The notes below the pieces were generated by a model that worked only from the letters and a program-made list of their open reading frames with translations, made no database searches and had not been told where the DNA came from. From a virus: DNA of 29,603 nt. A program made the position numbers and the translations under genes. The DNA lies in IMG/VR virus record IMGVR_UViG_3300007542_002845, positions 1 to 29,603 of that record. One strand, written 5' to 3'. The stretch's first letter is position 1. Every line of letters starts with the position of its first letter. Positions 1-29,603 of the stretch are shown here, piece by piece.

Positions 1-1
1 C

Positions 2-478
2 AACGTGATCGCGCAAGACACCCGTCGCGGTAAGGGTAACTTCATCATCTGCTCGTCGGATGTTGCTTCTGCCCTCGCCATGGCCGGTAATCTTGACACG
101 GGTGCTGCTCTTAACGGTGCTCCTGCTCTTAACGTTGATGACACAGGCAACACTTTTGCTGGTGTTCTTAACGGTCGTTATCGCGTGTTCGTTGATCCAT
201 ATTCGGCAAACACTGGTGCTGCATCGCAGTTCTACGTTGTTGGTTATAAGGGTGCCAATGCTTATGACGCTGGTCTCTTCTACTGCCCGTATGTTCCGCT
301 GCAGATGGTTCGTGCTATCGATCCGTCAACCTTCCAGCCGAAGATTGGTTTCAAGACTCGTTACGGCATGATCGCCAACCCATTCGTGGTTGACGGTTCG
401 GGTAACACAGACGGTGATTCTTTCACTGCTGACCGTAACCAGTACTACCGTGCTGTTAAGGTTTCTAACCTGATGTAA
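2..478 (+). CDS. 23: Major capsid protein gp23, C-terminal part (5' end cut by window)
   Basis: The reading frame is open from the first bases and ends at TAA 476-478, so only about the last 158 residues are present; T4 gp23 has 521. The block FYCPYVPLQMVRAIDPSTFQ followed by PKIGFKTRYGMIANPF is the strongly conserved C-terminal signature of T4-type major capsid proteins. The family forms the hexamers of the prohead shell and is trimmed at its N-terminus by prohead protease gp21. The GTG at 5 is an internal codon, not a start. A strong terminator follows, so this is the end of a head-gene transcript. Identification is by recognition of the conserved block and is very secure. Confidence 0.96.
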   Translation, partial: NVIAQDTRRGKGNFIICSSDVASALAMAGNLDTGAALNGAPALNVDDTGNTFAGVLNGRYRVFVDPYSANTGAASQFYVVGYKGANAYDAGLFYCPYVPLQMVRAIDPSTFQPKIGFKTRYGMIANPFVVDGSGNTDGDSFTADRNQYYRAVKVSNLM

Positions 479-484
479 TCGATA

Positions 485-503
485 CCTCTCTGTTAGAGAG
501 AGG
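485..503 (+). other. Small hairpin before the gp23 terminator
   Basis: CCTCTCT (485-491) and AGAGAGG (497-503) form a 7-bp stem with a 5-nt loop just after the gp23 stop. No T-run follows, so it is unlikely to terminate alone. It may stabilise the 3' end of the capsid mRNA together with the terminator that follows. Confidence 0.5.
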
Positions 504-518
504 GTTATTAAGAAACTG

Positions 519-546
519 GGGAGAGCAGAAATGCTCTCCCTTTTTT
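519..546 (+). terminator. Rho-independent terminator after gp23
   Basis: A perfect 9-bp stem GGGAGAGCA (519-527) / TGCTCTCCC (532-540) with a GAAA tetraloop is followed by six T. This is a textbook intrinsic terminator closing the capsid gene transcript. Confidence 0.93.
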
Positions 547-549
547 CAT

Positions 550-557
550 TATAAATA
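550..557 (+). promoter_or_regulatory. T4-type late promoter (TATAAATA)
   Basis: TATAAATA matches the T4 late promoter consensus exactly, lies right after the gp23 terminator and 17 nt before the next start codon. T4 late promoters are read by host polymerase with gp55 and stimulated by the gp45 clamp; both genes are in this window. It is placed to drive the tail gene at 575. Confidence 0.85.
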
Positions 558-574
558 GATTGCGGAGGAATACT

Positions 575-1159
575 ATGGCAGTTTCTATATCAACAAACAT
601 AACAGAAGGAACTTGGGAAAACTCAAACCCGAGCGAACTTGATTATCTTAAACCAAATGGTTTTAAGTTTCAGATTCACAATCTTCCGAACGTGTCGTAT
701 TTTTGTCAGGCAGCAAATATCCCTGCGTTCTCGATCGGATTCACAGAAACTGATACTCCCCTCTCAAGATTGTACAATCCAGGAGAGAAACCCAGTTACG
801 GAGAATTGATAATTCAGTTCCTCGTTCAGGAAAATATGCAAAATTATTTGGAACTATATAATTGGATGATTGGTCTCTCGTTTCCAGAAAACCACGAACA
901 GTATAAGCAGTATCAAGCATCCCAATCGTACAGATTTCCAGGAGTTCCTGAAAATAAATTGGCAGCAGTAACCAATTTCTCAGATGCGGATTTCTTTATC
1001 CTAGATTCTGATAACAATCCCAATGTTAAGATTACCTACTACGATGTATTTCCTATCAGTTTAGAGGGACTTAACTTCGATATCTCAACAGGACAAACAG
1101 ATTATCTTACAGGTATTGCGACCTTCAAATATAGACATTATAAGATAGAAACTGTTTGA
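575..1159 (+). CDS. Putative tail completion / tube-type tail protein (gp3-like)
   Basis: The product has 194 residues. The start is ATG 575, chosen for GGAGG at 564-568 with a 6-nt spacer; an upstream TTG at 560 in the same frame is rejected. Residues such as NGFKFQIHNLPNVSYFCQAA near the N-terminus and the YLELYNWMIGLSFPE segment recur in tail proteins of distant T4-type phages. In cyanophage genomes the gene after gp23 and before uvsY is usually called gp3, the tail completion and sheath stabiliser protein (176 aa in T4), so position and length agree. The tube-related proteins gp19 or gp54 are alternatives, because they share similar sequence character. A late promoter and the strong ribosome site fit a virion protein. 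Confidence 0.6.
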   Translation: MAVSISTNITEGTWENSNPSELDYLKPNGFKFQIHNLPNVSYFCQAANIPAFSIGFTETDTPLSRLYNPGEKPSYGELIIQFLVQENMQNYLELYNWMIGLSFPENHEQYKQYQASQSYRFPGVPENKLAAVTNFSDADFFILDSDNNPNVKITYYDVFPISLEGLNFDISTGQTDYLTGIATFKYRHYKIETV

Positions 1160-1184
1160 CTTTTCTGTGAAATTATAGTATACT
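1156..1184 (+). promoter_or_regulatory. Sigma70-like promoter for uvsY-uvsW
   Basis: The -35 TTGACT (1156-1161) overlaps the stop of the preceding gene; a 17-nt spacer and -10 TATACT (1179-1184) follow. The predicted start is near 1191, 20 nt before uvsY. The spacer ends in TATAG, as in the promoters at 3615, 12795 and 20256. Confidence 0.8.
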
Positions 1185-1210
1185 TGTATTATTTTTTATT
1201 GTGAGGCATT

Positions 1211-1651
1211 ATGAAATTGACAGAAATCCAAGAATCGTGGAAGAAAGACTGCAAGATCGACGAACTAGATCTCGGCAAGTCATCAATAACAACCGCAGAA
1301 CTCCACTCAAAATATCTCAGTTATTTGACGAATGCCAAACTGCAACTCAGAAAATCTGAGGCAGATTACTTGCGCTTGCGTAGAGTTAAGATTAGGTATT
1401 TTCGTGGCGAGATGACTCGCGATGAATTAGAGGATCTTGGTTGGAATCAATACCAAGGAAACAAACCGCTCAAGAACGAACTTGAAGATTTTATTGCCTG
1501 TGATGACGACATCATTACTGCTATAGATAAGGTCGAGTATCTAAAGACTATGGTGTTCCAATTAGAGCAAATTCTCAGATCACTGAATGGTAGAGCATGG
1601 GAAATTAAGAATGCAATTGAATGGACAAAATTCACAAACGGGTTGATGTAG
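1211..1651 (+). CDS. uvsY: UvsY recombination mediator
   Basis: The product has 146 residues; T4 UvsY has 137. UvsY helps load the UvsX recombinase onto gp32-coated single-stranded DNA in recombination-dependent replication. Seen here: the N-terminal MKLTEIQESWKKDCKID block, an SKYLSYL segment, a helical middle rich in Lys/Arg and Glu, and a C-terminal RAWEIKNAIEW segment like the RGFAIKHIQDM of T4. GTGAGG at 1201-1206 precedes ATG 1211. The gene ends at TAG 1649-1651 and touches uvsW, its usual functional neighbour. The partner uvsX is at 22863. Identification rests on recalled similarity plus context. Confidence 0.9.
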   Translation: MKLTEIQESWKKDCKIDELDLGKSSITTAELHSKYLSYLTNAKLQLRKSEADYLRLRRVKIRYFRGEMTRDELEDLGWNQYQGNKPLKNELEDFIACDDDIITAIDKVEYLKTMVFQLEQILRSLNGRAWEIKNAIEWTKFTNGLM

Positions 1652-3138
1652 TGCCAGACATAAAAGTAACCAAACATAATGAAGTATATTTGAATATCGA
1701 CTGCGATCCTGGGATTGCGGCAGAACTCAATGAGTATTTCACATTCGACGTTCCTGGCGCACGTTTTATGCCAACGTATAAGGCAAGATTATGGGATGGT
1801 AAGGCAAGACTCTTCAATATATTCACCAAAGAACTCTACGTAGGATTGCTTCCATACCTAAGAGAGTTCTGCGATCAAATGGAATATAGTGTCGATGTTG
1901 ATATTGAACGCATCGGTGACCCAGTTGATATTCCATACCTCGAACAGTTCGCCAAAGATTTAAACCTACATTCACAAGGCAATCCGATCGAGGTGCGAGA
2001 TTATCAGTTGAATGCTGTTAAGTATGCTCTGCGAATCGGTAGAACTCTACTGTTGTCGCCTACTGCATCGGGTAAGTCTTTGATCATTTATCTGTTGATG
2101 CGATACCATCAACAGTTTGGAAGAAAGCAACTGATCATCGTCCCAACAACATCACTCGTTGAACAGATGTATAAGGATTTCGCAGATTATGCATCAGAAA
2201 CAGATTGGCGAGCAGCAGATAATTGCGCGAGGATCTACTCGGGATTTGAAAAATCAAATCAAGCGCAGATTGTGATCTCGACATGGCAATCTATCTACAA
2301 GTTGCCAAAAAAGTTCTTCGATGAGTTTGATGTGATTTATGGCGACGAAGCGCACTTGTTTAAAGCAAAGTCCCTCACCTCAATCTTCAATAAGTGCACG
2401 AAAACCAAGTTTCGTATAGGAACAACTGGTACTCTTGACGGAACCAAGACGCATAAACTTGTTCTAGAGGGTCTGTTCGGAAAAGTCCACAGAGTTACCT
2501 CCACGAAAGAGTTAATGGATACTAAACAACTCGCGGAACTTAAAATCACATGTTTGGTCTTGGACTATCCAGAAGAAACCAAAAAACAAGTTAAGAATTT
2601 CTCCTATCAGGAGGAAATGGATTGGATCGTTCAGAACCACAAGCGAAATGTTATCATCCGGAATCTCAGTACGACACAAAAAGGAAACACTCTGGTTTTG
2701 TTCCAATATGTTGAGAAACATGGATCGATTCTGTATGAGATGATCAATACCAAGGTCGGAAAGGACAGAAGAGTTTTCTTCGTGTATGGGGGAACTGATA
2801 CGCAGCAAAGAGAGAAGATCCGCGAGATAACTGAGAAAGAAACCGATGCGATTATTGTTGCCTCTTATGGTACCTTCTCGACAGGGATTAACATACGAAA
2901 TCTCCACAACGTAGTATTCGCCTCTCCCTCTAAGTCGCGCATTAGAAACCTGCAAAGTATCGGTCGTGGGTTGCGCAGAGGAAACCAAAAAGAAAAGTGT
3001 AACTTATTTGACATCGGCGACGATTTGTCTTGGAAGTCTAAGAAGAATTATACTCTCAATCATATGGTCGAAAGAATCAAAATATATAATGAAGAGGGGT
3101 TTGAATATAAACTCGTGCGGTTGAAAATAGATGACTAA
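1621..3138 (+). CDS. uvsW: UvsW RNA-DNA / DNA helicase (SF2)
   Basis: The product has up to 505 residues (T4: 503). UvsW unwinds branched DNA and R-loops, driving branch migration and switching off origin-dependent initiation. The N-terminal DNA-binding part includes FMPTYKARLWDGKARLF; then come Walker A SPTASGKS (about 146-153), DEAH (about 242-245), TTGTLDG (motif III region), ASYGTFSTGINI (motif V) and QSIGRGLRRG (motif VI). ATG 1621 overlaps uvsY by 31 nt. GTG 1651, sharing one base with the uvsY stop, would start at VPDIKV and aligns better with the N-terminus of T4 UvsW, so the true start may be 1651. Neither site has a strong ribosome-binding sequence, consistent with translational coupling. 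Confidence 0.94.
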   Translation: MDKIHKRVDVVPDIKVTKHNEVYLNIDCDPGIAAELNEYFTFDVPGARFMPTYKARLWDGKARLFNIFTKELYVGLLPYLREFCDQMEYSVDVDIERIGDPVDIPYLEQFAKDLNLHSQGNPIEVRDYQLNAVKYALRIGRTLLLSPTASGKSLIIYLLMRYHQQFGRKQLIIVPTTSLVEQMYKDFADYASETDWRAADNCARIYSGFEKSNQAQIVISTWQSIYKLPKKFFDEFDVIYGDEAHLFKAKSLTSIFNKCTKTKFRIGTTGTLDGTKTHKLVLEGLFGKVHRVTSTKELMDTKQLAELKITCLVLDYPEETKKQVKNFSYQEEMDWIVQNHKRNVIIRNLSTTQKGNTLVLFQYVEKHGSILYEMINTKVGKDRRVFFVYGGTDTQQREKIREITEKETDAIIVASYGTFSTGINIRNLHNVVFASPSKSRIRNLQSIGRGLRRGNQKEKCNLFDIGDDLSWKSKKNYTLNHMVERIKIYNEEGFEYKLVRLKIDD

Positions 3139-3535
3139 TTACCACAAAGTTCTAAAACTAAAAACAGGGGATGTTCTCGTTTGTCGCTGTATGATACAGA
3201 GAAACGAAGATCTCATGCGTAGAGAAACAGTAGAGATATATAATCCTGTCGTGATCCAAAGTTATCAGATGGAAATTGATGAAAAATTGACCAATGGATT
3301 CATGTTCAAACACTGGATCGAGATGACAAATGACACCTCATATATTATAAATGTCGACAGTTTGATTACTGCGTCAAATCTCAACCATACTATCATTGAG
3401 AAATATGAGATATTTGTAAAAAATCACCCCCAAGAGAAAATTAATTTCGCATCCCCTTCTATTCCAGAGGAAGAAGAAGAGGAAGAGTTGTCTATACTCA
3501 GACACTTAATTGGTGGTAATAATACTATTAATTAG
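3131..3535 (+). CDS. Conserved phage protein of unknown function, acidic tail
   Basis: The product has 134 residues. ATG 3131 overlaps the end of uvsW by 8 nt, so it belongs to the uvsY-uvsW transcript. The N-terminus (KVLKLKTGDVLVCRCMIQ) and the following NPVVIQSYQ and MFKHWIEMTNDTSYIINVDSLIT segments suggest a small beta-barrel of Sm-like type. A run of seven Glu lies near residues 112-118. I recall comparable small proteins next to uvsW in other distant T4-type phages, but no function. The fold is a guess from strand pattern only; the gene itself is secure from its coupling and amino acid composition. Confidence 0.75.
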   Translation: MTNYHKVLKLKTGDVLVCRCMIQRNEDLMRRETVEIYNPVVIQSYQMEIDEKLTNGFMFKHWIEMTNDTSYIINVDSLITASNLNHTIIEKYEIFVKNHPQEKINFASPSIPEEEEEEELSILRHLIGGNNTIN

Positions 3536-3554
3536 AAGCCATTTATTTCAAAAG

Positions 3555-3609
3555 GCGACATAGTCGTTATACTCCCTTTTGTCGCTGCAGTCAAGTCTTT
3601 TTTTTAAAA
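3555..3609 (+). terminator. Possible terminator or structured region after the uvsW unit
   Basis: GCGACA (3555-3560) can pair with TGTCGC (3580-3585) across a 19-nt loop. A T-rich run begins about 12 nt later (3598-3605) and is followed by A residues. This is weaker than the other terminators in the window: the stem is 6 bp and the loop long. The 140-nt gap also holds the gp55 promoter. Confidence 0.35.
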
Positions 3610-3614
3610 AAGTA

Positions 3615-3643
3615 TTGAAAAACAATCAATTTTATAGTATGAT
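3615..3643 (+). promoter_or_regulatory. Sigma70-like promoter for the gp55-gp47-gp46 operon
   Basis: TTGAAA (3615-3620), a 17-nt spacer ending in TTTTATAG, and -10 TATGAT (3638-3643). The block TTTTATAGTATGAT is shared with the promoters at 12795 and 20256. The predicted start is about 26 nt before gp55. Confidence 0.82.
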
Positions 3644-3675
3644 GAATTTAACGTTAATTGAGGTAAATACACATT

Positions 3676-4242
3676 ATGGCGAAAAAATCCAACAACATAC
3701 ATTATGTGAATAATGCTGAGTTTCTGGAGGCGATGATTAAGCATCGAACTGCAGTATTAGAAGCGAAAGAAAACGGTAAAGAAAAACCCAGAGTGCCGAA
3801 CTACATCGGTGAATGTTTTGTTAAGATCGCAAACCACCTCGCATACAAAAGCAACTTCAGGAACTACACTTTCCGTGAAGAGATGATCCTCGATGCAATC
3901 GAAAATTGTATTACTTACATTGACAACTTCGATCCAGAAAAGTCTAGAAATCCCTTCGCGTATTTTACTCAAATTTCATACTATGCTTTCTTGCGTCGTA
4001 TTAGCAAGGAAAAGAAGCACCTTCAAACGAAGTATCGTTACATTCAGAACATTGACATCAGCGATATTATCTCAGAGAACCCAGATGGTTCTGAACACAC
4101 CAATGAATTCATCTCTTATCTCAGGAAACAAATTGATCAGTCAGGACTAGATCTTGCGCAAGACACCGATGAGAGTAAGAAAACTACTAAAAGAAGACCG
4201 AAATACTTCGACAAGAAAGATGATTCTTCTTTAGATATTTGA
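3676..4242 (+). CDS. 55: gp55 sigma factor for late transcription
   Basis: The product has 188 residues; T4 gp55 has 185. gp55 is a reduced sigma factor that lets host RNA polymerase recognise TATAAATA late promoters, and works with co-activator gp33 and the gp45 clamp. The core FREEMILDAIENCITYIDNF, then DPEKSRNPFAYFTQISYYAFLRR, is the sigma region 2-like segment conserved in the family (NPFAYFTQ..AFLRRI). The C-terminus is Lys/Arg and Asp rich and ends in SSLDI, the likely clamp-binding tail. TGAGG at 3659-3663 lies 12 nt before the ATG. It is the first gene of a closely spaced operon. No gp33 gene was recognised in the window. Confidence 0.95.
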   Translation: MAKKSNNIHYVNNAEFLEAMIKHRTAVLEAKENGKEKPRVPNYIGECFVKIANHLAYKSNFRNYTFREEMILDAIENCITYIDNFDPEKSRNPFAYFTQISYYAFLRRISKEKKHLQTKYRYIQNIDISDIISENPDGSEHTNEFISYLRKQIDQSGLDLAQDTDESKKTTKRRPKYFDKKDDSSLDI

Positions 4243-4250
4243 GGATTACT

Positions 4251-5306
4251 ATGCGAATTGCTTTGATTACAGATACACACTTTGGTGCTAGATCAGATTC
4301 TATCCCATTTGATAATTTCTTTAACAAGTTTTACACAGAGACCTTCTTCCCGCATCTGGAGAAAGAAGGAATCAAGACCATCATTCACCTCGGCGATGTA
4401 TTTGATCGCCGCAAGTTTATAAATTATAATACGCTGAAGAAGTGTAAAGAATATTTCTTCGACAGAACCAGAGAATTAGATATCGACGTGCACATGATTG
4501 CTGGTAATCATGACACATTTTTTAAAAATACCAACGATGTAAACTCACTAGATTTACTACTTCGTGATTATGATAATATTACTACTTACTCAGAAGCAGA
4601 AGAGATAGTTGTCGCTGGTAAAAATCTGTTGCTTGTTCCTTGGATTTGTTCGGGCAACTATGACCAAACAATGGAGGTGGTAAATGCATCCAATGCGCAA
4701 GCAGTCTTCGGACACTTCGAGTTCGCAGGATTCGAAATGTATCGCGGACATAAAAACGATCATGGAATGGATACGGTCTGCTTCGATAAGTTCCCTCTTG
4801 TTTGTAGTGGGCATTTTCATCATCGTAGTCGTAATGGTAATATTGTCTATCTGGGTAATACTTATGAGTTTACTTGGTCTGACTTTAATGATCCTCGAGG
4901 GTATCACATCTATGATACGGAAACTAATCAGATAGAATTTTTCGAGAATCCTTTTAGAATCTTTCACAAGATCTACTATGACGATACCGTCGAGGATATT
5001 GATAACATTGATCTGAGTCAGATTGTGGGAACTTGCGTTCGTCTCATTGTAGTGAAGAAGAACGACTTCTATAAGTTCGATAGATTCGTAGATAAATTGT
5101 ATGACTGCAATCTGTTAGAGTTAAAGATTATTGAAGATTTTTCTGAATTTGAAACTGAGAATCTAGATGAAGAAGAACTTAATGTAGAAGATACGATGTC
5201 TGTTCTGTCGGATTTTGTGGAAACAGTGCAGACTGATCTTGATAAAGATAAGATCAAGAAACTTCTACAAACATTGTATGTTGAGGCACAGAGTATTACA
5301 GCATGA
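4251..5306 (+). CDS. 47: gp47 recombination nuclease subunit (Mre11-like)
   Basis: The product has 351 residues (T4: 339). With gp46 it forms the Mre11-Rad50-type complex that resects DNA ends for recombination-dependent replication and degrades host DNA. All phosphoesterase motifs are visible: D8-x-H10 in LITDTHFG, GDVFDRR, GNHD, GHFEF and the SGHFHHRS metal-binding histidines, then LGNTYEFTW. The start is ATG 4251, with TGAGGA at 4240-4245 overlapping the gp55 stop; the in-frame TTG 4239 is rejected. An acidic stretch (EFETENLDEEELNVED) lies before the C-terminal helices that should contact gp46. It overlaps gp46 by ATGA. Confidence 0.97.
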   Translation: MRIALITDTHFGARSDSIPFDNFFNKFYTETFFPHLEKEGIKTIIHLGDVFDRRKFINYNTLKKCKEYFFDRTRELDIDVHMIAGNHDTFFKNTNDVNSLDLLLRDYDNITTYSEAEEIVVAGKNLLLVPWICSGNYDQTMEVVNASNAQAVFGHFEFAGFEMYRGHKNDHGMDTVCFDKFPLVCSGHFHHRSRNGNIVYLGNTYEFTWSDFNDPRGYHIYDTETNQIEFFENPFRIFHKIYYDDTVEDIDNIDLSQIVGTCVRLIVVKKNDFYKFDRFVDKLYDCNLLELKIIEDFSEFETENLDEEELNVEDTMSVLSDFVETVQTDLDKDKIKKLLQTLYVEAQSITA

Positions 5307-7018
5307 TCATTTTTAATAGTCTAAGATGGCGAAATTTTTTATCAACAGGAAGTCAATTTACTGAGATTAGACTCGACAGATCATCTAGCACGTTGGTGGT
5401 TGGCGAGAACGGTAGCGGCAAGTCAACAATGTTAGATGCAATCTGTTTCGGATTGTTCGGTAAACCATTCCGGAATATTAATAAACCCCAACTGCTCAAT
5501 TCTATCAATAAGAAGCAGATGGAGGTTCAGATTGAATTCACTATCGGGACCAAGTCTTACAAGGTGGTCCGAGGTATTAAACCAAACATTTTCGAGATCT
5601 ATTGTAATGGAGATCTGGTAGATCAAGACGCAGCGATGCGAGATACTCAAAAGTATCTTGAGGATTCTATTCTAAAGTTGAATTACAAGTCATTTACTCA
5701 AATTGTTATTCTTGGTTCTGCTTCCTTTACTCCATTTATGCAGTTGCCTCCTGGAACTAGAAGAGAAATTATTGAAGATCTGCTTGATATTCAAATCTTT
5801 ACTACTATGAATCAGGTTCTAAAGGATAAGCAAAACGAACTTAAAGACGCACTGAAGAATGCCGAGAATCAACTTGAGGTATTGAAGCAGAAGGCGACAC
5901 TACAGAAAGAATATGTAGAGACTTTAGAAACTAATAGGGAAAAGAGAGTTGACGAGATACTGGGACGTATTTCTGAGGGGGAACAGAAAATATCAAATCT
6001 TACGAATCTCACCAATAGTTTGGAAGGCGAAAAGGAGGCACAAGAACTTGCCCGTTCGTCCCTCGGAGACCTCTCGCTCAAGCAAAAGAAACTCGAACAA
6101 TTCAAGACCAAATTTTCTACCCAACTCCGCGAACTTCAAAAGGAGGTGGACTTCTACAATGAAACGGATGAATGTCCGACGTGTAGGCAAGGGATTGCTC
6201 ACGATCATAAAGAAACCATCGTATCATCCCGACAGGAGAAAATCGAAGAACTCTCTACTGGAATGGAGAAACTCCAGAGTGAATTTAAGAAACTTGACGT
6301 CTTGGTCGCGAAAGATGCGGAAACCTCAAACGAAATAGCAAAACTAAATACTGCAATCCTCGGACACAACAATGAGATTATCGTTCAACAAAGAATCATA
6401 CAGGCATTGAATTTAGAACTCTCAGACATCACTTCTAAGACTGGTGATATCGATGAAGAAAGGGCAAAGTTGAAACTGTATGCTAAAGATGTGATGACTC
6501 AGAATGCTACGAGAGCGAAACTAAATGAAGAAAAGCATTACATGGACGCTGTCTCGACGCTACTCAAGGACACTGGTATTAAGACTAAGATTATTCGGCA
6601 GTATCTTCCAGTTATCAATAAATTGGTGAATAAATATCTGCAAGCAATGGACTTCTTCGTTCAGTTTAATCTGGATGAGAAGTTTGATGAAACGATAAAG
6701 TCTAGACATAGAGACGCATTTAGTTATTCGTCTTTCTCCGAGGGAGAGAAGCAACGTATTGACTTGGCGCTGTTGTTTACGTGGAGAACAATCGCTAAGA
6801 TGAAGAATAGTGTCGCCACGAATCTGTTAATACTAGATGAGGTGTTTGACTCGTCGCTAGATAACAGCGGAACCGATTACGTCATGTCATTGCTTGATAC
6901 GCTTGGTCCCGAAACTAATTGTTTCGTTATCAGTCACAAGGGCGATCAACTGTTCGATAAGTTCCGCAGTCAGATCAAGTTCGAAAAGAAAAACAATTAT
7001 AGTGAAATGGTAGTATGA
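5303..7018 (+). CDS. 46: gp46 recombination nuclease subunit (Rad50-like ATPase)
   Basis: The product has 571 residues (T4: 560). It is the SMC-type ATPase partner of gp47. In order: Walker A GENGSGKS (34-41), a Q-loop region, a long coiled coil (about 165-410) interrupted by the zinc hook CPTC (291-294), the ABC signature FSEGEKQR (478-485) and Walker B LLILDEVFD (508 on). The short coiled coil is normal for phage Rad50 homologues. ATG 5303 overlaps the gp47 stop in ATGA, so translation is coupled and the subunits are made together. The 3' end overlaps the deformylase gene in the same way. Confidence 0.97.
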   Translation: MIIFNSLRWRNFLSTGSQFTEIRLDRSSSTLVVGENGSGKSTMLDAICFGLFGKPFRNINKPQLLNSINKKQMEVQIEFTIGTKSYKVVRGIKPNIFEIYCNGDLVDQDAAMRDTQKYLEDSILKLNYKSFTQIVILGSASFTPFMQLPPGTRREIIEDLLDIQIFTTMNQVLKDKQNELKDALKNAENQLEVLKQKATLQKEYVETLETNREKRVDEILGRISEGEQKISNLTNLTNSLEGEKEAQELARSSLGDLSLKQKKLEQFKTKFSTQLRELQKEVDFYNETDECPTCRQGIAHDHKETIVSSRQEKIEELSTGMEKLQSEFKKLDVLVAKDAETSNEIAKLNTAILGHNNEIIVQQRIIQALNLELSDITSKTGDIDEERAKLKLYAKDVMTQNATRAKLNEEKHYMDAVSTLLKDTGIKTKIIRQYLPVINKLVNKYLQAMDFFVQFNLDEKFDETIKSRHRDAFSYSSFSEGEKQRIDLALLFTWRTIAKMKNSVATNLLILDEVFDSSLDNSGTDYVMSLLDTLGPETNCFVISHKGDQLFDKFRSQIKFEKKNNYSEMVV

Positions 7019-7524
7019 TGGAATTAATTAAGTTTACCGATCCGCAACTTCGTAAAGAACCAACACTTTTTGACTTTAATACTCAAAATGCACAAGAACT
7101 GGGCGATGCTCTTTGGGTAAAATGTCGAGAATTGAATGGTCTTGGTCTTTCTGCCAACCAAGTGGGAATAGATGCGAAAGTTTTCGTTATGGGTATTGAT
7201 GAAAATTCAAAAAAATATATCTATAATCCAGAACTGATTGCTGTTTCCGACGAAACAATGTTGGCACAGGAGGGTTGCTTAAGTTATCCTGGTCTCTGGA
7301 TTACGGTTAAAAGACCAGTGTCTTGCACTATCGCGTATCAGAATGTTTCGGGTGAGCATATTATCGAAGAGTTTAGCGGTCTTACTGCTAGAATCGCACA
7401 GCACGAATATGACCATATGGTTGGTAGGAACTTTACTGATCTGGTTTCTAAATTGAAGATAGATATGGCGCTGAAGGCATTAAACAAACGAGCAAAGAAG
7501 GTGTTAGAGAAAAATGGCAACTAA
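7015..7524 (+). CDS. def: Peptide deformylase
   Basis: The product has 169 residues. It removes the formyl group from N-terminal methionine of new proteins. All three family motifs are intact: GLGLSANQ (42-49), EGCLS (86-90, metal-binding Cys88) and QHEYDHMVG (129-137, His130, Glu131, His134). Phage deformylases are usually shorter than bacterial ones at the C-terminus; this one keeps a basic C-terminal helix (LNKRAKKVLEK). ATG 7015 overlaps the gp46 stop; ATG 7018 is an equally possible start. Deformylases are known in cyanophages and other marine myoviruses. Placement in the recombination operon means early co-expression. Confidence 0.96.
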   Translation: MMELIKFTDPQLRKEPTLFDFNTQNAQELGDALWVKCRELNGLGLSANQVGIDAKVFVMGIDENSKKYIYNPELIAVSDETMLAQEGCLSYPGLWITVKRPVSCTIAYQNVSGEHIIEEFSGLTARIAQHEYDHMVGRNFTDLVSKLKIDMALKALNKRAKKVLEKNGN

Positions 7525-7882
7525 CGATTATGACTTTGGATTTACATTCGAAGATCCAGTAGAAGTCACACAACAATCTACCCCGACACAAGTTACGGTA
7601 GATACTGGCGATCTCAAAGATGAGATTATGACAAAACTATATGACATTGAAGCGAAACTTATCGGAATCGATAGTTCGGGAGAACTGGAGGCATATAAGG
7701 AATTGATCGAAAACGACGTATCTTCTAAGCTGAAGGACGTTGAAAATCTTATTCTTCCATTACTATATAATCTGCAGAAGAATCCTTCGCAAGAATATAT
7801 TAAATGGCCTAACAGGGTGGCAGTTATAGATGCACAAATCGAAAAAATTACCGCGATCACACGATTCTATGAACGAATCTGA
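7514..7882 (+). CDS. Conserved phage protein of unknown function
   Basis: The product has 122 residues, starting at ATG 7514 inside the end of the deformylase gene. The first 35 residues are low in complexity (Thr, Val, Gln, Asp). The rest is predicted helical: DLKDEIMTKLYDIEAKL, then a segment ending KNPSQEYIKWPNRVAVIDAQ and IEKITAITR. The WPNR..I..QI..I..ITR ending recurs, from memory, in small proteins of T4-like marine phages, with no known role. Overlaps on both sides place it firmly in the operon between deformylase and the ClpP-like protease. Confidence 0.75.
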   Translation: MATNDYDFGFTFEDPVEVTQQSTPTQVTVDTGDLKDEIMTKLYDIEAKLIGIDSSGELEAYKELIENDVSSKLKDVENLILPLLYNLQKNPSQEYIKWPNRVAVIDAQIEKITAITRFYERI

Positions 7883-8447
7883 TGGTTTGAAAAATTCTCT
7901 TCAATGGTATGAGTCCCCTGCAGGCAGGGTAATCACATTTTACTTGTCTGGGGAGATCAAAGAATCTTCATTGTATTCCGATTGGTTTCAAACAATCAGA
8001 ACTGCGAGCGAAACAGATATAATCTATTTTAGAATCAACTCTCCTGGTGGAGATCTGTTTACGGCGATTCAGATGATGCGTGCAATCACCGAATCTAAAG
8101 CGCATATCGTATCTTCAGTCGAGGGTATCTGTATGTCAGCGGCGACAATGATCTTCCTTGCTGCAGATACCTTTGAGGTCAGCGACCACACCATGTTTAT
8201 GTTCCATAACTACTCAAGTGGTATAGTGGGCAAGGGTGGTGAAATGTATGATCAGGTCGTTCACACACATCAGTGGTCAGAGAGATTGATGCACGAAATA
8301 TACAAAGATTTCCTCACATCTGCTGAGATTAAAGCGATCCTAGATAACAAAGATATCTGGATGGATTCTCAGGAAGTGGTCAAGAGACTCAAGAGCAAGG
8401 CAACCACAGAGGAAAAAAAACCTACTCGTCGAACGAAAAAAACATAA
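7869..8447 (+). CDS. ClpP-like serine protease (S14/crotonase fold)
   Basis: The product has 192 residues. The start is ATG 7869, overlapping the preceding gene by 14 nt; the in-frame ATG 7830 lies deep inside that gene and is rejected. The INSPGG block (56-61), the nucleophile Ser90 in GICMSAATM and His113 in MFMFHNYSSG match the ClpP/SppA layout, although the sequence is far from host ClpP. A clear catalytic Asp cannot be assigned by eye. The C-terminus is a Lys/Arg/Thr tail. Phage members of this family act either as prohead proteases (with capsid genes) or of unknown role; here it lies with deformylase and gp46, away from head genes, so a regulatory or host-directed proteolysis role is inferred. 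Confidence 0.85.
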   Translation: MNESDGLKNSLQWYESPAGRVITFYLSGEIKESSLYSDWFQTIRTASETDIIYFRINSPGGDLFTAIQMMRAITESKAHIVSSVEGICMSAATMIFLAADTFEVSDHTMFMFHNYSSGIVGKGGEMYDQVVHTHQWSERLMHEIYKDFLTSAEIKAILDNKDIWMDSQEVVKRLKSKATTEEKKPTRRTKKT

Positions 8448-8450
8448 ATA
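8443..8450 (+). promoter_or_regulatory. Late-promoter-like element CATAAATA
   Basis: CATAAATA differs by one base from the T4 late consensus. It overlaps the protease stop codon and lies 5 nt before the -35 box of the next promoter, an arrangement repeated at 27281-27321. It could give late expression of the HAD gene. Confidence 0.45.
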
Positions 8451-8455
8451 GGGGC

Positions 8456-8484
8456 TTGACTTTTACCGAAAACTAGAGTACAAT
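8456..8484 (+). promoter_or_regulatory. Sigma70-like promoter for the HAD gene
   Basis: TTGACT (8456-8461) preceded by GGGGC, a 17-nt spacer ending in GAG, and TACAAT (8479-8484). Only 6 nt separate the -10 box from ATG 8491, so the transcript should begin at or next to the start codon. Confidence 0.82.
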
Positions 8485-8490
8485 ACTCGT

Positions 8491-9108
8491 ATGTTAAAGT
8501 TTAATGAGTTCCTCTCTGAGCAAACGAAGTCCGGTGCTGGGTTGACCATCTGGGACATAGACGAAACCTTGTTCAACACAAAGGCATTGGTTTACGTTGT
8601 CAAAGATGGCAAGGTGATCAAGAAACTCAGCAACCAACAGTTTAACACCTACAAACTCAAGTCCGGTGAATCCTATGACTTCACCGAATTTAGAGACGCG
8701 AAACATTTTCGCGATACCTCTGAACCTATCGTGCGTGCAATTAATAAAGCCAAAGCGATCCACAAAAATATTAAGAACCGTCCTGGTAGTAAAATGATTA
8801 TCATTACTGCTAGGTCGGATTTTGACAATAGGGATATCTTCCTAGACACCTTCCGTAAGCAGGGTATCGAGATTGACGATATCCACGTTCATCGCGCTGG
8901 TAATATAAATGCTGCGAACTCTGCAGAAGGTAAAAAAATCTTCATAAAAAAATACCTCGATACGGGAAAATTCAGTCGAGTGCGTCTCTTTGATGATGCT
9001 GTTTCGAATCTGAATATGCTGTTGTCTCTTAAGAATGAATATCCGGATGTGGATTTCCAGGCATTTCTGGCACACCATGACGGAAGTATGACTACGTATA
9101 AAAAATAG
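8491..9108 (+). CDS. HAD-superfamily hydrolase with capsid-targeting N-terminus
   Basis: The product has 205 residues. The HAD motif I is DIDET (22-26); TAR in MIIITARSDFD is motif II and LFDDAVSNL fits motif IV, so the phosphatase catalytic set seems present. Substrate is unknown; polynucleotide or small phosphate esters are possible. The first ten residues MLKFNEFLSE resemble the T4 capsid-targeting peptide MKTYQEFIAE, with the (L/I)xE cleavage site of prohead protease gp21 in exactly the same place. No ribosome-binding site precedes the ATG and the promoter implies a leaderless or nearly leaderless early mRNA. It ends at TAG 9106-9108, next to the following promoter. Confidence 0.85.
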   Translation: MLKFNEFLSEQTKSGAGLTIWDIDETLFNTKALVYVVKDGKVIKKLSNQQFNTYKLKSGESYDFTEFRDAKHFRDTSEPIVRAINKAKAIHKNIKNRPGSKMIIITARSDFDNRDIFLDTFRKQGIEIDDIHVHRAGNINAANSAEGKKIFIKKYLDTGKFSRVRLFDDAVSNLNMLLSLKNEYPDVDFQAFLAHHDGSMTTYKK

Positions 9109-9111
9109 GGC

Positions 9112-9140
9112 TTGACTTTTTCGCATTTTCGCGGTATATT
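9112..9140 (+). promoter_or_regulatory. Sigma70-like promoter for the secreted repeat protein
   Basis: TTGACT (9112-9117) within TAGGGCTTGACTTTTT, a 17-nt spacer ending CGCGG, and TATATT (9135-9140). The predicted start is near 9147. Confidence 0.82.
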
Positions 9141-9166
9141 TAATTATGTTGAAAAGGAGAAATGGA

Positions 9167-9556
9167 ATGTTTAAGTCGATTGTTTTGGGTCTGAGTGCGA
9201 TTTCGCTGTTGGCAACTCCGGTAGTTGCAGAAGCAAATGATCGCCGAGGCGACCACTTCGAACGTTCTCATCGAGATCGCGACCAGCGTCGTGGTGGTTT
9301 GAGCACGGGTGGTGCGATTGCATTGGGTCTTGGTGCTTTTGCTCTTGGTGCTGTCATCGCCAATGATCGAAATCTAGATTTTGATCCTCGCTTCGATCCT
9401 CGCTTCGATCCTCGTTTTGATCGTCGTTTTGATCGTCGTTTTGATCGTCGTTTTGACCCTCGTTTCAATCGTGGCAGTGACTGCTATTCGACTGTCGTTA
9501 CGGAATATGACCGCTGGGGCAATCGTTTCCTGCGTAGGGAAGTTCGTTGCTACTAA
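9167..9556 (+). CDS. Secreted small repeat protein, unknown function
   Basis: The product has 129 residues. ATG 9167 is chosen because AAAGGAG lies at 9153-9159; the in-frame ATG 9146 sits at the predicted transcription start. A signal peptide is clear: MFKSIVLGLSAISLLATPVVA with cleavage after VVA or AEA. Then come an Arg/Asp-rich region, a glycine-zipper-like hydrophobic segment (GGAIALGLGAFALGAVIA), eight tandem tetrapeptides of FDPR/FDRR type, and a C-terminal domain with two Cys (DCYSTVV...REVRCY). The architecture resembles envelope proteins of rhizobia and relatives rather than known phage families. Periplasmic or outer-membrane action on the host envelope is inferred; the hydrophobic segment could insert in a membrane. 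Confidence 0.8.
   Translation: MFKSIVLGLSAISLLATPVVAEANDRRGDHFERSHRDRDQRRGGLSTGGAIALGLGAFALGAVIANDRNLDFDPRFDPRFDPRFDRRFDRRFDRRFDPRFNRGSDCYSTVVTEYDRWGNRFLRREVRCY
9380..9475 (+). repeat. Eight tandem 12-bp repeats coding FDPR/FDRR units
   Basis: Units of 12 bp of form TTYGATCSTCGY start at 9380, 9392, 9404, 9416, 9428, 9440, 9452 and 9464, coding FDPR three times, FDRR three times, FDPR, then the degenerate FNRG. Near-identity of the DNA units points to recent slippage-type expansion. Confidence 0.95.
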
Positions 9557-9575
9557 ACTTTTCTGAAAAAGGGGC

Positions 9576-9604
9576 TTGACATTTTCCTCGTTTCGAGGTA
9601 GAAT
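9576..9604 (+). promoter_or_regulatory. Sigma70-like promoter for the VWA-peptidase gene
   Basis: Consensus TTGACA (9576-9581) preceded by GGGGC, a 17-nt spacer, and TAGAAT (9599-9604). The spacer holds a perfect palindrome CCTCG-TTT-CGAGG (9586-9598) abutting the -10 box. Confidence 0.87.
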
Positions 9605-9632
9605 GAGTCTATAAGTTGATGAGGAAAGTGAT

Positions 9633-11795
9633 ATGACCAACGTTTCTGAAAAGTCAGTTCTTGCGAAACTGCTCGCCACCGAGAATATTCACGTCGAACA
9701 CCGGAAGGTTTCCACCGCACACTTCGACCTTGCCTCTCGTACTCTATGCCTTCCTATCTGGAAGGATATGTCGAGCGATCTCTATGATCTGCTGATTGGT
9801 CACGAGGTTGGGCATGCTCTGGAAACTCCCACCGATGCGTGGGAAAATGCTATCAATGCAGTTTCGGGTAAGGGATTCAAGACCTTCCTCAATGTTATTG
9901 AAGATGCTCGCATTGAAATTGTGATGAAGAATAAGTATCCTGGTCTTCGTCGTTCGTTCTACAACGGATATCGGGAACTGTTTGAACGCAACTTCTTCAA
10001 CACCGATGGTCTCGACCTCGCCAGTCTGCGTTTTATTGACCGTATCAATCTGTATGCTAAGGTCGGTCCTTTCCTGAACATTCCGTTCACTGCCGAAGAG
10101 CAGATTATCCTTGACCGTGTTATGACGAACAAAACCTTCGAGGGTGTGGTCGAGTTGGCAAATCAACTCTATGATGGTGCCAAGTCGGAAGACATCTCAG
10201 ATCTCCTCGATCAACTCGATATGATGGATGACGGTGAAGATCAGGATGCTGGTCAAGATTTTGAATCGGATGACTCTGACCAACCTGAACCCAATACCGA
10301 TGATGGTGAAACTTCTGCTGACGTGGAAGGTGATTCAGATGAAGATCAAGATGAGAAAGAAATCGCTGCAGCATCTGATTTTGATAATTCAGATGAAGTT
10401 ACTGACGAAGATCCAGTTTCGCTTACCGATCAGGCGCTGACCGAAAACGAAGAACGTCTTATCGACGAACGTGCTCGTGAAAATTTCTATTGTATTCTTC
10501 CGAAGATCGATCCCTCGAACTTTGTCGTGAGCAACAAGGCTGTCTCGCAGATGATGTCGTTCGTCTCGTTCGATCCGAACATTTCGGTGGAAACCTTGAT
10601 GTCTGACATCTACGCAGAGTTTATCAAGAACAATCAGAAATTCGTCAATGCTATGGTGCAGCAATTCGAACGCAAGAAGACTGCGAACCAGTTGCGCAAG
10701 GCGAAGGTTTCCAAGACTGGTAAACTCAATATGGATAAGATTTGGGCGCATAAGATCGCCGAGGATCTGTTCCTTCAGAGTACTAATGTTCCGAATGGTA
10801 AGAACCATGGTATGATTTTGCATCTCGATATGTCGGGATCTATGTCACATAACATGCAACATACTGTTGAGCAACTGGTCATTCTTGCGATGTTCTGCAA
10901 GAAAACCAATATTCCGTTTGAAGTCTATGGATTTATTAATTCTGGTCTTGTTCCTGATGAGTTTGTCAGCAGTGTCGATGCTCGTAACAATCACTCGAAC
11001 CCTCAGAATCTTGTGATTAATCACAGCGGATTTAGAATGCTTCAGTTGATCGCAGCGAATACTTCTGGTGCGCGATTCAAGCAACAGATCAAAAATCTTC
11101 TGACGTTTGGTGGTGCTGTGTCGAGACGGAGAAATTCTCGTGTTGGTCTTTCTCAGGATGCGAGGCAATATTTCATTCTCGGTAGTACTCCGCTCGAGGA
11201 ATCGCTGATTGTTGCACGTCACATTGCGGATGACTTCCGTCGCGTTCATCGCGTTGAGATTCTGAACACCGTGTATCTTACTGATGGCGATGGTGATTGC
11301 AATTTGTATCTTGCGAGCAATCATTATGCCGCTGCTCATCGTATGAACGTCGTCATCAAGGACGAAATTACTGGAAAGAGTGGTATCGGTCCTTACAATT
11401 CCCAATACAAGGCCTCTTGGAGACCTACTCATTACTTTGATGCGTTGCATGATATTTACCAAAAGGCGACTGGTTCGAAGATTACCAACTTCTATCTTGC
11501 CGATAGTTATACCGCTCGTGGTGTGATTAGGAATCTCGAACGTCATGGAATTAATATCTCGAACGTTCGCAAAGAGTTTAATAAGAACGGATCGGTATTC
11601 ATTCAACGTCCCTCAAATGTTATCGGGTTCAAGAATCAGTTTCTGATTAACACTGGTAACATGAAGGCACGCGACGATGCCTTCGAGGTTCAGAGCAATA
11701 CTCGCAAAGATCTTATGCGCGAGTTTAAAAAGTTTCAAACCAGCAAGCAAAACAATCGTGCTATTCTCTCCAAGGTTATTGATTGTTTTGCCTAA
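9633..11795 (+). CDS. CobT-like VWA protein with zinc-peptidase motif
   Basis: The product has 720 residues. The N-terminal part has HEVGH (57-61) followed by IEDARIE (89-95), a zincin-type HExxH plus Glu arrangement. A strongly acidic linker (about 195-270) follows. The C-terminal half is a von Willebrand A domain with MIDAS DMSGS (399-403), the STPLEES threonine loop (518-524) and TDGDGD (550-555). The acidic linker plus VWA resembles CobT of cobaltochelatase and other partners of MoxR-type AAA+ ATPases; the likely ATPase partner is the CobS-like gene at 12858. GATGAGGAAAG (9619-9629) is the ribosome site. A cobalt-insertion role is unlikely in a phage; metal- and ATP-dependent remodelling or processing of a target protein is inferred. 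Confidence 0.88.
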   Translation: MTNVSEKSVLAKLLATENIHVEHRKVSTAHFDLASRTLCLPIWKDMSSDLYDLLIGHEVGHALETPTDAWENAINAVSGKGFKTFLNVIEDARIEIVMKNKYPGLRRSFYNGYRELFERNFFNTDGLDLASLRFIDRINLYAKVGPFLNIPFTAEEQIILDRVMTNKTFEGVVELANQLYDGAKSEDISDLLDQLDMMDDGEDQDAGQDFESDDSDQPEPNTDDGETSADVEGDSDEDQDEKEIAAASDFDNSDEVTDEDPVSLTDQALTENEERLIDERARENFYCILPKIDPSNFVVSNKAVSQMMSFVSFDPNISVETLMSDIYAEFIKNNQKFVNAMVQQFERKKTANQLRKAKVSKTGKLNMDKIWAHKIAEDLFLQSTNVPNGKNHGMILHLDMSGSMSHNMQHTVEQLVILAMFCKKTNIPFEVYGFINSGLVPDEFVSSVDARNNHSNPQNLVINHSGFRMLQLIAANTSGARFKQQIKNLLTFGGAVSRRRNSRVGLSQDARQYFILGSTPLEESLIVARHIADDFRRVHRVEILNTVYLTDGDGDCNLYLASNHYAAAHRMNVVIKDEITGKSGIGPYNSQYKASWRPTHYFDALHDIYQKATGSKITNFYLADSYTARGVIRNLERHGINISNVRKEFNKNGSVFIQRPSNVIGFKNQFLINTGNMKARDDAFEVQSNTRKDLMREFKKFQTSKQNNRAILSKVIDCFA

Positions 11796-11808
11796 CTTTT
11801 TTGAAAAA

Positions 11809-11834
11809 TCTATTTACTATTCCGAGTAAATAGA
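11809..11834 (+). promoter_or_regulatory. Inverted repeat over the -35 box: candidate operator
   Basis: TCTATTTACT (11809-11818) and AGTAAATAGA (11825-11834) are perfect 10-bp arms around a 6-nt centre. The left arm includes the -35 box and the right arm lies in the spacer. No T-run follows, so an operator is more likely than a terminator. The HTH protein encoded next is the obvious candidate ligand. Confidence 0.65.
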
Positions 11835-11841
11835 GTAATAT
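11813..11841 (+). promoter_or_regulatory. Sigma70-like promoter for the HTH gene
   Basis: TTTACT (11813-11818), a 17-nt spacer ending in GAG, and TAATAT (11836-11841). It has weaker boxes than its neighbours, as often seen for regulated promoters. Confidence 0.7.
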
Positions 11842-11846
11842 GTAAC

Positions 11847-11864
11847 TGTGATTTTATGATCACA
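11847..11864 (+). promoter_or_regulatory. Second inverted repeat at the HTH gene start site
   Basis: TGTGAT (11847-11852) and ATCACA (11859-11864) are perfect 6-bp arms, placed at the predicted transcription start (about 11848). The half-sites TGTGA/TCACA resemble CRP-type sites, but the 8-nt gap is longer than the usual 6. Confidence 0.45.
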
Positions 11865-11894
11865 TTATGTGTAATAAACAAAGGTGAATATAAT

Positions 11895-12143
11895 ATGACT
11901 AATTCTGTTTCTAACCGAGTCCTTACTGCCCTGCAGTCGGGCGAACGTCTCACTGCTAAGCAGATTGCTGCACGTTATGGTGTTGCCAATCCGCATAATG
12001 TTGTGTATAACCTGCGCAATCAGGGTTATGCCATCTATGCAAACGAGCGCACCAACAGCAAGGGTGAAGTCAAGTCGTTCTATCGTCTCGGCACTCCGAC
12101 CCGTGCAGTCGTTGCTGCTGGTATGAAGGCACTGCGTGGTTAA
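11895..12143 (+). CDS. Small helix-turn-helix DNA-binding protein
   Basis: The product has 82 residues. The start is ATG 11895 with AAGGTGA at 11880-11886; the in-frame ATG 11856 is rejected because it lies upstream of that site and adds an unrelated tail. The core SNRVLTALQSGERLTAKQIA then ARYGVANPHNVVYNLRNQGY reads as a winged helix: helix, turn, recognition helix, then a wing with YANERTNSKGEVKSFYRLG. The C-terminus GTPTRAVVAAGMKALRG recurs in small proteins of marine T4-type phages. It is probably a transcription regulator, perhaps of its own gene given the two inverted repeats at its promoter. A strong terminator follows, so it forms a single-gene unit. Confidence 0.8.
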   Translation: MTNSVSNRVLTALQSGERLTAKQIAARYGVANPHNVVYNLRNQGYAIYANERTNSKGEVKSFYRLGTPTRAVVAAGMKALRG

Positions 12144-12177
12144 TACGTATTGTCGGTAGACATTTCATTCCTTGAGA

Positions 12178-12206
12178 GGGGAGAGAGGAAACTCTCTCCC
12201 CTTTTT
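12178..12206 (+). terminator. Rho-independent terminator after the HTH gene
   Basis: A perfect 10-bp stem GGGGAGAGAG (12178-12187) / CTCTCTCCCC (12192-12201) with a GAAA tetraloop, then five T. It is close in sequence and loop to the terminator after gp23. Confidence 0.94.
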
Positions 12207-12229
12207 CATTAAAAATATAAAAAAGGGGC

Positions 12230-12258
12230 TTGACATTTTCGGAAAAATATGGTAGAAT
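12230..12258 (+). promoter_or_regulatory. Sigma70-like promoter for the gene at 12290
   Basis: TTGACA (12230-12235) within AAAAGGGGCTTGACATTTTC, a 17-nt spacer ending GG, and TAGAAT (12253-12258). Confidence 0.88.
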
Positions 12259-12264
12259 GAATAT

Positions 12265-12282
12265 ATTGATTGAGTGATGAGG
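12265..12282 (+). repeat. Leader copy 1 of an 18-bp repeated 5' UTR element
   Basis: ATTGATTGAGTGATGAGG occurs here and again at 12830-12847, each time just after a promoter and including the GAGG ribosome site of the next gene. Two genes thus share one 5' leader. Confidence 0.85.
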
Positions 12283-12289
12283 TGATGTT

Positions 12290-12787
12290 ATGAAACTGGT
12301 GATTCAAACCCAAGTCCGCGAAAACTACGCTGCCCATGATGGGTTCGCTGGCGAGTATTACTGGAAGTACAAGGGTGGTAACACCTACGTCGTTCCGCAT
12401 CTCTCGGATGCGAACGTCAACCGTATCCTTGAGAACGGCATCCCCAACCTCACCAAGATCGTTGAGGAAAGCAACAACTATTACCAGGAGTACATCCTGG
12501 ACTGGGAAATCGTCGGTGACGACGAGATCCGCTGGGAAAAGTGGGAAACTCCCACCATCCTCGAGTTCTCGAACGAACTCGGTTGGGTCGCTCGTCGTGA
12601 CATCATCAACGATCCCGAGTATGGTTACATGCGTAGCGATATCGCCAGCAAGACCGAGTCGTGGGTCGTCCTCGAAGGAAATCTTCGCAAGGAAGGTTCC
12701 TACACCTGCTTCTACGAGATGAAGGATGGCAGCATCCTCTCGTATGAGGAGCTGGAGCAATATCGATCTGCTAAGGAGGCAGCATAA
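12290..12787 (+). CDS. Conserved marine-phage protein, unknown function
   Basis: The product has 165 residues; ATG 12290 follows GAGGTGA. The N-terminus MKLVIQTQVRENYAAHDGFA and the YYWKYKGGNTYVVPHLSD segment recur, from memory, in uncharacterised proteins of T4-type marine phages. The sequence is rich in aromatic and acidic residues, with no membrane segment, no Cys pairs of interest and no recognised catalytic motif. Codon use is strongly C-ending (AAC, ATC, GTC), unlike the neighbours on the replication side, suggesting high expression or separate origin. It lies between the HTH gene and the CobS-like ATPase with its own strong promoter and shares its leader with that ATPase, so joint control with it is plausible. 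Confidence 0.8.
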   Translation: MKLVIQTQVRENYAAHDGFAGEYYWKYKGGNTYVVPHLSDANVNRILENGIPNLTKIVEESNNYYQEYILDWEIVGDDEIRWEKWETPTILEFSNELGWVARRDIINDPEYGYMRSDIASKTESWVVLEGNLRKEGSYTCFYEMKDGSILSYEELEQYRSAKEAA

Positions 12788-12794
12788 AAAACAC

Positions 12795-12823
12795 TTGACA
12801 TTTTTTCCATTTTATAGTATGAT
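12795..12823 (+). promoter_or_regulatory. Sigma70-like promoter for the CobS-like gene
   Basis: TTGACA (12795-12800), a 17-nt spacer ending TTTTATAG, and TATGAT (12818-12823). TTTATAGTATGATATGTTT is common to this and the gp43 promoter at 20256. Confidence 0.88.
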
Positions 12824-12829
12824 ATGTTT

Positions 12830-12847
12830 ATTGATTGAGTGATGAGG
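12830..12847 (+). repeat. Leader copy 2 of the 18-bp repeated 5' UTR element
   Basis: Identical to 12265-12282 and again placed at the predicted 5' end of a transcript, with GAGG close before the start codon. Confidence 0.85.
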
Positions 12848-12857
12848 AATTTTAGTT

Positions 12858-13991
12858 ATGAATAATCGTTTTGCCCTGATTGAGTATCTTTCGAACAACA
12901 ACTTCAACAACGGAATCTTTCGCAAGCGCGATATTGTTGATGCCGCCGAGTCTCTCGGTCTGAAGTATCCTGGTTGGATCTTCCAGCGTGATCGTATGGT
13001 CAAGCGTGGAACTTATGATCTTTCGGCGTGTTTGCAAACGGCAACGACTGTTGCTTCGTCGCCCATTGCTACGATTGATACCAAGACTGTTCGTCAGGCG
13101 AAACTCGAAGTCGAAGTCGAGAACCTTGTTCCTCACACTGATCCTACCTATGTTCCGTTTGGTTTCTACTCCGATCTTACTAAGATCATCCGTTCTATGA
13201 TGTTCTATCCCACGTTCATCTCTGGTCTGTCTGGTAATGGTAAGACCACGATGGTTGAACAGGTTTGCGCTAAGTTGAAGCGCGAATGTATCCGCGTCAA
13301 TATCTCGGTTGAGACTGATGAAGACGATCTGATCGGTGGTAACACCCTCGTCGACGGTAACGTTGTTTACCGTGAAGGTCCGGTTCTCACCGCCATGAAG
13401 CGTGGTGCGATTCTGATCCTTGACGAAATCGACCGTGGTTCGAACAAGTTGATGTGTCTTCAGGCGATCCTCGAAGGTAAACCCTACTTCAACAAGAAGA
13501 CTGGCGAGACTGTTCTCCCCAAGAGTGGTTTCAACGTTATCGCTACTGCTAACACCAAGGGTCAGGGTTCTGACGACGGTCGTTTCATTTCCGCTCAGAT
13601 CCTTGATGATGCTTTCCTTGAGCGTTTCGCGATCACCGTTGAACAGGAATATCCTTCGCCTTCGATTGAAAAGAAGATCGTCATCAAGAAGATGGAACGT
13701 GCCGATAAGGTTGATGATGAGTTTGCCGACAACCTCGTGATGTGGGCAGAGATTATTCGTAAGACTTTCGCCGACGGTGGCGTCGACGAACTTATCTCGA
13801 CTCGTCGTCTTGAGCACATCGTTAATGCTTATGCGATGTTTGGTAAGCGAGCAAAGGCGATCGAACTTTGCGTTGCTCGTTTTGATGCTGATACTAAGTC
13901 TGCGTTCATCGACCTATATAACAAGATTGATGCTGGTGAAGATGTTACCTCTCAGCAGGATGCCACTTCCTTTGAAGAAATGCCGTTTTAA
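12858..13991 (+). CDS. cobS: CobS-like (MoxR-type) AAA+ ATPase
   Basis: The product has 377 residues. After an N-terminal domain of about 100 residues comes the AAA+ module: Walker A GLSGNGKT (123-130), NISVETDEDDLIGG, a KRGAILILDEIDRG Walker B (about 181-194), sensor 1 ATANT (229-233) and LERF with a likely Arg finger (256). It ends in a Ser/Glu-rich tail. Cyanophages and rhizobial T4-type phages carry close relatives called cobS, after the CobS subunit of cobaltochelatase. Such ATPases work as rings with a VWA partner, here the CobT-like protein at 9633. No CobN chelatase subunit is present in the window, so cobalamin synthesis is not supported by context. GATGAGG precedes the ATG. Confidence 0.92.
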   Translation: MNNRFALIEYLSNNNFNNGIFRKRDIVDAAESLGLKYPGWIFQRDRMVKRGTYDLSACLQTATTVASSPIATIDTKTVRQAKLEVEVENLVPHTDPTYVPFGFYSDLTKIIRSMMFYPTFISGLSGNGKTTMVEQVCAKLKRECIRVNISVETDEDDLIGGNTLVDGNVVYREGPVLTAMKRGAILILDEIDRGSNKLMCLQAILEGKPYFNKKTGETVLPKSGFNVIATANTKGQGSDDGRFISAQILDDAFLERFAITVEQEYPSPSIEKKIVIKKMERADKVDDEFADNLVMWAEIIRKTFADGGVDELISTRRLEHIVNAYAMFGKRAKAIELCVARFDADTKSAFIDLYNKIDAGEDVTSQQDATSFEEMPF

Positions 13992-14002
13992 GGAGATAAA
14001 AT

Positions 14003-14182
14003 ATGGCCAGAGCATGGCGCAATTTAAATGTAAACCGTCGTCGAGAAGGAGCCCTGTCGCGACTCAAGTCGGCAAAGTTTTTCCCCAAGACCATGAAGAA
14101 TGGCGAGGAACGTTCCAAGAAAGACTGGGAAAAGAATCGATTGGAAACTATCGCTAATCTCGACAAGAAAGGTATCCGTTAA
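14003..14182 (+). CDS. Small basic protein, unknown function
   Basis: The product has 59 residues: MARAWRNLNVNRRREGALSR, then a Lys-rich remainder ending DKKGIR. AAGGAGA overlaps the stop of the CobS-like gene and is well spaced to ATG 14003, and the stop TAA shares a base with the next start (TAATG). The protein is strongly basic and lacks hydrophobic segments, so nucleic-acid or protein binding is possible. No family is recognised. The coupling on both sides and the strong ribosome site make it a real gene. Confidence 0.8.
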   Translation: MARAWRNLNVNRRREGALSRLKSAKFFPKTMKNGEERSKKDWEKNRLETIANLDKKGIR

Positions 14183-14211
14183 TGTCGATTGACCCATTAA
14201 TGTCGATTGAC
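14179..14211 (+). repeat. Duplicated start region (15-bp direct repeat)
   Basis: TTAATGTCGATTGAC occurs at 14179-14193 and 14197-14211, an 18-bp offset that keeps frame. Each copy has an ATG (14182 and 14200), so the gene has two equivalent starts and the longer product begins MSIDPLMSID. Confidence 0.9.
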
Positions 14212-14550
14212 TACAAGTATGAGGAGGATATCCTCCTCGAAGAAATTACAAATTACATTGCTAATACATATGGTGAGCATTACTCGCAAAACCAATATCA
14301 GGCAACCGAATTTATCATCGACGGTGGTCATGGCATTGGTTTCACTGTTGGTAACATTCTTAAGTATGCTCAGCGTTATGGTCACAAGGGTAATCCCGAG
14401 GACTGGCGCAAGGATCTTATGAAGGTCATCCACTATGCCATCATCGCATTGTATGTTCATGACAAGGAACACAAGTTCGCGTCAAGGACTCTCAAGGAAC
14501 TTCTCTCTGATGACACCGAAGTAACACCATACTTCGGCGAACAGGGATGA
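14182..14550 (+). CDS. DUF3310-like protein (putative nucleotide kinase family)
   Basis: The product has 122 residues (116 from ATG 14200). The segment GIGFTVGNILKYAQRYGHKG, then NPEDWRKDLMKVIHYAIIAL, follows the DUF3310 pattern (F..GN.iKY..R...K....DL.Ka..Y). The family is widespread in phages, sometimes labelled nucleotide kinase, but activity is unproven. It is the last gene of the CobS-like operon, coupled to the small basic protein by TAATG, and is followed by a long hairpin. Confidence 0.75.
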   Translation: MSIDPLMSIDYKYEEDILLEEITNYIANTYGEHYSQNQYQATEFIIDGGHGIGFTVGNILKYAQRYGHKGNPEDWRKDLMKVIHYAIIALYVHDKEHKFASRTLKELLSDDTEVTPYFGEQG

Positions 14551-14554
14551 GCGT

Positions 14555-14614
14555 CTCGGTTCGGGTAGGATACACCTTTCCTCATCAACATCGACATATC
14601 TTACCCGAACCGAG
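14555..14614 (+). terminator. Long hairpin ending the CobS-like operon
   Basis: CTCGGTTCGGGTA (14555-14567) pairs perfectly with TACCCGAACCGAG (14602-14614). The stem extends inward through 14568-14572 / 14597-14601 to 18 bp with one G-U pair, leaving a 24-nt pyrimidine-rich loop. Only a weak T-run (CATTTTCT) follows. It may be a terminator, an mRNA 3' protector or a small RNA. Confidence 0.65.
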
Positions 14615-14623
14615 CATTTTCTA

Positions 14624-14652
14624 TTGACAATTTTTAAAAAAACAAGTATATT
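14624..14652 (+). promoter_or_regulatory. Sigma70-like promoter for the gp45 operon
   Basis: TTGACA (14624-14629), a 17-nt A/T-rich spacer ending AAG, and TATATT (14647-14652). It lies just after the long hairpin, so the unit is insulated from the upstream operon. Confidence 0.88.
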
Positions 14653-14686
14653 CAACTAAGTAATCAACTACTAAAAGGGTTTTAAT

Positions 14687-15352
14687 ATGAAAATCAGTGA
14701 CACTACGTTTGGTATTCTCAAGAACTACTCGACTATCAACCAAAACATTATGGTTCGTCAGGGATCTGTTCTCTCGACAGTTAGTGAGGGTAAGAACATC
14801 CTCTCGCGTGCAGTTGTATCAGAAGTGTTTCCTCGTGAATTTGCGATCTATGACCTGACGAATATGATTAATGTTCTCAATGTCTGGGAAAATGTCGATG
14901 TAGATTTTCAGGAATCGTACATCAAGGTCCAGAACGACAAGAAGAAGTATCGGTATAACTACGCCGACCCCAGCGTCGTAACTGCCGCTCCCGACAAGGA
15001 ACTTGAAATTGATCCGTTCTTCACGTTCGATCTTTCGCAGAGTGATGTTGCCATGATTCAAAAGGCAGGATCGATCCTCGCTGCTCCGACTTTGAGTATC
15101 ATCGGTAAGGATGGTGCTGTTAGGGTGGCCGTGAGCGATCCTAGTGTTGCTGGTTCGAATGCCTATACTGAAGATCTGGATATCGCTACTGATGCAGAAT
15201 TTGACTGTCGACTGAAGATTGAGAATCTGAAGGTCATTCCTGGTGATTATACTGTTTCGCTCGGTAAGAAGAAGGCGATGCACTTTAAGAACAAGAACAT
15301 CGATCTTCAGTACTGGTTGGCGATGGAACCTTCCTCCGTAGTTTTAGTTTAA
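14687..15352 (+). CDS. 45: gp45 sliding clamp
   Basis: The product has 221 residues (T4: 228). gp45 is the trimeric processivity clamp for gp43 and the mobile activator of late transcription with gp55 and gp33. The N-terminal MKISDTTFGILKNYSTINQN and FAIYDLTNMINVLN blocks, the acidic strand around DVDFQESYIKVQ and the C-terminal YWLAMEPSS are as in the family. AAAAGGG at 14673-14679 precedes ATG 14687. In T4 the next gene is 44; here three genes are inserted between them. Confidence 0.95.
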   Translation: MKISDTTFGILKNYSTINQNIMVRQGSVLSTVSEGKNILSRAVVSEVFPREFAIYDLTNMINVLNVWENVDVDFQESYIKVQNDKKKYRYNYADPSVVTAAPDKELEIDPFFTFDLSQSDVAMIQKAGSILAAPTLSIIGKDGAVRVAVSDPSVAGSNAYTEDLDIATDAEFDCRLKIENLKVIPGDYTVSLGKKKAMHFKNKNIDLQYWLAMEPSSVVLV

Positions 15353-15366
15353 TAAAGGAATTATAT

Positions 15367-15534
15367 ATGAAGTTGTCTTTTACTCTGTCCGCGAGAAATG
15401 CATATGGTCAGGATGATGTCGAAGATCGTAGTGTTACTATTGACTTCGACACCGCTGATGTGAATACGGTTGTTTCAGAATTTAATAAGTTTCTTATTCT
15501 GAATGACTTTGATGCTCAGGTTCAAATCGTTTGA
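15367..15534 (+). CDS. Small protein downstream of gp45, unknown function
   Basis: The product has 55 residues, beginning MKLSFTLSARNAYGQDDVED and ending DFDAQVQIV. AAAGGA at 15354-15359 lies 7 nt before ATG 15367 and 14 nt separate it from gp45. It is acidic with no Cys and no membrane segment; alternating hydrophobic residues suggest a beta-alpha-beta fold. Similar short genes follow gp45 in other T4-type phages, but I cannot name a family. Confidence 0.7.
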   Translation: MKLSFTLSARNAYGQDDVEDRSVTIDFDTADVNTVVSEFNKFLILNDFDAQVQIV

Positions 15535-15537
15535 CTA

Positions 15538-16215
15538 ATGCCGACCTTACATGCATTCGGGTGCAGTTATTCTACGGGTCTCAATAAATTTCCGGACCCC
15601 AAGAACAACGGATATCGTGGAACATATGTAAAACCATATGTCAAGTACTTGGCAGATGAGTTGGGTCTGCGGTTAAAAAATCATTCTAGGGATGGTAATT
15701 CTAATCCAGTAATATATACTAGCATTAAATTAACCGAGATCAAACCAGACGATTTAGTTCTGGTTTGCTGGAGTGGACTTTTGAGACAATGGCTTTGGTT
15801 GCGTAAACATAGTGGTAACATGGGTTTTTTTAAACCACCTCCCAAAAATCCGCCACCGCCATTTAGTGAGAACGAATCTTACTATATGTCTGAATTGTCC
15901 ATACGTGCAGCGCACAACTATCTGACTTCAAATGGCATACGATTCAAGATGATCTCTGCATTTGTAAATCCTCCCTTTAAGGAGGAGGAAATATGGAGTA
16001 ATTGGATAGAATCGGATAAGAGTAATAATACTCTGTTAGATATATGCACTGATCGATGGTGTGATGTAGATTATGCTAGACCTATCGCTTGGGATCATCA
16101 TAATGAAGATCAAACCTCACTTCTAAACGGATGTAAGCACCCTAATGCTAGAGGTCATAAGGTCATAGCGAAAACGCTGTTACCATATTTTAAGGAGAAT
16201 TATTCTTATGCCTAA
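15538..16215 (+). CDS. SGNH/GDSL-type hydrolase
   Basis: The product has 225 residues. The N-terminal HAFGCSYSTG holds the nucleophile Ser10 in a GxS block I context; SRDGNSN resembles block II/III, and HPNARGHKVIAKTLLPYF is the block V histidine region typical of phage SGNH proteins. Likely a carbohydrate or lipid esterase, perhaps a sugar O-acetyl esterase. The gene starts 3 nt after the preceding stop. It is more AT-rich in its codons than gp45 or gp44 and is joined to a sugar epimerase by an 8-nt overlap, which suggests a joint role in sugar modification and arrival as a pair. Confidence 0.75.
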   Translation: MPTLHAFGCSYSTGLNKFPDPKNNGYRGTYVKPYVKYLADELGLRLKNHSRDGNSNPVIYTSIKLTEIKPDDLVLVCWSGLLRQWLWLRKHSGNMGFFKPPPKNPPPPFSENESYYMSELSIRAAHNYLTSNGIRFKMISAFVNPPFKEEEIWSNWIESDKSNNTLLDICTDRWCDVDYARPIAWDHHNEDQTSLLNGCKHPNARGHKVIAKTLLPYFKENYSYA

Positions 16216-16972
16216 AATTTTGGTAACTGGGCACGATGGATTCATCGGGAGGAATGCTATGAACATTCTTTCTGATGAATTCGAGATGATTCCCTACGAG
16301 GGTGACATCAGAGATTTTCAAATCGATGGTTATTATTATGCGGTTTTGCATCTTGCTGCTTTAGCAGGTGTTAGAAAAAGTTGGGATGCTCCAGAAGAAT
16401 ACTGGGATGTCAATGTCAACGGATCTAAAAAAGTATTTTCTGAATGCAATCGCCTGAATTTGAGGTGCGTATATGCCTCCTCGTCTTCAATCTATGAGTG
16501 GTGGAAGAATCCATATGCTACTAGTAAGAAGGCGATGGAGACGCTCGCTCCGACATACTCGGTTGGTATGAGATTCCATACTGTGTATGGACCCGACAGT
16601 CGTCCGGATATGTTTTATGATATGATGCTCAATGACAAGGTTGAGTATGTGACCAATCACTATCGTGACTGGACGCATGTATATGATTTATGTGAAGCGA
16701 TTAGAATTATATTGACTGATACGCGAATTTCAGGTATGGTTGATATTGGTAGTTCTAATCCAGTTTATGTTCCAGATGTTCTCAAGGCATTTGGTTATCG
16801 TGATATTCCAATGAAAGAGGTAGAGGGTGAAAGGTATATCACCCATGCTGACACTACTTGGTTGTCAAACTTGGGATGGTCTCCCAAATATAATATTATT
16901 GATGAGGTGAAAAATGAACGACTCAAGAGAACAATTCCTTTTCGTGGAGAAGTATCGTCCGAGGAAACTTGA
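16208..16972 (+). CDS. NAD-dependent sugar epimerase/dehydratase
   Basis: The product has 254 residues, shorter than the usual 300-340. It is an extended SDR enzyme: TGHDGFIG (7-14, GxxGxxG dinucleotide motif), HLAALAGV, and the catalytic YATSK (103-107). Preceding SSSS at 91-94 supplies the catalytic Ser. MRFHTVYGP is the substrate-domain signature. A nucleotide-sugar substrate is expected but its identity cannot be read. The 3' end overlaps gp44 by 59 nt in another frame, so the last 20 residues are constrained by the conserved gp44 N-terminus. The short length mostly reflects gaps in the substrate domain. Confidence 0.88.
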   Translation: MPKILVTGHDGFIGRNAMNILSDEFEMIPYEGDIRDFQIDGYYYAVLHLAALAGVRKSWDAPEEYWDVNVNGSKKVFSECNRLNLRCVYASSSSIYEWWKNPYATSKKAMETLAPTYSVGMRFHTVYGPDSRPDMFYDMMLNDKVEYVTNHYRDWTHVYDLCEAIRIILTDTRISGMVDIGSSNPVYVPDVLKAFGYRDIPMKEVEGERYITHADTTWLSNLGWSPKYNIIDEVKNERLKRTIPFRGEVSSEET

Positions 16973-17855
16973 TGACTGTATTCTCCCAAATGCACAACTG
17001 AAGACATTCAAGGACTTCGTTAGCGGCGGGGAACTTCCCAATATGTTGCTCTGTGGTGGGGCAGGTATGGGCAAGACAACTGTTGCTCGTGCCATGTGTG
17101 AAGAACTCGGTTGTGATTATATGATCATCAATGGTTCTGAAGAATCAGGCATCGATGTTTTAAGAACGAAGATCCGAGACTTTGCTTCTTCGGTATCATT
17201 CAGTGGTAAACCAAAGGTTGTTATCATTGATGAGGCAGATTACCTAAATCCAAACTCGACTCAACCTGCTTTGCGCGCATTCATTGAAGAGTATGCCAAC
17301 AATTGTCGGTTTATCTTCACATGTAATTTTAAGAATCGCATCATCGCTCCGCTGCACAGTCGAACTGCGGTGATTGAATTTACTATTACCAAGAAAGATC
17401 GTCCCTCGATTGCTGCTCGCTTTATGAAGCGCATCCAGCAAATCCTAGAGACAGAAAACATTCAGTATGACCCAAAGGTTGTTGCTGCAGTTCTCAGCAA
17501 GCACTTCCCTGATTATCGTCGAGTCCTCAACGAACTTCAGAGGTACAGCGTAGGTGGTGTGATCGACGAAGGTATCCTATCCGACGTTCAAGAGATTAGC
17601 ATGAAGGAACTGATTGCTGTTCTCAAGAACAAAGATTGGAAGGGAATGCGTAAGTGGGTCGCTGAGAATGTTGACAATGATCCTATGATCATTTTCCGTC
17701 GAATTTATGATACATTCTTTGAAGAGATCAAGAATCCTGCGCCTCTTATCATCTTGCTCGCAGACTATCAATACAAGTCGGCATTTGTGGCGAACCAAGA
17801 GATTAACCTCGCTGCTGCATTGACCGAGATCATGGGTGCGATTGAGTTCCGATGA
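16914..17855 (+). CDS. 44: gp44 clamp-loader large subunit
   Basis: The product has 313 residues (T4: 319). Four copies with one gp62 load the gp45 clamp using ATP. The N-terminal FVEKYRPRKLDDCILP, Walker A GGAGMGKT (48-55), Walker B VVIIDEAD (102-109) and the sensor/Arg-finger region APLHSRTAVIEF are all present; the usual Ser-Arg-Cys is Ser-Arg-Thr here. GATGAGGTGA lies before ATG 16914 inside the epimerase gene. The stop overlaps gp62 in ATGA. Confidence 0.96.
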   Translation: MNDSREQFLFVEKYRPRKLDDCILPNAQLKTFKDFVSGGELPNMLLCGGAGMGKTTVARAMCEELGCDYMIINGSEESGIDVLRTKIRDFASSVSFSGKPKVVIIDEADYLNPNSTQPALRAFIEEYANNCRFIFTCNFKNRIIAPLHSRTAVIEFTITKKDRPSIAARFMKRIQQILETENIQYDPKVVAAVLSKHFPDYRRVLNELQRYSVGGVIDEGILSDVQEISMKELIAVLKNKDWKGMRKWVAENVDNDPMIIFRRIYDTFFEEIKNPAPLIILLADYQYKSAFVANQEINLAAALTEIMGAIEFR

Positions 17856-18301
17856 GTATCCTAGAAGGTCTCGGTCCTGCTAAACGAACATACTCCGCAG
17901 AGGAATTCGTCGAGAAGAAAGAAGAGATATCTCCATTCGCATTTATTGATGACATCAATCACACGCAAAAGAACCTCATCGTCGATGAGTGGTCAGAAAG
18001 GCAATACAACCCATACATTATCAACAAAGGATTATCGTTCAATAGATCCACTATTCTTCAAGCAAACATGATGAATGGTCGGGCGCATCTTCCGAAGGCA
18101 CTTCAAAATCAATTTCTTATAAATACTATTCGTCCGGAAAAACGTTTTAATAAATGGTTTAAAAAGACAGATAGCAGTGATATTGAGGTGATCAAGGAAT
18201 ATTATGGATATAGCAACGACAAAGCATATCCTGCACTTGCTCTACTCTCAAAAGAACAACTAGAATATATGAGAAAGAGATTGCACAAGGGCGGAATTTA
18301 A
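17852..18301 (+). CDS. 62: gp62 clamp-loader small subunit
   Basis: The product has 149 residues (T4: 187, cyanophage forms nearer to this length). The segments SPFAFIDDINHTQKNLI, YNPYIINKGLSF and IEVIKEYYGYSNDKA fit gp62. Position between gp44 and regA is diagnostic. It starts in the ATGA overlap with gp44 and its TAA shares a base with the regA ATG. A TATAAATA sequence lies inside it at 18118. Confidence 0.9.
   Translation: MSILEGLGPAKRTYSAEEFVEKKEEISPFAFIDDINHTQKNLIVDEWSERQYNPYIINKGLSFNRSTILQANMMNGRAHLPKALQNQFLINTIRPEKRFNKWFKKTDSSDIEVIKEYYGYSNDKAYPALALLSKEQLEYMRKRLHKGGI
18118..18125 (+). promoter_or_regulatory. Possible internal late promoter in gp62
   Basis: An exact TATAAATA lies within codons for Leu-Ile-Asn-Thr. 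It could give late transcripts covering the end of gp62 and regA, but may be a coding coincidence. Confidence 0.3.
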
Positions 18302-18717
18302 TGAATGACGATTTTTTTAATATTGACTTTCCTGGATATGCACCATTAGAAGTTAAGCTTAATGAAGCAGATGACTTTCTAAAGGTTCGTGAAACTCTTT
18401 CGCGAATCGGTGTTGCATCTCGAAAAGACAACACGCTGTTCCAATCCTGCCATATTTTGCACAAGCAAGGTAGATACTTCATCGTCCACTTCAAGGAGTT
18501 GTTTACTCTTGATGGCAAGGATGCAGATTTATCTGAGAATGATCTAGAACGCAGAAACACAATTGCTAAGTTGCTCGCGGATTGGGATCTGGTTACTATT
18601 ATTAATCCGGAAATACATCAAAATCTCGCACCATTAAATCAAATTAAAATTATTTCTTACAAGGAAAAGTCTAATTGGAATCTGGTGACGAAGTATAGCA
18701 TAGGGCGTAAGAAATGA
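18301..18717 (+). CDS. regA: RegA translational repressor
   Basis: The product has 138 residues (T4: 122). RegA binds ribosome-binding regions of many early mRNAs, including clamp and clamp-loader genes, and shuts off their translation. The blocks KVRETLSRIGVASRKDNTLF and QSCHILHKQGRYFIVHFKEL are the conserved RNA-binding core. ATG 18301 overlaps the gp62 stop (TAATG). A hairpin at 18771 closes the unit. Confidence 0.96.
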   Translation: MNDDFFNIDFPGYAPLEVKLNEADDFLKVRETLSRIGVASRKDNTLFQSCHILHKQGRYFIVHFKELFTLDGKDADLSENDLERRNTIAKLLADWDLVTIINPEIHQNLAPLNQIKIISYKEKSNWNLVTKYSIGRKK

Positions 18718-18739
18718 TACCGTTCAGCTGAAAAATATA

Positions 18740-18770
18740 TTTACAATTACCTCATTATGCTTTATAAATA
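18740..18770 (+). promoter_or_regulatory. Overlapping sigma70-like and late promoter before hsp20
   Basis: TTTACA (18740-18745), a 17-nt spacer and TATAAA (18763-18768) form a sigma70-like promoter. The same -10 region is part of an exact late promoter TATAAATA (18763-18770). One site could thus serve early and late polymerases. Confidence 0.65.
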
Positions 18771-18799
18771 AGGGGTGCCATGCTTCGGATGGCACCCTT
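18771..18799 (+). terminator. Terminator after regA / hairpin at the hsp20 5' end
   Basis: GGGTGCCAT (18773-18781) pairs with ATGGCACCC (18789-18797), with an inner C-UUCG-G tetraloop (18783-18788) and a bulged G; A18771 and G18772 can extend the stem. Three T follow. It lies 1-29 nt after the late promoter, so late transcripts would start within the left arm. Confidence 0.75.
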
Positions 18800-18831
18800 T
18801 CAACATGTCTCGCTTAAATAGGAGAAAAAAT

Positions 18832-19326
18832 ATGACATGGAAATTCGACCACACGTTCGCACAAATTCCCAACATGGATCGGTATTTTGTTGGCGCTGAT
18901 CGCGTCATGAAGAAGTTAGCAGACATTGCTGACCAATCCGTTCAAGTTGCGACAAAGTATCCTCCGTACAACATCAAGAAAGTCGCCGATGACAAGTATG
19001 TCATCGAGATGGCAGTTGCTGGTTTCGGCAAGGGTGATCTAGATATTACTCTTGAAGATGCTAAACTCAAGATCGCAGGGAATGTATCCTCGGACGAATC
19101 GTCAGACTATCTGTTCAAGGGTATCGCGGACCGAGCATTCACTCGCGAATTTACACTTGCTGACAACGTAGAAGTTAAGAGTTCTGCGCTGGTTAATGGC
19201 ATGCTGAAAATTTGGTTGGATGCAATTACACCTGAGCATAAAAAACCAAAGAAAATTGACATTGAAGATGAAGAAACATCCGAAACTTCTTCAGCAGAAT
19301 TGTTGACTGAAAAAGAAGGAAAGTAA
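18832..19326 (+). CDS. hsp20: Hsp20-family small heat shock protein
   Basis: The product has 164 residues. ATG 18832 is chosen for AGGAG at 18820-18824; upstream in-frame starts would extend into the hairpin. The alpha-crystallin core runs about 35-135: YPPYNIKKVADDKYVIEMAV, GFGKGDLDITLEDAKLKIAG and FTREFTLADNVEVKSSALVN then GMLKIWL (the G.L.I/V strand). The C-terminal tail is acidic. Hsp20 next to regA and gp43 is a standing feature of cyanophage and related T4-type genomes; it is thought to act as an ATP-independent holdase, perhaps in virion assembly. Confidence 0.95.
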   Translation: MTWKFDHTFAQIPNMDRYFVGADRVMKKLADIADQSVQVATKYPPYNIKKVADDKYVIEMAVAGFGKGDLDITLEDAKLKIAGNVSSDESSDYLFKGIADRAFTREFTLADNVEVKSSALVNGMLKIWLDAITPEHKKPKKIDIEDEETSETSSAELLTEKEGK

Positions 19327-19327
19327 G

Positions 19328-19429
19328 ATGTTTAATCATAAGTATGCGCCGTCTGTAGAGGCGGCATCCGTGGTGTCTGTATTGTCTTTTATGGCAATGT
19401 GTGTCGCAACGTTTATTATGAGTATATAA
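19328..19429 (+). CDS. Membrane microprotein (33 aa)
   Basis: The product has 33 residues; ATG 19328 lies just after the hsp20 stop with AAGGAAAG upstream (19317-19324, overlapping the hsp20 end). It begins MFNHKYAPSVEAA and the rest (SVVSVLSFMAMCVATFIMSI) is one hydrophobic helix. No family is recognised. The good ribosome site and clean membrane segment favour a real gene. Confidence 0.55.
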   Translation: MFNHKYAPSVEAASVVSVLSFMAMCVATFIMSI

Positions 19430-19430
19430 A

Positions 19431-19541
19431 ATGGGCATGCTTGTTGCATTCATTCTTTTGTATTGTAGCGAACCTACTGAAGAATGCAAAAGTGCATATA
19501 CGTATGTTGTATTGGCAGAAGAAAGACCTGTCAGTCCATAA
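19431..19541 (+). CDS. Small protein with N-terminal hydrophobic segment (36 aa)
   Basis: The product has 36 residues; it begins 1 nt after the preceding microprotein stop, so it is coupled to it. MGMLVAFILLYC is hydrophobic, followed by a polar tail with a second Cys (SEPTEECKSAYTYVVLAEER). The start lacks a good ribosome site; ATG 19437 is an alternative. Function unknown. Confidence 0.45.
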   Translation: MGMLVAFILLYCSEPTEECKSAYTYVVLAEERPVSP

Positions 19542-19547
19542 TAAATA
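19540..19547 (+). promoter_or_regulatory. Late-promoter-like element AATAAATA
   Basis: One mismatch from TATAAATA, overlapping the stop of the 36-residue protein and followed at 4 nt by a hairpin, as at 18763. It could drive the endonuclease gene late. Confidence 0.35.
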
Positions 19548-19550
19548 TGA

Positions 19551-19574
19551 GGGGAGGGGGTAACTCCTCCCTTC
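19551..19574 (+). terminator. Hairpin, possible weak terminator
   Basis: GGGAGGGG (19552-19559) pairs with CTCCTCCC (19564-19571), including one G-U, around a GTAA tetraloop. The following sequence TTCAATTC is a poor T-run, so termination would be partial. Confidence 0.5.
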
Positions 19575-19602
19575 AATTCAGATTAAATATCAGAGAGTAT
19601 AA

Positions 19603-20250
19603 ATGAAACACCTATTTGCCACTTTGTTGCTTTTATTCGCATTCCCATCCGCAGCGATCGCTTCCGACTGTGATGAATTTTATCCAAACAATACAGAGAT
19701 TGTTGTGGAAAACACGCAGGTTATCTGCAAAAATTTCTATGCTATAGTTTGGGACAATCATAATGTTGGTAACGTCTTTTCGACTGAAGTTGTCCAACCA
19801 GACGTAAGGGTTCCCCGCAAAAATGCATTTAGAGCAGACCCAGATGCAATAAAATCGCCGACTCCGGCAGACTATACTAATACTGGATTTGATCGCGGAC
19901 ACATGGTTCCTGCTGCAAACTCAAGCACGCCAGAACAGATGTCTGAAACATTTTTCATGACCAATATGACACCCCAGTATCCCAATGTTAATCGTATTGC
20001 GTGGAGAAAACTTGAAGCATCCGTGCGGAAAATGGATTTTATGTGGGTGGTCACTGGTGCGCACTACGGCGATCGTAGTCTAGTCATCGGCGAGAATAAG
20101 GTATCAGTTCCTACAGTTCTTTACAAGGTTGTCTATCTTAAAGATGGATCGATCATTGGATACATGATCGAAAACAAGAAAGAGAACAAAGAAGCAACAG
20201 AAGTCGATGTTTCTGAGATTGAAAACCTCACAGGAATTAAATTTAAATAA
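19603..20250 (+). CDS. Secreted DNA/RNA non-specific endonuclease (NucA type)
   Basis: The product has 215 residues. A signal peptide MKHLFATLLLLFAFPSAAIA with cleavage before Ser21 is clear. The beta-beta-alpha-Me nuclease motif FDRGHMVPAAN (96-106) carries the general base His100; NMTPQYPNVNRIAWRKLE supplies the metal-binding Asn130 and Glu138. Cys23 and Cys42 may form a disulfide. The catalytic set looks complete. Acting in the periplasm or outside, it could degrade extracellular DNA, scavenge nucleotides or cut DNA of superinfecting phages during entry; the last is inference. The ribosome site (GAGAG 19593-19597) is weak. Confidence 0.92.
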   Translation: MKHLFATLLLLFAFPSAAIASDCDEFYPNNTEIVVENTQVICKNFYAIVWDNHNVGNVFSTEVVQPDVRVPRKNAFRADPDAIKSPTPADYTNTGFDRGHMVPAANSSTPEQMSETFFMTNMTPQYPNVNRIAWRKLEASVRKMDFMWVVTGAHYGDRSLVIGENKVSVPTVLYKVVYLKDGSIIGYMIENKKENKEATEVDVSEIENLTGIKFK

Positions 20251-20255
20251 AACCA

Positions 20256-20284
20256 TTTACTTACTCGATTTTTTATAGTATGAT
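20256..20284 (+). promoter_or_regulatory. Sigma70-like promoter for gp43
   Basis: TTTACT (20256-20261), a 17-nt spacer ending TTTTATAG, and TATGAT (20279-20284). Confidence 0.82.
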
Positions 20285-20310
20285 ATGTTTGAACAGTAAG
20301 AGGGTTTCTA

Positions 20311-22842
20311 ATGAATTTTTATACATGCGCCCATCAGTATGGGTCGAAGATCTTGACGCGAGGTGTGAAGAATGGCGTCAGATTTACTAAACGTGCCGAT
20401 TTCTCACCAACACTATATGTGACAACCAATAAAGAATCCGAATACAAATCCTTGTTCGGCGAGAACCTCTCGCCGATCGAGTTCGAAGACAACAACGCTG
20501 CCAAAGAGTTTATCAATAATTACGGTGAGGTAGACAACTTTACCATCTATGGTCAGACCAACTTCGGGTATCAGTATATCACCACCACATATCCCGAAGA
20601 TGTTGAATGGGATATTAAGCAACTAAACATTCAGACGATCGACATCGAGACCTCTGCTGAAAATGGGTTTCCTGATGTTTTGAATCCCATCGAGGAAGTC
20701 CTCCTGATCACCGTTAAAAATCTGATCAGTCGACAGATTATCACATTCGGGTGCGGCGACTTTGATGATGTAAACTCTGAGATTATAGAAGACCTACGCA
20801 ATAAAGGTAACAAGTTTCTATATGTGAAGTGCGATAACGAGTTCGATCTCTTGGAAACATTCGTTCGATATTACTCGGATAATTATCCTGACATTATCAC
20901 AGGTTGGAACTGCGAACTATTCGACATCGCATATCTGATCTCGCGCATCGAACGTCTCTTCTGCAGCGAAGAAGATAACACGATGAAGAAGAAGTTTTCT
21001 CCATGGGGACTTGTTCGTCGCAAGAGTTTGACCATCATGGGTAAGGAAAATATTTCCTACGACATTACAGGTGTTGCGATCATTGATTATCTAGATCTGT
21101 TCAAGAAATTTACGTACGTCCGTCAAGAATCTTACAAACTAGATCACATTGCCAAGGTCGAACTCGGTAAGAAAAAGTTGGAAAATCCGTATGAATCTTT
21201 CCGAGATTTTTATACCAAGGATTGGCAACGTTTTGTAGAGTATAACATCATCGACGTTGAAATCGTTGACGAACTCGAACACAAAATGAAACTAATCGAA
21301 CTTATTCTGACAATGGCATACGATGCTAAGTGCAATTATACTGATGTGTTCAGTCAGGTTAGGACTTGGGATTGTATTATCTATAATCACCTGCACAAAC
21401 AGAAGATTCAAATTCCTCCGAAGAGGCAGAATGAAGGTCGTCAGATAGAAGGTGCATATGTTAAAGAACCAAAACCAGGACAATATGATTGGGTGGTTTC
21501 ATTCGACGCTACCTCGCTGTATCCTTCAATCATCATGCAGTATAATCAATCTCCCGAAACATTCGTATCTGGTGCTGTCTATGACACGACAGTCAAGGGA
21601 TTGCTTGAAAGCAAGTATGATCTGAGTTCGCTCAAGGACAGAGACTATACGATGACCGCGAATGGTTATTGTTATACTCGCGACAAGCAAGGTAAGTTTC
21701 CTGAGATCGTTCAGAAGTTCTTTGATGATCGTCAGCGTTACAAGAAACTGATGCTCGTAGCGCAACAAGAGTATGAAAAAACAAAAGAGAAACATCTGCT
21801 AAACGATATCTCTAAGTATAACAACTTCCAGATGGCAAGAAAGATTCAGTTAAATTCGCTGTTTGGTGCATGGGGTAACGAATACTTCAGGTATTATGAT
21901 GCTCGTATCGCCGAAGGTATCACGATGACTGGGCAGTATATTATTCAACACGTTGGGAATGCATTAAACAAATATCTCAACAAAGTCGTAGGAACAACTG
22001 GGCATGACTACTCTTTCTACAGTGATACTGATTCTTGCTACGTTTCCTTGGATCCTCTTGTTCGCAAGTATTATGCTAATCTACCTGTCGATCGAGTCGT
22101 TGATATTCTCGATAAGATCTGCGAAGAGAAAATCACAGAGGCAATCAATAAATCCTGTGCGCAACTCGCAGATTATACTAATGCCTTTGAGGAGAAGATT
22201 TACTTCAAACGCGAGGCGATTGCGGAAAGAGGTCTCTGGGTTGCGAAAAAGCGGTATGCGCTTAACGTATATGACAATGAAGGTGTTCGTTACAAGGATC
22301 CGAAACTCAAGGTCATGGGTCTTGAGATTGTTAGATCGTCTACACCTGCGCCAGTAAGAGAAAGTCTAAAAGAAGCAGTGCGTTTGTGTCTAACAGCAGA
22401 CGAAGATACTGTTCAGAGGTTCATCGAACATACTCGTAGTTTGTTCAACAAGATGCCGCCAGAAGATATCGCCTTCCCAAGAGGTGTTAATGGTTTGGTC
22501 AAGTATACTTCAACAGCAGATATCTATGGCAAAGGCACGCCGATGCATGTCAGAGGTGCGTTGCTTTATAATCATTTACTAAAGAAACATGGACTTGATA
22601 AAAAGTATGAGTCTATTCAAGAGGGTGAAAAGATTAAATTCATTTACTTGAAAGAACCAAACACTATTAGAGAAAATTGTATTGCTTTTCTCGGAAAGAT
22701 TCCGAATGAGCTTGACATTAATAGATATGTAGATTATAATACTATGTTCGAAAAGAGTTTTCTAGATCCGCTACAACAGATACTTGATGGGTTGGGTTGG
22801 AAGACTGAAAAAACAGCAACCCTCGAAGATCTGTTTGCTTAA
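20311..22842 (+). CDS. 43: gp43 DNA polymerase (family B)
   Basis: The product has 843 residues (T4: 898). Exonuclease motifs: DIETS (111-115), GWNCELFDIAYL (198-209) and YNIIDVEI (311-318), so proofreading is intact. Polymerase motifs: A DATSLYPS (399-406), B KIQLNSLFG (511-519), C YSDTDS (570-575), then KKRY in the palm/thumb region. The C-terminal end LEDLFA is a likely gp45-binding peptide. AAGAGGG (20298-20304) precedes ATG 20311. It has its own promoter rather than following regA directly as in T4. Confidence 0.98.
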   Translation: MNFYTCAHQYGSKILTRGVKNGVRFTKRADFSPTLYVTTNKESEYKSLFGENLSPIEFEDNNAAKEFINNYGEVDNFTIYGQTNFGYQYITTTYPEDVEWDIKQLNIQTIDIETSAENGFPDVLNPIEEVLLITVKNLISRQIITFGCGDFDDVNSEIIEDLRNKGNKFLYVKCDNEFDLLETFVRYYSDNYPDIITGWNCELFDIAYLISRIERLFCSEEDNTMKKKFSPWGLVRRKSLTIMGKENISYDITGVAIIDYLDLFKKFTYVRQESYKLDHIAKVELGKKKLENPYESFRDFYTKDWQRFVEYNIIDVEIVDELEHKMKLIELILTMAYDAKCNYTDVFSQVRTWDCIIYNHLHKQKIQIPPKRQNEGRQIEGAYVKEPKPGQYDWVVSFDATSLYPSIIMQYNQSPETFVSGAVYDTTVKGLLESKYDLSSLKDRDYTMTANGYCYTRDKQGKFPEIVQKFFDDRQRYKKLMLVAQQEYEKTKEKHLLNDISKYNNFQMARKIQLNSLFGAWGNEYFRYYDARIAEGITMTGQYIIQHVGNALNKYLNKVVGTTGHDYSFYSDTDSCYVSLDPLVRKYYANLPVDRVVDILDKICEEKITEAINKSCAQLADYTNAFEEKIYFKREAIAERGLWVAKKRYALNVYDNEGVRYKDPKLKVMGLEIVRSSTPAPVRESLKEAVRLCLTADEDTVQRFIEHTRSLFNKMPPEDIAFPRGVNGLVKYTSTADIYGKGTPMHVRGALLYNHLLKKHGLDKKYESIQEGEKIKFIYLKEPNTIRENCIAFLGKIPNELDINRYVDYNTMFEKSFLDPLQQILDGLGWKTEKTATLEDLFA

Positions 22843-22862
22843 AGATTGAATGGAGAAAAATT

Positions 22863-23948
22863 ATGAGTTTGATTGATCGCATTAAAAAGAATAGCACCAT
22901 TAAAGAAACCAACGTTCTTGCTGATAGTAAGTTATTCAGCACGAAGGATCTTATTCAAACTTCAGTTCCAGCGCTGAATGTTGCTCTGTCTGGTAAACTT
23001 GACGGTGGTCTGACTCCTGGTCTGACTGTTTTTGCTGGTCCGTCGAAGCACTTCAAGACTGCTTTCGCGATGCTCCTAATTAAGAGTTTCATGGAGAAGT
23101 ATGATGATGGTGTGATTCTTTTCTACGACTCCGAGTTTGGTGCGCCACAATCCTACTTTGAGAATTTCGGGATTGATACGAGTCGAGTAATTCACACGCC
23201 GATTACTGACATTGAGCAGTTGAAGCATGATGTTATGTCGCAGTTGAATCAACTAGAACGTGCTGATAGAATCATGGTTGTGGTCGACTCTGTTGGTAAC
23301 CTCGCTTCAAAGAAGGAAGTGGATGATGCTATTGACGGTAAGTCGGTTGCTGATATGACTCGCGCCAAGCAGATGAAGTCGCTGTTCCGTATGGTAACAC
23401 CGCACCTTACTCTGAAGGATATCCCGATGGTTGTCGTCAACCACACCTATATGGAAATTGGTATGTTCCCGAAGGCGATTGTTTCTGGTGGCACTGGTAT
23501 CTACTACTCAGCGGACAATATCTTCATCATCGGTCGCCAGCAAGAGAAGCAAGGTTCTGAAGTTGTTGGATATAACTTCATCATCAACGTCGAGAAGTCT
23601 CGTTTCGTTCGCGAAAAGTCCAAGATTCCGATCGAAGTTACCTTTGAGGGTGGTATCAGTAAGTGGTCTGGTCTGCTAGATATTGCGCTTCAAAGTGGAC
23701 ATGTGGTTAAACCATCGAATGGTTGGTATAGTCGAGTTGATGGCAGCACTGGTGAGATTGAAGACAAGAAGTGGAGAGTTAAAGATACATACTCCAAGGA
23801 ATTCTGGTTGGATATTCTGACCGATAAAACATTCAGTGACTGGATCGAGAAACGATACCGCATGGCGGGTGGACAGATGGTTCAATCCGATGTAGAAATT
23901 ACAACTGCTGATATCGAAGAAGAATATGACAACATGGACAATGAGTAA
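22863..23948 (+). CDS. uvsX: UvsX RecA-like recombinase
   Basis: The product has 361 residues (T4: 391). It forms the presynaptic filament in recombination-dependent replication. Walker A is GPSKHFKT (59-66), as in T4-type UvsX; FYDSEFGAP and VVVDSVGNL are the catalytic Glu and Walker B regions, and VSGGTGIYYSADNIFIIGR is the loop 2 area. The acidic C-terminus (IEEEYDNMDNE) is typical. GGAG at 22852-22855 precedes ATG 22863. Placement directly after gp43 differs from T4 but matches cyanophages. Confidence 0.96.
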   Translation: MSLIDRIKKNSTIKETNVLADSKLFSTKDLIQTSVPALNVALSGKLDGGLTPGLTVFAGPSKHFKTAFAMLLIKSFMEKYDDGVILFYDSEFGAPQSYFENFGIDTSRVIHTPITDIEQLKHDVMSQLNQLERADRIMVVVDSVGNLASKKEVDDAIDGKSVADMTRAKQMKSLFRMVTPHLTLKDIPMVVVNHTYMEIGMFPKAIVSGGTGIYYSADNIFIIGRQQEKQGSEVVGYNFIINVEKSRFVREKSKIPIEVTFEGGISKWSGLLDIALQSGHVVKPSNGWYSRVDGSTGEIEDKKWRVKDTYSKEFWLDILTDKTFSDWIEKRYRMAGGQMVQSDVEITTADIEEEYDNMDNE

Positions 23949-24168
23949 TTATCTAATAAGACTCTGGGACTATATTAAGTTCCTGTGGGAGAAAGTCTTC
24001 AGTAAAAACTATTGCGAAATTTGTAATAGTAAGGTAGAGTATAATGGTGCCGCGATGTGTTTAATACATGATGAAGGCAACATGTATATCTGCGAAACCT
24101 GTGTAGAAAATGCATGGAGAGAATCCATGGATCCAGTCTTTATAGAAAGTGAAATTGATGTCCAATAA
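23941..24168 (+). CDS. Small Cys4 zinc-finger-like protein
   Basis: The product has 75 residues from ATG 23941, overlapping uvsX by 8 nt. ATG 23926 gives 80 residues. CEIC and CETC pairs about 30 residues apart form a likely zinc ribbon, with an extra Cys between (AAMCLIHDEGNMYIC). The N-terminus (IRLWDYIKFLWEKVFS) is an amphipathic helix. It overlaps the gp41 start, so it is translated between recombinase and helicase; a replication-related role is inferred from position only. Confidence 0.75.
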   Translation: MSNYLIRLWDYIKFLWEKVFSKNYCEICNSKVEYNGAAMCLIHDEGNMYICETCVENAWRESMDPVFIESEIDVQ

Positions 24169-25552
24169 TATTGAGAACGTCATTCTTAATAAACTGCTGA
24201 CTGATGAAGAGTATTTGCGTAAGGTCATTCCTTTCGTTAAGGAAGAATACTTTCATGAGTCAGCAGGGAAAACTATCCTGAGTTATCTTAAAGACTTCGT
24301 TGAGAAGTTTAATTCTCCTCCGTCATTTTCTGCGCTTGAAATTTGCGCACAGAATGACAAGACAGTCAATGAAGTCACATATAAGCAGTTCGTCGAGAAG
24401 TTGGAAACTATCAAGGATCTTGATACCGAAACCAACATGAAGTGGTTGCTTGAAGAAACCGAGAAGTTCTGCAAGGATAAGGCAGTATATAATGCTATCA
24501 TGCAATCTATTCAGATTATTGATGGTAGTGATAAGCAGCACTCGCAGGATGGTATTCCGGCAATCTTACAAGAAGCACTTGGTGTCTGTTTCGACAATAA
24601 TGTTGGTCACGACTACATTGACAATTCCGATTCTCGGTTTGAATACTATCATCGCGACGAGGAAAAACTTCCGTTCGATCTTGAAATGTTCAATAAGATC
24701 ACGGGTGGTGGATTGCCGAACAAATCTTTGAACATTGCTCTCGCTGGAACAGGTGTTGGTAAGTCGTTGTTCATGTGTCACATGGCAGCATCTGTTTTGG
24801 CGAAAGGTAAAAATGTTCTGTACGTTACTCTTGAGATGGCAGAAGAACGTATCGCTGAACGTATCGATGCCAACTTGATGAACGTAAACATTCAAGAACT
24901 TAAAGATCTTTCAAAGACTATGTTTGATCAACGCATCGCTAAGATTCGCAAGATGACTAATGGTAAGTTGATCGTCAAGGAATATCCGACTGCAAGTGCG
25001 CACGTCGGTCATTTCCGAGCATTGTTAAACGAACTGCAACTGAAAAAGAACTTCGCACCTGATATTATCTTCGTTGATTATCTGAATATCTGTGCATCCA
25101 GTCGATTCAAGAGTGGTGTTGGTGTTAACTCATACACTTATGTTAAGGCGATCGCAGAGGAACTGCGAGGTTTGGCAGTCGAGTTTGATCTTCCGATTGT
25201 ATCTGCCACCCAGACAACTCGTAGTGGTTATGCCAATTCAGATGTAGAACTTACCGATACCTCTGAATCGTTTGGTCTACCAGCAACCGCTGACTTGATG
25301 TTTGCACTAATCTCGACTGAAGAACTTGACAAACTTGGACAGTTGATGGTGAAGCAATTGAAAAATCGCTATAATGATCCCGGACTAAATAAGAGGTTCA
25401 TGATTGGTATTGATCGCGGCAAGATGCGCTTGTATGATCTGGAAGATTCTGCCCAAGCAGGCATTACAGATTCAGGACAGGATGATCTTCCAATATTTGA
25501 AAGCACTATTGCAGGCATTAGGTCGAGGGACTTTTCGAAGTTTGATTTTTGA
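24158..25552 (+). CDS. 41: gp41 replicative DNA helicase (DnaB-like)
   Basis: The product has 464 residues (T4: 475). It is the hexameric 5'-3' fork helicase that also activates the gp61 primase. Walker A is GTGVGKS (about 197-203); LYVTLEMAEERIAERIDAN, DIIFVDYLNIC (Walker B) and SATQTTRSGY are DnaB-family motifs. ATG 24158 is preferred over GTG 24149, giving MSNNIENVILNKLLTDEEYL. Its TGA overlaps the next ATG. No primase gene or gp59 loader was recognised in the window. Confidence 0.96.
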   Translation: MSNNIENVILNKLLTDEEYLRKVIPFVKEEYFHESAGKTILSYLKDFVEKFNSPPSFSALEICAQNDKTVNEVTYKQFVEKLETIKDLDTETNMKWLLEETEKFCKDKAVYNAIMQSIQIIDGSDKQHSQDGIPAILQEALGVCFDNNVGHDYIDNSDSRFEYYHRDEEKLPFDLEMFNKITGGGLPNKSLNIALAGTGVGKSLFMCHMAASVLAKGKNVLYVTLEMAEERIAERIDANLMNVNIQELKDLSKTMFDQRIAKIRKMTNGKLIVKEYPTASAHVGHFRALLNELQLKKNFAPDIIFVDYLNICASSRFKSGVGVNSYTYVKAIAEELRGLAVEFDLPIVSATQTTRSGYANSDVELTDTSESFGLPATADLMFALISTEELDKLGQLMVKQLKNRYNDPGLNKRFMIGIDRGKMRLYDLEDSAQAGITDSGQDDLPIFESTIAGIRSRDFSKFDF

Positions 25553-26106
25553 TGGACTTTATTAAGATATACGACAACATTGTTTCCGAGGAAAACTGCT
25601 CTGCGATCATAGATGCAGCAGAGAATATTATCGGGAGAGAAGATCCTGGTCATGGCGTGAAACAGATGCCTAATGGTGTCTCTGTTGATTGTCATTTATA
25701 CGGATCTATCAATCGATTGAGAGAATTATTCGTAGAACCTTTCTGGCAATGCTGGAATGATTACAGTAAATCTTTTGATGTTACAAACAGAACTTTTCCT
25801 GAGACATTAGATGAACATTGGATTGTGGAAAAGACTCACATGGGTGAGTTTAAAGATAAACACGAACAATCTTCTGCATTTGAACGAGATAGATTTGCTG
25901 CTTGGATTTTATTCCTAAATACTATGGATACTAATGTTGAGGAATTTGTAAACCAAGACTTGACTATCAAACCCGTGACTGGAAGAATTGTTATTTTTCC
26001 TGCTTCCTTCACACATAAACACAGACAACTAGATTTACATGGTAATAGATATGTTTCGAGAGGATGGTTTCGCTATCCTGAACGAGGTGGAATTATAAAA
26101 ACGTAA
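25552..26106 (+). CDS. 2OG-Fe(II) oxygenase-like protein
   Basis: The product has 184 residues. ATG 25552 overlaps the gp41 stop (TGATG). The C-terminal half follows the phage prolyl-hydroxylase-like pattern: AAWILFLNTMD, then GRIVIFPASFTHKHRQ and RYVSRGWFRYPE, which supplies the distal His and the 2OG-binding Arg. The first metal motif is KHEQ (residues 103-106) where relatives have HxE or HxD, so the usual carboxylate ligand seems to be Gln. It may bind metal differently or be inactive. Such oxygenases are common in marine T4-type phages, with unknown substrates. Confidence 0.78.
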   Translation: MDFIKIYDNIVSEENCSAIIDAAENIIGREDPGHGVKQMPNGVSVDCHLYGSINRLRELFVEPFWQCWNDYSKSFDVTNRTFPETLDEHWIVEKTHMGEFKDKHEQSSAFERDRFAAWILFLNTMDTNVEEFVNQDLTIKPVTGRIVIFPASFTHKHRQLDLHGNRYVSRGWFRYPERGGIIKT

Positions 26107-26116
26107 TGGAGTTATT

Positions 26117-26479
26117 ATGACTGAGCAAACTGAAGTACAGAATGAAGTTAATCTGAAGGTGGTTATTTCCACGCTAATCTGGACCAATTCTGGTTCTGAT
26201 GATCTTCCTATGTGGAAGGCAAGTGGTGGTAAGGAGTATATCGTAGCACGTTTGGATCGCGATCCCACATGGGAAGAAGTTGCAGAACTCGTCGATCAAA
26301 AGCGGCATCTGGTCGAGACTCACGTGGAAAAGTTCCACGAAACAATGTCGGGTTGGCAAGTTTACCATGCAGAAGGTATGACACACAGCGAGTTCTTACA
26401 ATATAAACTCACTGATTATGTTGAGTTCCCTGCTATCGACCTCACCAATCTAGACGAAGAAGATGGTCAACCAACATAA
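26117..26479 (+). CDS. Hypothetical protein, unknown function
   Basis: The product has 120 residues, with TGGAG at 26107-26111 before ATG 26117. No domain is recognised. Trp- and His-rich segments (MWKASGGKEYIVARLDRDPT and ETHVEKFHETMSGWQVYHAE) precede an acidic end. It sits between the oxygenase-like gene and a glycosyltransferase and overlaps the latter by 17 nt, so all three are likely translated together. Confidence 0.75.
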   Translation: MTEQTEVQNEVNLKVVISTLIWTNSGSDDLPMWKASGGKEYIVARLDRDPTWEEVAELVDQKRHLVETHVEKFHETMSGWQVYHAEGMTHSEFLQYKLTDYVEFPAIDLTNLDEEDGQPT

Positions 26480-27173
26480 GCGGTTCACCCTAGTATATAC
26501 TTACTACAACGAACCGCACCATTTACAAAGACAGATGCGTCAATGGGAGAAACACTATAAAACTCCCATTGACATCTTTCTTTTCGACGATGGTTCGCAG
26601 ATCCATCCAGCACGTGATGTCATTAAAGACATCAAACTACCAGAAAACATCAAACTCTCGTTCTATGAGGTAACTAAAGACCTCGGATTCAATGGACATG
26701 GATGTCGTAATCTTGCAGCGCAAGAATGTAAGACTCCATGGTTAATCTATCTTGACATTGATACAGTTCTCAGAGAACAAGATCTAGAAAAATTGCAGGA
26801 CTATGATCTCGATCCCAAAACGAGATATGATTTTTTTGGGAAACTGCGTGGTTCTAAGAACAGATCATGGCAGTTGAATAAGTTTGTAATTTCTAAAGAT
26901 ATGTATCTAGAATCAGGTGGTTATGATGAGCGAACGACCGGATGGCACACTGGTGATAGAGAGTACATGAAACGACTCGACGAAAAATACAAAAAAGAAA
27001 ATTTGGATTGGACCAATCTTGACGTAGTTCGTGGCGGCAGAAACGGTAGAAAAAAAGAAGGGATTGACATTCCGATTTATGATGATGAGAATATGATTCT
27101 CTATTTCCCTCCGATGCCAAAAGAGTTGCCACCAGTTCCAACCATAAATTTCCCGTGGAAAAAAGTGTTTTAA
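26463..27173 (+). CDS. Family 2 glycosyltransferase
   Basis: The product has 236 residues. A GT-A fold is indicated by VYTYYNEPHHL, FDDGS (41-45, nucleotide-binding Asp), the GCRNLAAQECKTPWLIYLDID segment with metal-binding D98-x-D100, and ESGGYDERTTGWHTGDREYM as the acceptor loop with a possible catalytic Asp. There is no membrane segment, so it should be soluble. Targets could be DNA bases, a phage protein or a host glycan; the window has no base-hydroxymethylating gene, which argues mildly against DNA glucosylation. It has a 17-nt overlap with the preceding gene. Confidence 0.85.
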   Translation: MVNQHKRFTLVYTYYNEPHHLQRQMRQWEKHYKTPIDIFLFDDGSQIHPARDVIKDIKLPENIKLSFYEVTKDLGFNGHGCRNLAAQECKTPWLIYLDIDTVLREQDLEKLQDYDLDPKTRYDFFGKLRGSKNRSWQLNKFVISKDMYLESGGYDERTTGWHTGDREYMKRLDEKYKKENLDWTNLDVVRGGRNGRKKEGIDIPIYDDENMILYFPPMPKELPPVPTINFPWKKVF

Positions 27174-27289
27174 TAAATACGTTTGAGCACTTGGACGAGC
27201 ACGAAGCAGATCCTAAGAATCACCTTTTATTCCGTTCGCCGGAAAACATAGAAATGGTGCGAAATTTAAGTGTCTTTTTTTATAAATAA
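27155..27289 (+). CDS. Possible short protein (44 aa) overlapping the GT2 end
   Basis: GTG 27155 opens a 44-codon frame ending at TAA 27287-27289. The translation includes TFEHLDEHEADPKNHLLFRS and ENIEMVRNLSVFFYK, which reads like a natural soluble peptide. There is no clear ribosome site, and the last codons contain the late promoter TATAAATA. It may be a real small gene, or the remnant of a longer one; nothing else fills this 160-nt gap apart from promoters. Confidence 0.3.
   Translation: MEKSVLINTFEHLDEHEADPKNHLLFRSPENIEMVRNLSVFFYK
27281..27288 (+). promoter_or_regulatory. T4-type late promoter (TATAAATA)
   Basis: An exact late consensus, preceded by a T-run, 4 nt before the -35 box of the next promoter and about 56 nt before ATG 27344. 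It is well placed for late expression of a packaged protein. Confidence 0.75.
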
Positions 27290-27292
27290 GGC

Positions 27293-27321
27293 TTGACATT
27301 ATCGCAGTTTCGCGGTATAAT
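27293..27321 (+). promoter_or_regulatory. Consensus sigma70 promoter
   Basis: TTGACA (27293-27298) preceded by AAGGC, a 17-nt spacer ending CGCGG, and a perfect TATAAT (27316-27321). It is the strongest match in the window. Confidence 0.9.
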
Positions 27322-27343
27322 ACCTTATTACGATGGAATGTTG

Positions 27344-28483
27344 ATGCTTAAATTTAAGTCTTTTATCTCAGAAGAAAAAAAACCCGCTGCTGGCATTGCT
27401 CACATTGAGCATCCCTCTGATCGCTCGTTCGATGGTCCGGACGCAGCGAATCATGCACTTACTACTCTCCGTGGTGTTTCTGCTGGTAAGACTCCCATCA
27501 CCCGCAAGATTGATGACAAGATGTCATTTCATGCCATTCGCAATCCCGATGGTTCGGTTGGTGTAAAATATAAAGGTTCGGGATCGCATTACAATTTTTC
27601 CGAAAAAGACATTGATACGCAGCACGGTCACAAACCTTATCTCGCTGGTCCCCTCAAAGCACTGCTAAATCACATCGGCAAGGTTCTCCCGAAACAACCA
27701 GGAGAATACCAAGGTGGATACATGAGCGAACCGCATACCAGAGCGATGAAGTCTGGTCAGGTTTCTCATACTCCGAACACGATCGAGTATCGCACTCCTT
27801 CTACCTCTTCCGAGGGTTAGAAACTTCGTCAGTCCAAGGTGAGTGCTGTAATTCACACTCGTCTGGTTGGTCCGCACAAGCAGGCACAACCGATCACCTC
27901 TATGGATGGTTTTGAAGAACATCCTGACTTCCATCAGGTTTCGCATGTAGTCAGCGATGAACATCGTGCGATTCATCCCGAACATAAAACCGAAGCAGAC
28001 AAGCACCTCGATGCTGCTGACTATTTGATGCAGGATCATTCCTATCATCACCTCGATGGTCACGATACGCACCTTCGCACTTATATCAACCGCACTGTTT
28101 CCAGCGGCGAATCCCCCAGCGTAAAGGGTTACAAGAAGCACCTCTATGATGCTCTTCACAAGAAAGTAGAGTCAGTTAAAACCGACGCAGCAAAGCAGCG
28201 TCATGCTGAGACTCGTGATGCATCGGTTAAGCATGTGGATGCCAACAAGGCAGCATTCGAACGTTCGCTTAAAATTCACAATCACCTTCAGCAAGCAACC
28301 AATATCCTTGCTCGTTCTCTGGACAAGCATGGTGCTGGTGGTTTCAGCACTCACATCAACGATGAAGAAGCAGGTGGCGAAGGTTACGTTGCGAACGGTA
28401 TAAAGATCGTGGATCGCGAAGGGTTCTCTAAGGCGAATCGCGCTCGTAGTGAAATCCTTCGTGCAAACAGAGGTAAGAAATGA
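27344..28483 (+). pseudogene. Capsid-targeted phage protein interrupted by an in-frame TAG
   Basis: From ATG 27344 the frame runs 158 codons to TAG 27818-27820, then continues in the same frame for 220 codons to TGA 28481-28483, giving about 379 residues if read through. The break, SSEG-stop-KLRQSKV, lies within a segment that reads as one continuous protein, so a Lys codon AAG to TAG change is likely. The N-terminus MLKFKSFISE matches the T4 capsid-targeting peptide with a gp21 site (ISE). The body is rich in His, Lys and Asp. I recall long proteins of this kind (DUF6267-like) in T4-type marine phages, usually before a nucleotidyltransferase gene as here. GTG 27839 could start the second part but has no ribosome site. 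ATG 27338 is an alternative first start. Confidence 0.75.
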
Positions 28484-29094
28484 CTGAAGTCCACCATCAT
28501 ATTACGCAGGGTCGAATGAATCCTCCGCATGCTGGTCACGAGATGGTCGTAAACAGCGTTATGCGTGGTGCCGAACAGCATGGTGGTGGTCATACGATCA
28601 TCCTTACTGGTTCGCATGATCCCAAGAAAAATCCTCTGAGTCCTGAGCAGAAACTGAAGCATGCTCGTCGCGCATTTCCAGGTGCGAACATTAAGGTTTC
28701 CGACAATGAAGCACCTACGCTTCTACACCATGCTGCACAGTTACATGCGCAGGGAGTAACGCACCTTCATCTTCATGTTGGTTCGGATCGCGCATCAGAA
28801 TTTCATGCACTTCTCAAGAAATATAATGGCGTCGAAGGTCGCCACGGTATGTTTAACTTCAAGCACATTAAGATCCATGAAGTCGGTGGTGAGCGCAAAG
28901 AAGGTAGTGCTGGTATCGAAGGTGCGTCGGCATCAAAGATGCGTGCGCATGCCACTGCTAAGAGTCAAAAAGATTTTCATGGAATGGCACCTAGTGCTAT
29001 GTCTAAAAAACACAGAGAAGAACTATATCGTGATGTTCGCAAAGGTATGCAGTTGGAAGAATCATTTTCTCTGAAAGATTTTCTAGGGGGATAA
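28480..29094 (+). CDS. Nucleotidyltransferase (cytidylyltransferase/NadM-like fold)
   Basis: The product has 204 residues. ATG 28480 overlaps the preceding stop in ATGA. The N-terminal GRMNPPHAGHEMVV contains the HxGH motif (17-20) and GASASKMRAHA corresponds to the ISxSxxR motif of the nucleotidyltransferase superfamily, so nucleotidyl transfer using ATP or CTP is expected. The middle is unusually His-rich. The C-terminus ends LEESFSLKDFLGG. Relatives in cyanophages are annotated as cytidylyltransferases and lie next to the same partner gene. Substrate is unknown; NMN or a phospho-alcohol are options. Confidence 0.82.
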   Translation: MTEVHHHITQGRMNPPHAGHEMVVNSVMRGAEQHGGGHTIILTGSHDPKKNPLSPEQKLKHARRAFPGANIKVSDNEAPTLLHHAAQLHAQGVTHLHLHVGSDRASEFHALLKKYNGVEGRHGMFNFKHIKIHEVGGERKEGSAGIEGASASKMRAHATAKSQKDFHGMAPSAMSKKHREELYRDVRKGMQLEESFSLKDFLGG

Positions 29095-29603
29095 ATGGCA
29101 AACTTCAATAAAAACACTCAGCAGTTCGGTCCACACGGACACGATAAAACAATCTATGAAGTGCCAATGATTGCTACCAAGGATGGTCAGGTCGTAACAC
29201 ACGAGAATCCTTTTCCAGTTACCGTCTCTGCGTCAAACACAAGCACTGGTTCAGATGCGTTTGGTAGAACAAGAATCTCTCAACCTCTGACATTATTTGA
29301 TTCCAGTCACCGATATGCTGATAATGATAAGTGGGCAGAAGATACAACTGGAACTGCATCTTCCTCGTTCAATTCTGATCAGGGTCTCATGGATCTCACT
29401 GTAGATACTGCTAGTGGTGATGAGATTATACGCGAAACAAAAAGAGTTATGTCGTATCAACCAGGAAAATCTCTGCTGATATTAACGACATTTGTTTTTG
29501 CGTCCGCAAAAGAAAACCTCAGACAAAGAGTTGGTTACTTCAACACCGAAAATGGTATTTTCTTGGAGCAAGATGATACCACGATCAATATCGTCAAAAG
29601 AAG
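29095..29603 (+). CDS. Virion structural protein, N-terminal part (cut by window end)
   Basis: The frame starts at ATG 29095 one base after the preceding TAA, with TAGGGGG at 29084-29090, and stays open to the window end (169 residues). Segments such as NKNTQQFGPHGHDKTIYEVP, NPFPVTVSASNTSTG and DAFGRTRISQPLTLFDSSHR recur in tail or particle proteins of marine myoviruses. Beta-rich, Ser/Thr/Asn-rich composition fits a tail fibre, neck or head decoration component; which one cannot be decided from this part. Confidence 0.7.
   Translation, partial: MANFNKNTQQFGPHGHDKTIYEVPMIATKDGQVVTHENPFPVTVSASNTSTGSDAFGRTRISQPLTLFDSSHRYADNDKWAEDTTGTASSSFNSDQGLMDLTVDTASGDEIIRETKRVMSYQPGKSLLILTTFVFASAKENLRQRVGYFNTENGIFLEQDDTTINIVKR

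Follow-up and report, generated by a model that had tools for sequence, protein, structure and literature searches.

The internal proteins of bacteriophage T4 (IPI, IPII and IPIII) are small and basic, without recognised enzyme activity, and carry one N-terminal tag on unrelated, often clustered, bodies in a phage that also encodes gp21, gp22 and gp23. In the T4 record IPII and IPIII start MKTYQEFIAE and IPI starts MKTFKEFTST, a ten-residue peptide with aromatic residues at 4 and 7 and, in IPII and IPIII, L/I at 8 and Glu at 10. T4 Alt, an ADP-ribosyltransferase that is packaged and injected, provides the precedent for a packaged enzyme released by the prohead protease gp21, although it begins with another propeptide (MELITELFDE). 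Mutagenesis of the IPIII capsid targeting sequence (CTS) assigned targeting mainly to residues 4 and 7 and processing to residues 8 and 10, and a peptide with Asp at position 10 was targeted yet left uncut (PMC9026906). That CTSs serve T4-like phages in general for loading diverse proteins has been proposed before (PMC9026906). The uncharacterised 54-aa T4 protein gp61.1 (L095, 18966-19130) starts MKTFKEFIKED, a full CTS match, and may be a fourth member of this group of T4 internal proteins.

Virions of related T4-like cyanophages also contain enzymes, among them NMNAT/cytidylyltransferases, APH-like kinases and SAM hydrolases (S-CREM2, S-SCSM1, S-SZBM1, S-CRM01), and these share the same N-terminal motif. 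The authors of the proteomes noted that such enzymes may be lysate carry-over and left the choice between cargo and lysis residue undecided (including PMC10665884). Their papers did not connect the presence of the enzymes to the CTS, and our search of the literature found no paper linking the T4 CTS to cyanophage virion enzymes.

Here we report that the N-terminal decapeptide of a phosphatase of the haloacid dehalogenase-type (HAD) superfamily, encoded by an uncultured marine T4-like phage, very probably acts as a capsid targeting sequence of the T4 type; we put at roughly 0.8 the probability that, as its sequence suggests, it makes the enzyme an internal head protein. The DNA analysed (the window) is a single assembled fragment of 29.6 kb (IMG/VR record IMGVR_UViG_3300007542_002845, positions 1-29,603). 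Its genes, named partly from profile and homology searches and partly from our own reading of the ORFs, run from the end of gp23 through UvsW, gp55, gp47/46, a peptide deformylase, a ClpP-like protease, the HAD gene and a peptidase/MoxR pair to gp45, gp44, gp62, RegA, Hsp20, gp43, UvsX, gp41, a glycosyltransferase, DUF6267 and a cytidylyltransferase (Table 1). The polymerase is about 50% identical to cyanophage polymerases, and the only head gene on the fragment is the end of gp23.

Table 1. Features of the window discussed in the text.
Feature	Position	Strand	Basis or remark
Putative sigma70-like promoter, TTGACT-N17-TACAAT	8456..8490	+	Ends 6 nt before the HAD ATG; leaderless arrangement
Gene for a HAD-superfamily phosphatase of 205 aa (residues 11-205 in the predicted mature form)	8491..9108	+	PHROG polynucleotide kinase family, E=3e-8
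CTS-like decapeptide MLKFNEFLSE of the HAD protein	8491..8520	+	Direct translation; match to T4 IPII/IPIII
Predicted gp21-type cleavage junction LSE/Q, after Glu10	8518..8523	+	Prediction from the (L/I)xE specificity; relatives have LxE at the expected end of the gp23 propeptide
DUF6267 gene	27344..28483	+	N part matches positions 2-144 of Pfam DUF6267, C part positions 158-371
Second targeting-type decapeptide, MLKFKSFISE, at the DUF6267 start	27344..27373	+	
Cytidylyltransferase/NMNAT-like gene, downstream of DUF6267	28480..29094	+	PHROG 3041, E=1e-46

The ATG of the HAD gene is the first start codon past the upstream stop, and the translation from it starts MLKFNEFLSEQTKSGAGLTIWDIDETLF; the N-terminal sequence of the 205-residue protein is MLKFNEFLSEQTKSGAGLTIWDIDET. 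The initial annotation had aligned this start to the T4 internal-protein peptide, and the alignment stands against the T4 record: without gaps, F4 faces Y4, F7 faces F7, L8 faces I8 and E10 faces E10, and E6 also coincides. Both targeting residues (F4 and F7) are thus present, as is a processing site of the gp21 type, (L/I)xE, ending at residue 10 (L8-S9-E10), where cleavage is predicted. In an AlphaFold model built on an alignment of 15 homologues, residues 1-10 have a pLDDT of 54 and the remainder 78-95 (mean over the protein 88), with residues 4-8 modelled as a short helix. Low model confidence next to a confidently folded HAD domain is consistent with a removable tag.

The HAD motifs are intact, as the initial annotation had noted with DIDET at residues 22-26: all four (DxDxT, T/S, K, DD) are present, and D22, D24, T26, T106, K148, D168 and D169 are invariant in the family. 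Its fold, assigned with AlphaFold and Foldseek/VIA, is nearest among solved structures to the 3'-phosphatase of T4 Pnkp (VIA-align Z 13.1, rmsd 2.7, 134 aligned residues), which ties with the class B acid phosphatase AphA (Z 13.0). The protein shares the HAD Asp motifs with both but only about 11% sequence identity, and it lacks the kinase domain of Pnkp and the signal peptide of AphA. Profile searches returned PHROG_415 (the polynucleotide kinase family, E=3e-8) and Pfam Acid_phosphat_B at 0.0022, under the family cut-off; NCBIfam gave no family, PADLOC no defence family, and a PDB sequence search only a weak match to a designed protein. In some viral proteins the HAD domain is apparently joined to a cytidyltransferase-like domain, in line with the operons that HAD and cytidylyltransferase genes share. 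Our best guess is that this phosphatase works shortly after entry, on nucleotides or on the ends of nucleic acids.

Relatives of the HAD protein are encoded at 62 IMG/VR loci, which collapse into 14 lineages at 90% identity of the mature part, 11 of them Met-started in the aligned register. F4, F/Y7, L/I8 and E10 are fixed in 11/11 of the latter; positions 2, 3, 5, 6, 9, 11 and 12 vary, as does the length of the linker between the decapeptide and the first beta strand. The motif positions are therefore the residues mapped in T4 IPIII and the only ones fixed between positions 2 and 12, which supports a capsid-targeting role. Partial motif loss in the three other lineages counts against it: L027-L029 are without E10 (L027 and L028 retain F..FI), L057/L058 start MKTFWEIRES, and in L040/L061 part of the motif is likewise gone. 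Relatives in bacterial genome assemblies fall into two groups. Two are tagged and lie on phage-like contigs (MLSFKDYMNE and MKTFIQFLEE, the latter near a DUF6267 gene starting MKSYKQFLIE), whereas the others lack the tag: some, from SAR86 and other bacteria and 46-50% identical, begin just before the first beta strand (SAR86: MDSKSKIGLTIFDIDET), and others form the C-terminal domain of a longer protein. The closest HAD relatives in bacterial genomes are C-terminal domains, of DyP-type peroxidases at L199 and L205 and of PLD-domain proteins at L203; at L199 a PLD-like gene adjoins the DyP-HAD gene. No close relative was found in cultured phages at E 1e-3, and the most distant homologue, used as query, retrieved only a 28% match in an uncultured phage.

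The putative promoter of the HAD gene lies just downstream of an ATAAATA stretch, and at most homologous loci TTGACTTTT-N17-TATACT-like boxes likewise end about 6 bases before the ATG. With boxes so close to the start codon, early transcription of the HAD gene is probable, and its transcript may be leaderless. An early-looking promoter of the sigma70 type would be unusual for a purely structural late protein and counts against packaging; it neither proves nor disproves it. The product of the adjoining gene (9146-9556) is small, contains FDPRFDPRFDRR repeats and has an N-terminus resembling a signal sequence. It has a TTGACT-N17-TATA-type promoter of its own (about 9107-9145), whose -10 box ends about 5-6 nt before the ATG as in the HAD gene, and the arrangement of the two suggests leaderless transcripts.

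The same tag recurs on unrelated proteins (DUF6267, DUF6321, cytidylyltransferase), whose genes often share an operon with the HAD gene. The HAD gene is followed by a DUF6267 gene at L027-L029, lies near a motif-bearing DUF6267 gene at L196, and at L050 precedes four small motif-starting ORFs without a recognised family. Six motif-starting genes occur at L059: a small ORF, DUF6267, HAD, DUF6321, a cytidylyltransferase and, further on, a second cytidylyltransferase-like gene. Around 80 cytidylyltransferase genes (474 kb) there are 119 motif starts, all on the strand of that gene and 117 of them near an ORF start; they form 8 sequence clusters, dominated by DUF6267 (58), DUF6321 (28) and the cytidylyltransferase itself (21). 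A truncated, tagged P-loop kinase-like gene (MLSFSEYLHEG...GGPGSGKS) directly follows the HAD gene at L031 (3611-3812) and may encode a further packaged enzyme. No gene of the cultured marine T4-like pelagiphage HTVC008M (L096, L108, L109) starts with the strict motif; this counts against the capsid-targeting reading and shows that marine T4-like phages do not all use the tag.

In the window itself the tagged DUF6267 gene is split by an in-frame TAG at 27818-27820, for which a natural nonsense mutation, an assembly error and readthrough are candidates; the homologue at L075 has a sense codon at this position. A programmed frameshift was dropped, as the two halves share one frame with a single TAG between them, and TAG recoding was dropped because the HAD gene itself terminates with TAG.

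The machinery that would read such a tag is encoded by the nearest long relative, the 150-kb contig of L021, which carries gp20, gp21, gp22 and gp23. Its gp21 is 59% identical to that of S-SZBM1 and has the same GELGHP and SSRG motifs (GELNHP and SSRG in T4). In four phages of this type, LxE (LFE or LTE) stands in gp23 where the propeptide is expected to end. The presence of gp21, gp22 and an (L/I)xE site in gp23 adds further support to the capsid-targeting interpretation.

Published virion proteomes allow the motif to be compared with known cargo. For S-CREM2, 52 of 219 proteins were found in virions (PMC10665884, Table 3). We ranked all 219 with a nine-column profile trained on metagenomic N-termini and T4, with no cyanophage included. 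The top four are all published virion proteins (p=0.0029), and three are enzymes: gp154 (cytidylyltransferase, MKNFSSFLTE), gp14 (APH-like kinase, MKRFDAFLTE, from a GTG start), gp6 (SAM hydrolase, MKDFDSFLEE) and gp136 (MQTFSMFFSE). A score of 6 was reached by 0 of the 167 proteins undetected in virions. This test rests on four proteins and was not blind, the S-CREM2 hits having been viewed before the profile was fixed, though they were absent from the training set. A rank test of virion against non-virion proteins over the whole of S-CREM2 was not significant (p 0.37), as expected given that most virion proteins are tail and shell parts; it is the high-scoring tail alone that is informative.

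Homologues of the cytidylyltransferase in the window occur in virions as S-CREM2 gp154, S-SCSM1 ORF91 and S-SZBM1_140. The virion NMNAT of S-SCSM1 starts MKSFLQFLKE, and a kinase of S-CRM01, mentioned in PMC10665884 as a virion protein, starts MISFDQFLSE. In S-SZBM1 the top-of-list result was not repeated: the two best motif scorers, the small proteins _191 and _192, are not among the 30 detected virion proteins, and the cytidylyltransferase _140 (MRFRQFIIE), a weaker scorer, is. Recurrence of the tag on unrelated proteins, several of them published virion proteins of Kyanoviridae phages, nevertheless favours a capsid-targeting role for the HAD peptide as well.

As the motif is defined by four positions only, the HAD start (F..FL.E) might resemble the T4 internal proteins by coincidence or common ancestry. 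In the window, however, where 0.03 sites were expected, the degenerate DNA pattern has two, a number that no shuffled sequence reached, and both coincide with the start codons of real genes (HAD at 8491, DUF6267 at 27344). Ten related contigs contain 28 occurrences, against 0 for the reversed pattern. When the four residue classes were rearranged over positions 2-10 in 1512 ways, the T4 arrangement was the commonest, with 89 occurrences at ORF starts of the IMG/VR loci where the median was 0, a count in which the motif is somewhat favoured because the loci were recruited through HAD and cytidylyltransferase. Presence of the motif on unrelated folds and its absence from bacterial homologues also speak against this reading. 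The window expectation and the rearrangement counts refute it in the main, and we regard it as extremely improbable.

Two further explanations accept that the motif is functional. The peptide could be a docking helix for another phage or host partner in the infected cell, for example in a complex of HAD, cytidylyltransferase and DUF6267, with no role in the capsid; that motif-bearing genes are often neighbours, that some viral proteins unite a HAD with a cytidylyltransferase domain, that residues 4-8 are modelled as a helix and that the promoter looks early would all suit such a role. Docking would not need a gp21 site, however, and the four fixed positions are those mapped in the T4 CTS, including the cleavage residues 8 and 10; with motif proteins of S-CREM2 and S-SCSM1 found in virions, we think it unlikely. 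Slightly less so, if still improbable, is that the CTS is real and the HAD protein serves mainly as a part of the scaffold core in head assembly, its activity serving the producing cell, if it is used at all. In T4, head assembly is influenced by IPIII, and the internal proteins co-purify with gp22 (PMC9026906); the HAD protein, too, is likely expressed early. Against this, no catalytic HAD residue varies within the family, and the wide differences in cargo from phage to phage suit delivered effectors better than a component of morphogenesis.

We therefore prefer packaging for delivery: the HAD protein starts with the tag that T4 uses for loading its head, which makes it probable that the particle carries the enzyme and delivers it together with the DNA. 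F4 and F7 would bind the gp22 scaffold core and the protein would be enclosed in the prohead, where gp21 would cut after Glu10 (L8-S9-E10) and free a phosphatase of 195 residues. The mature protein would stay with the packaged DNA, enter the next host alongside it and act there immediately; to judge from the nearest folds, its most likely substrate would be a nucleic-acid end or a phosphorylated nucleotide. Packaging, cleavage and injection are what we infer, the injection from the T4 internal proteins and Alt. The HAD phosphatase differs from the T4 internal proteins in being an enzyme, from Alt in being another enzyme, and in kind from the cyanophage virion enzymes, and would add a further class of cargo to a T4 mechanism that is already known. 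It had been remarked that packaged enzymes are not a standard part of T4-type annotation; the remark is reasonable, yet Alt and the virion NMNAT and kinases of cyanophages already represent the class in principle.

One tag over many enzymes of environmental T4-like phages is a wider and more interesting result than the HAD protein alone, and several puzzling enzymes of cyanophage virions seem to find their explanation in the motif. We consider it rather probable, with less assurance than for the HAD peptide, that marine and freshwater T4-like phages carry operons of injected enzymes sharing one T4-type tag, and that virion cargo can be predicted across Kyanoviridae-like phages from the tag alone, which would account for enzymes dismissed as possible contaminants. 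Such cargo would comprise the HAD phosphatase, NMNAT/cytidylyltransferase, DUF6267, DUF6321, kinases, SAM hydrolase and a Cas9-like nuclease. If so, a ten-residue motif would reveal from sequence what protein cargo a T4-like phage brings into its host, a phosphatase would join the known packaged effectors, and the question of cargo or contamination for cyanophage virion enzymes would reduce to one test, removal of the tag.

Variant forms of the motif occur in S-CREM2 as well. In the Cas9-like virion protein gp12 (L097, 7704-10313) it is displaced inward (RFASFMAEA, with F at 19), and the neighbouring virion protein gp13 (L097, 10310-10546) starts MKDLHSFLTE, with Leu at 4. Since both are found in virions, shifted or Leu4 forms of the motif may also target.
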